64,000 nucleotides of DNA from NCBI RefSeq assembly GCF_000382445.1, contig NZ_KB905475.1, forward strand, positions 248,001 to 312,000, read 5' to 3'. Source of the DNA: Phocaeicola massiliensis B84634 = Timone 84634 = DSM 17679 = JCM 13223. Its GTDB lineage: Bacteria > Bacteroidota > Bacteroidia > Bacteroidales > Bacteroidaceae. The notes under the pieces are model-generated. The model saw only the letters and a program-made list of their open reading frames with translations. It was not told the DNA's origin and did not search any database. The position numbers and the translations under genes are program-made. Shown here one piece after another: positions 1-64,000 of the stretch; positions within the stretch are counted from its first letter, which is position 1, and each line of letters starts with the position of its first letter.

Positions 1-1335
1 TATATCTCTTTGTGATGTTCCACTAAGCAGAGTGGTTTTACCTCCTCCCGGCGAACCATCCAAAACAATGCGTTTGGGTTTTCCCCATCCTCGTGTATTT
101 CCCCAAATCTGAGCTTTTTCCCATAATTGTTCAAATTCGCTATAAAAGATGTTTTGCCATTCGCTGTGTTCTTTAACCATTAATAGCGGCCTTTTTTCAG
201 GTTCATAATTTGTCAAAAAATAGGGTCTGACATTTATTATCTTTTTGCCATCCTTCTTTTTAAAATATTCAATGCCGAAAGGAGGGAAATTATTCAGAAC
301 ACGGATTTCCACTCTGTTTCTGCCTTTATCATATTCTTTGATTTCTTGAAGCCACTGATATGACACCGGCACATTTTTCCTATCAACTATAGGTCTTAAC
401 TGTCCATAATCGATAGCCGGTGAGTGTTGATTCACAATAAGAAATTTGCACACACAGCCATTGTCTATCGCATGACATACGGCAGACTTATGAGAGCCTA
501 AAAAGTTAACCCCTGTTCTTGCCATAAAAAAGAACTCTTCGGCATTCTTCAAATTGTCTGATATATCAGCTTCTAAGGGACGTTTCTTTTGCGAAAAAAA
601 GATAATAGGATTATCTTCTAAGATATTCACTTTATTTGTAGCATCAGCGAAGCCATTAGATTGAGGAGACGGTTTGCTTTCAGTGAAAAAATCGGCCAGT
701 TTAAATATATTTCCTTTTGCAATAATTGAGGCGCACTCTTTTTTTGATGCTATTTTCTTCCAAAAGTTCTCACGTAATTTGGATTTATCGGCAACTCTAT
801 CAATCAAGTTGAATAAATCATCTAAAGCGCACGACTTATGATTGGTTAAATCGACAAAGTCTTGCAAATCCTGTATGTCTTTGTGTGTTTCTCTATTAAC
901 AAAAGATATTAATTTGGTAAACGCTAATGCACCTGCCGATGGTATATAAATCTTTTTATACTTTACTCTTTTGTTTTCAAATGCTATGGAGTATTCTTTT
1001 ACTAATAAATCCCAATCGATATCTGCATATGGTTCTCTTTCTTTTATTTTGGGACCAAAAGAAATGATTAAGCCATTTTTCTTGTTCTTTATATGGTAAT
1101 CAGGACGATATTCATCCATATTCTCATCAAAAATATCCCATTCGTTTGTAGGATATAATTCACGAATAATCGTGTTTCTGACTGCATCAGAGCAAACAAG
1201 ATCTATGTCTTTAGACTCTCTGGCCGGATAGAAGTATTTTACAGCCAAACCTCCGATTAGAAGGTGTTTTTCATTTAAAATATCATCAATTCTACCCAAT
1301 TCTTTTTTAGCTTCCGCACTTTCAATATAAACCAT
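1..1335 (-). CDS. Multidomain protein: nucleotidyltransferase-like N-terminus, P-loop C-terminus (3' end off window)
   Basis: This is an open minus-strand frame of 445 codons that runs off the left edge, so its C-terminus is missing. Residues 20-45 read LLIGGLAVKYF...SKDIDLV, which fits the GG...DxD signature of the nucleotidyltransferase fold seen in AbiEii/MNT-type proteins. A middle segment (about residues 265-300: FFMARTGVNFLGSHKSAV followed by NGCVCKFLIVN) resembles small PLD-like or DUF5919-type domains, but this is weak. At about residues 427-435 there is a Walker A loop, GSPGGGKTT, so an NTPase or nucleotide-kinase-like domain begins as the window ends. The ATG at 1335 was chosen because an in-frame stop lies 13 codons upstream and no other ATG intervenes. 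The function is unknown. An accessory, possibly defence-type, role is only inference from the domain mix. Confidence 0.7.
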   Translation of the reverse strand, partial: MVYIESAEAKKELGRIDDILNEKHLLIGGLAVKYFYPARESKDIDLVCSDAVRNTIIRELYPTNEWDIFDENMDEYRPDYHIKNKKNGLIISFGPKIKEREPYADIDWDLLVKEYSIAFENKRVKYKKIYIPSAGALAFTKLISFVNRETHKDIQDLQDFVDLTNHKSCALDDLFNLIDRVADKSKLRENFWKKIASKKECASIIAKGNIFKLADFFTESKPSPQSNGFADATNKVNILEDNPIIFFSQKKRPLEADISDNLKNAEEFFFMARTGVNFLGSHKSAVCHAIDNGCVCKFLIVNQHSPAIDYGQLRPIVDRKNVPVSYQWLQEIKEYDKGRNRVEIRVLNNFPPFGIEYFKKKDGKKIINVRPYFLTNYEPEKRPLLMVKEHSEWQNIFYSEFEQLWEKAQIWGNTRGWGKPKRIVLDGSPGGGKTTLLSGTSQRDI

Positions 1336-1440
1336 ATCTTCAAGATTATATATTATTCTTTTTTCAATGGCAGCTTATGAATATTCAATTTGTGTCCATA
1401 TAAATAACAAACTGCCAGCTATTTATCATTTGATATAAAA

Positions 1441-1491
1441 AAGCGGGGAAAGAACCATTCCGTTGATAGGAAGTGTTTTCTTTCCCCGCTT
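1441..1491. repeat. Perfect 14-bp inverted repeat
   Basis: AAGCGGGGAAAGAA (1441-1454) is exactly complementary to 1478-1491 across a 23-nt loop. It lies between the left-edge gene and the end of surface-protein gene A. It may be a terminator-type hairpin or the end of an accessory segment. Confidence 0.5.
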
Positions 1492-1524
1492 GAAAGAGTC
1501 TATAATTTCTACTTTGGGTAGAAG

Positions 1525-1548
1525 CCGCTTCTCACGAAGGAGAAGCGG
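1525..1548. terminator. Hairpin downstream of surface-protein gene A
   Basis: A 9-bp stem, CCGCTTCTC/GAGAAGCGG, has a 6-nt loop and sits 21 bp beyond the stop of the minus-strand gene. The T-rich tract lies on the plus-strand side, so termination of the minus-strand transcript is plausible but not certain. Confidence 0.45.
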
Positions 1549-1568
1549 ACTTTTACTTTATAGTATGA

Positions 1569-4568
1569 TTATTTTTTAATAGTAACAGTATAAGTCTTGG
1601 TCATTACCATGCCCCACTTATCTGTAACCTTCATGTTCACTTTCAGCTCAGCCTTACCATTAACCAAATCAGATGCTTTAATGTCAGCTTCTGCTTTAGC
1701 TGTAAATTTACCGTCAGTACCGATTGTGGTTGATGTCACAAATTTCTCAGCCAATTTTGTATCGTCCCATGCAAATGTTACAGACTTGATTTCATCAGAA
1801 GCCGGTTTAGCTTGAGTTGTTACAGTTTCTTTCTTGGTATCGTATGCCAACTTATCTTTGTAAGCTTTGAACAAAGCAACTTCAGCACTGGCGTCTCTTG
1901 CAGCTTTTTCGTCTGCTGACAAACCAGCCTTGTCACCCCATGTTCCGTTGTTATAAGTATAATACTTGTTAACCTCAGTCATGATAGTTTCCCAGCCTTT
2001 CAAAGTACTATTCTCACTTCCTACTGTTACATCATTGTTTTCAACAGTCAAGAAGAACTTATCATCTGCTCCCAATGCAGTATAAGCATCAACAGTCATA
2101 CCGAATTTAATCAGGTCAGCCTTCGCAATTTCGATAGGAGTAGCATCAGTATTCACTACATACTTACCGGCAGCATCTTTCTTAGGAGCGTCATAGTCAG
2201 TAACATCTTTTTGAGTAGAACCGCCTGCGTTTCCGAATAATGTCAGAGCCTTGCCCTTGTTGATACCCAAAGCATAAACAGCAGAGATATTAGAAGTCAT
2301 ATTAACTTCTTTACCAAAGGCGCCAGTAATAGCTTTTACTGTTACGTTAGAACCATCAGCAGTATAAACCGAGCTCTTAACAATAACCTTGAAGTCATAG
2401 TCAATAGTGTTTTTAGCATTGCCATACAAGGTATAAGTAGCACGGATATTACGTTCCTTGTTCAACATATATTCGTTAGCTTTAGTATCATCACCATTCC
2501 AAGCATTTTGGTATACGCTTAAACGACCTTGATCATCAATCCAGTCTATTGCGCCCATTTCTGTATCAGCACCCATCGCTTCTTCCCAAGCTTTGTGATC
2601 CAAGTCGATATAAGTTACATCACTACCGGCGAAATCAGGAGCCAAGATACCGTCTTCCAAATCGTAAACCACCTTATTATTTACGATTGTATAGTCACCG
2701 ATAACTTGCAATACATTGGCTGTAGTAAAGTCAGGTACCAACTTGAAGATATCTTCTGCCTTCGGATTAGAAACAATCATAGTAGCTTCAGATTTCACAA
2801 TTGTTGCAGCACCGTCTGTTGCTTCAAATACAATTGCATAAGTTCCGGGTACATAGTTTGCAGCATTCAAGCTAAAGCCGAACTTAGCGAAGTCACTGTA
2901 TGATGTAGCTGTTGCTTTGCCGTCACTCTTATACTGAGCAAGATTGTTATCATCTGTTGTATAAGTATATGTTGCTGTTTCAGGCTTGTCACCATTTTCG
3001 TCCAACAGATAAACACTCATTGTCTTACCAGCTTTGAAGAATGCATCCTTCTGAGTTGCAGTAGTAAACTGGAAGTCAGCAACATCCCAAAGAACATTCT
3101 GTGTATAAGCACCGCTAACTTTCTCAGTAGATAATGTTACATTCTTGTCTTCCAAACCACCGGCTACTTGAATATCCTGATTAACTGTTACATCAATATC
3201 CTCATCAACAGCAGAACCATTCAAACCAAGTGCTATAACGTTCAATTTAACAGTAATGCCAGATACATTGGCAGGCATATTGGCAATAGTCAATACATTT
3301 CCGTCCAAAGACAAACCATATTGTTCAATATTCAATTGGTCGCGGAGTTTTACAATAGCTTTACCTTTGTATTCATTTGCATAGATGATACCGGCTTTTT
3401 CAGTCTTAGCATCAACAGCTGTCAAATCAATAGTAGGAGCATAAGTTACAGTACCAGCGTTTACATCAACGTTTTCATTCACATCGTCTGCAGAAACTTG
3501 ATATGCAAAAGCAGTCTTGACAACTGTACCCTTTTCGTTTTCTACAACCAAAGATGCTTCTTCATTCTCAGTAGTTGCATATTTTTTATCTTTTTCATTG
3601 TATGCAGGTTCTACGTCCAATGTCCACAAGCAATCTTCTGTTTTAGCGGCTCTAGACATACTACCATTGTTTACTTTCCAGTCGTCTGCAATACCTTTAA
3701 CAGGGTTAGACAATGCAATATCAAGAACTTTTCCTTTAGCCAGTTGCAAAGAGAAATCAAACTTATCAGTCAATTCCACATTTGCGGGATTTACCAATAT
3801 CGGCAATTCGCCACCTTGTTTTACTATAGCATTTGCAGCAATACCGGCAAGGTCAGTGAATTTCTCAGTCAATGTCTTATATGCCTTCTTTGCTTTTTCT
3901 GTAGTATTCTTTACAGCAGGTTGCCACTTTGCAGTTTGGAATTTAACCTTAACTACAGCAGCAGGAGCTTCCACTACAAATGCATCAGAAGTAGCAGGCA
4001 AAGTCACCTCTTGGAACTTGCCGGTTTCGTCAGCGATATGCAATACATAAACGCCATCCTTCTTTACAACATAGGCACTAGTACCTTGTGCAGAGATTTC
4101 AGTAGTCTTTTCTACGAATTCACCTTTAACGGCATCCCATTCGTAAACTACCCACATTCCATTGGCGTCGATTTTGGGAGAAGGAGCAGTAGCTCCCGGC
4201 TTACCATCTTCTCCATCTTTTGCTATAGCTTGAGAAGTGGTCTTTTCACCGTCCTTGTACCAGAAACCGTCTTCACCGATAGTCCATTCAGTACCGTCTT
4301 TTCCATCTGCCCCCTTGATACCTGTAATGGAGGTAGTAGTACCGTCGCTCATGGTTACAGCGAAACCGTTTTCAACAGGAGAGATGTTGGTTACCCATTT
4401 TCCTTCTCCTACCAGTTTCTGCAAAGCTGCAATAGCATCCTTGTTAGAGTTGATTTGGCCTTGCAAATTCTCGATGTCATCATCATAGTCTTTACAAGAC
4501 ACAAATGTTCCTGTTGACGAAACCATTAAGGCTCCGAACAGGATTGCACTTAAAAACTTTTTGTTCAT
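1569..4568 (-). CDS. Phase-variable S-layer-type surface lipoprotein, copy A (999 aa)
   Basis: The N-terminus MNKKFLSAILFGALMV...GTFVSC gives an SPII-type signal with Cys25, followed by KDYDDD, which resembles the Bacteroides surface-export signal for lipoproteins. Residues 32-60 (ENLQGQINSNKDAIAALQ) look like a short coiled coil, and residues 80-130 carry Gly-Asp-rich GADGKDG repeats. The remainder is a long Thr/Ala/Asp/Lys-rich, beta-strand-like region ending in a VTDKWG motif. The leader is shared almost exactly with the copies at 7604, 56703 and 62043, while the rest diverges. By recollection the leader matches the BT1927-type S-layer family of B. thetaiotaomicron (DUF4988/PL29 N-terminal region in annotation). 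It starts 44 bp after its AraC-type regulator, so it is probably expressed only when the upstream invertible promoter points this way. Confidence 0.8.
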   Translation of the reverse strand: MNKKFLSAILFGALMVSSTGTFVSCKDYDDDIENLQGQINSNKDAIAALQKLVGEGKWVTNISPVENGFAVTMSDGTTTSITGIKGADGKDGTEWTIGEDGFWYKDGEKTTSQAIAKDGEDGKPGATAPSPKIDANGMWVVYEWDAVKGEFVEKTTEISAQGTSAYVVKKDGVYVLHIADETGKFQEVTLPATSDAFVVEAPAAVVKVKFQTAKWQPAVKNTTEKAKKAYKTLTEKFTDLAGIAANAIVKQGGELPILVNPANVELTDKFDFSLQLAKGKVLDIALSNPVKGIADDWKVNNGSMSRAAKTEDCLWTLDVEPAYNEKDKKYATTENEEASLVVENEKGTVVKTAFAYQVSADDVNENVDVNAGTVTYAPTIDLTAVDAKTEKAGIIYANEYKGKAIVKLRDQLNIEQYGLSLDGNVLTIANMPANVSGITVKLNVIALGLNGSAVDEDIDVTVNQDIQVAGGLEDKNVTLSTEKVSGAYTQNVLWDVADFQFTTATQKDAFFKAGKTMSVYLLDENGDKPETATYTYTTDDNNLAQYKSDGKATATSYSDFAKFGFSLNAANYVPGTYAIVFEATDGAATIVKSEATMIVSNPKAEDIFKLVPDFTTANVLQVIGDYTIVNNKVVYDLEDGILAPDFAGSDVTYIDLDHKAWEEAMGADTEMGAIDWIDDQGRLSVYQNAWNGDDTKANEYMLNKERNIRATYTLYGNAKNTIDYDFKVIVKSSVYTADGSNVTVKAITGAFGKEVNMTSNISAVYALGINKGKALTLFGNAGGSTQKDVTDYDAPKKDAAGKYVVNTDATPIEIAKADLIKFGMTVDAYTALGADDKFFLTVENNDVTVGSENSTLKGWETIMTEVNKYYTYNNGTWGDKAGLSADEKAARDASAEVALFKAYKDKLAYDTKKETVTTQAKPASDEIKSVTFAWDDTKLAEKFVTSTTIGTDGKFTAKAEADIKASDLVNGKAELKVNMKVTDKWGMVMTKTYTVTIKK

Positions 4569-4666
4569 AATAGAAAAACTTTAAATTTATAAATTTAAAA
4601 AACTAAAATTGGTTATACATAATTTATTGATTCTGAGTGCTGTGCTCTCATTTCATATTTCATATA
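4528..4666. repeat. 139-bp perfect inverted repeat, left copy (partner 7506-7644)
   Basis: This segment is base-for-base the reverse complement of 7506-7644. It spans the last codons of the regulator, the 44-bp gap and the first 14 codons of gene A. The flanking coding sequence is clearly diverged, so the identity exceeds what protein conservation needs. It contains the perfect palindrome TTTAAATTTATAAATTTAAA just upstream of the start codon. Confidence 0.95.
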
Positions 4667-5110
4667 TCTTTTTGGAGATAAGCCCGTCATTTTCTTGAAG
4701 GCGGCGTAGAACGTGCTTCGCGACAGGAATCCGCAATATTGGGGTATCTCCTCGGGTGAATATTTGTCCGAACGGAGCAGTTCCTTGGCATATTCCACCC
4801 GATATTTGTTCAGTAAATCTTTCAGGTGACAGCCGAAGTAGCGGTTTATCACATTGGATAAATAAGTCTGGTTCGTTTCAATCATTCCACTTAGTTTCTT
4901 CAGCGAGATTTCCGGGTCAAGAAACACTTGGCGCACTTCCAAGTAATACAATACATATTTATATATTTCACAATCGACTTTTCTTGCTTTCTCCGGCTCA
5001 CGACCTGCAAACTTCTGCTCCCAATAAATATGAGCAGCTCTGAAAAGCAGATTTTTCTGCCTTTCGGAAGTAAAAGTGCGCTTGTCGCGGTGTAGAAACA
5101 GGTAGTCCAT
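4613..5110 (-). CDS. Short AraC-type HTH regulator of copy A (165 aa)
   Basis: The C-terminal half (about residues 68-152) reads as an AraC-family double helix-turn-helix: LSLKKLSGMIETNQTYLSNV, then NRYFGCHLKDLLNKYRVEYAKELL, then CGFLSRSTFYAAFKKMTG followed by SPKRYM. The N-terminal 65 residues are too short for a sugar-binding cupin and hold no recognisable domain. It differs from the regulator of copy B at about 26 of 165 positions. It is the first gene of an operon with surface gene A, so it is likely a co-expressed local activator or autoregulator. The start ATG is conserved with copy B, including the preceding AGAGACGATAAAAAG stretch. Confidence 0.85.
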   Translation of the reverse strand: MDYLFLHRDKRTFTSERQKNLLFRAAHIYWEQKFAGREPEKARKVDCEIYKYVLYYLEVRQVFLDPEISLKKLSGMIETNQTYLSNVINRYFGCHLKDLLNKYRVEYAKELLRSDKYSPEEIPQYCGFLSRSTFYAAFKKMTGLSPKRYMKYEMRAQHSESINYV

Positions 5111-5183
5111 TGTACTTTCTTTTTATCGTCTCTATTTCAGATAATTACTCACTTTTCAAACCCTTAAAAAAGGGTTGCGTTCG

Positions 5184-5384
5184 GTGCATCTCTTAGTAAG
5201 AGATACACCGAACGCACATAATCGCTTTATTATTAATAGTTTAAGCCGATAAAAAAGTGTCCTATAACTTAAGACTAAAGATATTTTTGCATTTGTCTTG
5301 TGATTTTTCTTCTCAAAAAGTTTTAATTATCAAAACTTTGTGTAAATTTGCAGCGAAAAGTGTATCTCTTACTAAGAGATGCAC
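5184..5384. promoter_or_regulatory. Invertible promoter of copy A, predicted OFF orientation
   Basis: Two 25-bp sites at 5184-5208 and 5360-5384 are exact reverse complements of each other. Each is itself nearly palindromic around ATCTCTTA-S-TAAGAGAT. They bracket 151 bp that contain a Bacteroides -7 box, TAAATTTG at 5343-5350, on the plus strand, with a weak T-rich -33 region near 5321. The operon to be driven (4613-5110, 1569-4568) lies to the left on the minus strand, so the box points away from it. Flipping the segment would place the box near 5218-5225, pointing at the regulator about 110 bp away. The plus-strand 76-codon frame across this region on the other strand is not credible as a gene. 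Confidence 0.8.
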
Positions 5385-5816
5385 TTTTTTTCTTCTATCT
5401 CCTAAAACTTTATTCATCACATTTCCAGATGATTGAATCTCGCTAATCATCTGTTTCGCTCCTGACTTGAGAATCTTAACGGATGTCAACATATTATAAA
5501 GGGCTAAGTCCGGATATTCTTGAAAAGGGGGAATTGTTTCCAAAGCCGGCTTAAGGGTTTTTCAACGGGCTTTTCGGGAGGTAATGGAATCGTTGAAGGC
5601 AAGTTTGAAGGGATTTGGGAAGTGCGGCTGAAACGAGAATGAGGAGGTGGTGTAATCAGTGTGGATTACAAAACATGCCGAGATTATTAGAAAGATAAAG
5701 TTTTTTTTGAAAGCGCAATGGCTTATCCGACAACAAGCGGAAGTGACGTGTGAACCTGAACGTACGCAGGCATAAGTTTATGCATTCGTATGTACTGTAT
5801 CAGGTTCCACTGTGTT
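5385..5816. other. Inner arm and spacer, no credible gene
   Basis: From 5385 to 5489 the sequence is an imperfect inverted copy of 6684-6788, for example 5472-5489 against 6684-6701 with one mismatch. It is therefore the inner end of the large A/B inverted repeat. From 5490 to 5816 I see no gene, only the downstream side of the ATPase pseudogene. Confidence 0.6.
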
Positions 5817-6411
5817 TTACATCGGGCAGTCCCAGTCCGGTGCATCTGTTTTATCGGGAGGACAATTTATACCTCTTCCATCCTTGCCAGCTCCCATCCG
5901 CAGAACTGCATCACATTGTTCCGCCGACTGTGCCTCGAACTTGTCTTTCGGGAGATATTTTAGTTCCAGAATGTAGCTGTGCTCCACCTCAGGATATCGC
6001 TGCAGGTCCGGCATGAGGAACATGTCGCAGAAACCGTGGTTCAGCTCCACTTCGGGCATGGTCAGGTAATAGGCATTGATACTCAGGTAGGCTGTGAAGA
6101 AACCTTGAATGTTCCTTTCGCCCTCTATGCTGCTGCGTACCGATGAGTTGTCCTTATAAGCGCGGGCTATAAAATCAAGGGCCGGACGCCAATCCCCGTC
6201 GAAAGTCATTCTTTCGGGAAAGGTCATAATAACTGCGGATCATATCCAGAAAAAGGCTCTTTCCGAAACGTCGGGGACGAGTAAAAATGAGGTAGTGCGC
6301 CTGATCTTCCAATAAGGGCAGATACATTGTCTTGTCCACATAATAGCAGTTCTGTTCCATCACATCCGTGAAGTTTGACATTCCGTAAGGTATACCTTTT
6401 ATCGCTTCCAT
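5817..6411 (-). pseudogene. Broken AAA-ATPase-like / PD-(D/E)XK nuclease family gene
   Basis: Two overlapping frames hold the two ends of a family protein that is usually around 500 aa. The upstream piece (6411-6175) begins MEAIKGIPYGMSNF and contains YYVDKT, LIFTRPRRFGKSLFLDM and YYD, typical of the AAA-ATPase-like domain (PF09820). The downstream piece (6227-5817) contains FFTAYL, ELNHGFCDMFL and YILELKYLPK, typical of the C-terminal PD-(D/E)XK nuclease domain (PF08011). The middle of the protein, about 300 residues, is missing, the frames are shifted, and the end after AEQCDAVLRM is abnormal. It lies between the two invertible promoters and is probably a passenger remnant. Confidence 0.8.
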
Positions 6412-6788
6412 AATCTATTCTCTTTTTGAGTTTAGTATGAAGGGCAAAGTGATGATGCCTTTCACACTAATTTCTCATAAACAGGCGGTTTCAGCAGTTG
6501 TTATGTGTGAAAGGAGGTATGCAATAAACTTTCTACCGGGTTAATTTTTGCCTTTTTCTTCTTTTTATCAATCGATAAAAGTGTTTTAGAAAAAGACTTT
6601 GTTCTTTTTGAAAAACACTTAAGTCTTTCTCAGAAACTCCTTGGTCTTTTTTGAAAACTTCAAGGTCTTTTCATTATGATACATTGACATCTGTTAAGAT
6701 TTGCGAGTTGGATGTAAAACAAATGATTGATGGTACTTAACTTGTTGGGGATGTGGTGAATAAGATTTCAGGAGAAAGAAGAAAAAAA
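6412..6788. other. Non-coding spacer with degenerate short repeats
   Basis: The stretch 6570-6675 has several degenerate copies of an AAGTCTTT...GAAAA motif. From 6684 it becomes the inner arm of the A/B inverted repeat. I see no gene. Confidence 0.5.
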
Positions 6789-6988
6789 GTGTATCTCTTA
6801 CTAAGAGATACACTTTTCGCTGCAAATTTACACAAAGTTTTGATAATTAAAACTTTTTGAGAAGAAAAATCACAAGACAAATGCAAAAATATCTTTAGTC
6901 TTAAGTTTCAGGATACTCTTATGCTCACTTAAATAATTAATAATAAGTTATTTATGCGCGATTGTGTATCTCTTAGTAAGAGATGCAC
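6789..6988. promoter_or_regulatory. Invertible promoter of copy B, predicted OFF orientation
   Basis: The 25-bp sites at 6789-6813 and 6964-6988 are inverted repeats of each other (24 of 25 match) with the same ATCTCTTA-S-TAAGAGAT core as the copy A sites. They enclose 150 bp. The -7 box TAAATTTG lies at 6823-6830 on the minus strand and points left, away from the regulator at 7062. Inversion would put it near 6947-6954, facing the regulator. The sequence outside 6988 (CGAACGCAAC then a T-run) matches the outside of the copy A site at 5184. Confidence 0.8.
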
Positions 6989-7061
6989 CGAACGCAACTC
7001 TTTTTTAAGGGTTTGAAAGATGTGTATTTATTTGAAATAGAGACGATAAAAAGAGAGTACA

Positions 7062-7559
7062 ATGGACTACCTGTTTCTACATCGCGACAAGCGCACTTTT
7101 ACTTCCGAAAGGCAGAGGAATCTGCTCTTCCGGGCTGCCCGGCTTTATTGGGAGCAGAAGTATGCGGACAGCGAAGTGGTTCCGAAAAGGAAAGTCGATT
7201 GTGAGCTATATAAATATGTATTGTATTATTTGGAAGTGCGCCAAGTGTTTCTTGACCCGAAGCTTTCACTGAAGAAGCTGAGCAATATGATTGAAACGAA
7301 CCAGACTTATCTGTCGAATGTGGTCAACCGCTACTTCGGTTGCCATCTGAAAGAGTTGGTGAACACGTATCGGGTGGAATATGCCAAGGAACTGCTCCGT
7401 TCGGGCAAGTGTCCGCCGGAGGAGCTGCCCCAACGCTGCGGGTTCCTGTCGCGAAGTGTGTTTTATGCTGCTTTTAAAAAGGTGACGGGTGTTTCTCCCA
7501 AACGTTATATGAAATATGAAATGAGAGCACAGCACTCAGAATCAATAAATTATGTATAA
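7062..7559 (+). CDS. Short AraC-type HTH regulator of copy B (165 aa)
   Basis: This is the paralogue of the regulator at 4613-5110, about 84% identical, with the same layout: an uncharacterised N-terminal 65 residues, then an AraC double HTH (LSLKKLSNMIETNQTYLSNV, CGFLSRSVFYAAFKKVTG, SPKRYM). It precedes surface gene B by 44 bp and follows an invertible promoter. The start was chosen by conservation with copy A; the two 5' regions are nearly identical for more than 100 bp. Likely a local co-transcribed activator of its surface protein; its target is inferred from position only. Confidence 0.85.
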   Translation: MDYLFLHRDKRTFTSERQRNLLFRAARLYWEQKYADSEVVPKRKVDCELYKYVLYYLEVRQVFLDPKLSLKKLSNMIETNQTYLSNVVNRYFGCHLKELVNTYRVEYAKELLRSGKCPPEELPQRCGFLSRSVFYAAFKKVTGVSPKRYMKYEMRAQHSESINYV

Positions 7560-7644
7560 CCAATTTTAGTTTTTTAAATTTATAAATTTAAAGTTTTTCT
7601 ATTATGAACAAAAAGTTTTTAAGTGCAATCCTGTTCGGAGCCTT
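7506..7644. repeat. 139-bp perfect inverted repeat, right copy (partner 4528-4666)
   Basis: This is the exact reverse complement of 4528-4666. It marks the outer boundary of the A/B inverted repeat and lies within the start of gene B. Confidence 0.95.
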
Positions 7645-10297
7645 GATGGTTACCTCGACAGGAACATTTGTGTCTTGTAAAGACTACGATGATGACATTG
7701 ACGAAATCAATAAAGAGTTGACGGAAATCAAGTCTCAGATCGCAGCTTTGGAAAGCGCTGTAAACAACGGTGACTATGTGACCGGTGTTACTCCTACCGC
7801 TGACGGTAAGGGTATGATTTTTACTTTCTCCAAGGGTAGCCCTGTAACGGTTACTTTGAATGTAAAAGATGGTGAACCAGGTGAAAGTGCTCAAAAAATT
7901 ACTTTTGACGAAAAAACAGGCGAAATGTTGGTTGACAATAAGCCTACAGGTATTTTCCCTGCAAAAGATGCAGAAAAAGCTCCCGTTAAGATTGAAGGGG
8001 GATATTGGGCCGTGTTGAATGACAAAGGTGAATATGACGTAACTGAAATTCCTGTTTCGGGTGTTACTGCAGTAGTTACTGATGGTATTTGTACATTGAC
8101 TGTATTCAATGCAGATGGCACTACTACTGTAGTTGAGTTGCCTACTACTTCTTCTACTATCACAGAACTTGAAGTAGTTGGTTATTTGGACGCTAAGGGT
8201 GATTTTACTGCATTCTCTGATGCTGCTTCTCACGATAACAAATATGAGATGGGTTACTCTGCTTTCTATACAGCTACTAAGGCGCCTTGGGAATGGGTGG
8301 ATGCCGATGAATCTCAAAAAGTAAAAGGTGAAATTGCTGCCAAAACAGGTGTGGTTTCTCTTGCTGGTCAGTCTTTGGTGATTCGTGTAGCTCCCGCTTC
8401 TGCTGATTTATCAACAGTGGCTATGTCTTTGGTTAATTCTAAGATGGACGAAGCTCCTATAACTTTAGGTACTCCCGAAGCATTCAAAGGCTTGGTGACT
8501 CGTGCTGCTTCTGCTAATGGCTTGTGGGCTATTCCTTTGTCGAGCAAGGAATTGACAGGTTTGAATGCTTTGACTGATTTGACTGGAAAATTTGGTGGTG
8601 AAATAGAGGATGATGAGTTTAATATTGCATTTGCTGTAAAGACTCCAAACTTCTTGTCAAACTTCAACTTGGCATTCAATAAGGTTGAATTGGATGCGGT
8701 GAGTGCTTCTCTGAATAAGAAAAAGTTGGTTGAGGCTACACAGAAAGGAAGCACTAATATTTATGAATCTACTTCTGGTACAGAAGACAATGCTTATGTG
8801 ATTGTTAAACAAGGTACACCAAATACCTTTACTTTTGATGTTCCGACTTCTGTTTACAAGAGCCAAATTATTGTAGATGAATATATAGCTCAGAACTGGG
8901 GTGTTGTGATTGATGGTAATTCATTTACAGTAAATAAGTATAATGACAAACAGACAATTCCTTCATTCCCTGTTTATTTCAACTATATTCAACTGACAGA
9001 AACGGGAATCAAATCTGTAACTCAGACTGTATGGGTTCGTATGGAACGTACAATTAAGGATCAGGTAGTTCTCGATCCTGTTAACCATATCATTCCTGCC
9101 AAGGCTGCTGATGATAAGTTTACAGTTTCTTTGGACAAGATGTTCAATGAAATGACAGCTGAAGAAAGAGTTAATTGGAATAAATTTGCTCACGACATTG
9201 TGACTGTGATTAAACAAGTAAATCCTGACGGTGATGATATTACAGTTACAGGATTTGATGATGATAATATTGCTTATCTGACAGCAGACAATAAGCCTGC
9301 TACTTCAGCTCTCAATATTGCTAAGTTGCAATTCATTCCGAATCACGAATGGAATCAAGAAACATATCCATTTGATAAGGAATACTACATTGTTTCTGAT
9401 TTCGAGGATGAAAACGGTGACGTATTGAGCTCAGTTAAGATTCCTTTGACCGTAGGTATCCCTGCGTTGTCAACTCTGTTGCAGAAAGAGCAGGTAGTAT
9501 TTGGTGGCACTAACAATGGTACTGGCGTATTGAATGAAATGGATTATGCTTCTGACAACAACGCTGTATTCTACTCATTGAAGTATGCGTTTAAAAACCA
9601 GTTGAAGGATGCTTTCGAAAATGAAAATACTGTTAAATTCATTATTGATCCTCAACAGAAAATAGAAGGTAATCCGGTCGTAGACTTGGCTCACATGGGT
9701 ACAGGCGAAAAGCGTACAGGTGTTAATCAGGCTATTGTTTTGGATGATAAGGAAAAGGCTTACAACACTCCGATCAATATCTTGATTGATGGTGAAACTA
9801 CTAAGTATGTTGGTAAGTACACTTGGTCAGACAAAGAAATCAAAGATAATGCTTTCACTATTAAGATTGTCAGTCCGATTGAGCAAGGTATCGTTGAAGC
9901 TGCTAGTGGTGATATAATCGAAGTGGTTGCTACAGAAGATGGTACAGCTAAATTGACTGATGCTGATTTGACTACTAAGACTTATGCTAAGGTTGAATAT
10001 AATATCTTCAAAGATAAGTTTAAAGACAATGAAACAACAGCTGATTTGTGGACCAGTCCATACATGAAGGGTATCTCATTCAAGTCTATGAACGAGAATA
10101 CTATTAAAGCTATTGCTAATGAAGACATTAAGCCTGCAACTAAGGTTAAAGATACAGTAACTCCTGGTTATGTAGTTTTGAGACCGATGAATGTTGCTTA
10201 CGAAGGCACTACAGAAGTAGAGGTTAAAGTAACAGACGTTTGGGGTTACGCTAAGACTGCTACTGTTAAAGTGAAAGTTCTTGCAGAAAAGGAGTAA
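7604..10297 (+). CDS. Phase-variable S-layer-type surface lipoprotein, copy B (897 aa)
   Basis: It shares the leader MNKKFLSAILFGALMV...FVSC (Cys25) and KDYDDD with the other three copies, then diverges. Residues 32-55 (IDEINKELTEIKSQIAALES) are coiled-coil-like. A GYWAVLNDKGEYDVTEIPVSG segment, split here as GYWAVLN and DKGEYDV, near residue 135 parallels VWEFLNANGEY in copy C. The long remainder is strand-rich and Thr/Lys/Asp-rich, and ends in VTDVWGYAKTATVKVKV, matching the C-terminal DxWGY motif of copies A and C. The family is recognised from memory as phase-variable S-layer proteins. The cognate promoter is read as OFF, so this gene is probably not transcribed in the configuration shown. 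Confidence 0.8.
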   Translation: MNKKFLSAILFGALMVTSTGTFVSCKDYDDDIDEINKELTEIKSQIAALESAVNNGDYVTGVTPTADGKGMIFTFSKGSPVTVTLNVKDGEPGESAQKITFDEKTGEMLVDNKPTGIFPAKDAEKAPVKIEGGYWAVLNDKGEYDVTEIPVSGVTAVVTDGICTLTVFNADGTTTVVELPTTSSTITELEVVGYLDAKGDFTAFSDAASHDNKYEMGYSAFYTATKAPWEWVDADESQKVKGEIAAKTGVVSLAGQSLVIRVAPASADLSTVAMSLVNSKMDEAPITLGTPEAFKGLVTRAASANGLWAIPLSSKELTGLNALTDLTGKFGGEIEDDEFNIAFAVKTPNFLSNFNLAFNKVELDAVSASLNKKKLVEATQKGSTNIYESTSGTEDNAYVIVKQGTPNTFTFDVPTSVYKSQIIVDEYIAQNWGVVIDGNSFTVNKYNDKQTIPSFPVYFNYIQLTETGIKSVTQTVWVRMERTIKDQVVLDPVNHIIPAKAADDKFTVSLDKMFNEMTAEERVNWNKFAHDIVTVIKQVNPDGDDITVTGFDDDNIAYLTADNKPATSALNIAKLQFIPNHEWNQETYPFDKEYYIVSDFEDENGDVLSSVKIPLTVGIPALSTLLQKEQVVFGGTNNGTGVLNEMDYASDNNAVFYSLKYAFKNQLKDAFENENTVKFIIDPQQKIEGNPVVDLAHMGTGEKRTGVNQAIVLDDKEKAYNTPINILIDGETTKYVGKYTWSDKEIKDNAFTIKIVSPIEQGIVEAASGDIIEVVATEDGTAKLTDADLTTKTYAKVEYNIFKDKFKDNETTADLWTSPYMKGISFKSMNENTIKAIANEDIKPATKVKDTVTPGYVVLRPMNVAYEGTTEVEVKVTDVWGYAKTATVKVKVLAEKE

Positions 10298-10342
10298 TTT
10301 ATCTGTGAGATTAATTATCTGATAATAGGTAAACTCTGATAT

Positions 10343-10396
10343 GCAGGGTACGTCTCTTTCTGATTTGCGGGAAAGAAGGCGTACCCTGCTTTTTTT
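10343..10396 (+). terminator. Intrinsic terminator after copy B
   Basis: The stem GCAGGGTACG (10343-10352) pairs with 10380-10389 and is followed directly by a T7 run, 46 bp after the stop codon. Confidence 0.8.
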
Positions 10397-10431
10397 GTAT
10401 CTGTATATTTTTCCCGATCTTAATAAATATG

Positions 10432-10439
10432 TATTTTTG
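10432..10439 (+). promoter_or_regulatory. -7 box of the exchanger gene
   Basis: TATTTTTG fits TAnnTTTG; no clear -33 element. It lies inside the longest possible reading frame of the exchanger, which argues for the later ATG at 10471. Confidence 0.5.
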
Positions 10440-10470
10440 CACAAGTAAAATCGTAATTATACATTCTATT

Positions 10471-11433
10471 ATGTTAGACACCCTTCTTTTAATCGGCGGT
10501 TTAGCCCTTATATTGCTGGGAGCAAACGGCCTGACTGACGGCTCGGCTGCTGTTGCCAAGCGTTTTCGTATTTCCGACCTCGTAATCGGTCTCACCATCG
10601 TGGCTTTCGGTACTTCCGCACCCGAGTTGGTAATCAGTGTACTTTCTGCTTTAAACGGAAGTGCAGAGATGGCTATCGGTAACGTGGTGGGTAGTAATAC
10701 ATTCAATGCTTTGATGATTATCGGTTGCACGGCGGTGGTACTACCCATCAAAGTTGGTGAGGGAACCATGAGCAAAGAAATACCGCTGGTGATTCTTTCT
10801 TCGCTGGTACTTTTCTTTTGTGCCAATGATGTGATGCTCGATCAAGGCAATGAAAATATAATCGGGCGGATTGACGGACTTATTCTGCTCGCTTTCTTTC
10901 TTATTTTCTTGCGATATACATTTGCCATTGCACGAAACGGAGGCGAAGAAGTGGGAGAAGAACAGAAGATTAAAGAGATGCCTGTATGGAAATCTGTTCT
11001 TTTTATAGTGGGTGGACTGGCAGGTCTCATCTTTGGCGGGCAACTCTTTGTTGAAGGAGCAAGCGGTATTGCCCGGTCGCTGGGTGTCAGCGAATCTGTT
11101 ATAGGATTGACTTTGGTGGCAGGAGGTACTTCGTTGCCCGAGCTGGCCACATCTGTTACGGCTGCATTGAAGAAGAATCCGGGTATTGCCATCGGAAATG
11201 TGATAGGTAGCAATCTGTTTAATATATTCTTTGTGTTGGGATGTAGCGCAACTATTTCACCTTTGCCGATGGGTGGCATCAATAATCTTGACTTGACGGT
11301 GATGATTGCTTCCGCACTGCTGTTGTGGCTGGTGGGATGGTTCTTCAAAAAACGTACCATTACACGCCCTGAAGGGGTGTTGATGATGGTGTGTTATGTG
11401 GCTTATACGGCCTATCTTATTGCCCAACAATGA
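10471..11433 (+). CDS. Calcium/sodium antiporter, CaCA family (YrbG-like)
   Basis: A protein of 320 residues made of two homologous halves, each with about five membrane segments. The alpha-repeat signatures are visible: VAFGTSAPELVISV in the first half and VAGGTSLPELATSV in the second, each followed by an IGNVVGSN/IGNVIGSN motif. These residues form the ion-binding site in the K+-dependent and prokaryotic Ca2+/cation exchangers. It sits in the inner membrane and would export Ca2+ in exchange for Na+ or H+. The start at 10471 (MLDTLLLIGG) was preferred because the earlier ATG at 10429 lies at the -7 box. Confidence 0.9.
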   Translation: MLDTLLLIGGLALILLGANGLTDGSAAVAKRFRISDLVIGLTIVAFGTSAPELVISVLSALNGSAEMAIGNVVGSNTFNALMIIGCTAVVLPIKVGEGTMSKEIPLVILSSLVLFFCANDVMLDQGNENIIGRIDGLILLAFFLIFLRYTFAIARNGGEEVGEEQKIKEMPVWKSVLFIVGGLAGLIFGGQLFVEGASGIARSLGVSESVIGLTLVAGGTSLPELATSVTAALKKNPGIAIGNVIGSNLFNIFFVLGCSATISPLPMGGINNLDLTVMIASALLLWLVGWFFKKRTITRPEGVLMMVCYVAYTAYLIAQQ

Positions 11434-11509
11434 AAAAAGGTGTGAAAATCACCTCTTTTTAAATTAAAAACAGCTATCTTTACCGCCTGAATTTTTATAA
11501 AAATCGAAC

Positions 11510-12646
11510 ATGGCTATTACCATTAAGAAAGTCAGTACCCAAAAGGAACTAAAAACATTTATACGTTTTAATTACGAGTTATATAAGGATAATCCCTATT
11601 CCGTACCCGATTTGTACGATGATATGCTGAATACGTTCAGCCCGAAGAAGAATGCTGCTTTTGAGTTTTGCGAGGCTGTTTACTTTTTGGCCTATAAAGA
11701 TGATAAAGTGGTGGGACGTATTGCCGGAATTATCAATCATCGTGCCAATGAAACATGGCAGAAAAAGGAAGTACGTTTTGGATGGATTGATTTTCTGGAT
11801 GATATAGAAATATCACGTGCACTGCTGGATGCTGTGTCTGAATGGGGAAAATCGAAGGGCATGGATACTATTCAAGGACCTTTGGGCTTTACTGATTTTG
11901 ACGCGGAAGGAATGTTGATTGAAGGCTTTGACCAGTTGAGCACGATGGCAACTATTTATAATTATCCTTATTACCCGCAACATATGGAAAAGTTGGGATT
12001 TGAGAAAGATGCCGACTGGGTGGAGTATAAGATATATGTGCCTGATGCTATTCCCGACAAGCATAAGCGTATCAGCGATTTGATTCAGCGTAAGTTTAAT
12101 CTGAAGATTAAGAAATATACATCGGGTAAAAAGATTGCTGCCGAATACGGTCAGGCTATTTTTGAGCTGATGAATGAGGCATATGCGCCCCTTTATGGAT
12201 TTTCGGCATTGTCACAAGGACAGATTGACCAGTATATCAAGATGTATCTGCCTATCGTGGATTTGCGTATGGTGACTCTGATTACGGATGCCGACGATAA
12301 ACTCATTGCTGTGGGTATTTCAATGCCTTCTTTGTCTGAAGCATTGCAAAAGGCAAAAGGACGTTTGCTGCCTATGGGATGGTATCACTTGATGAAGGTG
12401 CTGTTTATGCATAAATATCCTCCCATGCTCGATTTACTGTTGGTGGCTGTGAAGCCTGAGTACCAAAACAAAGGGGTGAATGCTTTGTTATTCTCCGACC
12501 TGATTCCTGTGTATCAGCAATTGGGGTTCAAGTATGCCGAAAGTAATCCGGAACTGGAGCTGAACGGAAAGGTGCAGGCACAGTGGGAGTATTTCGAGAC
12601 TGAACAGCATAAGCGCCGTCGTGCTTATAAGAAAAGCATCGTCTGA
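11510..12646 (+). CDS. GNAT-like acyltransferase-superfamily protein (378 aa)
   Basis: The sequence has an N-terminal GNAT-like half (FEFCEAVYFLAYKDDKVVGRIAGIIN) and a C-terminal GNAT-like half (LLVAVKPEYQNKGVNALLF), the latter matching the acetyl-CoA-binding motif A pattern (Q/RxxGxx). The middle QGPLGFTDFDAEGMLIEGF and YNYPYYP segments are typical of a conserved Bacteroidetes family of uncharacterised N-acyltransferase-like proteins. The substrate is unknown. A TATCTTTA box at about 11475 may be its promoter. It stands alone between the exchanger and parE on the same strand. Confidence 0.75.
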   Translation: MAITIKKVSTQKELKTFIRFNYELYKDNPYSVPDLYDDMLNTFSPKKNAAFEFCEAVYFLAYKDDKVVGRIAGIINHRANETWQKKEVRFGWIDFLDDIEISRALLDAVSEWGKSKGMDTIQGPLGFTDFDAEGMLIEGFDQLSTMATIYNYPYYPQHMEKLGFEKDADWVEYKIYVPDAIPDKHKRISDLIQRKFNLKIKKYTSGKKIAAEYGQAIFELMNEAYAPLYGFSALSQGQIDQYIKMYLPIVDLRMVTLITDADDKLIAVGISMPSLSEALQKAKGRLLPMGWYHLMKVLFMHKYPPMLDLLLVAVKPEYQNKGVNALLFSDLIPVYQQLGFKYAESNPELELNGKVQAQWEYFETEQHKRRRAYKKSIV

Positions 12647-12690
12647 CAATGTACTCGTGAAGAAACTGATTTTGTAACCGTTACTAAGAT

Positions 12691-14568
12691 ATGGAAGAAA
12701 ACAACGAACTGATAAACAATTCCGCCGTAGAATATACCGACGATAACATCCGCCACCTCAGCGATATGGAGCATGTGCGTACCCGTCCCGGTATGTATAT
12801 TGGAAAGTTGGGTGACGGAGCGCATGCAGAAGACGGTATTTATGTTCTTTTGAAGGAGGTACTCGATAACAGTATCGATGAGTTTAAAATGCAGGCGGGC
12901 AAGAAGATTGAAATTACAATAGAAGATAAACTTCGTGTCAGTGTGCGCGACTTTGGCCGTGGTATTCCTCAGGGAAAACTGATTGAGGCAGTGAGCGTGC
13001 TGAACACAGGTGGCAAATATGACAGCAAGGCTTTTAAAAAAAGTGTCGGGCTGAATGGTGTCGGTGTGAAGGCGGTCAATGCATTGAGTTCGCGCTTTGA
13101 AGTGCGAAGCTACCGCGAAGGGAAGGTGCGTATTGTTACTTTTGCCAAAGGAGATTTGCTGACAGACCGGACGGAAGATACTTCGGAAGAGAACGGTACT
13201 TATATCTTCTTTGAACCGGATAATACTTTATTTGAAAATTATAGTTTCCGCTCTGAATTTGTGGAAACGATGTTGCGCAATTATACTTACCTCAATACGG
13301 GATTGGCTATCATTTATAACGGACAGCGTATATTGTCGCGCAACGGGCTGGTGGATTTGTTGAATGATAATATGACGGCTACGGGTCTGTATCCCATCAT
13401 TCATCTTAAAGATGAGGATATAGAGATTGCCTTTACGCACACCGGACAGTATGGCGAAGAGTATTATTCGTTTGTCAATGGGCAACATACCACTCAGGGG
13501 GGTACACATCAAAGTGCTTTTAAGGAGCATATTGCACGTACTATTAAAGAGTATTTCAATAAGAATATGGATTATGCGGACATCCGTAACGGATTGGTGG
13601 CAGCCATTGCCGTCAATGTGGAAGAACCGATGTTTGAAAGTCAGACAAAGATTAAGTTGGGATCTACCAATATGGCTCCCGGCGGTCCTACGGTGAATAA
13701 GTTCGTAGGCGATTTTGTGAAGACGGAAGTGGATAATTATCTGCACAAGCATATGGACGTGGCGGATGTGATGTTGCAAAAGATACAGGAATCCGAGAAA
13801 GAGCGTAAAGCGATAGCCGGTGTGACTAAACTGGCCCGTGAACGTGCCAAGAAAGCGAACCTTCATAATCGTAAGTTGCGCGACTGCCGTTTCCACCTCA
13901 ATGATGCAAAGGGAGATAAGAAAGAGGAAAGCTGTATTTTTATCACCGAGGGTGATTCGGCAAGCGGTTCTATCACGAAAAGTCGTGATGTAAACACGCA
14001 GGCGGTGTTCAGCCTTCGCGGTAAGCCGCTGAATTCTTACGGGCTGACCAAGAAGGTGGTGTATGAGAATGAAGAGTTTAATTTGCTGCAAGCGGCTCTT
14101 AACATAGAAGAAGGCATAGAGGGACTGCGTTATAATAAAGTGATTGTGGCAACCGATGCCGATGTGGACGGCATGCATATACGTCTGTTGTTGATAACGT
14201 TTTTCCTGCAATTCTTCCCCGATTTGATAAAGAAAGGACATGTGTATATTTTGCAGACTCCTTTGTTCCGCGTGCGTAACCGTAAGAAGGGAGTGTACGA
14301 AACTGTCTATTGCTATTCGGAAGAGGAAAGGATTGCTGCTATCGAACGGTTGAGTCCCAATCCTGAAATTACTCGGTTTAAGGGACTCGGAGAGATTTCA
14401 CCCGATGAATTCAAGCATTTTATCGGAAAAGATATGCGTTTGGAACAGGTAAGCCTTAGAAAGACTGATTTGGTGAAAGAACTGTTGGAATTCTATATGG
14501 GTAAGAATACCATGGAAAGACAAAACTTTATAATTGAAAACCTTGTTATAGAAGAAGATATAGCGTGA
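12691..14568 (+). CDS. parE: Type IIA DNA topoisomerase subunit B (ParE-type)
   Basis: The ATP-binding GHKL domain is clear: [18 protein letters not shown] and [13 protein letters not shown] near residues 57-125. The TOPRIM domain follows with [13 protein letters not shown], and [15 protein letters not shown] carries the Mg2+-binding DxD. The C-terminal FKGLGE...F motif of the GyrB/ParE family is present. At 625 residues it lacks the insert of the long GyrB proteins, which favours topoisomerase IV subunit B. It would work with a ParC-type subunit to decatenate DNA; that partner is not next to it here. It ends 1 bp before coaD and likely shares a transcript with it. Confidence 0.9.
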
Positions 14569-14569
14569 G

Positions 14570-15025
14570 ATGAGAAGAGCAATATTTCCGGGAACATTCG
14601 ATCCCTTCACCATCGGGCATTATTCGGTTGTAAAACGGGCATTGACCTTTATGGATGAGGTGATTATCGGTATTGGTATTAATGATAATAAAAAGACTTG
14701 GTTCCCGATGGATAAACGTCTGGAAATGATTCGCGGATTGTTTGCCGATGAACCTCGTATCAGGGTGGAGGCGTATGACTGTCTGACGGTGGATTTTGCC
14801 AAAGAACAGAATGCCGGGTTTATCGTGCGCGGCATTCGTACCGTGCATGATTTTGAGTACGAGGAAACCATTGCCGATATCAATCGGAAGCTGGCGGGAA
14901 TAGAGACTATTTTACTGTTTACCGAGCCCGAACTGACTTCTATCAGTTCTACTATTGTGAGGGAATTATTGCAATTCGGTAAAGATGTTACTCCGTTTTT
15001 GCCTGAAGGAATGAAAATAGATTAA
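14570..15025 (+). CDS. coaD: Pantetheine-phosphate adenylyltransferase
   Basis: A 151-residue protein with the nucleotidyltransferase signature [19 protein letters not shown] (TxGH) at the N-terminus and the C-terminal ISSTIVREL motif, both diagnostic of CoaD. It transfers AMP from ATP to 4'-phosphopantetheine, the penultimate step of coenzyme A synthesis, in the cytoplasm. The length is slightly below the usual 155-165 residues but is complete. It follows parE by 1 bp, and its stop overlaps the start of the S41 protease gene by one base, which indicates translational coupling. Confidence 0.93.
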
Positions 15026-16635
15026 TGATGAAATATACCAAGTATTTAGTTGCAGGCTTGATTGCCTGCATTTTTTCTTTCTGTGCTGTCCGGGCACAGG
15101 AAAGAAAGTCTTTAGTGGATTCCCCGGCCCGTAAACTGCAATTGGCGGAGTTTGCCATTGCCAATCTGTATGTCGACAAGGTGGATGAAGGCAAGATGGT
15201 GGAAGAAGCCATTATAAAGATGCTGGAACAGCTTGACCCGCATTCTGTTTATTCGGATGCGGAAGAGGTAAAAAAAATGAATGAGCCGTTGCAGGGCAAT
15301 TTTGAAGGAATCGGTATTCAGTTTAATATGGCGGAAGATACTCTTTTCGTTATACAGCCTGTATCGGGAGGTCCTTCTGAGAAGGTTGGCATTCTGGCCG
15401 GTGACCGCATTGTAATGGTGGATGATACGATTATTGCCGGTGTGAAGATGAGCACGGAAGATATCATGCGCCGTTTGAAGGGGCCGAAGGGTTCGGAAGT
15501 GAATCTGAAAATTGTGCGCCGTGGAGTGGGGGAACTGCTTCCTTTTACGGTGAAAAGGGATAAAATTCCGGTTTACAGCCTCGATGCTTCTTATCTGTTG
15601 AAAGATAGAATCGGCTATATCCGCATCAATCGTTTTGGTGCTACCACGCATGAGGAGTTTAAGAAGGCATTGGCTGAACTGAAAAAACTAGGCATGAAAG
15701 ATTTGGTGCTTGATTTGCAGGGTAACGGTGGAGGTTATCTGAATGCTGCCATCGATTTGGCAAATGAATTTTTGGAAAAACAAGAGTTGATTGTTTATAC
15801 CGAAGGACGCCGGAATCCTCGTAGCGAGTTCTTTGCCAAGGGTACCGGAGATTTCCGGGATGGGCGTCTGATTGTGCTGGTGGATGAGTTTTCGGCTTCT
15901 GCCAGTGAAATCGTGACCGGAGCTGTTCAGGACTGGGACAGAGGAGTAGTGGTTGGTCGCCGCACTTTCGGTAAGGGGCTGGTGCAGCGTCCCATCGACT
16001 TGCCCGATGGCTCTATGATTCGCTTGACGGTGGCTCGTTATTATACTCCGGCAGGGCGTTGTATTCAGAAGCCTTACGAAAGTATTGAAAAATATAATGA
16101 AGATTTGATAGACCGCTATAACCGAGGGGAAATGCTGAGTGCCGATAGTATTCATTTTCCTGATTCTCTTAAGTTTAAGACTCATAAATTAGAACGTACG
16201 GTATATGGTGGAGGTGGCATTATGCCGGATTATTTTGTGCCGATTGATACGACGCTCTATACTAAATATCATCGTCAGTTGCGTGATAAGGGGGTATTGA
16301 TGAAAGTGCACTTCCGGCAGATAGATGCACATCGTGACGAATGGTTGTCTAAGTATAAGAAGTTTGATGATTTCCATAAGAAGTTCGAAGTTTCTCCGGA
16401 TATGCTTCGGCAATTGGTAGCGACAGGAAAAGAGATGGGCGTGGAATATAATGAGGAAGAATATCAAAAAGCCCTGCCTTTGCTGAAATTGCAGATGAAG
16501 GCGTTGATAGCTCGTGATTTATGGGATATGAATGAATATTATCACGTTATTAATGATGCTAACGAAAGCATCAGGAAGGCTTTGGAACTGTTGGAACAAC
16601 CGGATTTTGAAGGATTGTTGAAAAAGAAACAGTAG
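15025..16635 (+). CDS. S41 family C-terminal processing peptidase (CtpA-like)
   Basis: An N-terminal signal ([19 protein letters not shown]...VRAQ) is followed by a PDZ domain near residues 85-170 (GIGIQFNMAEDTLFVIQPV, GDRIVMVDD). The tail-specific protease core has VLDLQGNGGG, the nucleophile region VDEFSASASEIVTGA and the lysine motif GRRTFGKGLVQ, so the Ser/Lys dyad is intact. The C-terminal 130 residues are helical and typical of Bacteroidetes members. It is an exported peptidase of the periplasm. Its substrate cannot be told from sequence. It is coupled to coaD by a one-base overlap. Confidence 0.9.
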   Translation: MMKYTKYLVAGLIACIFSFCAVRAQERKSLVDSPARKLQLAEFAIANLYVDKVDEGKMVEEAIIKMLEQLDPHSVYSDAEEVKKMNEPLQGNFEGIGIQFNMAEDTLFVIQPVSGGPSEKVGILAGDRIVMVDDTIIAGVKMSTEDIMRRLKGPKGSEVNLKIVRRGVGELLPFTVKRDKIPVYSLDASYLLKDRIGYIRINRFGATTHEEFKKALAELKKLGMKDLVLDLQGNGGGYLNAAIDLANEFLEKQELIVYTEGRRNPRSEFFAKGTGDFRDGRLIVLVDEFSASASEIVTGAVQDWDRGVVVGRRTFGKGLVQRPIDLPDGSMIRLTVARYYTPAGRCIQKPYESIEKYNEDLIDRYNRGEMLSADSIHFPDSLKFKTHKLERTVYGGGGIMPDYFVPIDTTLYTKYHRQLRDKGVLMKVHFRQIDAHRDEWLSKYKKFDDFHKKFEVSPDMLRQLVATGKEMGVEYNEEEYQKALPLLKLQMKALIARDLWDMNEYYHVINDANESIRKALELLEQPDFEGLLKKKQ

Positions 16636-16655
16636 TCGGGCTGTATTAATATGGT

Positions 16656-16701
16656 AAGTTTGTCATTCTGAGATTCTTTTGGTGCGCAGAATGACAAACT
16701 T
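16656..16701. repeat. Perfect 15-bp hairpin after the S41 gene
   Basis: AAGTTTGTCATTCTG (16656-16670) pairs exactly with 16687-16701 around a 16-nt loop. It is probably a terminator or a dispersed intergenic palindrome. The rest of 16702-16907 holds nothing I recognise. Confidence 0.6.
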
Positions 16702-16907
16702 ATAGAAGGGCATGGTTTGCCTGCCCGAAGACACAAAGTAAACTGTTTTCGGGCGAGCGAACCTCGCCCCTACGAGCTAAGCGACAGCATTATCCACGTT
16801 TTGACACATTTCTTTTCCGAATGGGGTAAACCACAGGAGGTTATAGAATTGCCGAGTGACCTTGATATAGTAAATGTTTTTATAATGAAATGATTGTTTC
16901 TCAGGTT

Positions 16908-17507
16908 TTATTTCTTTTTGAATAATATCTTATTCAGCCAGCGGTTGATATAAATATTTGCAAAAGCGCATCCCACTCCGATGGCAGCTCCTGCCACTAC
17001 ATCGCTTGGATAATGTACTCCTTGGTTTATCCGGGCAAACCCTACTCCGCAAGCCCACACTGCCGAAGGAGCGATGACATACCATTTGGGATAAGTGATT
17101 GAAAGAGATGTTGCCAGGGAAAAGGCGGCAGCTGTGTGACCTGATGGGAATGACGGGCTGTCTGCATCCGGTGCTCCGTAAACATGAATCTTATCGGGGT
17201 ACTTTACAAAAGGGCGGTCGCGTCCTATGATGTGCTTGGCTGCGTAGGTGATGCCTACTGCTTCAATCACGCTTGTACCGATATAAATGGCATCTTTCAG
17301 TAACGGCTGGTCTTTTTTTATCAATGCATAAATTCCCATGGCGGCGGGCACTCCTACAGGCAGGATAACGCCGCTTGCTGACAATCCACGGCTGAGGCCG
17401 TGTACATCCCATTTGTTGATGGTCTTCACCGTGTTGATGTCCCAGTTTTGCGCAGATAGTTGCATGCTGAGGCATAAGCTTAGAAGTAGAAAGATACTTT
17501 TTTTCAT
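16908..17507 (-). CDS. PAP2 superfamily phosphatase (199 aa)
   Basis: The three phosphatase motifs are visible in order: KHIIGRDRPF (KxxxxxxRP), SFPSGHTAAAF (PSGH) and ARINQGVHYPSDVVAG (SRxxxxxHxxxD-like, with ARI in place of SR). An N-terminal signal, MKKSIFLLLSLCLSMQLSAQ, suggests export. It would dephosphorylate lipid phosphates such as undecaprenyl or phosphatidylglycerol phosphate at the membrane. The start at 17507 was chosen because the longer frame begins at 17534, within a TATCTTTG promoter box (17532-17539, minus strand). Confidence 0.88.
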   Translation of the reverse strand: MKKSIFLLLSLCLSMQLSAQNWDINTVKTINKWDVHGLSRGLSASGVILPVGVPAAMGIYALIKKDQPLLKDAIYIGTSVIEAVGITYAAKHIIGRDRPFVKYPDKIHVYGAPDADSPSFPSGHTAAAFSLATSLSITYPKWYVIAPSAVWACGVGFARINQGVHYPSDVVAGAAIGVGCAFANIYINRWLNKILFKKK

Positions 17508-17599
17508 TGTATATTTTATAGTTTGCTGCCGCAAAGATAGGAAATTATGTTTTCTTCTCTTTGTTCCTAGGCTGATTAAAGAATAATTTCCATAATTCC

Positions 17600-17630
17600 T
17601 TGTATTATCGCTAGAATTCCTTTACTTTTG
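17600..17630 (+). promoter_or_regulatory. Promoter of sdhCAB
   Basis: TTG at 17600-17602, a 20-bp spacer, then TACTTTTG at 17623-17630 fit the Bacteroides sigma consensus well. The predicted transcript starts near 17637, about 63 nt before sdhC. Confidence 0.75.
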
Positions 17631-17699
17631 CATCGTGAATACACAGCTTTTAACGGAATTTTTAGTTCTAACAATTAAATAATTTAAATTCAATCATTT

Positions 17700-18386
17700 A
17701 TGTGGTTAAGTAATTCATCTATTGGAAGGAAAGTGGTGATGAGTGTCACAGGTATCGCCCTTGTCCTGTTTCTGACGTTTCACATGGCGATGAACCTTGT
17801 TGCGCTCTTCTCGGAAGATGCTTACAACATGATTTGTGAATTCTTGGGAGCTAACTGGTACGCGTTGGTTGCAACTGCCGGACTGGCTGCTCTGTTTGTA
17901 ATTCACATCATCTACGCTTTCTGGTTGACCATGCAGAACCGTGCAGCTCGCGGTAGCGAACGTTATGCAGTGAACGTTAAACCTAAGTCGGTAGAATGGG
18001 CATCTCAGAACATGCTTGTTCTGGGTATTGTCGTTATTGCCGGATTGGCTCTTCATTTTGCCAATTTCTGGTACAAAATGCAGTTTGCCGAAATTATCGG
18101 TGTTCATGATTTAGGCGCATTCGGTCCTACAGACGGTGCCGCTTACATTAAAGAAACATTTGGCAACCCCGTATTTACAGTGCTTTACCTTATTTGGTTA
18201 GCAGCTTTGTGGTTCCACCTGACTCACGGATTCTGGAGTGCTTTGCAGACTTTGGGCTGGAGCAATAAAATCTGGTTCGAGCGTTGGAAGACTATTGGTA
18301 ACATCTACTCTACTTTGGTAGTTCTTGGTTTTGCAGCAGTAGTCGTTATCTACTTCGTGAAATCACTCGCTTGTGGTGCTTGCTAA
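17700..18386 (+). CDS. sdhC: Succinate dehydrogenase/fumarate reductase cytochrome b subunit
   Basis: A 228-residue membrane protein with about five hydrophobic helices and conserved histidines (FHMAMN, FVIHIIYAFW, HLTHGFWSALQ) that would bind heme b. It matches the single-subunit cytochrome b558-type anchor used by Bacteroides. It anchors the flavoprotein and iron-sulfur subunits encoded next and exchanges electrons with menaquinone. In Bacteroides this complex works mainly as the fumarate reductase of anaerobic respiration and succinate production. It is the first gene of a three-gene operon behind a strong promoter. Confidence 0.92.
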   Translation: MWLSNSSIGRKVVMSVTGIALVLFLTFHMAMNLVALFSEDAYNMICEFLGANWYALVATAGLAALFVIHIIYAFWLTMQNRAARGSERYAVNVKPKSVEWASQNMLVLGIVVIAGLALHFANFWYKMQFAEIIGVHDLGAFGPTDGAAYIKETFGNPVFTVLYLIWLAALWFHLTHGFWSALQTLGWSNKIWFERWKTIGNIYSTLVVLGFAAVVVIYFVKSLACGAC

Positions 18387-18414
18387 TCGTAAATTGTAAA
18401 TGATAAAATTGTAA

Positions 18415-20379
18415 ATGAATATGGCTACTATAGATTCTAAAATTCCTGAAGGCGCTTTAGCCGAGAAATGGACCAATTATAAAGCTCATCAAAAATTGGT
18501 AAACCCTGCCAACAAACGTCGTCTTGACATTATTGTGGTAGGTACCGGTTTGGCAGGTGCTTCGGCTGCTGCTTCACTGGGTGCTCTGGGTTTCAAGGTA
18601 TTAAACTTCTGTATCCAGGACTCTCCTCGTCGTGCACACTCTATTGCTGCACAGGGAGGTATCAATGCTGCTAAGAATTATCAAAATGATGGTGACTCTG
18701 TTTACCGTCTTTTCTACGATACAATCAAAGGTGGTGACTACCGTGCACGCGAAGCTAACGTTTATCGTCTGGCAGAAGTGTCAAATGCTATCATCGACCA
18801 GTGCGTAGCTCAAGGTGTTCCTTTCGCTCGCGAATACGGTGGTTTGCTGGATAACCGTTCATTCGGTGGTGCTCAGGTATCACGTACATTCTATGCCCGC
18901 GGTCAAACCGGACAGCAGTTGTTGCTGGGTGCTTATTCTGCATTGAGCCGTGAAGTTCAGCGTGGTAACGTGAAGTTGTACACTCGTTATGAAATGTTGG
19001 ACGTTGTGCTGATTAAGGATAACGAAGGTGTGGAACGCGCCCGTGGTATTATCGCCCGCAACCTGGTTACAGGTAAGATTGAACGTTTTGCTGCTCATGC
19101 GGTAGTTATCGGTACCGGTGGTTATGGTAATACTTACTTCTTGTCTACCAACGCTATGGCGTCAAATGGTTCGGCTGCTATGCAGGTTTACCGCAAAGGT
19201 GCTTACTTTGCCAATCCTTGCTTTGCACAGATCCACCCGACCTGTATCCCTGTACACGGTGACAAGCAGTCTAAACTGACTTTGATGTCCGAGTCATTGC
19301 GTAATGACGGACGTATCTGGGTTCCGAAAAAGCTGGAAGATGCCAAGGCATTGCAGGCAGGAACTAAGAAACCGACCGATATTCCTGATGCAGACCGCGA
19401 CTTCTACTTGGAACGCCGTTATCCGGCATTCGGTAACCTGGTTCCCCGTGACGTTGCTTCACGTGCTGCGAAAGAACGTTGCGACGCCGGTTTCGGTGTG
19501 AACAACACAGGTCTGGCTGTATTCCTTGACTTTAAATACGCTATCGACCGTCTGGGTGAAGATGTAGTTCGTGCCCGTTACGGTAACTTGTTCGATATGT
19601 ACGAAGAAATTACTGACGAAAATCCGTACAAGACTCCGATGATGATATTCCCGGCTATTCACTATACAATGGGTGGTATCTGGGTTGACTATGAACTGAT
19701 GACTTCTATCAAGGGCTTGTATGCTATCGGTGAAGCTAACTTCTCTGACCACGGTGCAAACCGTTTGGGTGCATCTGCATTGATGCAGGGATTGGCTGAC
19801 GGTTACTTCGTATTGCCTTATACTATCCAGAACTATTTGTCAGACCAGATTCAGGTTCCCCGTTTCTCAACAGACCTTCCCGAATTCGTGGCTGCTGAAA
19901 AGGCTGTAAACGATAAGATTCAGAGACTGATGAATATCAAGGGTCATCGTTCGGTAGACTCTATTCACAAGGAACTGGGTCACATCATGTGGGACTTCGT
20001 AGGTATGGGACGTACCAAGGAATCTTTGACTACTGCTCTGGCTAAACTGAAAGAAGTAAGAAAGACCTTCTGGAGCGACCTTCGCATTCCGGGTGAAGCT
20101 AATGAATTGAATGTGGAACTTGAAAAGGCAATCCGCCTGGCTGATTTCATCGAAATCGGTGAGCTGATGGCTTACGATGCATTGAACCGTGAGGAATCTT
20201 GTGGTGGTCACTTCCGTGAAGAACACCAGACTCCGGAAGGTGAAGCGCTTCGTCACGATGACAAGTTCTCGTATGTAGCTTGCTGGAAATACACAGGTGA
20301 AGGAAAAGAACCCGAATTGATCAAGGAAGATTTGAACTATCAGTTCGTTAAGGTTCAAACTCGTAACTATAAGTCTTAA
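18415..20379 (+). CDS. sdhA: Succinate dehydrogenase/fumarate reductase flavoprotein subunit
   Basis: A 654-residue flavoprotein. The dinucleotide-binding motif [16 protein letters not shown] lies near residue 42, and [16 protein letters not shown] carries the histidine that binds FAD covalently. The active-site region [10 protein letters not shown] and the C-terminal [11 protein letters not shown] segment are typical of the family. It oxidises succinate or reduces fumarate at the cytoplasmic face of the membrane. It lies 28 bp after sdhC and 20 bp before sdhB. ATG at 18415 or the one at 18421 could be the start; they differ by two residues. Confidence 0.95.
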
Positions 20380-20399
20380 TTATTAATTGTATAGAAATC

Positions 20400-21155
20400 A
20401 TGGATAAAAATATAAGTTTCACACTGAAAGTTTGGCGTCAGAAAGGTCCTAAGGACAAAGGACATTTTGATACCTTCCAAATGAAAGATATTCCGGGTGA
20501 TACCTCATTCCTGGAAATGATGGATATCTTGAACGAGCAGCTTATCAATGAAGGTAAAGAACCTATCGTATTCGACCACGACTGTCGTGAAGGTATCTGC
20601 GGTATGTGCTCTATGTACATTAACGGACATCCTCACGGACCTGCTACAGGTGCTACTACCTGCCAGATTTATATGCGTCGTTTCAAAGACGGTGATACCA
20701 TTACTGTTGAACCTTGGCGTTCTGCCGGTTTCCCGGTTATCCGCGACTTGATGGTAGACCGTAGCGCATACGACAAGATTATGCAGGCGGGTGGTTACGT
20801 GTCAATCAATACCGGTGGTATTCCTGACGCTAACGCAATTCCTATCGCGAAACCTATTGCCGATGAGGCTATGGATGCTGCTGCATGTATCGGTTGCGGT
20901 GCTTGTGTTGCTGCATGTAAGAATGGTTCTGCTATGTTGTTCGTTTCTGCAAAGGTCAGCCAATTGGCACTGTTACCTCAGGGTAAAGTGGAAGCTGCAC
21001 GCCGTGCGAAAGCTATGTTGAGCAAAATGGATGAACTGGGCTTTGGTAACTGTACAAACACTCGTGCTTGTGAAGCAGAATGTCCGAAGCTGGTTTCTAT
21101 CAGCAATATTGCTCGTTTGAACCGTGAATTTATTGCTGCGAAGCTGAAAGACTAA
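20400..21155 (+). CDS. sdhB: Succinate dehydrogenase/fumarate reductase iron-sulfur subunit
   Basis: A 251-residue protein. An N-terminal plant-type ferredoxin domain has the [2Fe-2S] ligands in [11 protein letters not shown] and a later Cys in GATTCQIY. The C-terminal half has [14 protein letters not shown] and [13 protein letters not shown] for the [4Fe-4S] and [3Fe-4S] clusters. It relays electrons between the flavoprotein and the cytochrome b anchor. It ends the operon and is followed by a strong terminator. Confidence 0.95.
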
Positions 21156-21185
21156 TTACGGTTAGTTTTACTTGATATTTGAGAG

Positions 21186-21213
21186 TGCCCTGCCTTTTGG
21201 CGGGGCATTTTTT
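21186..21213 (+). terminator. Intrinsic terminator of sdhCAB
   Basis: The stem TGCCCTGCC (21186-21194) pairs with GGCGGGGCA (21199-21207) around TTTT and is followed by T6. It touches the last codons of the convergent AraC gene. Confidence 0.88.
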
Positions 21214-22075
21214 ATTGCAATATCTTCTGTATCTCGGCACTTTTTTCTTTTCGGAGATTTCGCGGAGAGTCTCCGAAGTACTTCTTACAGAAGTTGGAGA
21301 AATTGGAGAGTGATTCAAAACCGTGTCCGAAACAGATTTCGGAAATAGATAACCGGTCGTCCCTTAACTGATAAAGAATGCTTTCTTTTCGTTGTTCGGT
21401 CATCCATTCGTGAACGGGAACATGGAAAATTGCATCAAAAATACGACGAAAAGTGGTAAGGCTATAACCTCCCAGTTGGGCAAACTCTTCTACAGTCTTT
21501 ACTTTTTTGTAATTCTGAATGACGAAGTATTGGAATGAAGTGGTATATTGGGAAAGAGGGTGTATGAGGGATGCCAGCTCATAATCAGTATAATAGTGTC
21601 CTAATATAAAAGCAAGTTCTTTGCGTTTTAGGGATAGGAGTTCACGGCAGATTTTGGGTTCTGATAAGTACGTATTGGTACATATCAGAAAATATTCCAG
21701 TGCAGGGACGATTTTTAAGGGTGTATTGATCAGAGGTCCTGGGATGTCATTCATAATATGGTGGTAACGTTTATCACAAAACAGTTCCGGTTGATTGAAG
21801 CGGTAATAAATACATTCCGTATCTATCATTGCCAATATTTCAATTTTGGCGGTGATAGGTTGTAAAATGAATTCTCCCGTTTTGACAGTAGTTCCTGCAT
21901 ACTCTTCGCTATTTACCAATATTTCTCCTTTCAGGATGAAGAGCATAAAATTGAACTCACTTCTTATGACAGGGATATGGAATCCTTGCTTATGAAAGAC
22001 GTGGAATACTGCATTTTCCACTGATTTTGGACACATTTGACATTTGTCCGTGTTTCCACAAAAGACATCAGGCAT
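21212..22075 (-). CDS. AraC family transcriptional regulator (287 aa)
   Basis: The C-terminal about 100 residues form an AraC double HTH: TVEEFAQLGGYSLTTFRRIF and then ISEICFGHGFESLSNFSNF followed by CKKYFGDSPRNLRK. The N-terminal 170 residues look like a cupin-type sensory domain (FILKGEILVNSEEY, TGEFILQPI) after a Cys-rich start (CGNTDKCQMC) that might bind metal or a redox signal. It converges on sdhB and lies downstream of the fimbrial operon on the same strand with its own promoter. A role in controlling the fimbrial genes is possible, but nothing in the sequence shows it. Confidence 0.85.
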   Translation of the reverse strand: MPDVFCGNTDKCQMCPKSVENAVFHVFHKQGFHIPVIRSEFNFMLFILKGEILVNSEEYAGTTVKTGEFILQPITAKIEILAMIDTECIYYRFNQPELFCDKRYHHIMNDIPGPLINTPLKIVPALEYFLICTNTYLSEPKICRELLSLKRKELAFILGHYYTDYELASLIHPLSQYTTSFQYFVIQNYKKVKTVEEFAQLGGYSLTTFRRIFDAIFHVPVHEWMTEQRKESILYQLRDDRLSISEICFGHGFESLSNFSNFCKKYFGDSPRNLRKEKSAEIQKILQ

Positions 22076-22104
22076 TAAAGTGGGGGCTTTGGTTTGTGTA
22101 CAGG

Positions 22105-22134
22105 CAAAAATAAAATAAATAATTTGATTTACAA
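22105..22134 (-). promoter_or_regulatory. Promoter of the AraC gene
   Basis: On the minus strand, TTG (22134-22132), a 19-bp spacer, then TATTTTTG (22112-22105) fit the Bacteroides consensus and lie 30 bp before the start codon. The rest of 22135-22366 shows nothing recognisable. Confidence 0.7.
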
Positions 22135-22366
22135 TGAATAAGGTGAAATAATGTTATTGTTTATGGTGGGGAGATGATGCAAGAATGGAATTAGAAAAGT
22201 TTTTTTGAGATATGATATTGTTTTGCCGTTTCAAGTAAAACGAATGGTTTGTTAATCCTTAATGGCTATATTCGGATTCTTCATTGCATTCAGAATGATA
22301 CAATGATAGATAAATCTGGGATTTCCTAATGTGTTTTGTATATGGATGGAGTATAGGGATAAAAAT

Positions 22367-22417
22367 GCTCCGCAAATGAAATAAGCCTTTCCCAAGAACC
22401 TATTTTATTTGCGGAGC
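22367..22417 (-). terminator. Terminator of the fimbrial operon
   Basis: A 17-bp stem with one mismatch (22367-22383 against 22401-22417) is followed on the minus strand by ATTTTTAT, 46 bp past the fimbrillin stop. Confidence 0.8.
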
Positions 22418-22463
22418 TAAAGAGTTATGTTAGAGGAAAACTACTTTTCCGAACAAGATAGGT

Positions 22464-23471
22464 CTATTTGTTAATGTCAATATCACTATCACCATTAGTT
22501 GCCCAATCATCAGAAGTGTCAATTTTACCATCAATTTTAACTTTATCTCCACTTAATATGAGTGTATAAGTAGTCTTTTTGCCTTCTGTCCATGTTTTTC
22601 CTCCTAAACTTACAGTAATAGGATTGCTTTCTGCATGAATCTCAGTGTCTACATCACCATATTTCTTTGTAGCTGAATAAGTTACTACTATCGTTGCATC
22701 ATCGGGGACTGTTTGTGGCATTAACATTAATGTTGTGCTGTTATAGTCATTATTGTCTGTATAGGTACCTAATAGTGTAGCTGTTGTTCCATTAACAACT
22801 GTTGCGTTTGTTGGGGTTGCAACGTAGCCGGTTTCCTCTTTATTAATGTGATCAGTCCATATCCCAGTCTCATAATTATATTTACCATCTTTAAATACAC
22901 CATTTATAGCTACTGATTTTACAGTATATGTAACTGTCTCATCATCACCTTTTAAATTAAATAACACTTGTGTCAGTGCGTGTTTAAACGGTAGAGATAC
23001 GGCGTTTGTTGTACTATATTCTTGATTTTCTAACTTTGCAACAAGTAAATCATGTTGCGAAGTTATGTCTGTTGCTATGGTATATTTAAGTGTTGGGTAT
23101 CCTGCAGTCTCCTTAGTGAATGTTGCTTCAGATGATGTGGTATCATATCCAAAGAAATGCATCTTCTTCCCTACTGGCCAATAATACTTTTCTGTAGATT
23201 CCCATACATCTTCTCCATTTTTTTTTGTAAAGTAACCGTTTGAAATTACATCTAATGCATCTGTGGAGTATGTAGCCCCATCACTAGAATATGCATTTAC
23301 TGTAAAGTTCCCTAAACTATTTGTTGTTGTTACTGTAGCCCTTGTTACTGGAGTATAACCAAATCTAATTTCAGCTTTACCCTTTTGTCCATTATCAATT
23401 CCATCCATTTCATTTTGTGAGCAACTTGTGATTGCTAATGCAGCTACAGCCGCAAATAAAATCTTTTTCAT
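22464..23471 (-). CDS. Fimbrillin family lipoprotein (Mfa/FimA-like, 335 aa)
   Basis: The lipoprotein signal MKKILFAAVAALAITSC (Cys17) is followed by SQNEMDG. The body has the pattern of the Bacteroidetes fimbrillin/Mfa-like family: IRFGYTPVTRATVTTT, the YYWPVGKKMHFFGYD motif and LPFKHALTQVLFNLKG, which occur in most fimbrillin-type proteins. It is probably a pilus subunit or tip adhesin exported as a lipoprotein and assembled by strand exchange (type V pili). The start at 23471 was chosen over one 13 codons upstream because it begins the signal peptide. It is the last gene of a three-gene operon. Confidence 0.85.
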   Translation of the reverse strand: MKKILFAAVAALAITSCSQNEMDGIDNGQKGKAEIRFGYTPVTRATVTTTNSLGNFTVNAYSSDGATYSTDALDVISNGYFTKKNGEDVWESTEKYYWPVGKKMHFFGYDTTSSEATFTKETAGYPTLKYTIATDITSQHDLLVAKLENQEYSTTNAVSLPFKHALTQVLFNLKGDDETVTYTVKSVAINGVFKDGKYNYETGIWTDHINKEETGYVATPTNATVVNGTTATLLGTYTDNNDYNSTTLMLMPQTVPDDATIVVTYSATKKYGDVDTEIHAESNPITVSLGGKTWTEGKKTTYTLILSGDKVKIDGKIDTSDDWATNGDSDIDINK

Positions 23472-23513
23472 ATTCGTATGTTTTAAAGTTAATAAATTCA
23501 TTTGTTTCATATT

Positions 23514-24482
23514 TTAATTAACGGGTAATATCACATCCTCTTCATTCTCCCAATTATCAACATTGCCACCGATACCTCCGCCTCCCGAAGGAGGAACTTC
23601 CACATCATCCACCACAATCTTTTCATCCTCCGGCAGCTTAATCTCTATTTCCGGAGGTTGAGGATTATGGTCTCCTTCTCCGGGCTCATCTCCGTCATCG
23701 GGAGGTCTCACCGCTTCCGTGATTTCTACTTTCGCCTCTTGTTTGGAACCATCCACCCTAACTATAATCAGTTCCAAAAACCGGGCGATATCGGCTCTGG
23801 CTTGCGTCAGCTTGGGATGACCGAAACAGGTAAAACTACCTTTTATGACTCCGTCTCCTTTGCCGGTTTCGCAATAAATGGGAGCAAAGCGGCATACACC
23901 TGCATCTTTACCCAGGTGATAACATTCTGCCATTCCGGAAACACTGCCAATGACGGAGGCGACATTTTTTAATCCTTCTGTCTTTATGGCGAAAGTGTAA
24001 GTCGTTACCACAGCTTTGAGTTTCACCTTCAGCATAGGCAATTCATTCTCTTTCCCGACTTCCACATCATTCAGAGACAGCATATAAAAAGCATCCGGTC
24101 CCCATACCATGTTTTCTGTTTCACTGATGCCCAGCCCTGTACAATTTCCGGTGCACGCCATTATTGTTTCATAACTTCCTTCGTCTTTTACTTGCACCAC
24201 TTCGGTATCATAATTGTAAATTACAGCCGAATAGTGTCCCGGAGGCACTTTTACCTCTCCGCCTTTTACCGGCAGATAAGTATCTATCTTTCTTCCTTGG
24301 TCGTCTTTCGGATAAAAAATAACCCTGACGCCTTCCGGCAAATGATCGGTCACCCCTTCCCAATTGAGCGAAATATTGATTCCTGTGACAGGATAATCAT
24401 CTAAAAGCGTGCGGCGGCTACACCCCCACATTACCGGTAGTGAGGAGAAAAGCACAAGGAATAAATAGCGTGCTCGTTTCAT
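23514..24482 (-). CDS. DUF5119-type fimbrial accessory lipoprotein (322 aa)
   Basis: An N-terminal signal ends in WGC (Cys21). The sequence after it, LDDYPVTGINISLNWEGVT, with VRVIFYPKDDQGRK, VPPGHYSAVIYNYDTEVV and a Pro/Glu-rich C-terminal tail, matches the DUF5119 family that accompanies fimbrillin genes. It is probably a surface component or anchor of the pilus; the biochemical role is not known. The ATG at 24482 was chosen because it overlaps the stop of the upstream DUF3575 gene (ATGA), implying translational coupling. The longer frame would lack a signal peptide at its start. Confidence 0.78.
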   Translation of the reverse strand: MKRARYLFLVLFSSLPVMWGCSRRTLLDDYPVTGINISLNWEGVTDHLPEGVRVIFYPKDDQGRKIDTYLPVKGGEVKVPPGHYSAVIYNYDTEVVQVKDEGSYETIMACTGNCTGLGISETENMVWGPDAFYMLSLNDVEVGKENELPMLKVKLKAVVTTYTFAIKTEGLKNVASVIGSVSGMAECYHLGKDAGVCRFAPIYCETGKGDGVIKGSFTCFGHPKLTQARADIARFLELIIVRVDGSKQEAKVEITEAVRPPDDGDEPGEGDHNPQPPEIEIKLPEDEKIVVDDVEVPPSGGGGIGGNVDNWENEEDVILPVN

Positions 24483-25108
24483 ATTCTTTCTCTCCTCTTC
24501 GTTATCAACCATACAAGCGAGATTTTCGCTTTGGTAGGGCCTATGAAGTTGTATTGTCCGCTACTTGTCCACACTAGTGATTCTTCGTACGGGGTATATT
24601 TTCGGTATTTTGTTGTCAGATATCCGATGCCCAGACTGAATTCGAATGCCAGATGTCGTGATACCGGAAGGGAATACCCATAACTGAATCCTGCTGCACC
24701 ATAATATTTCCCTTGATAACCGTCCCCTTTATATTGGAAGTCGTAAATGCCCCCTTCAGCGTATAGCCCGATAAAATGTCCCGTCAACTGGCGGCGCCCG
24801 GCGCGGTTGCCCAGCCAGAACCGGCTTTCTATGCCGCCCGATAGCAATTGATAACAAATTTCTTTGTTGCTATCAGACCACCAGGGACATTTATATTCGG
24901 CGTTCAATGACCATTGTCTTCCTATGGGAACTTCTATCTCGATGTTAGGGGCTAGCGCTATGTCGTACAATAAATTGTTTTTTACAGCAAGTATTGTCTT
25001 GCCGGTATTCTCCTTTTGGTTTTTGTACTCTATTGGCTGTGCATCTATGTTTGGGGGCAATAGGCACAAAAGCACGAATATGCTGAATATAGTAGTACAT
25101 TTTCCCAT
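24479..25108 (-). CDS. DUF3575 outer-membrane beta-barrel protein (209 aa)
   Basis: A signal peptide (MGKCTTIFSIFVLLCLLPPNIDAQ) is followed by AVKNNLLYDIALAPNIEIEV and GRQWSLNAEYKCPWWSD, the start of the DUF3575 family. Alternating strands and the terminal KISLVWLITKRR suggest a small outer-membrane barrel. DUF3575 genes usually head operons with DUF5119 and fimbrillin genes, as here. A TATATTTG box (25136-25129, minus strand) lies 21 bp upstream of the start codon. Confidence 0.82.
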   Translation of the reverse strand: MGKCTTIFSIFVLLCLLPPNIDAQPIEYKNQKENTGKTILAVKNNLLYDIALAPNIEIEVPIGRQWSLNAEYKCPWWSDSNKEICYQLLSGGIESRFWLGNRAGRRQLTGHFIGLYAEGGIYDFQYKGDGYQGKYYGAAGFSYGYSLPVSRHLAFEFSLGIGYLTTKYRKYTPYEESLVWTSSGQYNFIGPTKAKISLVWLITKRRERI

Positions 25109-25128
25109 AAATCATTTTTTATATGAGG

Positions 25129-25136
25129 CAAATATA
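25129..25136 (-). promoter_or_regulatory. -7 box of the fimbrial operon
   Basis: TATATTTG on the minus strand matches TAnnTTTG; the -33 region is only A/T-rich. It would give a short leader of about 14 nt. Confidence 0.5.
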
Positions 25137-25402
25137 GAAGATATAATCTGAAAAAAAACTTATTAAACGCCCTATTTAGGGAGTTGAAAGGGTCTGTGAA
25201 GCGATTGGAAGGATTTTGCAAGTTTTGAGGGGAGATTGTGGAAATAAAGCGGGTGGTAAGTTTATTATTCGGACTTGTTGCTAGTGAAATGTTTCATATT
25301 CTTTATTTTGATACTCCTTTTTTATCGTATTGTTATATTGTGTGCGAAAACGGATTTATTCTGTGAAATAATTCTAAAAGGAAGCCCGATTTGAAGTAAA
25401 GA

Positions 25403-25434
25403 TTTGGAGAGAATAAAGGGAAATCTTATATTTG
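25403..25434 (+). promoter_or_regulatory. Promoter of candidate small RNA
   Basis: TTTG at 25403-25406, a 20-bp spacer, then TATATTTG at 25427-25434. This is one of the best consensus promoters in the window, yet no protein gene follows. Confidence 0.7.
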
Positions 25435-25440
25435 TTATGT

Positions 25441-25511
25441 GATTTTTTTCATAGTATTAGATTTAAGGTTAACAAAGGTTGGAGCAAGGCGTTGCTCCTT
25501 TTCCTTTTTTT
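25441..25511 (+). ncRNA. Candidate small RNA of about 70 nt upstream of susC
   Basis: A consensus promoter is followed 47 nt after its -7 box by a GC-rich hairpin (GGAGCAA/TTGCTCC, loop GGCG, 25481-25498) and the T-rich tract TTTTCCTTTTTTT, so a discrete transcript of about 70 nt is predicted. It has no start codon with a usable frame. The hairpin and preceding bases recur at 31905-31955, after susD. Small RNAs near polysaccharide-use loci are known in Bacteroides, but this one is not antisense to susC. It is inferred from sequence only. Confidence 0.5.
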
Positions 25512-26636
25512 ATAAGTTTCTCTTTCTATCTTATTACTTATGAATCATGTTCTCCATCTCTTTATTTCCATCTGAAAACTACTATATGTACACCCACTTT
25601 CTAGGATTAATAGAATTTTAGTGGGGATAGTTTCGTTTGTTCTTAAAAACCTTCCGTTCTTTATTGTATAAGAATGAGGGGGTACATTGTTCTCTTGGGG
25701 ATTTAAATATCATATCACAAACAAAGGGAAGAATAAGCCGTTTCTTAGGCTCAGCCAAGTCCTTTTAAACGGAAGATTATTACAGTCTTCCACAGCAGAC
25801 CGTACAGTCTACTGTAACGGACTGTACGGTCTACGGTAGCGGACTATACAGTCCACTGTGGGAGACTGTAGTAATTCGACGGACAGGCAGGCATAATCGA
25901 AAGGACGAAAATGCTTGTTCCGGTTAATGAAACGACTTAAAGAGTTCAAAACATATGCAGCATTTGAAAACCGGAGGAAATAACATCCGGTGACAAGTAT
26001 TTGCTTGATATGTTAAATCCCTAAAAATAATAACTGCCCCAGAATAGTTGCACCTACTTATGACCTCATACTCTTATTCCTTTTTCTGACATACTTTGCT
26101 TATTTTATTCATTCACAACGAAATATCCGTTTGTTGGTTTATAAATAGGCTGTTTGTGAAATGCCCATATTGGGCTTTTCCTTCTTGAACAAGCGGTGCA
26201 AATGGGTAAACGATGCGAAAACATTTGCTTGGTTTTACAGATAATCACTTCAGTGCTAGTTGACTGTGAAGTACTCCGTCAGCATAAAAAGCTTCTGCAG
26301 CTCTTTCTTTTATTAATGAAAGCAAAATATATATTAACCATAGCCGTAATTAAGTAATCACAATAGGCTTTGCCAAGTCGTGTATTCAGGCAGGACAGAG
26401 ACACTGACAGTTGCTCGATGAAATTTATGCTGTTCCTAAAAACTGCTTTCTGTTCAAGATTGCGAAGACAGATGATGTTCCCTGCTAATTTTCTATTAAT
26501 CCATTTTCTACAGACAGGCATTGGAGATAATATATAAAATAAATTGAGTTCTCTTTTTGCTGAAGTGTTTTCGATGTGTGTTTCTTCAAAGGGGATAAGA
26601 ATTTTAGAGAATTATAAAAAAAATAATGAAAATAAA
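25512..26636. other. Long intergenic region before susC
   Basis: Apart from the nested palindrome at 25776-25875 I find no supported feature. A minus-strand frame of 80 codons (26279-26521) shows no family motif, has no promoter or clear ribosome site, and may be decayed coding sequence. Confidence 0.4.
25776..25875. repeat. Nested palindromic element
   Basis: An outer stem of 20 bp with two mismatches (25776-25795 against 25856-25875) encloses an inner perfect 13-bp stem beginning AGACCGTACAGTC and a further GGACTATACAGTCC palindrome. All are variants of a GGACTGTACGGTC-type unit. Confidence 0.75.
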
Positions 26637-26666
26637 TTTGATTCTGCCAATAAATGTATATATTTG
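26637..26666 (+). promoter_or_regulatory. Promoter of susCD
   Basis: TTTG at 26637-26640, an 18-bp spacer, then TATATTTG at 26659-26666; the start codon is 74 bp further on. Confidence 0.65.
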
Positions 26667-26740
26667 CAGTGATATATGATAAACACGTTTGTGAGACTCT
26701 TCTTTTTAGAAGTTTTTATTTACCTTAAAAAAACAATACT

Positions 26741-29700
26741 ATGCTAAAAGACATGAAAACGGTTGGAGTGCTGTTGCTCCTTTCTGCGATATCAGCAGGA
26801 ACAGCGTATGCAGTTCCCAAGTGGGGAACGGCTGGCGTAAAAGAGATTCAGCAAAATGGTGTTTGTAACGGAGTAGTAACAGATACGACGGGAGAAACAG
26901 TCATAGGGGCATCTGTAGTGGTGAAAGGAACCACTAATGGTACAATTACAGGTCTCGATGGAGACTTTTCATTATCAGGGGTTACTAAAGGAAGTATATT
27001 GGTTGTTTCCTTTGTGGGTTATCAAAATACGGAAGTAAAATGGAATGGGCAACCGTTAACTATTGTTCTTAAGGAAGATACAAAAGTATTGGATGAAGTT
27101 GTAGTAGTGGGTTATGGTACTCAGAAGAAAGCTAATTTGTCCGGTGCGGTAGCTGCTGTTGATGGGAAGGTATTGCAAGACCGTCCTATTACCAATATTG
27201 GACAGGGATTGCAAGGTGTTGTTCCCAACTTGAATATCACGATGAACAACGGTGGTGCTCCGGGTGCTACTTCCAGTTTTAATATCCGTGGTAATACGTC
27301 ATTGAATGGTGGTAGCCCATTGGTATTGGTGGATAATGTACAGATGGATACCAACTTGGTAAACCCGGATGATATCGAGTCTATTTCAGTATTGAAAGAT
27401 GCGGCTTCTGCTTCTATCTACGGTGCTCGTGCTGCTTATGGCGTTATCTTGATTACAACCAAAAAAGGTAAGAAATCAGACAAACCGACTGTTTCTTTAT
27501 CAGCTACGGGCTATTGGCAGTCACCGGCATTGACTTTCCACAATGTAAACTCTATGCAGTATCTTACTATGATGGATGAAGCTTATCAGAATGATGGTGG
27601 TAGCGGTCATTATTTCAAATCGCAGGTCTATCAGTATGCCGAAGATTACTTTAATGGTAAATACGATTCTCCGGTATTCTTTGATACAGCTTATGATACG
27701 TATAAATACGGATATTGCGGTAATACCGATTGGTGGGACGAATTATATAAAACTTCTTTCTCGCAAATCTATACAGCCAACATCAGCGGTGGTAATGACC
27801 GTACTACTTACTACGCATCTGTAAGTATGAACGAGCAAGGTGGTATTTTGAAAGCAGGAGACGATAAGTACAATAAATATAATGCTAATGTAAATATCTC
27901 ATCCAATATCACTAAATGGTTGAATGTATCGGCAAAGATTGCTCATACTTACACCGATGAGTTGCACCCTACCGGTGGTACTACAGCTATGAACTCTACC
28001 GCTTATTCAGGGCTGTCTTCTTATTCGGGTATGATGAAGGGTGACTTGAGCCCGCTGATGCCAGTAAAACATCCGGATGGACATTACGCCGGACAAGGCA
28101 GCTACACCAATCCTGTAGCCATTATGGAACAAGGTGGTAATGCACAGTACAAGCAGAATGATTTGTGGATGACCGGTGCTGTGAAAATTACTCCTATCAA
28201 AGGCTTGGTAATCAATGCAGATTATACATGGAATTTCTATGGTAAGTCATCTAATCAGCATGTACAGAACTTCTATGATTATACGGCTGTTCCGGGTACA
28301 GAGAACTATTATCCGTGGACTAATCCAAGCAGTGTGACTGTAACCAACAATGATGATTATTACAATGCTTTCAATGCCTTTGCTGAATATACTTTCTCTT
28401 TGAAGGAGAAACATAATTTTAAGGTAATGGTAGGTTATAATCAGGAAAATAAACATAAGAAATATCACTATGCAGGACGTAAGAATTTGATTGATTCTTC
28501 CAATCCTTCGCTGAATCTGGCTTATGGTGACATGGCGATGAACGGTTCGGAAACTCATTGGTCTGTGAACGGTTTCTTTGCTCGTATTAACTATGATTAT
28601 AAGGGCAAGTATTTGTTGGAACTGAACGGACGTTACGATGGTTCTTCTAAATTCCCACATGGTGATCGCTACGCATTTTTTCCATCAGCTTCAGTAGCTT
28701 GGCGTGTGTCCGAAGAAAAATTTTGGGAACCGATTAGAGGATGGTTTGACAACTTTAAGCTTCGTGCTTCTTACGGCTCATTAGGTAATCAGGCATTGGA
28801 TGAAAGTCGCTATGGTAACTTCCCTTATTTGGCTACTTATGGAATCAATACAAAATATGGTGCATTGCTTAACGGAACTCGCCCTGTGGCTGTATCTGTT
28901 CCCGGATTGGTGAGTGCTTCATTTACTTGGGAGACTGTAAACCAGATAGACTTTGGTTTTGATGCTTCTTTCTTTGGTGGACGCTTGAACACTAGCTTTG
29001 ACTGGTATCGTCGTAATACAAAAGACATGCTTACGGCAGGACAGGCTTTGCCGGCTGTTTTGGGAACTTCTGTTCCGCAAGAAAATGCTGCTGACATGAA
29101 AACTGTAGGTTGGGAAGTTTCATTGGAATGGAATGACCGGCTGAGTAATGGATTTGGTTATCATATTAAAGGTGTATTGTCTGATTATCAGGCTAGCATT
29201 ACCAAATTCTCTAATCCTACTAAATTACTTGGTACACACTATGTGGGCGAAAAACTGAACGAAATCTGGGGTTATGTTTCTAATGGACTTTTCCAAAGTG
29301 ACGAGGATGCGAAAGCAGCAGACCAATCTTATCTGTCAGGTGGTAGTTGGGGTGCCGGTGATGTGAAATACGAAGACTTGAATAATGATGGGAAAATCGA
29401 TATAGGAAAGAATACGTTGGATGACTCTGGTGACCGTAAGATTATAGGTAACAGCACTCCACGTTACTCTTATGGTATTACTGCCGGTTTCGATTACAAA
29501 GGGTTTGATTTTGAAATGTTCTGGCAAGGTATTGGTAAGAGAGACTATTGGTTAGGAGGTTCTCAGTTTTGGGGATTCACTGATGAATGGTGTACACCGC
29601 TTACTTCATCTCTTGATTACTGGACAGAAGACAATCGCGATGCTTATTTCCCGCGTCTGCATCACTACGGTGTGAACGGTGGTAACCATCAGGTATCTAC

Positions 29701-29932
29701 TCGTTATTTGCAAAATGCTGCTTATCTTCGTCTGAAGAATGTGGTATTGGGATATACTATTCCACGCAGTATCACTGAGAAGGTGAAAATATCTCGTTTG
29801 AGAGTGTTTGTACAGGGAGAGAATTTGTTGACATTTACTCCGTTGATTGATTCTTACGATCCGGAAACATTGAATAACATGACTTATCCTATTAACAAGA
29901 AGATTTCTGTCGGTTTGAATTTAACCTTCTAA
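26741..29932 (+). CDS. SusC/RagA-type TonB-linked outer-membrane transporter (1063 aa)
   Basis: A signal peptide (MKTVGVLLLLSAISAGTAYA) precedes a carboxypeptidase-regulatory-like domain (residues 45-110, VVTDTTGETVIGASVVVKGT). Then come a TonB-box-like LDEVVVVGYGTQKK and the plug with SFNIRGNTSL and the conserved IESISVLKDAASASIYGARA. The rest is the 22-strand barrel, ending in KKISVGLNLTF with a terminal Phe. It imports glycan fragments with the SusD partner that follows 27 bp later. The neighbouring GH29 alpha-fucosidase suggests a fucosylated glycan as the ligand, but specificity cannot be read from the sequence. Confidence 0.95.
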   Translation: MLKDMKTVGVLLLLSAISAGTAYAVPKWGTAGVKEIQQNGVCNGVVTDTTGETVIGASVVVKGTTNGTITGLDGDFSLSGVTKGSILVVSFVGYQNTEVKWNGQPLTIVLKEDTKVLDEVVVVGYGTQKKANLSGAVAAVDGKVLQDRPITNIGQGLQGVVPNLNITMNNGGAPGATSSFNIRGNTSLNGGSPLVLVDNVQMDTNLVNPDDIESISVLKDAASASIYGARAAYGVILITTKKGKKSDKPTVSLSATGYWQSPALTFHNVNSMQYLTMMDEAYQNDGGSGHYFKSQVYQYAEDYFNGKYDSPVFFDTAYDTYKYGYCGNTDWWDELYKTSFSQIYTANISGGNDRTTYYASVSMNEQGGILKAGDDKYNKYNANVNISSNITKWLNVSAKIAHTYTDELHPTGGTTAMNSTAYSGLSSYSGMMKGDLSPLMPVKHPDGHYAGQGSYTNPVAIMEQGGNAQYKQNDLWMTGAVKITPIKGLVINADYTWNFYGKSSNQHVQNFYDYTAVPGTENYYPWTNPSSVTVTNNDDYYNAFNAFAEYTFSLKEKHNFKVMVGYNQENKHKKYHYAGRKNLIDSSNPSLNLAYGDMAMNGSETHWSVNGFFARINYDYKGKYLLELNGRYDGSSKFPHGDRYAFFPSASVAWRVSEEKFWEPIRGWFDNFKLRASYGSLGNQALDESRYGNFPYLATYGINTKYGALLNGTRPVAVSVPGLVSASFTWETVNQIDFGFDASFFGGRLNTSFDWYRRNTKDMLTAGQALPAVLGTSVPQENAADMKTVGWEVSLEWNDRLSNGFGYHIKGVLSDYQASITKFSNPTKLLGTHYVGEKLNEIWGYVSNGLFQSDEDAKAADQSYLSGGSWGAGDVKYEDLNNDGKIDIGKNTLDDSGDRKIIGNSTPRYSYGITAGFDYKGFDFEMFWQGIGKRDYWLGGSQFWGFTDEWCTPLTSSLDYWTEDNRDAYFPRLHHYGVNGGNHQVSTRYLQNAAYLRLKNVVLGYTIPRSITEKVKISRLRVFVQGENLLTFTPLIDSYDPETLNNMTYPINKKISVGLNLTF

Positions 29933-29959
29933 AAATTAATTTATTAAAGGAATTATATT

Positions 29960-31723
29960 ATGAAAATAAAGAATATATTATTCGTGTCATTATTCGCTGG
30001 AGCCGTTCTTAGTTCTTGTGACTATACCGATTTGTCACCTATAGACTCTATTACAGACAAGACGTATTGGACGACAACCAACGATTTGAAACTTTATGCC
30101 AATGGTCTGTATGGTTTGTTGGCTTCTCCGACTGCTACAGGTGACAATACTAGTGACAACTTTGTACCGAAAGATTATAGTGGCTATTTGTTTAACGAAT
30201 ATACAGTACCGGCCTCGGCATCAAGCAGTAATGGATGGTATTGGAATGATATCCGCAGTTGTAACTATTTCTTGCAGCGTTATCAAACCGTGGAAGGATC
30301 CGAAGCTGAAATTAATAAATACGTAGCTGAAATACGTTTCATGAGAGGTTTGCTGTATTACAGCAAAATAAAGCAATTTGGTGATGTACCTTGGTATGAT
30401 AAAGATTTGCAGACTAGCGATACGGAAGAACTTTATAAAGCCCGGGATAGTCGCGATTTTGTATTGGGTAAAGTGATAGAAGATTTTGAATTTGCTATTC
30501 AGTGGTTACCCGAAAAGTCTGATTCTGAAAAGGGACGTCTTAATAAAGATGCTGCCCGCACGCAGTTGGCCCGTATTTGTCTGTACTTCGGAACTTACAT
30601 GAAGTATCATAATGAAACACCTACTACAGAATGGACTTCACAAACGTTGTTACAGAAAGCGGTGTCTTTGACGGAAACTATGATGAATAGTGGAAATTAT
30701 GACATTGTAAAGGCTTCGGATGCAGGAGCTGCAACGGTAGCTTACGAAGGCTATCCGCTGTATTATGCTAATTTGTTCGTACAGGAAGATTTGTCGGACT
30801 GTAAAGAAGGTATTCTCTGTCGTTTCTATGAAGAAGGAGTGCTGACTCATGAAGTTGGACGTCAGGTAGGTGAAAACGGTACAGGTTTGAGTAAAGATTT
30901 TATTGAATCATTCTTGATGAAAGACGGTACTCCTATTTATAATACAAACTCAGGTTATAAGGGAGATGAAAATCAAGAAGCTGAAATTTCGGGTCGTGAT
31001 CCGCGTCTTTACCAGTTGATTGATAATCAGCATAAGCCTTATAGAGTACAGAATGGAAAACCGAGTCAAAATCCGGTAGCTGACTGTAGCGCCAGCAAAA
31101 GTGTAACTGGTTATCCGTGTACTAAATACCATTCAGCCAATACCAAACAGGCGGAAGCTCGTAATACGTACTATGACTGGTTCGTTTATCGTTATGCCGA
31201 AGTATTACTGATTAATGCAGAAGCGCATGCGGAATTGGGAGATATCAGCCAAAGCATTCTTGATAAAACTATCAACAAGTTGCGCGACCGTGTAGAGATG
31301 GCTCATTTGACTATGAATCCTGTAGCCGATGCTGCTCCTGTTAATTACGGATATCAACTTTCCAATTTGTTGTATGAGATTCGTCGTGAACGTCGTATTG
31401 AATTAGTGGCTGAAAATCACCGTTTGGATGATTTGAAGCGTTGGAATGCTATGAAACTGATGGAAAATCCAAAAACTATGTTTGGCTTGAAGATTACCCC
31501 GACTGTAGAAAAAGAATACGAAGCAGTCAATGTTACATTTGGTGGTGATAAAGGGCGTCCTGTTATAGAATATCAGGGAGCGATTTATCTGTATCAGTAT
31601 CCGTCAAAGGCTATTGATGATGCCGGTCGTAAATGGAGTAATGATGACCGTAGATGGTTATATCCGTTGCCAACTAATGAACTGGTGCTAAATCCTAATT
31701 TGGTTCAGAATCCGAATTGGTAA
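29960..31723 (+). CDS. SusD/RagB-type surface glycan-binding lipoprotein (587 aa)
   Basis: The lipoprotein signal MKIKNILFVSLFAGAVLSSC gives Cys20, followed by DYTDLSPIDSITDKTYW, the usual SusD start. The family markers RFMRGLLYYSKIKQFGDVPW and, near the C-terminus, YEIRRERRIELVAENHRLDDLKRW are present, here split as YEIRRERRIELV and RLDDLKRW. It caps the SusC barrel at the cell surface and binds the incoming oligosaccharide. It forms an operon with susC and is followed by a hairpin terminator. Confidence 0.95.
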   Translation: MKIKNILFVSLFAGAVLSSCDYTDLSPIDSITDKTYWTTTNDLKLYANGLYGLLASPTATGDNTSDNFVPKDYSGYLFNEYTVPASASSSNGWYWNDIRSCNYFLQRYQTVEGSEAEINKYVAEIRFMRGLLYYSKIKQFGDVPWYDKDLQTSDTEELYKARDSRDFVLGKVIEDFEFAIQWLPEKSDSEKGRLNKDAARTQLARICLYFGTYMKYHNETPTTEWTSQTLLQKAVSLTETMMNSGNYDIVKASDAGAATVAYEGYPLYYANLFVQEDLSDCKEGILCRFYEEGVLTHEVGRQVGENGTGLSKDFIESFLMKDGTPIYNTNSGYKGDENQEAEISGRDPRLYQLIDNQHKPYRVQNGKPSQNPVADCSASKSVTGYPCTKYHSANTKQAEARNTYYDWFVYRYAEVLLINAEAHAELGDISQSILDKTINKLRDRVEMAHLTMNPVADAAPVNYGYQLSNLLYEIRRERRIELVAENHRLDDLKRWNAMKLMENPKTMFGLKITPTVEKEYEAVNVTFGGDKGRPVIEYQGAIYLYQYPSKAIDDAGRKWSNDDRRWLYPLPTNELVLNPNLVQNPNW

Positions 31724-31741
31724 TATCTAAAAAAGAATAAT

Positions 31742-31768
31742 ATAGCTGTGCATTTTTTGCACAGCTAT
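31742..31768 (+). terminator. Hairpin terminator after susD
   Basis: ATAGCTGTGCA (31742-31752) pairs exactly with 31758-31768 around a T5 loop, 19 bp after the stop. Confidence 0.7.
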
Positions 31769-31904
31769 CAATAAAGAAGGGTTGAAGCTGTAAATGCTCA
31801 AAGTAGACATTCTAGTCTGTAAAAGCAAAATGTTTCTATTTTATGGGATTATCTTAAAACCCTATGTATGCTATAGTTAATAACATAGTTATTATAATAA
31901 GTGT

Positions 31905-31955
31905 TGAATTTAGATTAACGGGAAGGGGGCAAGGCGTTGTTCCTTTTCTTTTTTA
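31905..31955 (+). ncRNA. Second copy of the small-RNA 3' hairpin
   Basis: The sequence AGATTAAC...GGGGGCAAGGCGTTGTTCC with a TTTTCTTTTTT tail resembles 25465-25511. The stem differs at two pairs that become G-U, so the RNA fold is kept (31926-31943). No consensus promoter was found upstream, so this may be only a terminator or a degenerate copy. Confidence 0.3.
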
Positions 31956-31980
31956 ATCTTCTCTTTTCTCCAAAAAAGTT

Positions 31981-31988
31981 TATCTTTG
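31981..31988 (+). promoter_or_regulatory. -7 box of the GH29 gene
   Basis: TATCTTTG lies 32 bp before the start codon, so the fucosidase gene probably has its own transcript separate from susCD. Confidence 0.55.
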
Positions 31989-32019
31989 CATTATTATATG
32001 CTAACTAATTTATAATTTT

Positions 32020-33906
32020 ATGAAAAAACACGCTAATCTTTTTTGTGTTGGTGCAGCCTTGAGCTTGCTTTGTGCTTGTGAGCCGGTTGTAAAAGCTCCC
32101 GAACCTATTCTTCCGATACCCGAAGCCAAACAAGTGGAATGGCAAAAGATGGAAACATACGCTTTTGTGCATTTCGGTCTGAATACTTTTAATGACCGTG
32201 AGTGGGGATATGGTGATTCTGATCCGAAAACATTTAATCCTGCGAAGCTGGATTGCGAACAGTGGGTGAAGACTTTTGTTGCTGCCGGTATGAAAGGGGT
32301 AATTCTTACAGCCAAACATCATGACGGTTTTTGCCTGTGGCCGACGGGACTGACTGAATATTGTATTCGGAATACTCCTTATAAAGATGGGAAAGGGGAT
32401 ATTGTCCGTGAGTTGTCGGAGGCATGTAAAAAGTATGGCATTAAATTCGCTGTTTATCTTTCTCCATGGGATAGAAATCAGGCTATTTATGGCACACCGG
32501 AATATGTGGACTATTTCTATAAACAACTGCATGAACTGTTGACTAATTATGGTGCGGTGTTTGAAATTTGGTTTGACGGAGCCAATGGCGGTGATGGTTG
32601 GTATGGTGGTGCGAAAGATTCACGTACTATCGACCGGAAGACTTATTATCAGTATGACCGCGCTTATGAAATGATTGATAAATATCAGCCTCAGGCAGTT
32701 GTCTTCTCCGATGGAGGTCCCGGTTGCCGTTGGGTGGGAAACGAGAACGGATTTGCAGGAGCCACTAACTGGTCATTCTTGCGTGCCGGAGAGGTTTATC
32801 CCGGTTATCCTAAATATAGAGAATTGCAATACGGTCATGCTGACGGTAATCAATGGGTGGCAGCAGAGTGTGATGTTTCCATTCGTCCGGGATGGTTCTA
32901 TCATCCGGAGGAAGATAATCGTGTGAAGACAGTAGAACAGCTGACAGACCTCTACTATCGCAGTGTGGGTCACAATGCAACTTTGCTGTTGAATTTTCCG
33001 GTAGACAGAAATGGATTGATTCATCCGGTTGACTCTGCTAATGCAGTGGATTTCCATAAAAATATTCAGAAGCAATTGGCACATAATCTTTTGTCGGGTG
33101 TCGTTGCTGAGGTTTCTGACGAGAGAGGAGGGAAATATACAGCTAAGGCCATGACGGATAATGATTACGATACTTATTGGGCTACCAATGATGGTGTGGT
33201 GTCGGCAACCGTAGAGTTTGATTTGCCGCAACAGGAGAAGGTGAACCGCATGATGCTGCAAGAATATATTCCTTTGGGACAGCGTGTGAAATCTTTTGTT
33301 GTGGAATATAATAAGGATGGTCAATGGTTGCCGGTGAAGTTGAATGAAGAAACGACAACAGTGGGATATAAACGTTTGCTCCGTTTTGAGACTGTAACAA
33401 CCGATAAGCTTCGTGTGAACTTTACGGATGCCCGTGCTTGTCTCTGTATTAATAATGTAGAAGCCTATTATGCCGGAGAGACTGCTGATGTATCGTTTGA
33501 CAATACAGTTGCGGATATAAAGAGCTATCCTTTTACATTAGTCGGCGTAGATGAGTCGGAAGCTAAGAAGTGTGCAGATAAGGATGATACTACAACGTGT
33601 TTTGTAGATGGTAACACGGTAGTTGTTGACTTGGGAGAGGAACAGACTGTTGCTTCTTTCCATTATCTGCCCGACCAAAGTGAATATAATAAAGGTTTAA
33701 TTTCCGGTTATGAGATATCTGTAGGTACGGATGCCAATGCAATAAATAATGTGGTAACTAAAGGCGAGTTCTCTAATATCAAGCATAATCCGATATTGCA
33801 ATCGGTTTATTTCACCCCTGTAAAGGCGCGTTATGTAATGCTGAAAGCAGTGAAGATGGTGAATGAAGGCGAGACAATGGGATTTGCAGAGATTGGTATC
33901 AGATAA
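32020..33906 (+). CDS. GH29 alpha-L-fucosidase lipoprotein with C-terminal F5/8 type C domain (628 aa)
   Basis: The signal ends in LCAC (Cys20), so it is a lipoprotein. The GH29 barrel shows YAFVHFGLNTFNDREWG, TAKHHDGFCLWP and FEIWFDGANG; Asp186 in IWFDG is the family nucleophile. After about residue 350 the sequence changes to beta-rich segments (TAKAMTDNDYDTYWATND, VNRMMLQEYIPLGQRV) typical of a discoidin/F5/8C carbohydrate-binding module. It removes terminal alpha-L-fucose, probably from host glycans delivered by or at the SusCD complex next door. The acid/base residue is not assigned. Confidence 0.93.
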   Translation: MKKHANLFCVGAALSLLCACEPVVKAPEPILPIPEAKQVEWQKMETYAFVHFGLNTFNDREWGYGDSDPKTFNPAKLDCEQWVKTFVAAGMKGVILTAKHHDGFCLWPTGLTEYCIRNTPYKDGKGDIVRELSEACKKYGIKFAVYLSPWDRNQAIYGTPEYVDYFYKQLHELLTNYGAVFEIWFDGANGGDGWYGGAKDSRTIDRKTYYQYDRAYEMIDKYQPQAVVFSDGGPGCRWVGNENGFAGATNWSFLRAGEVYPGYPKYRELQYGHADGNQWVAAECDVSIRPGWFYHPEEDNRVKTVEQLTDLYYRSVGHNATLLLNFPVDRNGLIHPVDSANAVDFHKNIQKQLAHNLLSGVVAEVSDERGGKYTAKAMTDNDYDTYWATNDGVVSATVEFDLPQQEKVNRMMLQEYIPLGQRVKSFVVEYNKDGQWLPVKLNEETTTVGYKRLLRFETVTTDKLRVNFTDARACLCINNVEAYYAGETADVSFDNTVADIKSYPFTLVGVDESEAKKCADKDDTTTCFVDGNTVVVDLGEEQTVASFHYLPDQSEYNKGLISGYEISVGTDANAINNVVTKGEFSNIKHNPILQSVYFTPVKARYVMLKAVKMVNEGETMGFAEIGIR

Positions 33907-33939
33907 GATTGTTCTTTAATTGTTGATGGAAGACAGTAA

Positions 33940-33978
33940 CACCGCAGGGGGGGAAGAAAAACTTCTGCCTCTGCGGTG
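33940..33978. terminator. Bidirectional terminator between GH29 and dprA
   Basis: CACCGCAG (33940-33947) pairs with CTGCGGTG (33971-33978), with a further GAAG/CTTC inner stem. It separates two convergent genes. Confidence 0.65.
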
Positions 33979-33984
33979 ATTATG

Positions 33985-35100
33985 CTATAATAAACGGTAT
34001 ATTCCTCCGGCAAGTACCCGTAGTACCCCTTTCATCTCTAGTTCAAAGAGCAGGGCGCTCATTCGGTTGACAGGAATATTGGTATCTACCACCAATGTGT
34101 TGATTTGCAACCCGTCGGGTCTGCTTTTCAATAACCCTACCACCTTTTCTTCTTCTTCGCTTAAGTCGGGAAACAGTTCTCGTTGCCGGGGTGTGGATGA
34201 TGTTTTTTCTTTATCTTCACTCCATCCCATGGTTTCTACAAAATCTTTGGCTGATAAGATTAGGGCAGCCTGATTGCTTTTTATCAGTTGGTTGCATCCG
34301 GCGGAGAATTCATCATTTATCCGTCCGGGAAAGGCGAAACAATCCCGATGATAACTTCCGGCAACGCCGGCTGTAATCAGTGCGCCTCCTTTGTCGGCAG
34401 ACTCAACAACAATAGTGGCATCGCTCATCCCTGCCACGATGCGGTTTCGCCTGACAAAGTTCTGTCGGTCGGGGTTTGTCCCACTCATAAACTCAGTTAA
34501 CAGTCCTCCCTGTTCCAGCATTTCTATTGCCGTTTTACGATGAGCAGAAGGATAAATGCGGTCCAGACCATGTGCCAATACTCCAATTGTATTGAGGTGG
34601 TTTGCCAATGCAGCGCGGTGAGCATGAATATCTATGCCGTAGGCCAATCCGCTGACGACAAGTACTTCCGGGAGCATTGCGGCTAATTCTTCCAAGAATC
34701 GGATACAGATATCCTGACCGTAGGCAGTGGCATGGCGTGTACCCACGATATTGATTATTTTCAAAGCATTCAGATCAGCGTTTCCCCGATAGTAGAGCAC
34801 AAGGGGAGCGTCATCACATTCACGCAGCCGTGAAGGATAGTCCTCATCGGTCAGTGTCAGACAACGGATGCGGTTCGTTTCGGTAAAAAGAAGCTCTTCT
34901 TCGGCACGACGGAACGCTTCAGGACAATCCAAAGCTTTTATCTGTTTGGGAGAAATACCGGGAACCAGTTCGCAAAGGTCTTTCCGGTTGCGGAATACGG
35001 CAGTGGCACTTCCCAATGCGTCGACCAATTTATGGATGCCGATTAGCCCCAGGCCCGGAATGCGGGTCAGGGCTATGGAATATAGTTGTTCGTCTTTCAT
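33985..35100 (-). CDS. dprA: DNA-processing protein DprA
   Basis: A protein of 371 residues. An N-terminal helix-hairpin region (LTRIPGLGLIGIHKLVDALG) is followed by the Rossmann-like DprA/Smf core with INIVGTRHATAYG, VVSGLAYGIDIHAHRAAL and GGLLTEFMSGT. The C-terminal 65 residues form the DprA winged-helix domain (EEEKVVGLLKSRPDGLQINT). In transformable bacteria DprA loads RecA on incoming single-stranded DNA; in Bacteroides its role is unclear. Its start overlaps the stop of the upstream thioesterase gene by 4 bp (ATGA). Confidence 0.94.
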   Translation of the reverse strand: MKDEQLYSIALTRIPGLGLIGIHKLVDALGSATAVFRNRKDLCELVPGISPKQIKALDCPEAFRRAEEELLFTETNRIRCLTLTDEDYPSRLRECDDAPLVLYYRGNADLNALKIINIVGTRHATAYGQDICIRFLEELAAMLPEVLVVSGLAYGIDIHAHRAALANHLNTIGVLAHGLDRIYPSAHRKTAIEMLEQGGLLTEFMSGTNPDRQNFVRRNRIVAGMSDATIVVESADKGGALITAGVAGSYHRDCFAFPGRINDEFSAGCNQLIKSNQAALILSAKDFVETMGWSEDKEKTSSTPRQRELFPDLSEEEEKVVGLLKSRPDGLQINTLVVDTNIPVNRMSALLFELEMKGVLRVLAGGIYRLL

Positions 35101-35507
35101 TGTTTGTTCAGATAGGGTGCGAAAGTCTCGTCAAACAGAGCACTGTCACCCAATCTGCCGTTTACTACACAAACCGATTCTACGGTTGCTTTGATGGCTA
35201 CCTTCATGTCGGGTAGGCGGAAAATGTCTTGGTAGAATACATACTTGATGCCTTCCTTCTTAAGGTAGAGTTTAGATACGAACTCGTCTCCACTCTTCAG
35301 TGGGGTTTTGAAAGCCATGGTGAGGCGAGCCACTACCGGATCCACTCCTTCTTCGTGCAGTTTGGCAAAGCTGATACCTACCGAAGTGAGGAACTCGTGG
35401 CGGGTATGTTCCAGATAATGTTGGTAATTGGCATTATTCACAATTCCCTGCAGGTCGCATTCATAGTCGCGTACCTTCATTTTTAATTCATAAATATACT
35501 TTTCCAT
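35097..35507 (-). CDS. Acyl-CoA thioesterase, 4HBT hot-dog fold (YbgC-like, 136 aa)
   Basis: The motif YECDLQGIVNNANYQHYLEHTRHEFL near residues 14-40 matches the 4-hydroxybenzoyl-CoA thioesterase pattern (D..G..NN..Y..Y.E..R.E), shown here as its start YECDLQGIVNNANY. The length is typical. It would hydrolyse a short acyl-CoA in the cytoplasm. The gene overlaps dprA by 4 bp. A TACCTTTG box on the minus strand lies only 5 bp before the chosen ATG (35519-35512), so translation might begin at the internal Met at 35483 if that box is the promoter. Confidence 0.85.
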   Translation of the reverse strand: MEKYIYELKMKVRDYECDLQGIVNNANYQHYLEHTRHEFLTSVGISFAKLHEEGVDPVVARLTMAFKTPLKSGDEFVSKLYLKKEGIKYVFYQDIFRLPDMKVAIKATVESVCVVNGRLGDSALFDETFAPYLNKQ

Positions 35508-35560
35508 ATAGCAAAGGTAAGGAAAATTATGTTTCTTTGCAGTGAAACAAGAATAAAGAT

Positions 35561-36502
35561 ATGATGAAACTGTATGCTTCCCCGTTACAGGGCTTCACTG
35601 AAGCCCCGTGGCGCAATATCCACCATGAGCTATTCGGTGGCATTGACGCTTATTACACCCCTTTTGTACGCGTAGAGAAAGGGGAGTTCCGAAACAAGGA
35701 TATCCGAGACATTGAAAAGGAAAACAACAAGGTGACTTGTTTGATTCCGCAGTTGATAGCTTCTACGCCGGCAGAGTTGGAAAAGCTGGTCGGTTTGTTT
35801 TTGGAACGCGGATATCGTGAAGCGGACATCAACATGGGTTGTCCGTTTCCGCTGCTTACCATGCGGCACAAGGGCTCCGGTATTTTGCCTTATCCGTCAG
35901 AGGTTAAAGTGCTTCTGAATGAGCTGGCACATTATCCTGAAATGAAATTCTCAGTCAAGATGAGGCTTGGATGGGAATATTATGATGAGTGGAGACAGGT
36001 GCTTCCGTTGCTGAATGCGGTACCTCTTACACGGATTATATTGCATCCGCGCATAGGTCGGCAGCAATATAAAGGTATGGTATATAAGAAAGAACTGAGA
36101 CTGTTTGCTGAGATGTGCCAGCATCCGCTGGTTTATAACGGTGATTTGCATACACCGGATGATATCCGGCGAATCGAAGAGGAGTATCCCGACTTGGATG
36201 GAGTGATGATAGGGCGCGGTTTGTTAGCCAATCCTGCGCTTGCCATGGAATATCGGGAAGGCATTGTTCTTCCGCGTGAAGAATTATATGCCAAGGTAAA
36301 TGTTTTCCATAACCGTCTGTTTTACCATTACGAGTCTTACCTGCAAGGGGGTACACAACTTTTGAGCAAAATAAAGCCTTATTGGGAATATCTTTTGCCC
36401 GATATGGATAAAAAGCTGAAGAAGGCTATTCTGAAGGCTTCTCATGTAGATAAGTATCTTGAAGCAGTCGGCATTGCTTTGATGTCTAAAAACATACTAT
36501 AA
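35561..36502 (+). CDS. tRNA-dihydrouridine synthase (313 aa)
   Basis: A TIM-barrel flavoenzyme: ASPLQGFTEAPWRN at the N-terminus, the catalytic cysteine in DINMGCPFP (near residue 94), SVKMRLGW for FMN binding, then ILHPRIGRQQYKG and VMIGRGLLANP for the FMN phosphate. It reduces uridines in the tRNA D-loop. Which of the DusA/B/C classes it belongs to is not clear; the sequence is a Bacteroidetes type nearer DusC/DusB. It is divergent from the thioesterase gene. Confidence 0.9.
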   Translation: MMKLYASPLQGFTEAPWRNIHHELFGGIDAYYTPFVRVEKGEFRNKDIRDIEKENNKVTCLIPQLIASTPAELEKLVGLFLERGYREADINMGCPFPLLTMRHKGSGILPYPSEVKVLLNELAHYPEMKFSVKMRLGWEYYDEWRQVLPLLNAVPLTRIILHPRIGRQQYKGMVYKKELRLFAEMCQHPLVYNGDLHTPDDIRRIEEEYPDLDGVMIGRGLLANPALAMEYREGIVLPREELYAKVNVFHNRLFYHYESYLQGGTQLLSKIKPYWEYLLPDMDKKLKKAILKASHVDKYLEAVGIALMSKNIL

Positions 36503-36540
36503 GAATTCTTTCGAAAAGTCAGTTTATCGGGAATTTGTAC

Positions 36541-36548
36541 TACTTTTG
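36541..36548 (+). promoter_or_regulatory. -7 box of fucO
   Basis: TACTTTTG matches the consensus 26 bp before the start codon. No clear -33 element is visible. Confidence 0.5.
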
Positions 36549-36574
36549 TAGCATATCAACTTAATAAAAAAACT

Positions 36575-37729
36575 ATGATTAACAGATTTGTATTGAACGA
36601 AGTGTCTTATTTCGGACCGGGCGCGCGTGAAGTGTTGCCACAAGAGATTAACCGTCTTGGTTTGCACAAAGCATTTGTATCTACAGACAAGGATTTGCTG
36701 AAATTCGGTGTTGCCGACAAGGTATTGAAGGTATTGGAGAAGGCAGGCATTCCATACGAAATATTCAGTGAAATCAAACCGAATCCTACTGTCGCCAATG
36801 TGAAAGCGGGAGTGGAGGCATTTGCCAAATCGGGTGCAGATTTTATTCTGGCCATCGGTGGCGGTTCGTCCATCGATACTTCCAAGGCGATCGGTATCAT
36901 TACTAACAATCCTGAATTCAGCGATGTTGTTTCGCTGGAAGGCGTGGCTCCTACTAAAAAGAAGTCGGTTCCTATCATTGCACTGCCCACCACGGCCGGT
37001 ACTGCTGCCGAGGTGACTATCAACTATGTCATTACAGATGAAGAGAATCATAAAAAGATGGTATGCGTTGACCCCAATGATATTCCTGCCATCGCCATAG
37101 TCGATGCAGAGCTGATGTATACGCTGCCTAAAGGATTAACAGCTTCTACCGGACTGGATGCTCTGACTCACGCCATCGAAGGCTTGATAACTAAAGGTGC
37201 ATGGGAAATGAGTGATATGTTTGAGATTAAAGCAATCGAAATGATTGCCCGTCATTTGGAAACAGCCGTGTCCGACCCCACGAATGCTGAGGCGCGTAAC
37301 GGCATGGCGGTAGCGCAATACATTGCAGGTATGGCGTTCTCGAATGTCGGTTTGGGTGTTGTGCATGGCATGGCTCATCCGTTGGGTGCTATTTTCGATA
37401 TTCCTCATGGTGTGGCAAATGCCTTGTTATTGCCTGTTATCATGGAATTCAATGCTCCGGCTGCTTTGCCTAAATATGTCGATATTGCGAAAGCAATGAA
37501 TGTTTATAAAGATGGAATGAGCCGGGAAGAGGCTGCAAAAGCAGCTGTTGATGCAGTCAAGACTCTGTCTGTCAAGGTCGGCATCCCCCAACACTTGTCG
37601 GAACTCGGTATAAAAGAAGAAGATTTGCCTCGTTTGGCTGCTTCTGCCATTGCAGATGTTTGTACTCCGGGCAATCCGCGTGAGGTGACGGAAGAAATAA
37701 TTCTGGAATTGTATAAGAAGGCCTTCTAA
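36575..37729 (+). CDS. fucO: Lactaldehyde reductase (group III iron-dependent alcohol dehydrogenase)
   Basis: The 384-residue sequence aligns closely with E. coli FucO as I recall it: VPIIALPTTAGTAAEVTINYVITDEE, shown as its part PTTAGTAAEVTINYVITDEE, and FSNVGLGVVHGMAHPLGA with the Fe2+-binding histidines, plus DALTHAIEG. The NAD-binding loop IGGGSSIDTSKA is present. It reduces L-lactaldehyde, made when L-fucose or L-rhamnose is broken down, to 1,2-propanediol. The nearby SusCD, GH29 and GH95 genes make fucose the natural source, although no fucose isomerase, kinase or aldolase gene is in this window. Confidence 0.93.
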   Translation: MINRFVLNEVSYFGPGAREVLPQEINRLGLHKAFVSTDKDLLKFGVADKVLKVLEKAGIPYEIFSEIKPNPTVANVKAGVEAFAKSGADFILAIGGGSSIDTSKAIGIITNNPEFSDVVSLEGVAPTKKKSVPIIALPTTAGTAAEVTINYVITDEENHKKMVCVDPNDIPAIAIVDAELMYTLPKGLTASTGLDALTHAIEGLITKGAWEMSDMFEIKAIEMIARHLETAVSDPTNAEARNGMAVAQYIAGMAFSNVGLGVVHGMAHPLGAIFDIPHGVANALLLPVIMEFNAPAALPKYVDIAKAMNVYKDGMSREEAAKAAVDAVKTLSVKVGIPQHLSELGIKEEDLPRLAASAIADVCTPGNPREVTEEIILELYKKAF

Positions 37730-37767
37730 AGGCGGTTTCGGCAGTTGTTGTTTTATGGAATAATTTA

Positions 37768-37801
37768 AGAGGGGCATCTTGTGAGGATGTCCTCTCTTTT
37801 T
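37768..37801 (+). terminator. Terminator after fucO
   Basis: A GAGGGGCATC/GGATGTCCTC stem with mismatches is followed by a TCTTTTT tract, 38 bp after the stop. Confidence 0.65.
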
Positions 37802-37869
37802 ATGCTTTTCTTTTTCCTTATTTGATTAAATCTTCTTTTATCATTCATATCGGGATAGGAGCATTACCT

Positions 37870-39135
37870 TTAGTTTCTTTTCAGATACTCATATCCAATC
37901 CTGCAATACAGGCATTTCTTTTTGTCACAATATTCCTTTTTTAGTTGTATCAGTGCCTGACTATCTGATGCATTGGCTGCTTTTATTCCACATTGTTCCC
38001 ACATGCGGGTAATATAGTTATATTCTGCCTTCAGTTCCTCTAGAAAAGCACCGGCACGTGCACAATACTCTTCTTTTCCTTTGTGTACTCCGTAACTGTA
38101 TAGAAAAGTTGCTACTGTATTGATTATAAGTAAGTCAAGAGAAGAATTACTTAATGTTTTTGGTCGGGAAGGCGAAGGGTGTTCGAAAGTATAGTGATTT
38201 ACCCAATATGCTGAAGTACCTCCTTTTAGGATTTCATGCACTTTGGTTACTGTTTCCGCTTCCATGATGCGCGAAAGCAGTCCGTAAGAGCGGTGATACA
38301 GCACTGCCAGTTGTGCTATTCGTATATGGGGGAAATTGGTGGGGCGCAGACGCAGGAAGCGCCATTGAGAAACATCCATCGGGGTGAGTCCGAATTTATG
38401 CGAAAGGTATTCGTATTCCTTTTTCAAACGTAAATAATACTCATCGCCGGCCGTTCCTTGAAGCAGTCCTGCCTGTCCGAAGAAAAAGGCCTCTATTTGA
38501 AATAACTCATCCCGATGCTTGTCTACTGCCCGTAAAGGAATCCGGTTTGCCCAAGTCTCAAAAGCATCTCCGTTGAGGCCAAAGCCGAAATTGCGTGCCA
38601 AAGTAATGAAAAAGGCATCTTCCCAATTGCTGTTGCAACGTTTGAGCCGTTCCGATAGTTGCGAGGCTTTCTGTTCGAAACGTTCCAGTTGTAGGGCAGA
38701 CATCCAGGAGTGTATCGTAAAAATGGAAAGGGTGGGGATGATGCGGTAGCAAGGCGGATAGCTTTCTGTTTCAACCAGTTCGTGATAGTTCCGGCAAACA
38801 TAGTCGGGGCAGGTGAGTATCAATTGAGGAATAGGATCGCCATTGGTACGGTGCACATCAATATCCGCATCTGATGTAATATGCAGAATAACGGAGTCGT
38901 ATGTCGCATCTGTATGGTGTCCGTGTTTTAACCAATCCGAAGAATGTTCATGTATCTCCACATTGCCTATCCATAAAATGCCGTTCAGTTTGACTTTTGC
39001 ATTAAAAAAATCGGGACCGGCATTTGTGTTTGCCAGTCCCGTATCTATGATTTCAACCTTTTGGCCAGTTGTGGTTTTTAGTTCCTGAAGCGGAAATATC
39101 TTGTGTTTCCAAATGTAATGTAGTAGTTGTTCCAT
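37870..39135 (-). CDS. DUF2851 family protein (421 aa)
   Basis: The start MEQLLHYIWKHKIFPLQEL and the motifs GPDFFNAKVKLNGILWIGNVEIH (shown as GPDFFNAKVKLNG) and HILKGGTSAYW-like LKGGTSAYWVNHYTF are hallmarks of DUF2851, a conserved Bacteroidetes family without known function. The C-terminal CDKKKCLYCRIGYEYL has a cysteine cluster that could bind metal. It is divergent from dapB. No biochemical role can be assigned. Confidence 0.85.
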   Translation of the reverse strand: MEQLLHYIWKHKIFPLQELKTTTGQKVEIIDTGLANTNAGPDFFNAKVKLNGILWIGNVEIHEHSSDWLKHGHHTDATYDSVILHITSDADIDVHRTNGDPIPQLILTCPDYVCRNYHELVETESYPPCYRIIPTLSIFTIHSWMSALQLERFEQKASQLSERLKRCNSNWEDAFFITLARNFGFGLNGDAFETWANRIPLRAVDKHRDELFQIEAFFFGQAGLLQGTAGDEYYLRLKKEYEYLSHKFGLTPMDVSQWRFLRLRPTNFPHIRIAQLAVLYHRSYGLLSRIMEAETVTKVHEILKGGTSAYWVNHYTFEHPSPSRPKTLSNSSLDLLIINTVATFLYSYGVHKGKEEYCARAGAFLEELKAEYNYITRMWEQCGIKAANASDSQALIQLKKEYCDKKKCLYCRIGYEYLKRN

Positions 39136-39187
39136 GTTAATGAGGTGTAAATGTTAGGCAAATGTAATGGTTTACAGTGAAAAAAGC

Positions 39188-39195
39188 TATCTTTG
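39188..39195 (+). promoter_or_regulatory. -7 box of the dapB-lepB-wbqC run
   Basis: TATCTTTG lies 23 bp before the dapB start at 39219 and inside the longest open frame, which supports the later ATG as the true start. Confidence 0.6.
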
Positions 39196-39218
39196 TAGCA
39201 AAAATATATAGACATACA

Positions 39219-39974
39219 ATGAAAATAGCATTAATTGGATACGGAAAGATGGGTAAGGAAATCGAAAAGATTGCCATTGCCCGCGGACATGAGATTGTGA
39301 GTATTATAGATATTAATAATCAGGAAGATTTTAACTCCGAAGCTTTCAAATCGGCGGATGTGGCTATTGAGTTCACTAATCCTACAGTGGCATACGATAA
39401 TTATATGAAGACTTTTGCAGCCGGGGTGAAGTTGGTATCGGGCAGTACCGGATGGATGGATCGCCACGGTGAAGAGGTGAAAAGGCTTTGTACCGAGGGA
39501 GGAAAGACTTTGTTCTGGTCGTCCAATTTTAGTCTGGGAGTAGCTATTTTCTCGGCTGTCAACAAGTATTTGGCTAAAATTATGAACAACTTCCCGGCTT
39601 ATGATGTCTCTATGGTGGAAACGCACCACATTCATAAGGTGGATGCACCGAGCGGAACAGCGATTACTCTTGCAGAAGGTATTTTGGAGAATATCGACCG
39701 CAAGGATAAATGGGTGAAGGGAACTTTGGTGGCACCGGATGGCAGCGTGTCGGGCAATACGGTTTATGCTCCTGATGAGCTTCCCGTCAGCTCTGTTCGC
39801 GAAGGTGAAGTGCCGGGTATTCATACTATTCGTTATGATTCGGAGGCAGACAGTATTTCGATTACCCATGATGCAAAGAATCGTAAAGGATTTGCTTTGG
39901 GTGCAGTTTTGGCTGCCGAATATACGGCTCAGCACGAAGGATTTTTAGGTATGAATGATTTATTTCAATTTTAG
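39219..39974 (+). CDS. dapB: 4-hydroxy-tetrahydrodipicolinate reductase
   Basis: A 251-residue protein with the NAD(P)-binding motif ALIGYGKMGKEIEKIA at the N-terminus, the active-site EIVETHHxxK-like sequence VSMVETHHIHKVDAPSGTA, and SVREGEVPGIHTI of the substrate domain. It catalyses the second step of the diaminopimelate/lysine branch and so supplies peptidoglycan. The start at 39219 was taken because the 14-codon extension overlaps the promoter box. It heads a tight run with lepB, lepB2 and wbqC. Confidence 0.95.
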   Translation: MKIALIGYGKMGKEIEKIAIARGHEIVSIIDINNQEDFNSEAFKSADVAIEFTNPTVAYDNYMKTFAAGVKLVSGSTGWMDRHGEEVKRLCTEGGKTLFWSSNFSLGVAIFSAVNKYLAKIMNNFPAYDVSMVETHHIHKVDAPSGTAITLAEGILENIDRKDKWVKGTLVAPDGSVSGNTVYAPDELPVSSVREGEVPGIHTIRYDSEADSISITHDAKNRKGFALGAVLAAEYTAQHEGFLGMNDLFQF

Positions 39975-39977
39975 AAT

Positions 39978-41402
39978 ATGATAAAAGCAACACGTGCACA
40001 ATGGATTAAGTTTGTCATTGTATTGGTACTTTGGCTGGTGTTTCTCGTTTGGCTGAAAAGCTGGCTGGGACTGGTGGTAGTGCCGTTTATCTTCGATGCA
40101 TATATTACGAAGAAGATTCCTTGGACCTGGTGGAGAAAGTCAAAGAACCCCACTGTGGTGACCGTGATGGGGTGGGTAGATGCTATCGTTTTTGCTTTGG
40201 TGGCAGTTTACTTCGTGAATTTGTATTTCTTCCAGAATTATGTGATTCCTTCTTCTTCACTGGAAAAGTCATTACTGGTGGGTGATTATCTGTTTGTCAG
40301 CAAGTTGAGTTATGGTCCCCGCGTACCGCAGACTCCGTTGCACATGCCGTTGGCACAGCATACATTGCCTGTTTTCAATTGCAAGTCTTATTTGGAATTT
40401 CCGCAATGGGACTATAAGCGTGTAAAAGGTCTGGGGGATGTGCAGTTGAATGATATTGTGGTGTTTAATTTCCCTGCCGGAGATACGGTGATGGCAAATG
40501 TGCCCAATGATGATATTTATCGTGTGAGCTATCAGGCCGGTAAAGAACTGACTAAACCGGTGGATATGACCGGAATGACTCCCGAACAGCAGCGGATGGT
40601 GTTTGATTATTATTATCAGGCAGGCCGTAAATATATCGATGAGAATGCCGGTACTTATGGCGAAGTGATTGCCCGCCCCGTAGACCGTCGCGAGAACTAT
40701 GTAAAGCGGTGTGTGGGACTTCCCGGACAAACGCTTGAAATAAAAGACCGTGTTGTCTATTTGGATGGGAAGGCAAATAAAGAACCTGATAACGTGCAAT
40801 ATCGCTATCTGGTGAAGGTGCATAAAGCCATACCGGATGATTTGGCACACGAGTTGGGTATCAGCCACGAGGATTTGGCTTATTATTATCCGGAGGCTTC
40901 GGCTTATAATATTCCTTTGACAGAGAAGGCAAAAGCCGGTTTATTGGCACGTAAGGATATAGTGGCCGGTATCGAGAATGTTCCGGGTGATGATGCGGGA
41001 GGCCTGTATCCGCTGAATAAACTGACCGGTTGGACTACCGATAATTATGGTCCTTTGTGGATTCCGAAGAAGGGTGAGACAATCCGACTGACATTGGATA
41101 ATCTGCCGGTTTATGAACGTCCCATCCATGCATACGAGGGCAATGACCTGAAAGTGAAAGATGGAAAGATTTACATCAACGGAAAGGAAACAAACGAATA
41201 TACATTCAAGATGAACTATTACTGGATGATGGGTGATAATCGTCATAACTCCGCCGATTCCCGTTTCTGGGGATTTGTGCCCGAGGATCATGTGGTGGGA
41301 AAACCTATCTTTATCTGGTTGTCTCTTGACCCCGACCGCGGTTGGCTGGACGGCAAGATACGCTGGAACAGATTGTTCTCTTTTGTAGATAATATTAAAT
41401 AG
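39978..41402 (+). CDS. lepB: Signal peptidase I with large insert (474 aa)
   Basis: Two N-terminal membrane stretches (residues 10-40 and 63-87) precede the catalytic Ser94 in IPSSSLEKSLLVGD. The catalytic Lys243 is in ENYVKRCVGLPGQTL and box E is intact as GDNRHNSADSRFWG. The segments between boxes C and D and between D and E are much longer than in E. coli LepB, as is usual in Bacteroidetes. It cleaves signal peptides of exported proteins at the periplasmic face of the inner membrane. It starts 3 bp after dapB and overlaps the next gene by one base. Confidence 0.92.
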   Translation: MIKATRAQWIKFVIVLVLWLVFLVWLKSWLGLVVVPFIFDAYITKKIPWTWWRKSKNPTVVTVMGWVDAIVFALVAVYFVNLYFFQNYVIPSSSLEKSLLVGDYLFVSKLSYGPRVPQTPLHMPLAQHTLPVFNCKSYLEFPQWDYKRVKGLGDVQLNDIVVFNFPAGDTVMANVPNDDIYRVSYQAGKELTKPVDMTGMTPEQQRMVFDYYYQAGRKYIDENAGTYGEVIARPVDRRENYVKRCVGLPGQTLEIKDRVVYLDGKANKEPDNVQYRYLVKVHKAIPDDLAHELGISHEDLAYYYPEASAYNIPLTEKAKAGLLARKDIVAGIENVPGDDAGGLYPLNKLTGWTTDNYGPLWIPKKGETIRLTLDNLPVYERPIHAYEGNDLKVKDGKIYINGKETNEYTFKMNYYWMMGDNRHNSADSRFWGFVPEDHVVGKPIFIWLSLDPDRGWLDGKIRWNRLFSFVDNIK

Positions 41403-42301
41403 TGCACATTCCCCGTGTCTCAATATGGATAAAGGCAATGCTTACGGCAGTCGTTTTGGTGCTGCTGATAAAGACATTCGCTTTCACCTCCTGCACCATT
41501 CCTTCTACCGGCATGGAAAACAGCCTCTATCAGGGCGAGAGGGTTTTGGTGAATAAATGGAGTTACGGGTTTCGTGTGCCTTTTTCCACTTGGCGATGGT
41601 TGGAAAAACCGGTCGGGAAAGGGGATATCGTGTTATTCAATAATCCCAGCCCGCGCTCTTTGCAGACAATGGTTGGTAACCGCGAGTTGTTTATCAGCCG
41701 TTGTGTCGGTATTCCGGGAGATACATTAATGTTGAATGAGGAGTTATTGCTGACGGACGAGCATGTGCTCAGCCCCGACAGCAAGTCTCTTTATGTATAT
41801 CCGCATACGGCAGAAGATACTGTGTTGCTGGCTATGCAGCAATTGGGTATTACAGGAAATCAGCTGGTAGGGTATATGGATGAAAGGTATATCCGCAGTT
41901 TCAGTCACTATGAGTATTATTTACTTGAGCAGAAGCTGGCAGGAAAAGTGAGTCTGCTTCCCTTGTATCAGAAGGAGGTGAGCAAGAGTCATCCGTTTGT
42001 GATTCCGGCCAAAGGCAGATCGGTAAAGGTATATCCGTGGAATGTGACTTTGCTGTGTAATACTATTATGCGCCATGAGGGAAAGCGGGCTTCTGTCAAA
42101 GGAGATACTCTGCTGGTGGAGGACAAGCCGGTTTCGGCTTATACATTCGAGAAGAATTATTATTGGATGGCATCCAATAATCCGATAAATCTATGTGACT
42201 CGCGTCTTTTCGGGCTGGTACCCGATGATCATTTGATAGGCAAGGCCTGGCGCATCTGGTTTTCCTCACGGAAAGGACGCTTTTTTGAACGAGTACAATA
42301 A
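41402..42301 (+). CDS. S26-family signal peptidase paralogue lacking the catalytic dyad (299 aa)
   Basis: It aligns with the preceding lepB: one membrane segment (residues 11-30), TIPSTGMENSLYQGERVLVN, then FISRCVGIPGDTL. The residue before the conserved Met/Leu, Ser in lepB, is Gly37 here; the catalytic Lys position is Ser99; and box E, GDNRHNSADSR in lepB, reads ASNNPINLCDSR. It is therefore probably not an active Ser/Lys peptidase. A partner or chaperone role for lepB is an inference. It starts at a GTG that overlaps the lepB stop by one base, and ends overlapping wbqC by one base. Confidence 0.82.
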   Translation: MHIPRVSIWIKAMLTAVVLVLLIKTFAFTSCTIPSTGMENSLYQGERVLVNKWSYGFRVPFSTWRWLEKPVGKGDIVLFNNPSPRSLQTMVGNRELFISRCVGIPGDTLMLNEELLLTDEHVLSPDSKSLYVYPHTAEDTVLLAMQQLGITGNQLVGYMDERYIRSFSHYEYYLLEQKLAGKVSLLPLYQKEVSKSHPFVIPAKGRSVKVYPWNVTLLCNTIMRHEGKRASVKGDTLLVEDKPVSAYTFEKNYYWMASNNPINLCDSRLFGLVPDDHLIGKAWRIWFSSRKGRFFERVQ

Positions 42302-42951
42302 TGGAGAAAATAATATATGTAGGCTCTGCCTATTTAGCTCCGGTAGAATATTATACCAAATTGTTTGCATACGATAAGGTGTATGTGGAGCGTTATGACA
42401 ACTATGTGAAACAGACTTACCGTAATCGTTGTGTGATTGCAGCAGCCGATGGTCCGTTGGCATTGACTATTCCTACTGAAAAGAGTGACAGTAATAAATG
42501 TCTGATGAAAGATGTCCGTATCTCTGATCACGGTAACTGGCGGCATATACATTGGCATGCTTTGGTAGCCGCTTATAAGCATAGTCCTTTCTTTGATTAT
42601 TATGCCGACGACTTCCGTGTGTTTTATGAGAAGAAATATCCTTTTTTATGGGATTTCAATCAGGAATTATGTAGTTTGATATGCCGTTTAATTGATATCG
42701 AACCCCAGATGGAAGGAACGGCCGGCTATCGTACCGAATTTGCTGCCGGAGAGGATGATTTTCGTGAAGTTATCCATCCTAAACGTGATTATCGTGTGGC
42801 AGATACTGCCTTTATCCCTAAGCCTTACTATCAGGTGTTTAAAGAAAAACACGGCTTTTTGCCGAATTTGAGTATAGCCGACCTTTTATTTAATATGGGG
42901 CCGGAGAGTTTACTCGTTTTGCGAGATAGTATAGAACCATTAAACTTATAA
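42301..42951 (+). CDS. WbqC family protein (216 aa)
   Basis: The motifs ETYQKQTYRNRC-like NYVKQTYRNRCVIAAADGP, DHGNWRHIHWHALVAAY and SPFFDYYADDF are typical of the WbqC-like family (PF08889). Members are linked with O-antigen and other polysaccharide loci in some bacteria, but the reaction is not known. The gene is in the dapB-lepB run with a one-base overlap. It is 4 bp before the SDR gene, so transcription may continue into it. Confidence 0.85.
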   Translation: MEKIIYVGSAYLAPVEYYTKLFAYDKVYVERYDNYVKQTYRNRCVIAAADGPLALTIPTEKSDSNKCLMKDVRISDHGNWRHIHWHALVAAYKHSPFFDYYADDFRVFYEKKYPFLWDFNQELCSLICRLIDIEPQMEGTAGYRTEFAAGEDDFREVIHPKRDYRVADTAFIPKPYYQVFKEKHGFLPNLSIADLLFNMGPESLLVLRDSIEPLNL

Positions 42952-42955
42952 TATC

Positions 42956-43768
42956 ATGAATAATTTATTTAGTGTAAAAGATCAGGTGGTAGTTATCACC
43001 GGTGGAACAGGTGTATTAGGGAAGGCCATCGCTGCGCACTTGGCTGCTGAAGGAGCAAAGGTAGTGATTCTGGGCCGTAAGGCAGAAGTGGGCAATGCCA
43101 TTGTGGAAAATATCAAAGCAAAAGGTGGGGAAGCCATGTTCCTGGTGACTAATGTGCTGGATGAGGCTGTCTTGCAACAAAATCTGGAAGATATTTTGGC
43201 TAAGTATGGCCGTGTGGATGCGCTGTTGAATGCTGCCGGAGGAAATATGCCGGGGGCAACTATTGCTCCTACAGGTACTTTCTTTGATTTGAAGGTGGAT
43301 GAGTTTCAGAAAGTGCTGAACCTGAATCTGACAGGTACAGTACTGCCCACTCAGGTATTTTTGAAACCGATGGTGGAACAGAAAAAAGGTGCTATCGTAA
43401 ACTTCTCATCTATGGCTGCCTTTCGTCCGATGACTCGTGTGTGCGGTTATGCGGCTGCCAAGGCGGGTATTTCCAATTTTACTGCATTCATGGCGCATGA
43501 GGTGGCAACAAAATTCGGTGAAGGTATTCGTGTCAATGCCATTGCTCCGGGTTTCTTCCTGACCGAACAGAACCGTGCTTTGCTGACTAACGAAGACGGA
43601 AGCTACACAGAGCGTGGAAATGATGTGATTCGCCAGACTCCGTTTAAACGCTTCGGTCGTGCGGAAGAGTTGTGTGGAACAATACAATATTTGATTAGTG
43701 AAGCTTCGTCTTTTGTAACCGGTACGGTGGCAGTAGTAGACGGCGGATTTAATATTTTTGCAATGTAA
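42956..43768 (+). CDS. SDR oxidoreductase, probable D-mannonate/fructuronate oxidoreductase
   Basis: A classical short-chain dehydrogenase of 270 residues: TGGTGVLGKAIA for NAD(P) binding, NAAGGNMPGA, an active-site Ser in IVNFSSMAA and the YxxxK motif in YAAAKAGISNF. The closing PFKRFGRAEELCGTIQYL is typical of SDR sugar-acid dehydrogenases. It lies 13 bp before uxuA, so it most likely interconverts D-fructuronate and D-mannonate in hexuronate breakdown, replacing the UxuB-type enzyme. The substrate is inferred from context. Confidence 0.82.
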   Translation: MNNLFSVKDQVVVITGGTGVLGKAIAAHLAAEGAKVVILGRKAEVGNAIVENIKAKGGEAMFLVTNVLDEAVLQQNLEDILAKYGRVDALLNAAGGNMPGATIAPTGTFFDLKVDEFQKVLNLNLTGTVLPTQVFLKPMVEQKKGAIVNFSSMAAFRPMTRVCGYAAAKAGISNFTAFMAHEVATKFGEGIRVNAIAPGFFLTEQNRALLTNEDGSYTERGNDVIRQTPFKRFGRAEELCGTIQYLISEASSFVTGTVAVVDGGFNIFAM

Positions 43769-43781
43769 TATTTGATTGGTT

Positions 43782-44960
43782 ATGATACTATGTGAACAAA
43801 CATGGCGCTGGTACGGCCCGAATGATCCTGTATCTTTATGGGACATCAAACAGACCGGTGCAACCGGTATTGTTACTGCCTTGCATCATATTCCCAATGG
43901 GGAAGTGTGGACGGTAGAGGAAATCATGAAGCGCAAAAAAATGATAGAAGAGGTGGGGCTGACTTGGAGTGTCGTTGAGAGCGTGCCCGTACACGAGTAT
44001 ATTAAAACTCAGACAGGAGACTATCTGAAGTATATAGAGAACTATAAACAGAGTTTACGTAATCTGGCAGAATGCGGCATTATGGTTGTTACTTATAATT
44101 TCATGCCGGTACTCGACTGGACACGCACCGATCTTGCTTATACTTTGCCCGACGGCTCGAAGGCTTTGCGGTTTGAACGGGCTGCGTTTGTGGCTTTTGA
44201 TTTGTTTATTTTGAAGCGTCCCGGTGCAGAGAAAGAATATTCGACAGAGGAAAGGGAAAAGGCTAAGGCTCGTTTTGCCCAAATGGATGCGGAAGAAATC
44301 CATCGTTTAACCCGGAATATGATTGCCGGTTTGCCGGGATCTGAAGAGAGCTTTACATTGGAGCAGTTCCAGCAAGAGTTAGACCGTTATAAAGATATTG
44401 ATGCGGAAAAGCTTCGCAAGAACCTTATTTTCTTCCTGAAAGAGATTTGTCCGGTGGCAGATGAGGTCGGAGTGAAATTGGTTATCCACCCGGATGATCC
44501 GCCACAGCCGATTCTTGGCTTGCCTCGTATCATGAGCACGGAAGAGGATTTTGAGAAGTTGGTTGAAGCAGCTCCTAATCCGTCTAACGGCCTGTGTCTG
44601 TGTACGGGCTCATTGGGTGTGTCTGCACGCAATGATTTGGCAGGAATGATGACACGTTGGGGTGACCGTATCAACTTTGTGCATTTCCGCAGTACTCAGC
44701 GTGACGCGGAAGGAAATTTCTATGAGGCCAACCACTTGGAGGGTGATGTGGATATGTATCATGTGATGAAAAACCTGTTGTTATTGCAACAGCGACGTGG
44801 TGTGTCTATTCCGATGCGCCCGGATCATGGTCATCAGATGATAGATGATTTAAAGAAAAAGACTAATCCGGGATATTCCTGCCTGGGTCGTATGCGCGGT
44901 CTTTCCGAGCTTCGCGGACTGGAAAAGGGGATTGCCATGAGTATGGAAGAGGGCAAATAA
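43782..44960 (+). CDS. uxuA: Mannonate dehydratase
   Basis: The N-terminus [20 protein letters not shown] and [15 protein letters not shown] are near-identical to E. coli UxuA as I recall it. The sequence [19 protein letters not shown] holds metal ligands of this xylose-isomerase-like fold, and INFVHFRS and MRPDHGHQM are also conserved. It dehydrates D-mannonate to 2-keto-3-deoxygluconate in the glucuronate pathway. The ATG at 43782 was chosen over an upstream TTG. It is paired with the SDR gene. Confidence 0.95.
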
Positions 44961-44984
44961 ACGGTCTGTTTCCAGGTATTAAAA

Positions 44985-45092
44985 ACGCGGACGTATGCAT
45001 GGAATTATACATACGTCCGCGTGGGCTTATACATACGTTCGTGTAAGCCTGCACGTACGTCCGCGTGAGCTCACACGTACGTACGTGTGGAA
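44985..45092. repeat. Cluster of ACGTACGT-type palindromes between convergent genes
   Basis: A perfect 13-bp stem (ACGCGGACGTATG at 44985-44997 against 45010-45022) is followed by a GGCTTATAC/GTGTAAGCC-type stem (45024-45049) and a cluster of CACGTACGT units ending in CACACGTACGTACGTGTG. It sits between uxuA and the GH95 gene, which converge, so it may end transcription on both strands. Confidence 0.75.
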
Positions 45093-45099
45093 TGAGGGT

Positions 45100-47553
45100 T
45101 TAACGGAGGGTTTTTAACTCTCCGTTTTCCATTGCAATCTTGTAAGTTTTGCCTTTTGAGGTCTTGAAGGTAAGCGTCTTGTCGCCGTATCTCACATGGC
45201 AGGGAGCACCTGCTTTAGACAGGATAGTGGCTTCTTTCAGGCTACCGTTTTCCCATGTTATGTCGACTTCAAAATTACCTTTTGCACATAATCCTTCTAC
45301 AGCACCGTTTTTCCAAGCGTCGGGAAGTGCGGGCAATAACTGAATGAATCCCATATGGCTCTGCAGCAACATTTCGGTAATGCCTGCCGTGCCTCCAAAG
45401 TTACCGTCAATTTGGAAGGGTGGGTGAGTGTCCCATAAGTTATTCATTGTTCCGTTTTTCAGTAAGTTGCCGAAGAGCTTGTATGCATGGTTCCCGTCTT
45501 GCAGACGTGCCCATTGGTTTAATTTCCATCCCATGCTCCAACCGGTCGCGCCGTCACCTCTGTGTTCCAATACTACTTTGGCGGCTTGTGCCAATTCGGG
45601 AGTCGTGACAGGAGAGACTGTATGTCCCGGATGCAGGCCGAACAGATGGTTTACATGGCGGTGTTCGTCTTTGGGGTCATCAATATCTACCGACCACTCC
45701 ATGAGTTGACCGTAACGACCCACTTGATAGGGAACCAGATTGTCCAATACGTGTTGCCACTGTTTACGTTCTTTAGCGTCTACTCCCAATACTTTGCTGG
45801 CATCGATGGCGTCCAACAGAATTTCGCGAATGACGGCATGTACGAAGGTGGCTCCCTGATCTACCGGTCCGTGTTCGGGAGAGGTGGATGGGGCGGCTGT
45901 GTAAGTACCGTCAGGGCGATGCCACAGGTAGTCTACGGCAAAGTTGGCACTGCTTTTAATCAGGTCATACCCTGTTTCTTTCAGGAATTTTTTGTCGCGT
46001 GTGTAGTCATAGTAATCCCATATGTGAGTAGCTAGCCATGGTCCTGCCATGGGATTGAAATTCCATGACATATCTTCGTCTGTCAGCGGAGAAGTAAATC
46101 CGAAGATATTGCCGGAGATGGATGCTGTCCAGCCACGTGCACCGAAGTATGCCCGGGCTGTTTTTTCTCCCGGTTTTACCAATGTACGGATAAAATCGAT
46201 TAATGGCCATGCACATTCGCCTAGATTAGTGGAACAGACAGGCCAATAGTTCATCTGGATATTGATATTGTTATGGTAATCCACGTGCCATGGACCGTCC
46301 ACACCATTGGCCCACATACCCTGAAGGTTGGCGGGAAGGTTGCCGGGACGGGAACTGGCTATCAGCAGGTAACGGCCGAACTGATAATAAATTTCTTCCA
46401 GTTTATAGTCGGGATTGCCTTTACGGTAACGGGCCAGACGTTGGTAGGTGGGCAGATCGGTAACTGCCGGATACTGTAACGTCATGGGGGCATGAGGGTT
46501 TAGTGTCAGTTTTACCCGGTTAAACAGGTTAGTATAGTCAGCCTTGTGGCGTTCGCACAACTCATTATAGCTTTTGCCGGCGGCAGTATTCATCATGGCA
46601 AGAGTGGTCTGTTCCGGGTCTGCACCTACGTATGTTTTCGGGTCTTTAAAGTCCGGGTCAAAGTTCAATTTGTAGTCGGTGTCAGCTGTTAAGAGAAAAA
46701 TGACTTCATCTGCTCCTTGTGCAATGAGTTTCCCGTCAGTGGCAGTCAGGTTTCCTCCTTTATGGATGGCACGGATGCGAAGGGCAAACTTCATTTGATT
46801 GTTTTTCAAACGTCCGGTATAAAGCAGGCTGTTATTTCCGTCCGCTTTTATGGTGCCTGTTGCTTCGGGGTTTGCTCCGTAACTGAATACAAGATTCTGC
46901 ATACCCGGTTTGTCGGCTGTAAACTTAATAACCATAACACTGTCGGGGTAGGATGCAAAATATTTACGCTCATAGTTTACACCGTCTTTACGGAAGCTTA
47001 CAACAGCGAGAGCGGAATCCAGAGAGAGGGCGCGTTTGTAGTTTGTCATGCCTATCTCGCTCAGTCCTGTTTCAATGTATGCTTCTCCCAAACTGGTGTA
47101 AGAACCGAAACGGAACGGAGTTTCGCGGCTGGGTTCGTAATCTGCCAGTCCGTTGAAATTGCGGCGGGTAAGCTCTTCTGCTTTTTTTTGATTCCCTTCA
47201 ACAAATGCTTGTCGTATTTCAGGCAATAGGTGAGCTGATTCCTTGTTGACATTCCAATAATAGTCAGCTCCTTTCTCTGTGTTCGGACCACCGCGCCATA
47301 GAGTCTTTTCATTCAGTGTAATACGCTCGGCAGCTACCGAGCCCAATATATTTCCTCCCAGACTTCCGTTCCCGATTGGCAAAGAGTTACTTTCCCATGA
47401 TTTGTCGGCAGTCGGGGCATACCAAGAAGCACGTCCGTCCAGATTATTGGGCTTGTCAAACCAAATGCTCAGCCCTTTTGTGTAATCAATACTTTGTGCA
47501 TGCATAGAGGCAGCCAGTAAAGTACTGATAAGGCATAAATGAAGCTTTTTCAT
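45100..47553 (-). CDS. GH95 alpha-L-fucosidase (817 aa)
   Basis: A signal peptide (MKKLHLCLISTLLAASMHAQ) is followed by the GH95 N-terminal domain: SLPIGNGSLGGNILG, ITLNEKTLWRGGPNT and TSLGEAYIE. The (alpha/alpha)6 barrel has PGNLPANLQGMWANG, NNINIQMNYWPVCSTNL, YTAAPSTSPEHGP, GLHPGHTVSP and HPPFQIDGNFGGTAGI. GH95 enzymes invert and typically act on alpha-1,2-fucosyl linkages such as those of blood-group H or fucosyllactose. It is probably periplasmic, as it has no lipobox. It complements the GH29 fucosidase 13 kb away. Confidence 0.94.
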   Translation of the reverse strand: MKKLHLCLISTLLAASMHAQSIDYTKGLSIWFDKPNNLDGRASWYAPTADKSWESNSLPIGNGSLGGNILGSVAAERITLNEKTLWRGGPNTEKGADYYWNVNKESAHLLPEIRQAFVEGNQKKAEELTRRNFNGLADYEPSRETPFRFGSYTSLGEAYIETGLSEIGMTNYKRALSLDSALAVVSFRKDGVNYERKYFASYPDSVMVIKFTADKPGMQNLVFSYGANPEATGTIKADGNNSLLYTGRLKNNQMKFALRIRAIHKGGNLTATDGKLIAQGADEVIFLLTADTDYKLNFDPDFKDPKTYVGADPEQTTLAMMNTAAGKSYNELCERHKADYTNLFNRVKLTLNPHAPMTLQYPAVTDLPTYQRLARYRKGNPDYKLEEIYYQFGRYLLIASSRPGNLPANLQGMWANGVDGPWHVDYHNNINIQMNYWPVCSTNLGECAWPLIDFIRTLVKPGEKTARAYFGARGWTASISGNIFGFTSPLTDEDMSWNFNPMAGPWLATHIWDYYDYTRDKKFLKETGYDLIKSSANFAVDYLWHRPDGTYTAAPSTSPEHGPVDQGATFVHAVIREILLDAIDASKVLGVDAKERKQWQHVLDNLVPYQVGRYGQLMEWSVDIDDPKDEHRHVNHLFGLHPGHTVSPVTTPELAQAAKVVLEHRGDGATGWSMGWKLNQWARLQDGNHAYKLFGNLLKNGTMNNLWDTHPPFQIDGNFGGTAGITEMLLQSHMGFIQLLPALPDAWKNGAVEGLCAKGNFEVDITWENGSLKEATILSKAGAPCHVRYGDKTLTFKTSKGKTYKIAMENGELKTLR

Positions 47554-47584
47554 GTCATTATGATATTAGTTGGGTTTTATTTTG

Positions 47585-47592
47585 CAAAGATA
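47585..47592 (-). promoter_or_regulatory. -7 box of the GH95 gene
   Basis: TATCTTTG on the minus strand, with TTG at 47613-47611 and an 18-bp spacer. The -33 element lies in the last codons of the M16 gene, so the fucosidase is not simply cotranscribed with it. Confidence 0.6.
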
Positions 47593-47599
47593 CGATTTT

Positions 47600-48820
47600 C
47601 TATGAGTATACAAGTGTAGAAAGGTATTCTTCGGCAAACATTTCATTGGCTATTTCCAGTAATTGCTCTGCAGTCAGGGCTTCTATACGTTTAAAGACTT
47701 CTCCCGGACCTTCAAATTTGCCGTAATGCAGAAATGCTTTTCCCATATCGAGTGCATTGTTTTCAAAGTTGTCACTTGCCACACCGATTTGTCCGATAAT
47801 CTGTTTCTTGGCGGCAGTCAGTTGGGCACCGGTCAGTTTATTGTCACGTAGCTTTTTCAGTTCTTTGTGTACCAGTCGGATGCAATGGTCCACGTCTTCT
47901 GTGTCAGTTCCGAAATAGATGCAGAATACACCCGTATCGGTATAAGAAGTCAGGTTGGCCTCTACATTATATACCAGTCCGCGGCGTTCACGGAGTGCCA
48001 GGTTCAGGCGGCTGTTCATGCCGGGTCCTCCCAATATATTATTGAGCAGATAGAGTCCGGTTCGTTTTTCATCGTATGCATGATATCCCCGGCTGCCTAT
48101 CATGACATGTGCCTGGTGGGTGTCTTTGTTGATGGTCAGTGTCTGTGGAATATAGGTAAAGGGAGCGATACGCTGACGGTTTGTTTCGCTCAGCGATATA
48201 TCGCTTACAGCTTTTTCTACTGTCCGGATTACCTTCTTGAAATCGATATTGCCTTGCACAAAAAAGACCATGTTGGTTGTTTTGTAGAAGCGTGCTGTAA
48301 ACTCCAACGCATTTCGGCTGGTAAATTGTCTCAAGAGTTCCGGTTTTCCCAGAATATTTCTTCCTAAGGGGTGATTGGGGAATATCAGTTCTTCAAAGTC
48401 ATCAAAGATAAGTTCGGAAGGACTATCTTCATAACTTTGGATTTCATCGATAATCACTTCTACTTCCTTGTCTATCTCATGTTGGGGGAAAGTACTGTGG
48501 AACACAATATCTGCCAGCAGTTCTACTGCACGCGGAAAGTGTTCTGCCAGAAAAGCGCTGTAAATTACTGTTTCTTCTTTATTGGTATAGGCATTGAGGT
48601 CTCCGCCCACATTTTCCATACGGTTCAGTATATGCCAGGCGTGTCTTTTCTCTGTACCTTTAAAGATAAGGTGTTCTACAAAATGCGCCATTCCTTGCTC
48701 TTGTTCATATTCATCACGTGTTCCGGCATCTACCGCAAAACCGCAATAGGCTACTTTAGAGAGGTTGGGTGCATGAATAATACGCAGCCCGTTTGACAAA
48801 GTGAAAGTATTATAGGACAT
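47600..48820 (-). CDS. M16 family zinc metallopeptidase (406 aa)
   Basis: The inverted zinc motif HFVEH (His46, Glu49, His50) and the downstream EVEVIIDEIQSYED, which supplies the third ligand, identify an active M16 subunit of the processing-peptidase/PqqL type. The C-terminal R/Y pair region is typical. No signal peptide is visible, so it may act in the cytoplasm on peptides. It is divergent from the LOG gene. It is half the length of two-domain pitrilysins, so it should dimerise. Confidence 0.92.
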   Translation of the reverse strand: MSYNTFTLSNGLRIIHAPNLSKVAYCGFAVDAGTRDEYEQEQGMAHFVEHLIFKGTEKRHAWHILNRMENVGGDLNAYTNKEETVIYSAFLAEHFPRAVELLADIVFHSTFPQHEIDKEVEVIIDEIQSYEDSPSELIFDDFEELIFPNHPLGRNILGKPELLRQFTSRNALEFTARFYKTTNMVFFVQGNIDFKKVIRTVEKAVSDISLSETNRQRIAPFTYIPQTLTINKDTHQAHVMIGSRGYHAYDEKRTGLYLLNNILGGPGMNSRLNLALRERRGLVYNVEANLTSYTDTGVFCIYFGTDTEDVDHCIRLVHKELKKLRDNKLTGAQLTAAKKQIIGQIGVASDNFENNALDMGKAFLHYGKFEGPGEVFKRIEALTAEQLLEIANEMFAEEYLSTLVYS

Positions 48821-48924
48821 TGTTTTTTAGTTCAATTCTGTTTCGGTGGACAAAAATACAACAAAAGTTATTGTTGTTCTTCAAAAAATGCAGATATTTG
48901 TATTCAATAACAGAATTCAAGAGA

Positions 48925-49458
48925 ATGGATAAGATTGCTATTTTTTGTTCTGCGTCTGATAATATAGACCCTGTTTACTTCGATAAAGCGCGTGAACTGG
49001 GAACTTGGATGGGACAAAACGGAAAGACCTTGATATATGGCGGAGCCAATATCGGCTTGATGGAATGTGTTGCCCGTGCTGCCAAAGAAAACGGAAGTAT
49101 GGTGATGGGCGTGGTTCCTACCAAATTGGAAGAACGCGGAAGGGTGAGCGATTTGCTGGATGTTACCTTTCGTACAGACAATCTGAGCGACCGCAAAGAT
49201 GTTATGTTGCACGAAGCGGATGTAGTGGTGGCACTGCCGGGCGGAGTGGGTACTTTGGACGAAATATTTCATGTGATGGCTGCAGCCACATTGGATTATC
49301 ACCATAAAAAAGTCATATTTTACAATATCAATGGATTCTGGAATGGCATTGTGGAATTTCTGAAAGGACTGGAAACGCAGCATTTTGCACATCATCCGCT
49401 GAACAGTTATTATGCCGTGGCGGATAACCGGGAAGAACTAACCGAACTATTAAAATAA
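48925..49458 (+). CDS. LOG family protein (TIGR00730, 177 aa)
   Basis: A Rossmann-type protein with GGANIGLMECVARAA and the diagnostic PGGVGTLDEIFHVM (PGGxGTxxE), which is the active-site motif of cytokinin-activating LOG phosphoribohydrolases. It would cleave nucleoside 5'-monophosphates to base and ribose 5-phosphate; the bacterial substrate is uncertain. The start at 48925 was chosen because the preceding 35 codons are divergent-promoter sequence. It leads a run with the SIS and GH18 genes. Confidence 0.88.
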   Translation: MDKIAIFCSASDNIDPVYFDKARELGTWMGQNGKTLIYGGANIGLMECVARAAKENGSMVMGVVPTKLEERGRVSDLLDVTFRTDNLSDRKDVMLHEADVVVALPGGVGTLDEIFHVMAAATLDYHHKKVIFYNINGFWNGIVEFLKGLETQHFAHHPLNSYYAVADNREELTELLK

Positions 49459-49473
49459 ATATCTCTGTTACTT

Positions 49474-50076
49474 ATGATGACATCTATACACGAATTGTTG
49501 AAGAAAGAGGCGGAAGCCGTATTAAATATTCCGGTTTCGGATGCTTATGAGAAGGCTGTAGCTCTGATTGTTGAGCAAGTACATAACAAAAGGGGTAAAC
49601 TGGTGACTACCGGAATGGGAAAAGCCGGACAGATAGCCATGAATATTGCTACCACATTTTGTTCGACCGGCATTCCGGCAGTATTTCTGCATCCCAGCGA
49701 AGCACAACACGGAGACTTGGGCATATTGCAGGAGAATGATTTGTTGTTGTTGATTTCTAATTCCGGTAAGACCCGCGAAATAGTGGAACTCACACAATTG
49801 GCTCATACGTTGAACCCAACGCTGAAATATATTGTTATAACGGGAAATGCGGATAGTCCGTTGGCTCGTGAGTCTGATATTTGTTTATGCACCGGACATC
49901 CCGATGAAGTCTGTGCATTGGGTATGACTCCCACCACTTCTACTACCGTGATGACGGTGATTGGAGATATCCTGGTAGTGGAAACCATGAAACGTACCGG
50001 TTTTACCATTGAGGAATATAGCAAACGTCATCATGGAGGATATTTGGGAGAACGTTCGCGCGAGTTGAGTAAATAA
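49474..50076 (+). CDS. SIS-domain sugar-phosphate isomerase, KdsD-like (200 aa)
   Basis: A lone SIS domain: TTGMGKAGQIAMNIATTFCS, FLHPSEAQHGDLGIL, LISNSGKTREIVEL and ALGMTPTTSTTVMTVIGD match D-arabinose 5-phosphate isomerase (KdsD/GutQ). The CBS pair found in E. coli KdsD is absent, as in several Bacteroides enzymes. It would interconvert ribulose 5-phosphate and arabinose 5-phosphate for Kdo. It follows the LOG gene by 15 bp. Confidence 0.87.
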   Translation: MMTSIHELLKKEAEAVLNIPVSDAYEKAVALIVEQVHNKRGKLVTTGMGKAGQIAMNIATTFCSTGIPAVFLHPSEAQHGDLGILQENDLLLLISNSGKTREIVELTQLAHTLNPTLKYIVITGNADSPLARESDICLCTGHPDEVCALGMTPTTSTTVMTVIGDILVVETMKRTGFTIEEYSKRHHGGYLGERSRELSK

Positions 50077-50091
50077 TCAATCTCCTTTGGG

Positions 50092-51129
50092 ATGAAAATA
50101 TTCAGGCTGTTATCTCTGCTGCTGGTTGTATTATTGGCTTCTTGTCTGAATAAGAAGAAGTCGGCAGATACCGGTATGCCGGGAAATGAATCTCGGTATG
50201 TGGTGTTGGCTTATGTTACTTCATGGGGAGTAAGTACTCCCGAAACATCGTGCCTGACTCATATCAATTATGCTTTTGGGCATGTGGCGGATGATAACAA
50301 GGGAATACGGATAGATAACGAGCCTCGCCTGCAGATGATAGTGGGTTTGAAAAAGGAAAAACCTTCTTTAAAGGTCTTATTGTCTGTGGGAGGCTGGGGT
50401 AGTAGCCGTTTCAGTGAAATGGCGGCCAATGACAGTACTCGTACTGCTTTTGCTGCCGATTGCAGAAGAGTGATTGATAAATTTGGATTGGATGGTATTG
50501 ATATTGACTGGGAGTATCCGGGTAGTGGAACGGCCGGCATATCTTTTTCTTCTGCCGATAAGGAGAATTTTACTCTTTTGATGCGTGATGTCCGGCAGGC
50601 TGTCGGGAAGGACAAACTTCTGACGATAGCTACTGCTGCCACCGGGCGTTATTATGATTTTAGAGCTATCGAACCGTATGTGGATTATGTAAATATTATG
50701 GCCTATGATATGGAAGAGGCGCCTTTTCATCATGCTGCCTTGCATTGTTCGGACATGACGGAGGAATGGTCGTGTGAGAAGGCAGTGGCCGGGCATATTG
50801 CCGGTGGTTTTCCGGTACAGCGTCTGGTATTGGGGATTCCTTTCTATGGACATGGAACCAACGAGGCGCCTGAGTCTTTGGATTATCGCCATATCATATC
50901 TATCGACAGTCTGTATAGTCGCTGGGATAGTGTGGCACAAGTTCCTTATTTGGTTAATTCCAAAGGAACAGTCGTCGTGAATTATGAAAATGCCCAATCC
51001 ATCGAGCTTAAATGTCGCTTTCTGCACCGGCAGGGTATGCTGGGAGCTATGTACTGGGATTATGATAGCGACGATGAAATGGGCACTTTACGACACGCTG
51101 TTTATCGCGGGGTTATGCAACTTCCTTGA
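50092..51129 (+). CDS. GH18 family glycoside hydrolase lipoprotein (345 aa)
   Basis: A lipoprotein signal (MKIFRLLSLLLVVLLASC, Cys18) is followed by a GH18 barrel: INYAFGHV, LLSVGGWGSS and DGIDIDWEYPG, where Glu141 is the catalytic acid of the DxxDxDxE motif and is intact. The sequences VNIMAYD and LGIPFYGHG complete the family pattern. It hydrolyses beta-1,4-GlcNAc linkages of chitin-like glycans or, as for endo-beta-N-acetylglucosaminidases, N-glycan cores; which one cannot be decided. It is in the LOG-SIS run and converges on the M1 peptidase gene 3 bp away. Confidence 0.9.
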   Translation: MKIFRLLSLLLVVLLASCLNKKKSADTGMPGNESRYVVLAYVTSWGVSTPETSCLTHINYAFGHVADDNKGIRIDNEPRLQMIVGLKKEKPSLKVLLSVGGWGSSRFSEMAANDSTRTAFAADCRRVIDKFGLDGIDIDWEYPGSGTAGISFSSADKENFTLLMRDVRQAVGKDKLLTIATAATGRYYDFRAIEPYVDYVNIMAYDMEEAPFHHAALHCSDMTEEWSCEKAVAGHIAGGFPVQRLVLGIPFYGHGTNEAPESLDYRHIISIDSLYSRWDSVAQVPYLVNSKGTVVVNYENAQSIELKCRFLHRQGMLGAMYWDYDSDDEMGTLRHAVYRGVMQLP

Positions 51130-51132
51130 TTC

Positions 51133-53649
51133 TTATTTTTGTCTATTAGCTCTGTAAAGCGGATAAGCCGCTTGGAGAATCTTGTTTTTCAGCAAGACCG
51201 GATAGTCGGGGTGTGCAGCAAAGAATGCTTCCACTTCACGATACGCTTCAGGACTCCGATGCTGGGAGAGCAATGCATTTACCCAGTTTTTGGGGAAGAA
51301 AATATCTCCGGTACGTTGTACATCCAACAAAGCTTCCAATGCCGGGCGGATATATTTTATCGAATAACTTTCTCTGGCCGGATGGTTCAGATAACTTAAT
51401 ACGGTGGCAGTCCAAGGCTCTATTCTACGATTTTCTGCTAACATTAAAGACCGGAATAAAGCATCAAGTTCCAGTGTATCGGGGGTGACTGCACGTGAGA
51501 TAAAGTCGAATTCACGTAAACGGTCGGGATTTTTGAGACGTTGACGCTGGGTGGTCAGAAGTGTTTTGCTTTGCTCCGGCATACGAAGTGAGAGAATATA
51601 CACCAAAGTTGTATAGTCTCTTTCATTCAGTTGCTTGTCGGATTGATTTGTCCAAATGCTGTAGAGCTTTTGTAAGCTTCGGTCAGATGTAGCGTTTTGA
51701 ATCAAGCTTCGTAAAAGCTGGATGCGGCAAGAGGGAATGGTGTGAGTTTCGCTAAGGCGGAACATTGCTTCTTCCATTTCTTGTTTCTTTTCAAATGTTA
51801 ATGTGCGGAGAGGATTTCCCAAATAACCGATAATGGTTGAGGCTATTAAAGGATTCTTTTCTTTACTAAGTCCGGTTAACAAACTGCTGCTCCATTCTTC
51901 GTCTGTGAAATGTTTGGCTTGATAATTCTCATACAGAAGCATAAGCAAGGCTTCTCGTGCGGTGTCATCGGCTGTTTCTTGCCAATGTGCCAGCAGCCAT
52001 GGTAGTGTATGACTGTCGGGTATGAACAGACCATAACCACGGCCGTCTGTGTTTGGAAGAATATAGCGGACGGGGAAAGGCAGTGGTAATGTGCATAAAC
52101 TGTCGGTCAGGTTGACTTCCAGAATACTATCCCGTTGCTCACCACATAAAGTGACATGGAAGCGCTGGGGCCAAGTGATTCCCCGGTGGTAAGGGTCTTC
52201 TTGACAGATTTGCAGTTTCCCGTCTTTTTGGGCAAAACGTATAGTGGGCATTCCTTTTTGATTTACCCATACATCACTGAAAGCAGCCAAATCTTCTGCC
52301 GTTTTGTTATCCAAAATGCGTATCAGATCATTCCATGTGGCATTACTGTAGGCATATGTGTTGAGATATTCCCGGATTCCTTCTCTGAACTTGTCTTCTC
52401 CCATCAGTTCTACGAGTTTTATCATCATCACGGGAGCTTTATTATAGATGATTTGTCCATAAATCAGTCCGGCATTTCTTAAATTGTCCAACGGCTGGCG
52501 GATGGAGGTCGTACCGGGAGTACGATCTTCCGAAAGTGAAGAAGCAGTGAATGTTTTAATCCGGTTCAATTGATGATTAATGTCCGGGTATAAAGGTTCG
52601 CTGATGCAGGCGGCGAAGTAGTTGGCAAAAACTTCTTTTGTCCATACATCATCAAACCAGTTCATTGTAACTAAGTCGCCAAACCACATATGAGCTGTTT
52701 CGTGTGCAATAAGTTCGGTACGTCTCAACTCTTCATCAGGGGTAGGATGCTCACTCAGAAACATCTGATTGTCGTTATATAAAGTAGCGCCGGTATGCTC
52801 CATGCCTCCGTATTGAAAACCGGGTAGAATGATGAAATCATATTTGGCAAACGGGTAGGAGACCCCGGTATAATCTTCTAGCCAATGGAGGGAAGCCATA
52901 ACTTGCTTGAAAATAGTATCTAATTGTGCTAATTTCTTCGGGTCTGTTTCCCGATAGTAAGCCGAAATCTTTCTGCTTCCTTCCTTATATTCTTGTTTTT
53001 CCAGCTTTCCGGCAACAAATGAGAACAGATAAGTGCTTAATGGCTCGGTCGGAGCAAAATAAATGCTTTTTCTTCCTTCACGTTCTTCTTCCTTATTAAT
53101 ATAGGTGTTGGAGACGGCAACCCATTCAGACGGGATGTCCAATTGCAGTGTGAAAGAGGCTTTGAGGTTAGGTTGCTCAAAACACGGAAAAACGGTTCGC
53201 GCCCTGTCGGGTACTAACAAGGTATACAGGAACTCGTCGTTTCTGTTCAGAGACTGATTGCCGGCAGTAAAGCGGATATATATGTCGTTCTCTCCTTTCT
53301 GTGTTGTATTCTTCGGCAGAATAATATGTTCGTTACGGAATTCATAAGATGTCGGCAGTCCGTTTGCGGATACTTCTTTTATCTTATCCGCTTCTTCTCT
53401 GAAATCGAGGATAACCTCTTGTGCTTTGTTCAGCCGGAACCGAACGTGTATCTCTCCCTCTACCGGCATTGATTTTTGTTTTGGAATAGATAAACGAAGG
53501 TCGTATTTCAATTCATTGATTTCTTGTTTTCTGAGTTCTGCCAATTCCTGCGAAATTCCTGAGTCATAAATACGAGGATTTTGGGAAGCCGGCTGGCAGG
53601 CATTGAGCAGACAACACATTATAATAATAATTTCGTAGTGTATTTTCAT
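51133..53649 (-). CDS. M1 family aminopeptidase lipoprotein (838 aa)
   Basis: A lipoprotein signal (Cys18 in LNAC) is followed by the M1 N-terminal saddle. The exopeptidase motif is GGMEHTGA, a variant of GxMEN, and the zinc site is HETAHMWFGDLVTMNWFDD with His316, Glu317, His320 and Glu339. A long helical C-terminal domain follows. It probably trims peptides at the cell surface or in the periplasm. It is the last gene of an EFR1-mnmA-M1 operon, starting 3 bp after mnmA. Confidence 0.92.
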   Translation of the reverse strand: MKIHYEIIIIMCCLLNACQPASQNPRIYDSGISQELAELRKQEINELKYDLRLSIPKQKSMPVEGEIHVRFRLNKAQEVILDFREEADKIKEVSANGLPTSYEFRNEHIILPKNTTQKGENDIYIRFTAGNQSLNRNDEFLYTLLVPDRARTVFPCFEQPNLKASFTLQLDIPSEWVAVSNTYINKEEEREGRKSIYFAPTEPLSTYLFSFVAGKLEKQEYKEGSRKISAYYRETDPKKLAQLDTIFKQVMASLHWLEDYTGVSYPFAKYDFIILPGFQYGGMEHTGATLYNDNQMFLSEHPTPDEELRRTELIAHETAHMWFGDLVTMNWFDDVWTKEVFANYFAACISEPLYPDINHQLNRIKTFTASSLSEDRTPGTTSIRQPLDNLRNAGLIYGQIIYNKAPVMMIKLVELMGEDKFREGIREYLNTYAYSNATWNDLIRILDNKTAEDLAAFSDVWVNQKGMPTIRFAQKDGKLQICQEDPYHRGITWPQRFHVTLCGEQRDSILEVNLTDSLCTLPLPFPVRYILPNTDGRGYGLFIPDSHTLPWLLAHWQETADDTAREALLMLLYENYQAKHFTDEEWSSSLLTGLSKEKNPLIASTIIGYLGNPLRTLTFEKKQEMEEAMFRLSETHTIPSCRIQLLRSLIQNATSDRSLQKLYSIWTNQSDKQLNERDYTTLVYILSLRMPEQSKTLLTTQRQRLKNPDRLREFDFISRAVTPDTLELDALFRSLMLAENRRIEPWTATVLSYLNHPARESYSIKYIRPALEALLDVQRTGDIFFPKNWVNALLSQHRSPEAYREVEAFFAAHPDYPVLLKNKILQAAYPLYRANRQK

Positions 53650-53652
53650 CGT

Positions 53653-54780
53653 TTATAATTTATCTTGGTTATCGGCTGCTATTTTACGGATTCCCCGTTG
53701 AGATGCAATGAAAGCACCTCCCAATACTCTCCGTCCATCGTAAAATACGGCAGACTGTCCCGGAGCAATGGCAGAAGCCTCGGAATAGAAACGCACCAGC
53801 AAGTGTTTTTCGTCAAGAACAGCTACACGGCAAGGGATGGGCTTGCTTCGATAACGGATGCGGACAGCTAAATCTTTGCATTGCATCAGTTCCTGCATAT
53901 CGGTTATCTGATAGTCTTCCACCAACATATATTCGGTTTTCAGCTCTTCTGCATCTCCCAGCATGACGGTGTTTTTCTCTGCATTGATTCTTAATACATA
54001 AGCCGGACGACCTAAGGCTATTTCCAGTCCTTTTCGTTGTCCGATAGTATAATAAGGAAAGCCTTTGTGTTGCCCTATTTTTAACCCTTTATTATCGACA
54101 AACCATCCGGGTCCTATTTTTGTATCGATATCCGGGCATTGAGAACGAAGAAAATCACGATAGTCTCCTTCGATAAAACAGATTTCCATACTTTCGCCTC
54201 CCTGTGCTTTTGTTTCAAAACCTTTTTGACGAAGATATTCCCGTACTTCTTGCTTGGTATATGTTCCGAGTGGAAAGATGAAACGGCGCAGAATTTCCTG
54301 TGGAAGTTTCCACAGGAAATAAGACTGGTCTTTGGTCATATCATCTCCTGCTATTATATATAGGTGTCCGTTATGTTCTTCCAGACGGCAATAATGACCT
54401 GTAGATATGTGGGCACAATTAGTCTGGTCTGCCCATTCGCACAGAATACGTTCTTTGAAAAGCGGGTTACACATTACACAAGGATTAGGAGTGCGTCCTT
54501 TCATATATTCGTCAATGAAATGCTTGACAATAACTTCTTTAAATTCTTCACGTACATCGGCTACATGATGTTCTATACCTAATTTTCCTGCCAATGCCCG
54601 GGCTTCGAGCACATCATCGGGTTCTGTCTGTCCGGGAGTGGAGAATTTTGAAGGTACATCCCATGTACGCATTGTTACTCCTACCACTTCATATCCTTGT
54701 TCTTGCAGCATGATGCAGGTGGCGGAACTGTCAATCCCGCCACTCATGCCTACCAATACTCTTTGTTCTCTACTTTTCAT
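53653..54780 (-). CDS. mnmA: tRNA-specific 2-thiouridylase
   Basis: A 375-residue protein from the ATG at 54780 ([20 protein letters not shown]). The PP-loop SGGIDSS binds ATP, the first catalytic cysteine is in [14 protein letters not shown] and the second in [15 protein letters not shown]. It puts sulfur on U34 of Lys, Glu and Gln tRNAs using sulfur relayed from a cysteine desulfurase. The longer frame (to 54861) overlaps the EFR1 gene and adds no conserved sequence. The gene is 10 bp downstream of EFR1. Confidence 0.94.
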
Positions 54781-54790
54781 CGTTTGTTGT

Positions 54791-55564
54791 TTAAAGAAAC
54801 AGTTCCGGTTCTCTTCGGGCTGCACATTTCTCGTGCAACATTGGAGTATAAGGGGTATCAAATATGCGTGCTCCGTTAGGACACTCTTTTACACAGGCGC
54901 AACATTTGATGCATTTCGCTATTTCAGTTTCTATCTTTCCTTCTTGATTAAGGTAAATGGCGTGTGTGGGGCAAATTTCAATGCACTCGCCACAGGCAAA
55001 ACATTCTTCTGTACATAGAGGAGCGGCCGGGGTAGACGGCGCTACATAGCGATAAGGAACGTTACCTTTGATAAAGAAATCGGCAGGAGCCTCACTGTTC
55101 TTGAGCTTTTTGAGGCAGTCTTTACCAAACTGCTCTGCTATTTGCAGGTCGTTAGCGTCCGGTCGTCCTTCGGCAACAGGCATTCCGGGGCGGCTGTAAC
55201 TATGTTCCCCGATGAAAGCTCCGGCGGCAAGTGGTGTAAAACCTAAGCGGGTTGTCTCATCTCTTAGTTCGACTAATGCATCTTCATAATCCCGGTTGCC
55301 ATAAACGGCAACCAAAACAACCGGAGCATTTTCTCCTTTTAATCGTCGGATTCGCTGTAGGGCAATAGGTGCCACTCGGCCGGCATAAACTGGCACTGCG
55401 ATAATAGTCAGTGCATTCTTAATTTCAATAGGTGTGATACTCTCATCAAGTGTCAGGTCTGTTTCTATTCTGCGTTCCATTCCTATACCATCTCCGATGG
55501 CACGAGCTATTTTCGCCGATGTATGCGTAGGCGAAAAGAATACGATATGCGTTGTATCTACCAT
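54791..55564 (-). CDS. EFR1 family ferredoxin/flavodoxin fusion protein (257 aa)
   Basis: An N-terminal flavodoxin-like domain ([35 protein letters not shown]) is fused to a C-terminal bis-[4Fe-4S] ferredoxin domain: [20 protein letters not shown] and [15 protein letters not shown]. This architecture defines the EFR1 ferrodoxin family of anaerobes. It is presumably an electron carrier; its partners are unknown. The start at 55564 was chosen because the upstream extension is not conserved-looking and holds likely promoter sequence. It heads the operon with mnmA and the M1 peptidase. Confidence 0.87.
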
Positions 55565-56089
55565 AGCAATTATTAGTTGATTGGGAAACAAAGATAATGA
55601 ATTTTGTTCAAAAGCATGAATAATCCTTTTCAAGATATACTGTTGCTATGCATTATGTATAAAGGATTCTTTTATTATAAGTCAAAATTAGAGAATAACT
55701 TACTAGTTGTAAACAAAATCGATATTTTGTTAAATGATGTTGTTCTGTGAACAAAAAAATAGGTAAATGGCTGCTTTCGCAACTTTTAGTCGGTAATTTG
55801 AATGATTGTTATGTTAGAAGACATATATCTTCTTTTTTCTGAAATTTTAAAAGAATGTTTTTTTGTTCTTTTTGGGTACAATAAAGTCATCTCCAAGTTT
55901 GAACTTCCTATGTTACATGGGGGTTACGTGCATCAACTTTTATATATATAATAATGTGTATAGCCTTTCTTCCGGTTTATTTAATGTGTGACAGTATGCA
56001 TTTTCTACGCTTTTACAGGTAAAAAATATGTGAATATTCCTATTTCTTAAAAAAATCCTGTGTTTTATAAATATTTTTAGTGGAAAGTG
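55565..56089. other. Intergenic region upstream of copy C
   Basis: I see no gene and none of the ATCTCTTA-type invertible sites found at copies A and B. One weak hairpin with a T-run (AGAAGA-CATATA-TCTTCT, 55816-55833, then T5) is the only structure noted. Confidence 0.5.
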
Positions 56090-56119
56090 TTGCAGAATAG
56101 AGTAAAATGGGTACTTTTG
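56090..56119 (+). promoter_or_regulatory. Fixed promoter of copy C regulator
   Basis: TTG at 56090-56092, a 19-bp spacer, then TACTTTTG at 56112-56119, pointing at the regulator ATG at 56159. The predicted leader is about 33 nt. No flanking inverted repeats were found, so this promoter looks permanently oriented ON. Confidence 0.72.
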
Positions 56120-56158
56120 TCCGATGAAATTATGGCTATTATAGAAACTGACTAAAAA

Positions 56159-56641
56159 ATGATGGATGCCCTTTTTCGATTACCGAACAATGATCTTTCT
56201 GCCGCTTTACAGAAAGATAAGCTGTTTAAGGAAGTGGAACAGCAGTGGAATACTGTGTCGTCTGAGGAAGGAAACTCTAGAAGAAAGGTCGATTATGAAA
56301 TCTATAAAAGTATTGTGTATAACTTAGAAGTAAGAAAAGTATTTCTAGATCCAAAGCTTTCTTTGGTGAAGTTTAGTTCAATAGTCGGCACGAATACTAC
56401 CTACCTGTCGAATGTCGTCAATCATTACTTTAAATGCAACTTTAAACATCTATTAAATAAGTGCCGTGTAAAATATGCAAAACTCTTATTAGACAAGGGT
56501 AAGTATACCCCGGAAGAGCTTGTCAAGCTCTGTGGATTTACATCCAGAAGTGTCTTCTATTCTGCTTTTACTAAAGAAGTTGGCATGGTCCCTTCACGGT
56601 ACCCCGATAAATCATTCAAAATTCCTTTGAAATACGATTGA
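56159..56641 (+). CDS. Short AraC-type HTH regulator of copy C (160 aa)
   Basis: It has the same architecture as the regulators at 4613 and 7062 but is more distant: KVDYEIYKSIVYNLEVRKVF, LVKFSSIVGTNTTYLSNVV, NHYFKCNFKHLLNKCRVKYA, and LCGFTSRSVFYSAF followed by TKEVG. The double HTH occupies about residues 70-150. Bases 56386-56441 inside it are an exact inverted copy of 62382-62437 in the truncated regulator of copy D. It precedes surface gene C by 61 bp and is probably its activator. Confidence 0.83.
   Translation: MMDALFRLPNNDLSAALQKDKLFKEVEQQWNTVSSEEGNSRRKVDYEIYKSIVYNLEVRKVFLDPKLSLVKFSSIVGTNTTYLSNVVNHYFKCNFKHLLNKCRVKYAKLLLDKGKYTPEELVKLCGFTSRSVFYSAFTKEVGMVPSRYPDKSFKIPLKYD
56386..56441. 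repeat. 56-bp perfect inverted repeat in regulator C (partner 62382-62437)
   Basis: It is identical to the reverse complement of 62382-62437, in the same codon phase (GGC ACG AAT). Regulator sequence on the downstream side diverges at once, while on the upstream side copy D has no regulator sequence at all. Confidence 0.95.
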
Positions 56642-56662
56642 GTCCTTTGATTAATAATAAAC

Positions 56663-56738
56663 AATTGAGTTTTTAAATTTATAAATTTAAAGTTTTTCTA
56701 TTATGAACAAAAAATTTTTAAGTGCAATCCTGTTCGGA
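56663..56738. repeat. 76-bp perfect inverted repeat at start of gene C (partner 62008-62083)
   Basis: It covers the 20-bp A/T palindrome, the ribosome-binding region and the first 12 codons of gene C, and equals the reverse complement of 62008-62083. Confidence 0.95.
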
Positions 56739-59387
56739 ACCTTAATGGTTACCTCGGCAGGAACATTTGTATCTTGTAAGGATTACGATGACGACATCGA
56801 TAATCTTCAGGGACAAATTACTGCAAATGCCGATGCTATTAAATCTTTGCAAGAACTTGTAAATGGCGGTGATTATGTGACTGGTGTAGAGAAAACAGAT
56901 GCCGGTATTGTGTTTACTTTCAGTAAGAGTGGTTCTAAAACTATTACACTGGACACTGCAGAAGATCATGGTCAGGTCTTTGAATTAAAGAATGGCGAAA
57001 TCTACGTTGATGGCAAAGCAACCGGTATAAAGCCTGCTGCAGATGCAGAAAAGGCTCCAGTAAAGGCAGTTGATGGAGTTTGGGAATTTTTGAATGCCAA
57101 TGGCGAATACCAATCTACCGGTATACCAGTATCGGGTGTGACTGTGGTTGGTTCTCAAGCAGATGGCTTTACTTTAACCATTGTGGATAAAGACGGAAAG
57201 TCAACAGAAGTAAAAGTTCCTTCTGCAGCTTCACTTATTACTTCAATCGTTTTAAAAAATGATGCATCTACCAACGGATTTGTTATTAGTAAAGCTACAT
57301 TTACTAAACCTAGCAAATGGGCCGGCAAAAAAGAATTGCCTGCTGACAAATCAGTTGTCTATTCTTCTTCTACTATTGATATTCGTGTCAACCCGGTAGA
57401 TGCTCCTGCTACGGAAGCAAAATATTATCTGACTAATACAAAGAACCAAACTTTGAGTAATATTGCTTTAGATGCTGAAGCAGAAAGTGCTGACGATGCA
57501 ATTACGATTGGTGGTATCAACGGTCGTGCAGCTAATACCGGTAATGGACTGTTTACGTTAAGCATGAAGCAATATATCTTATCAAAGGATGATGCTAAAG
57601 CATTTGACAAAGAATTAACAGATAATGCAAAGGCTCGTGATATGGATAATACAAGTGTTACAAATTTTAATGATTGTGTAGCATTTGCTGTCAATGCAAA
57701 CAACAAGGCACGTTCTGCTTACAATTTACCTATTGGAACTAAAGTAGCTGCTGATTTGACTAAGATTCAAGTGAAAGATATGGCTTCTTCTGAGGCTACG
57801 TTAGCTGCGTCAAATCCTACTAAAAAAGAAATCACCGTTGTTGTTGGTAAAACATATACTATTAAAGAAATTGCAGATGAAGCCGGATTAATGTACGATA
57901 TGTATTTCTCATTGGCAGAAGTAGACAAAAAGACTTATGGTGTGACTTATGATGATTTGACTCATACATTTACAGTTGCCAATAACCCGGACGTTTCTAC
58001 TGCTGCAACAGGTTTTGACTTGACTATCAATACATTGTCAACTAAAGGCCAGGTTAAAAAGGCTGTTTATACAGTTAAGTTGAGTTCTGCTATCGAAACA
58101 CCATCTACTTATGAAGCTATTACTTATGATGTAGCCAAATTAAAAGATACTGATGCTTCCAATGATGCATTTACTCTCGATATGGACATCATGAAGACAG
58201 CTCTTGGTGATAAGTGGGCTCAATGGGCTAACACCGTAGGTCTTGATAAAACAGCATGCGCTATTTATACAAAGGCGGATTGTAGCGATACTCCTAAACA
58301 AGTTGGAGTAACTGGTCTGAAGATTACTTTAACCGCTTCAGATAAAACAACTCCAGCAACGGTTAATAACTTAAAATACATTGTTGTCAAAGTAGATAAA
58401 GCGAATGCTGATGACTTGAAACTTGATAAGCAATACTACTTGAAGGTTACATTCAAAGATAAGGTAGGTACTGCAGAAGTCAACAATATCGTTGTTCCTG
58501 TGACATTTACAGCTCCTTCTGTAGCAAGCCAATTTGAATTGAAGCCTGGTTACGTTGTAGATGGAACTATCAATGCTTACTATTACGATCTTACAGAGGA
58601 TACAAAGAAGAACATTGCATTGAGCAGATATTTTGCAAAATCTGACGCTAATGCAGTTGTTGCCCTTGATACAGAAAAAGAAGTTAAGGCTAAGGACAAT
58701 CACTCTTATCGTTCTGGCGGTTTGGCAACATTGAGTGAAGCTACTATGGCCGGAAATGTAACATTGAATGCTTCTGCTACAGACAAAGACGGTGGCAATG
58801 CTGTCGCTCCAGATGCTACTACCGGTAAAGAATTTGGTTATGGCGAAACTCTGACTGTTAAAGCAACGAATGATAAATATTCTGATACAGGATGGACATA
58901 TAGCACAGACAGCAAGAAAGCTTATAGCTTCACTATCAAGATTATGAGCCCGATTATGGAAGGTACGGTCAAACCGGTTGAAGGTTCTACAATCAAAATC
59001 AGTGCCAATAGTACTAAGGGATTTGACATTACCAAGGCTATGATTACCGGTGTAGACTACAATAAGAATCCTTATAATGTAGTACCGGATAAGGACGTTA
59101 CTTCCGATCCGACTAATCAAGTAGACAATACTGTGAAGGCTTGGGATAATGAGCAGATTGCAAATGTATACGTAACTAAGAAAGGTGACGATAATACTTA
59201 TATCAAGGATATAACTTTGATAGGTCAAAAAGCTAAAACAGCCGATGCTGCAGCTGTTGCAGGTGCTATTAATGTAAAAGCAGATCCTCTGCCTAATGAA
59301 CAAGAAACAGCTATTATTGTAAATGTGAAAGATGCTTGGGGCTATACTATTTCTGAAGAAGTTTCAGTAACTATTCTGAAAAACTAA
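56703..59387 (+). CDS. S-layer-type surface lipoprotein, copy C (894 aa)
   Basis: It shares the leader MNKKFLSAILFGTLMVTSAG...SC (Cys25) plus KDYDDD, then a coiled-coil-like stretch (NLQGQITANADAIKSLQELV). A segment VWEFLNANGEYQSTGIPVSG parallels copy B. The rest is a long Thr/Lys/Asp-rich, strand-predicted region ending in VKDAWGYTISEEVSV, with the DxWGY end motif of the family. Of the four copies it is the one whose operon has a correctly oriented consensus promoter and an intact regulator, so it is probably the surface protein expressed in this genome state. Confidence 0.8.
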   Translation: MNKKFLSAILFGTLMVTSAGTFVSCKDYDDDIDNLQGQITANADAIKSLQELVNGGDYVTGVEKTDAGIVFTFSKSGSKTITLDTAEDHGQVFELKNGEIYVDGKATGIKPAADAEKAPVKAVDGVWEFLNANGEYQSTGIPVSGVTVVGSQADGFTLTIVDKDGKSTEVKVPSAASLITSIVLKNDASTNGFVISKATFTKPSKWAGKKELPADKSVVYSSSTIDIRVNPVDAPATEAKYYLTNTKNQTLSNIALDAEAESADDAITIGGINGRAANTGNGLFTLSMKQYILSKDDAKAFDKELTDNAKARDMDNTSVTNFNDCVAFAVNANNKARSAYNLPIGTKVAADLTKIQVKDMASSEATLAASNPTKKEITVVVGKTYTIKEIADEAGLMYDMYFSLAEVDKKTYGVTYDDLTHTFTVANNPDVSTAATGFDLTINTLSTKGQVKKAVYTVKLSSAIETPSTYEAITYDVAKLKDTDASNDAFTLDMDIMKTALGDKWAQWANTVGLDKTACAIYTKADCSDTPKQVGVTGLKITLTASDKTTPATVNNLKYIVVKVDKANADDLKLDKQYYLKVTFKDKVGTAEVNNIVVPVTFTAPSVASQFELKPGYVVDGTINAYYYDLTEDTKKNIALSRYFAKSDANAVVALDTEKEVKAKDNHSYRSGGLATLSEATMAGNVTLNASATDKDGGNAVAPDATTGKEFGYGETLTVKATNDKYSDTGWTYSTDSKKAYSFTIKIMSPIMEGTVKPVEGSTIKISANSTKGFDITKAMITGVDYNKNPYNVVPDKDVTSDPTNQVDNTVKAWDNEQIANVYVTKKGDDNTYIKDITLIGQKAKTADAAAVAGAINVKADPLPNEQETAIIVNVKDAWGYTISEEVSVTILKN

Positions 59388-59410
59388 TAATTTAGTACCT
59401 CATATAAATG

Positions 59411-59440
59411 AAAAAGCACCCACAATTATGGGTGCTTTTT
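59411..59440. terminator. Bidirectional terminator between copies C and D
   Basis: AAAAAGCACCCA (59411-59422) pairs exactly with 59429-59440. The A-run and T-run on either side make it a terminator for both converging genes. Confidence 0.9.
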
Positions 59441-59463
59441 TATTTATACATATGAAAAGCCTG

Positions 59464-62043
59464 TTACTTCTTATATTCAATTGTCGCCTGAGTTTTGATT
59501 CCTGCGTAGTCTGTGAAAGTAACCACCAGTTCACCTCCCTGACCTGCATTCAAGCCAGTAATTTTCACACCGGTATCACCTGCTTCCAAAGTAACACTAC
59601 CACCTGCACTTTCTGCAGATTTAGCGAAGCCAACTTTGATTGTTGCACCTGAAGTGGCATTAGCTGTAGAAACTTGATATCCGCCTAGTTTATTAGAGGC
59701 ACTTGCAGATGCAGGGATAGCAGTGGTACTTACTGCAATTTCTTCATCACCATATTGCAATGCAAGACCATTTTTCGGTTTGTTTGCAGTTTTGTCTTCT
59801 GTGAGAGCTGCAATAATACCGTCTGCATTAACAGCAGCTACTGTACCTGCAACACCGTTCGTATAGTAAACCAACTTAGCTTTGTTGAAAGCAGGAGCAA
59901 GTTTCATGGTAAACTCTTTAGATACTGAGATAGTATTGTCTGCTGCAGCATTACTTGCACCTGTCAAAGCATTAACTGTTACAACTTCCTTGTTGGCTTT
60001 TACTTTGTAATCAGTAGTTTTAAGGAAGCCATCTTTAACGACGTCTGTGAAAGTAATTGAAGCTGCCTCTTTAACCTCACTATTATCAACTGCTGCTTTC
60101 TTGTATGTATAAGTATAGCCCGGCTGAGCATCAGTCATACCAGTACCATCAGCCTTTTTGTTAATAGTATACAAGTTAGTTGGCATTGTAAATGCAGGAC
60201 TATTACCTGAGTTATCAATTACAGAACTTAATATGCCTTCATTCCATCCTGCATATTGATTTGCAGTATAATAGTCATCGAATTCAGGTTTAGAAACTGT
60301 TACAGGAACAATTACCTTCTTCAATTCATTACCCTGAGCATCTTTCAATGTCAAAGTCAAATTGAATGTACCGTAGATGTTTGCAAGGTCTTTGGCTGCT
60401 GTTGTATACTTGCTGCCAGTATAGTTCAAAGTAATAACAGCTTTGATAGCATTGCGTGCAGCAATTGTTGCAGCACCGCCATCTGCTTTCTTGAATGCAA
60501 TAGCAGTGTTTTCAGCCACTTTATACAATCCATCACCAATAGAAGTTGCACTAGTCAGAGCAAAGAAGTTACCGTCTGCAGTAGTTACAGTTGTTTTAGT
60601 TGCATCTGCATTCTGAGCGATGTTTGCATCCAAGTTGGTAAAGATAGTACCCAAATCAACAGAGAACGAGTTCACTGTGCTGATTTTGATGCTAACCGGA
60701 GCAACAGTTTCTGTCTCAGATACAGAAGCACCTGCAATCGTAAGGACAACGTCCTTTTTAGCAATCTTGCCTGTGATATCAAGAATGTTAACAGTAACGC
60801 TTAAACCGAGAGTTGCAGCAGCAGTAGCAGGAACAGTAATGTTCATACCGTCTACCGTGATACCCTTGGCTTCGGCTAAAGTTTTACTTGCGCCTTCGAA
60901 TGTTAAATAAGAATCATAAGCCTGAGCTGCAGTAGCGGCATTAAGTGACAAAGTAGAAGTTCCTAAAGCCACGTTTGCACTTGCCAACCCAATATTGGCT
61001 TTATTATAAGCCGTGTTAGTCTTGCTTTCGTTTACGGTCTGAGTGTCAATAACATATTCATATCCTGTCATTACAGTACCGTTCACAGCCAAAGCATATT
61101 TCACGTTTTTATCTACACCGTTTACTTTCTTGGTGAAAGCAGTGGCAATATTGTCAGCGGTAACTTCATCGGTCATTGCAATAGCCAAATTCCATTTTCC
61201 GCTAGGTGAAGCGGCACGATCGGTTACATAGTCGCCTTCTGCAGCTGTAGCTGTAACAGTAACAGGAGCTGTTTTGCCATCGATGTCCACCAAAGTCAAT
61301 TCTTGTGCACCCAAATCATAAGAAGCGGGAGTAACAGTAGCAGTTTCACTTCCCAATTGACCAATCAAGAGTTGCCCTGCAGCCACATTGCCTTTCTTAC
61401 CTGCCCAAGTTACATCGGCACCGGCTTTTGACCATGCGATATTTTTACCTGAAGTCCAATTGCTCGGAGTTGCATTAAGTGCTGTCAGAGCCGAAGAAGA
61501 AGTCGGCAGGGTAATTTCCTGCATCACGCCTGCTTCATTGGGGATGTGCAGAACCACCGAATCGCCTTTCTGTACAGCCCACGCGTTACCTGACGCCTTA
61601 TATTCAGACTTCACGAATGCCTTGGTTGCATCATCATAGAAATACCAGAAGCCGTCCTTTACATAAGGAGCAGTGCTTTCGCCCTGGGGAGTAGTGCCTG
61701 TAGTGGCAAAGAAGCCTGTAGGAGTACCGTCGATGCTGATTTCACCTGTTGTCTTGTCGATGACAACCGTGCTGCCTGCAGGTGTGCCGGCAATAGTCAG
61801 GTTGTAAGAAGTACCGTCGCTGACAGATACTTTCAAACCGCCCTCTACAGATTCAATCTTGGTTACATAAGCGCCACCGGTGGTGACTTTCGATTCAAGG
61901 TCTGAAAGCTTTGACTTGATATCGGTCAACTCCTTGTTGATGTTGTCGATGTCATCGTCATAGTCTTTACAAGACACAAACGTTCCTGTAGAGGATACCA
62001 TCAAGGCTCCGAACAGGATTGCACTTAAAAATTTTTTGTTCAT
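59464..62043 (-). CDS. S-layer-type surface lipoprotein, copy D (859 aa)
   Basis: It has the shared leader MNKKFLSAILFGALMVSSTG...SC (Cys25) and KDYDDD, a coiled-coil-like NINKELTDIKSKLSDLESKV close to copy B, and a segment GFWYFYDDATKAFVKSEYKA parallel to copy A. The body is very Ala/Thr/Lys-rich, and the end (VVTFTDYAGIKTQATIEYKK) is a variant of the family C-terminus without the WGY. The frame is intact, but its cognate regulator upstream is cut off. A fair promoter lies far upstream on the same strand (62955-62926), so transcription cannot be excluded. It looks like a reserve cassette for the C expression site. Confidence 0.78.
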   Translation of the reverse strand: MNKKFLSAILFGALMVSSTGTFVSCKDYDDDIDNINKELTDIKSKLSDLESKVTTGGAYVTKIESVEGGLKVSVSDGTSYNLTIAGTPAGSTVVIDKTTGEISIDGTPTGFFATTGTTPQGESTAPYVKDGFWYFYDDATKAFVKSEYKASGNAWAVQKGDSVVLHIPNEAGVMQEITLPTSSSALTALNATPSNWTSGKNIAWSKAGADVTWAGKKGNVAAGQLLIGQLGSETATVTPASYDLGAQELTLVDIDGKTAPVTVTATAAEGDYVTDRAASPSGKWNLAIAMTDEVTADNIATAFTKKVNGVDKNVKYALAVNGTVMTGYEYVIDTQTVNESKTNTAYNKANIGLASANVALGTSTLSLNAATAAQAYDSYLTFEGASKTLAEAKGITVDGMNITVPATAAATLGLSVTVNILDITGKIAKKDVVLTIAGASVSETETVAPVSIKISTVNSFSVDLGTIFTNLDANIAQNADATKTTVTTADGNFFALTSATSIGDGLYKVAENTAIAFKKADGGAATIAARNAIKAVITLNYTGSKYTTAAKDLANIYGTFNLTLTLKDAQGNELKKVIVPVTVSKPEFDDYYTANQYAGWNEGILSSVIDNSGNSPAFTMPTNLYTINKKADGTGMTDAQPGYTYTYKKAAVDNSEVKEAASITFTDVVKDGFLKTTDYKVKANKEVVTVNALTGASNAAADNTISVSKEFTMKLAPAFNKAKLVYYTNGVAGTVAAVNADGIIAALTEDKTANKPKNGLALQYGDEEIAVSTTAIPASASASNKLGGYQVSTANATSGATIKVGFAKSAESAGGSVTLEAGDTGVKITGLNAGQGGELVVTFTDYAGIKTQATIEYKK

Positions 62044-62083
62044 AATAGAAAAACTTTAAATTTATAAATTTAAAAACTCAATT
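62008..62083. repeat. 76-bp perfect inverted repeat at start of gene D (partner 56663-56738)
   Basis: It is the exact reverse complement of 56663-56738, about 5.3 kb away. Confidence 0.95.
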
Positions 62084-62118
62084 TGTTTATCGTTTTTAAA
62101 GGACTTGGTTTCATTGAT

Positions 62119-62454
62119 TTATATGACCTGCTGTTGATGTATTTCATTCTTTCCCAATGAGTTTTCCATTGTCCCGGAGAAGCCGGAACAGGTTTCCGCA
62201 GCTTTTTCCCTCCGCTTCCGGTAATGTGCCGGTGGAATTCCCATTATTTTACCGAATGCATCATAGAACACACTTCTGGAAGTGAACCCGCAACGCTTGT
62301 CAAGCTCGGTGATATCGCATTCGTTGTGGTCTATCAGGTGCTTGGCGTGAAGGATGCGGTATTTGTTCAGCAAGTGTTTATAGTTGCATTTAAAGTAATG
62401 ATTGACGACATTCGACAGGTAGGTAGTATTCGTGCCGGTTGCAACAAGAGGATA
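62119..62454 (-). pseudogene. 5'-truncated AraC-type regulator of copy D
   Basis: The reading frame holds only the C-terminal double HTH: GTNTTYLSNVVNHYFKCNYK, LNKYRILHAKHLIDH, then CGFTSRSVFYDAFGKIMGIPP and HYRKR. The N-terminal 75 residues present in the other three regulators are missing. Homology stops exactly at 62437, the end of the 56-bp repeat shared with regulator C, and an in-frame stop lies at 62457-62455. The first ATG in frame (62373) would give only 84 residues and lose the first HTH helices. It is a remnant or, by inference, a silent 3' cassette. Confidence 0.85.
62382..62437. repeat. 56-bp perfect inverted repeat in truncated regulator D (partner 56386-56441)
   Basis: It forms the very 5' end of the remnant regulator; sequence beyond 62437 is unrelated to any regulator. 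Confidence 0.95.
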
Positions 62455-62756
62455 TTACGTTGATTATCAGTGGTATTTGAGAAAGAGAGGCAATTCGGGA
62501 TTTATCCCTTATTTTGTATAGATTCCATATAAGCATTGGAGGTATTCCACAATTTCATCAAAAGAAATAATATTAACAGGCAAGGGAAGAAATGGGATGT
62601 TATCAGAGTAAAACGAAAGAGGCATACAATCCTCACACTAATGTTATACTGTCAAATAAAAAAACGTTTTTCATCTAAAAAAGATCGTTGTTTTTCGTTA
62701 TTATCATGTTTCCGTAAAAAGGGAAATAAATCCCATAAATAAAATGTCCCTCCTTC

Positions 62757-62787
62757 TTGTCCGGTTCCCCTTAAAAGATTATCTTTG
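62757..62787 (+). promoter_or_regulatory. Orphan promoter pointing right
   Basis: TTG at 62757-62759, a 20-bp spacer, then TATCTTTG at 62780-62787. No plus-strand gene follows within the window. Confidence 0.5.
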
Positions 62788-62925
62788 CTAAGGATAATAA
62801 AATTTTCTGTATCTGCCTGAATGACAGTTTAGAGTAGAAAAGAAGAAAGTTATTGGTAACGATTTAGCGACAATGTAACTTCAGTAAAGTTCTGTGCTTT
62901 GCATTTCGTCAAACAACTCTTTGTG

Positions 62926-62955
62926 CAAAGGTAACGCAAAAAATGAATATAGCAA
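62926..62955 (-). promoter_or_regulatory. Possible distant promoter for copy D
   Basis: On the minus strand TTG (62955-62953), a 19-bp spacer and TACCTTTG (62933-62926) fit the consensus. It points toward the truncated regulator and gene D, 465 bp away. Confidence 0.55.
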
Positions 62956-63087
62956 GAGAAGTTCTGCAAAAATCTAAAGATTAAATCATTACTCTTTTTA
63001 TAGGCATATTAGACCTTGTTTAAATCCGAATACCATTACCCCATAAATAGGGCAACCGTATTCAGGTTATAACATAGCCATAGAACA

Positions 63088-63128
63088 ATCCCCTGCCAGC
63101 AGTGAACAATCACTTGCAGGCAGGGGAT
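63088..63128. terminator. Strong nested hairpin downstream of the 91-aa gene
   Basis: ATCCCCTGCC (63088-63097) pairs exactly with 63119-63128, and an inner AGTGA/TCACT stem sits in the loop. It lies 41 bp past the stop of the minus-strand gene at 63169. Confidence 0.75.
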
Positions 63129-63168
63129 ATTTCTTTTTCCGGCTATGCGAACTTTCTTATAGTACCAT

Positions 63169-63444
63169 TTACTTGATGACCTCTTCAAAAGCCGTGTCCA
63201 TCGCTTCGTAATGGTCACCATCGTGCAGGCTTAAGGCGGCGACAAAACTGTTTAAGGTACGAATGGCATCCAAACGATGCTCCGTGCTTTGTTCTTCAAT
63301 ATTACTCAATACATCTATTGCCGTAGTCAGATGTCCTTTCAATTCTTGTAATGCTGACAAATCCTGAATCGGCAATAAATAGAAAAGTTCATTACTGCCC
63401 AAAGATTTCACGATGCCTTGTAGGGCTGTTGCTTGTAGTTTCAT
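63169..63444 (-). CDS. Small helical protein of unknown function (91 aa)
   Basis: I do not recognise a family. The sequence (MKLQATALQGIVKSLGSNEL..., ...LHDGDHYEAMDTAFEEVIK) is acidic at the end, without cysteines, signal peptide or membrane segment, and looks all-helical. Its gene status is supported by a TATCTTTG box (63652-63645, minus strand) that would give a leader of about 195 nt with strong secondary structure, and by the hairpin after its stop. Small genes like this are common in Bacteroides mobile elements, but the link is only a guess. Confidence 0.6.
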   Translation of the reverse strand: MKLQATALQGIVKSLGSNELFYLLPIQDLSALQELKGHLTTAIDVLSNIEEQSTEHRLDAIRTLNSFVAALSLHDGDHYEAMDTAFEEVIK

Positions 63445-63463
63445 ATGGTTATTATATTAAAAA

Positions 63464-63599
63464 TGACGTAACTCTGCCAATCCACAAACTCAAGGCATCG
63501 CCAAACGCCCAATGCAAGATGAACCGGCAGGTTACGTCAAGATATAACCTTTCCAGTCCATTTACTTCTTGCATTTGGAAATTGGCGATTTCTGAGTTT
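63464..63599 (-). promoter_or_regulatory. Structured leader with interleaved inverted repeats (pseudoknot-type)
   Basis: Repeat arm a (63464-63478, TGACGTAAC..TGCC) pairs with 63526-63539. Arm b (63486-63518) pairs with 63568-63599 in three blocks: AAACTCA, ATCGCCAA and ATGCAAG. The order a-b-a'-b' means the two helices interleave. A further hairpin CGATGC/GCATCG lies at 63621-63637. All fall between the -7 box at 63645 and the 91-aa gene, so they would be in its mRNA leader. Confidence 0.6.
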
Positions 63600-63644
63600 A
63601 AGTAAACGAACAAATTACCACGATGCTATTTGCATCGCTGAGTG

Positions 63645-63652
63645 CAAAGATA
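63645..63652 (-). promoter_or_regulatory. -7 box of the 91-aa gene
   Basis: TATCTTTG on the minus strand; no -33 match was found at the expected distance. Confidence 0.5.
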
Positions 63653-63736
63653 GAAAAAAGAAAAGAATATATCTTCTCCTACCATTTATTTCTCAGCGAA
63701 TGATATACAAATCAATGATTTGAGGAAATACAAGTA

Positions 63737-63758
63737 CCATAGTAGGCAACTACTATGG
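63737..63758 (-). terminator. Perfect hairpin with GCAA loop
   Basis: CCATAGTAG pairs exactly with CTACTATGG around GCAA, 33 bp past the stop of the right-edge gene. Confidence 0.6.
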
Positions 63759-63790
63759 CATCAATATAATACAATTCCAAATCTGCCTCT

Positions 63791-64000
63791 TCATTCGTTT
63801 ACCTCCATTTGACTGATTATACATTCTATCGCATCAGTCATTTTCGTTACATGGGCAAAGGTATTTACGGGTTCTTCACGGACAAACAAGGTCGAGCCGC
63901 AAGCGGTTCTGATAAAAATCTTCCTGCCGTACTGCGTCCGGAGAGTATTTTTCTCATAAACCTTGTTTGTCCTAAACCCTACACCATTATCGCCCCTGAA
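63791..64000 (-). CDS. C-terminal 69 residues of an unrecognised protein (5' end off window)
   Basis: The frame is open from the right edge to TGA at 63793-63791 and ends ...TKMTDAIECIISQMEVNE. The visible part (GFRTNKVYEKNTLRTQYGRK, IFIRTACGSTLFVREEPVN) shows no motif I can name. A hairpin terminator follows. Its neighbourhood with the 91-aa gene suggests an accessory segment. Confidence 0.5.
   Translation of the reverse strand, partial: FRGDNGVGFRTNKVYEKNTLRTQYGRKIFIRTACGSTLFVREEPVNTFAHVTKMTDAIECIISQMEVNE

Follow-up and report, generated by a model that had tools for sequence, protein, structure and literature searches.

The 6-kb inverted pair of regulator and surface genes described here, from Phocaeicola massiliensis, probably belongs to a site-specific cassette switch, in which a constant regulator start is joined to alternative cassettes by a tyrosine recombinase. 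The evidence comprises repeated sites with sharp boundaries, alternative ends that are in frame, silent copies that have no start, a promoter box, a linked recombinase, and swapped cassettes and an emptied array in other genomes. In the proposed mechanism, a small AraC-type regulator would draw its promoter and codons 1 to 75 from a single expression site. Each cassette would open with a recombination site and go on to a regulator end and then a surface gene or operon specific to that cassette. The site, composed of the proposed crossover CGGCACG and the right arm AATACNACC, would also encode the start of the DNA-binding domain. A dedicated tyrosine recombinase encoded beside ruvB would recombine the site in the expression slot with that of a cassette. 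Where the two are inverted, the DNA between them would flip and place a new regulator end, with its surface gene, behind the shared start; where they are direct, the outcome would be excision, or else two successive inversions would bring the cassette into place. The features found in the window (the whole stretch of 64,000 nucleotides analysed) are:

56090..56119, plus strand: promoter-like element (TTG, 19 bp, -7 box TACTTTTG at 56112-56119), 47 bp upstream of the regulator start
56159..56385, plus strand: constant regulator start, codons 1-75 plus 2 nt of codon 76 (227 nt), from the open reading frame
56386..56441, plus strand: putative recombination site, expression copy; CGGCACG (56386-56392) is the proposed crossover, with the conserved right arm AATACTACC
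56386..56641, plus strand: exchangeable end C of the AraC-type regulator (HTH_18)
56703..59387, plus strand: surface protein C, 894 aa, in the active slot, from the open reading frame
59403..59448 (C4:307403-307448), no strand: 46-bp imperfect palindrome between the convergent surface genes C and D, 91% self-complementary
59464..62043, minus strand: surface protein D, 859 aa, in the silent slot, from the open reading frame
62119..62437, minus strand: start-less regulator end D (HTH_18)
62382..62437, minus strand: putative recombination site, D copy, inverted relative to the expression copy, from repeat and pattern searches and arm alignment
62438..62537, minus strand: left flank of about 100 bp, also present at three other silent sites and at some solo copies

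The repeated site and its boundaries

The two copies of the site in the window are inverted and perfectly identical over 56 bp, a match far too improbable to arise by chance in 64 kb, by simple arithmetic; aligned over 81 nt, the arms show 9 mismatches, all past base 56. Both copies are read in the same codon phase, with the translation GTNTTYLSNVVNHYFKCN. The repeat and its shared phase had been proposed in a sequence-only reading of this DNA, and both are real. That reading had further taken the pair for a 6-kb cassette switching regulator and surface protein between two states; the shared promoter and start, and the alternative in-frame ends that are cut right at the repeat and each have a surface gene, are supported, but not the two-state form. 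A search of the focal genome with the site pattern, allowing up to 3 mismatches, returns six real matches, compared to none for the pattern read backwards. These six near-identical copies lie on a single contig, three on each strand, and form an array of about 49 kb that contains both inverted and direct copies; four of them are found 18-43 kb past the D copy, beyond the window, and the 6-kb pair would thus form a small part of a larger locus for cassette switching. One copy lies in the full-length regulator; the other five precede start-less regulator ends, which are followed by surface genes.

In all 12 sites of three genomes, identity starts at CGGCACG; the left flanks are of several kinds, yet they end at this one sharp edge. 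The left arms are barely symmetric in 11 of the 12 (3-5 of 10 positions). The site on the recombinase side is near-symmetric. Within the 18 shared codons, 0 or 1 synonymous difference is found in 30/30 comparisons, whereas unlike ends show 13-22 over the 60 codons that follow; the regulators do diverge just past the repeat, as had been claimed. No match to the 21-bp site was found in viral contigs.

Expression site and silent cassettes

The -7 box of the expression site, judged against the Bacteroides -7 consensus, occurs likewise at -47 in genomes G000, G008, and G060 and in a second P. massiliensis strain; it was not found at the five silent sites of the focal genome, searched from -300 to +350 as far as readable. 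Both regulator C (50.3 bits) and end D (55.6 bits) exceed the HTH_18 cut-off of 33.6 and are thus of AraC type. The region of surface protein C has a counterpart of 92.7% DNA identity in P. faecalis. The protein itself gives a weak DUF4988 match, under the curated cut-off, and neither it nor surface protein D has a match in NCBIfam; among PDB sequences none matches surface protein C at E<=0.1, and its fold model (mean pLDDT 61, best PDB query TM-scores 0.10-0.15) supports no claim. In viral contigs, eight loci match only its first ~41 residues; for the regulator C protein, five stretches there fit a pattern, none of them confirmed. No Rfam family reaches its gathering score between 55600 and 64000. 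The palindrome between the convergent surface genes is terminator-like and may act as such.

Regulator D has no N-terminal part, as the earlier reading held: its frame is closed by a stop that lies 6 codons before the site, and the interval holds no ATG, GTG, or TTG. Also as foreseen, end D fuses in frame to the first 75 codons, to give a regulator of 181 aa. The same in-frame fusion to the constant start is obtained for all silent ends in three genomes (5/5 in the focal genome, 3/3, and 1/1), and a start codon is missing before 9/9 of them. The cassettes are of unlike make-up, one having four genes, and their content varies between species; surface proteins D and C share 26% identity over 635 columns. 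Searches of plasmid records returned nothing for the s3 and s4 cassettes and, for the vulgatus-like locus, only a P. massiliensis record. Elsewhere in the focal genome there are about ten paralogous regulator/surface loci.

The sequence-only reading had assumed a switch of regulator specificity, which is not established by the comparison of ends: the first recognition helix is identical across all of them, the second varies little and is largely conserved, and the 6-kb pair of a dorei-like genome has two almost identical ends. The linker that joins the pair of helix-turn-helix motifs differs greatly from one end to another, and silent ends stay open across species with mostly synonymous change (7 synonymous and 2 non-synonymous differences in end A, 7 and 3 in end E). 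Because of this variable linker, and because the silent ends look kept by selection, it is conceivable, if doubtful, that the exchanged DNA-binding half retargets the regulator, in which case one event would change both the local surface gene and the set of paralogous loci that are turned on, as a master switch of the surface repertoire.

The recombinase and rearrangements among relatives

The candidate enzyme is a 372-aa tyrosine recombinase, whose gene sits beside ruvB at the far end of the array and adjoins the last site in G008 and G060. A mobile element splits this gene in the focal isolate, so that switching is probably blocked there; it is unsplit in P. massiliensis TSDC17.2-1.1, G008, and G060. 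A homologue of at least 66% identity occurs in 10 Phocaeicola genomes, with a site 89-116 bp past its last codon in nine (in the tenth, the contig ends just short of the site position), and in 0/11 genomes with a homologue of 46-56% identity does a site lie beside it, counts that are not independent of each other since relatives share ancestry. We infer that these sites are the substrate of the recombinase, that it usually works by inversion, and that the silent cassettes are unexpressed. Two recombinases at C4:353669-356153 were considered as the native invertase and rejected; they lie among mobile-element genes (named Mob-like by eye) and are not among the open reading frames listed for the G060 and G008 loci, where the 372-aa gene beside ruvB is shared.

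A comparison of strains for swapped positions, which the earlier reading had called for, reveals exchanged cassettes. G060 and G008 are each a single contig, and the regulator end that occupies the active slot in either genome is present as a silent copy in the other; G008 has four sites (two on each strand) and G060 only two. The second P. massiliensis strain, TSDC17.2-1.1, is rearranged exactly at the site, its array emptied, with a 9-bp match inside the site at the junction. This rearrangement, the one observed within the species, is a loss and no inversion; the shared 9 bp could also have served a non-specific deletion. In draft relatives, 9/13 site matches lie less than 200 bp from a contig end. 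P. faecalis, whose surface genes are arranged the opposite way round, was rejected as proof of a swap because of an N within one site and a perfect 161-bp leader repeat in the draft. Matches with 2 mismatches in G007, G028, G033, and G036 were also rejected as true sites; these genomes have no recombinase at E<=1e-70, and the matches are discounted because the backwards-read pattern also matches in 5 genomes.

The emptied array, together with the unlike make-up and species-dependent content of the cassettes, is what one would expect of an integron-like platform, in which whole cassettes are excised or captured as circles at a shared start, so that the array gains and loses members and inversion plays a lesser part. 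Such a platform is unlikely, as the pairs next to the expression site stand tail to tail in the focal genome and G008, which favours inversion, as no circle was observed, and as the recombinase reaches only 65 bits against the cut-off of 265 for the NCBIfam integron integrase TIGR02249. Quite unlikely, too, is RecA-dependent homologous recombination or gene conversion among repeated ends and leaders, without a site-specific enzyme. Its appeal lies in repeats that outreach the core, namely a second inverted repeat in the window (56641-56803 / 61943-62105, 163 nt at 86%, covering the leader and signal-peptide region) and one of 418 bp at 97.8% in G008, and in the two C copies of the focal genome, which match fully across 2,400 alignment columns but differ at either end, a pattern expected after conversion; these call for copying or conversion in addition to inversion. 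Assembly collapse was rejected for the second C/D pair, since the copies differ in clusters. However, recombination by homology would account poorly for the sharp left edge amid varied flanks, for the linked recombinase with its adjoining site, for the mere 56 bp of perfect identity between C and D, and for a junction match that is short for homologous recombination. That the sites are relics of a past rearrangement in an array no longer switched in the lineage, as the split gene and the emptied array might suggest, is very unlikely given the unsplit recombinase genes elsewhere and the open, mostly synonymously changing silent ends.

Known switches and implications

A site-specific switch at this locus has the marks of a shufflon-type system: at least three copies of a short site in both orientations within one cluster (focal genome and G008), a linked site-specific recombinase (G008 and G060; split in the focal isolate), and in-frame exchange between a constant start and alternative ends. 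The Bacteroides fragilis SusC/SusD shufflon, with the invertase Tsr0667, was reportedly described by Nakayama-Imaohji in 2009. There, according to a passage of PMC11852207, alternative surface genes of one cluster are exchanged by inversion. The likeness lies in a Bacteroidales tyrosine recombinase and in alternative surface genes within a cluster; here, however, the crossover falls inside a regulator gene upstream of the surface gene. For the R64 shufflon and its recombinase Rci, a passage of the same source reports that symmetric sites lead to both excision and inversion (PMC11852207). Both systems have several sites, one tyrosine recombinase, and a constant start with alternative ends, but what Rci exchanges is the terminal part of a pilus tip protein, whereas here it is a regulator end together with whole downstream genes. 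The phase-variable S-layer BT1927 of B. thetaiotaomicron is described, in the part of PMC12548429 concerned with it, as switched by an invertible promoter. One cassette's 915-aa protein resembles the N-terminus of the BT1927 family model, at 81 bits, below the cut-off of 1300; here, in contrast, the promoter is fixed and the cassettes are thought to move. In Mycoplasma pulmonis vsa and Campylobacter fetus sap, the crossover lies within the surface gene itself, not in a regulator gene as here, and inversion at hsdS, a restriction-modification subunit, swaps the DNA-recognition part; all three share with this locus one expression site, a constant start, and silent alternatives. Full-text searches of an open literature collection, which does not cover most subscription journals, brought up no title or abstract on the locus.

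The proposal lends itself to direct test, since the site is defined, an enzyme can be named as candidate, and two relatives, each with a one-contig genome, hold opposite cassettes. Scans designed for short invertible promoters may miss inverted repeats that lie several kb from each other, and the split recombinase of the focal isolate would be an example from nature of a switch that a mobile element has locked. If the proposal is true, gut Phocaeicola species would change a surface protein by moving cassettes behind a fixed promoter and crossing over within a transcription regulator, in contrast to the invertible promoters by which gut Bacteroidales are usually said to do so.

A six-copy site in one full regulator gene and before five silent regulator ends

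The genome of this isolate comprises 4.65 Mb in 15 contigs, of which C4 (362,245 bp) holds the window.

Features of the locus (window coordinates for regulator C, C4 coordinates for the sites)
56159-56641: AraC-type regulator C, 160 aa (HTH_18)
After regulator C: surface protein C, 894 aa
Tail to tail with surface protein C: surface protein D, 859 aa
Beyond surface protein D: regulator end D, start-less
304386 (the window's regulator), 310437 (D), 328824, 338780, 345937, 353111: copies of the site

The closest named regulator, in a P. faecalis record, is 93% identical over 160 aa, which places the isolate in Phocaeicola; a named P. massiliensis record shows 99.4% identity across 4.4 kb adjoining the locus, making that the very probable species. 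The 56-bp perfect inverted repeat that the sequence-only reading had described in regulator C and at the edge of D is borne out by alignment of the arms, which match perfectly over 56 bp and then show 9 mismatches within the following 25 bp. The invertible-cassette mechanism proposed from it is of the right kind; the locus itself extends beyond the two-arm 6-kb segment envisaged, as a whole-genome search (≤3 mismatches) finds six copies of the site, all on C4 and three per strand, with no matches in the genome to the reversed pattern used as a control at the same threshold. A full regulator stands only at the 304386 copy; the other five lead into silent regulator ends whose match begins at residue 70-75, with genes of the same surface family downstream. 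At 328824 the cassette has four genes, for a 915-aa protein, a DUF4369 protein and two of OmpA type; the 915-aa protein matches the N-terminal part of the BT1927 S-layer model with a score well under the cut-off. A second, inverted C/D pair (C', D') occupies C4 ~345.6-353.1 kb, with 98.2% and 98.8% identity in its two readable pieces.

Elsewhere in the window, at 4471-7701, long inverted repeats whose arms reach 515 nt (88%) and palindromes such as GTGTATCTCTTAGTAAGAGATGCAC accompany two divergent paralogous regulator/surface pairs. There is a tyrosine recombinase shortly before the window begins, at C4:245982; this region is possibly a second invertible segment.

Anatomy of the proposed splice point, and rearrangements among relatives

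The layout of the site is what a splice point would show. In all 12 sites of three genomes, identity has one and the same left limit, the base before which it ends being that of CGGCACG; several types of flank stand to the left, with ~100 bp common to four silent sites of this isolate and the recombinase-side flanks alike in G008 (dorei-like) and G060 (vulgatus-like). At all nine silent sites of the three genomes the frame meets a stop 3-16 codons upstream, with no start codon between, and joining the constant start (first 75 regulator codons) to a silent end always gives an open frame of 157-181 aa (5/5 here, 3/3 in G008, 1/1 in G060). The 18 shared codons show at most one synonymous difference and no amino-acid change in 30/30 within-group comparisons; in the next 60 codons, compared without gaps, unlike ends differ by 13-22 synonymous changes. 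A -7 box, TACTTTTG, lies 47 bp upstream of the constant start in the four genomes examined; none is seen from -300 to +350 bp around the five silent sites of this isolate (two upstream flanks being read only in part), and a similar box occurs at one of the four silent sites of G008 and G060. In the first helix-turn-helix, the predicted crossover would separate helix 69-76 from recognition helix 80-91 (model mean pLDDT 81.7).

The first case of natural REARRANGEMENTS is provided by G060 and G008, which are collinear as far as the site. Cassette A stands in the active slot of G060 and is silent in G008, with 95.8% identity across the 4,657 bp that begin at the site and regulator ends agreeing at 58/60 residues; the active end of G008 agrees with the silent end of G060 at 56/60. 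Each active slot thus holds the regulator end that the other genome stores. The surface genes behind the latter two ends are not counterparts (B in G008, E in G060; E is silent in both). Downstream of the G008 expression site the arrangement resembles that of the window: two cassettes stand tail to tail, their sites separated by 6.1 kb.

The second case lies within the species. In P. massiliensis TSDC17.2-1.1 (OY726034), the constant start runs through the site directly into the recombinase-side flank, the 372-aa recombinase gene is unsplit, and no second site occurs within the 140 kb read; DNA is joined exactly at the site, the product being a loss and not the inversion predicted. The recombinase-side site of P. 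massiliensis is near-palindromic (9/10 arm positions, versus 3-5/10 in the other 11 sites), and artificially symmetric shufflon sites are reported to undergo excision in addition to inversion (PMC11852207). A near-symmetric site allowing excision would explain the emptied array; alternatively, the product may be a deletion through a shared 9 bp. The 146-kb OY726034.1 is labelled a plasmid and has as its sole annotated feature a short predicted vanS fragment (L171:30954-31115, within the stretches L170-L172); given its collinearity with the chromosome in this region, it is probably a chromosomal contig under a wrong label.

The candidate recombinase and the state of the proposed switch

The locus, conserved in part of the genus, appears tied to a dedicated tyrosine recombinase. 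Its gene (372 aa) adjoins ruvB in G060 and G008, the 3' end facing the last silent cassette. Relatives at E≤1e-70 occur in 21 of 61 Phocaeicola genomes, ten of them at least 66% identical, counts that are not independent, as these genomes share ancestry. In nine of the ten, match coordinates place a site 89-116 bp past the last recombinase codon (seven of them exact, two at 2 mismatches); the contig of the tenth genome, G026, stops 87 bp past the recombinase end. At ≤2 mismatches, no site is found in the 11 genomes whose recombinases are 46-56% identical, and 2-mismatch matches in 4 of the 40 genomes lacking the recombinase at E≤1e-70 are about at control level (5/61). In draft relatives, 9 of 13 site matches lie less than 200 bp from a contig end, the pattern that a sequence occurring at several places or in several arrangements would give. 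The regulator (E≤1e-30) occurs in ten genomes, nine of which have the recombinase; in the exception, G022, regulator and surface gene adjoin ruvB, and site and recombinase are both absent. A more distant recombinase relative (L159, G017) stands beside mnmA, near three same-direction surface genes with ~200-330 bp in common at their starts and no regulator in the stretch read, perhaps a variant with its splice point elsewhere.

This isolate has a broken recombinase gene: the piece for residues 1-322 adjoins ruvB on contig C2, and that for residues 311-371 adjoins the last site on C4. The break falls at the HxxR motif, and both sides are flanked by mobile-element genes. From the split gene and synteny, we infer that the two mobile-element ends are linked, though on different contigs. 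Because the gene is split, the window's array is probably locked, unless another tyrosine recombinase serves the site; the genome has 38 PF00589 matches, including the two pieces. Conjugative-element genes (PcfK, TraM by Pfam) lie between cassettes at C4 ~311-327 kb (L038, L039), where an ORF at 322356-324191 resembles, by eye, a group II intron reverse transcriptase.

The copies of C, which lie 49 kb apart (C4:304382-308441, 349065-353115), are identical over 2,400 alignment columns, with 14 differences among the first 600 columns and 59 in the last ~thousand, reaching into gene D. Such identity with divergent ends would need copying or conversion as well as inversion, hinting at gene conversion between active slot and store; a second inverted repeat of the window lies at 56641-56803/61943-62105. 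The sites also split by pair at a single core position, where C, D and two others carry G, and C' and D' carry A; this fits exchange that happens mostly inside a pair.

What an exchange would alter

Surface proteins C and D have a signal peptide in common and are 26% identical across 635 columns. The isolate's four distinct regulator ends show no variation in the 18 residues that include the first recognition helix, an average difference of 51% across the 30-residue linker and one of 33% across the second helix-turn-helix region, with few positions changed in the second recognition helix. The paired ends of G008 differ at one residue in 60; a 6-kb inversion there would thus change the surface protein and hardly the regulator. 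Ten further full-length paralogous regulators (49-53% identical) are encoded in this isolate, nine with a surface-family start close downstream.

Since changes in silent ends between species are mostly synonymous, the fused regulator protein is suggested to matter. A switch of regulator specificity is possible. Judged from its sequence, the locus would work like a shufflon in exchanging cassettes, with the unusual difference that its splice point lies inside a transcription regulator gene.
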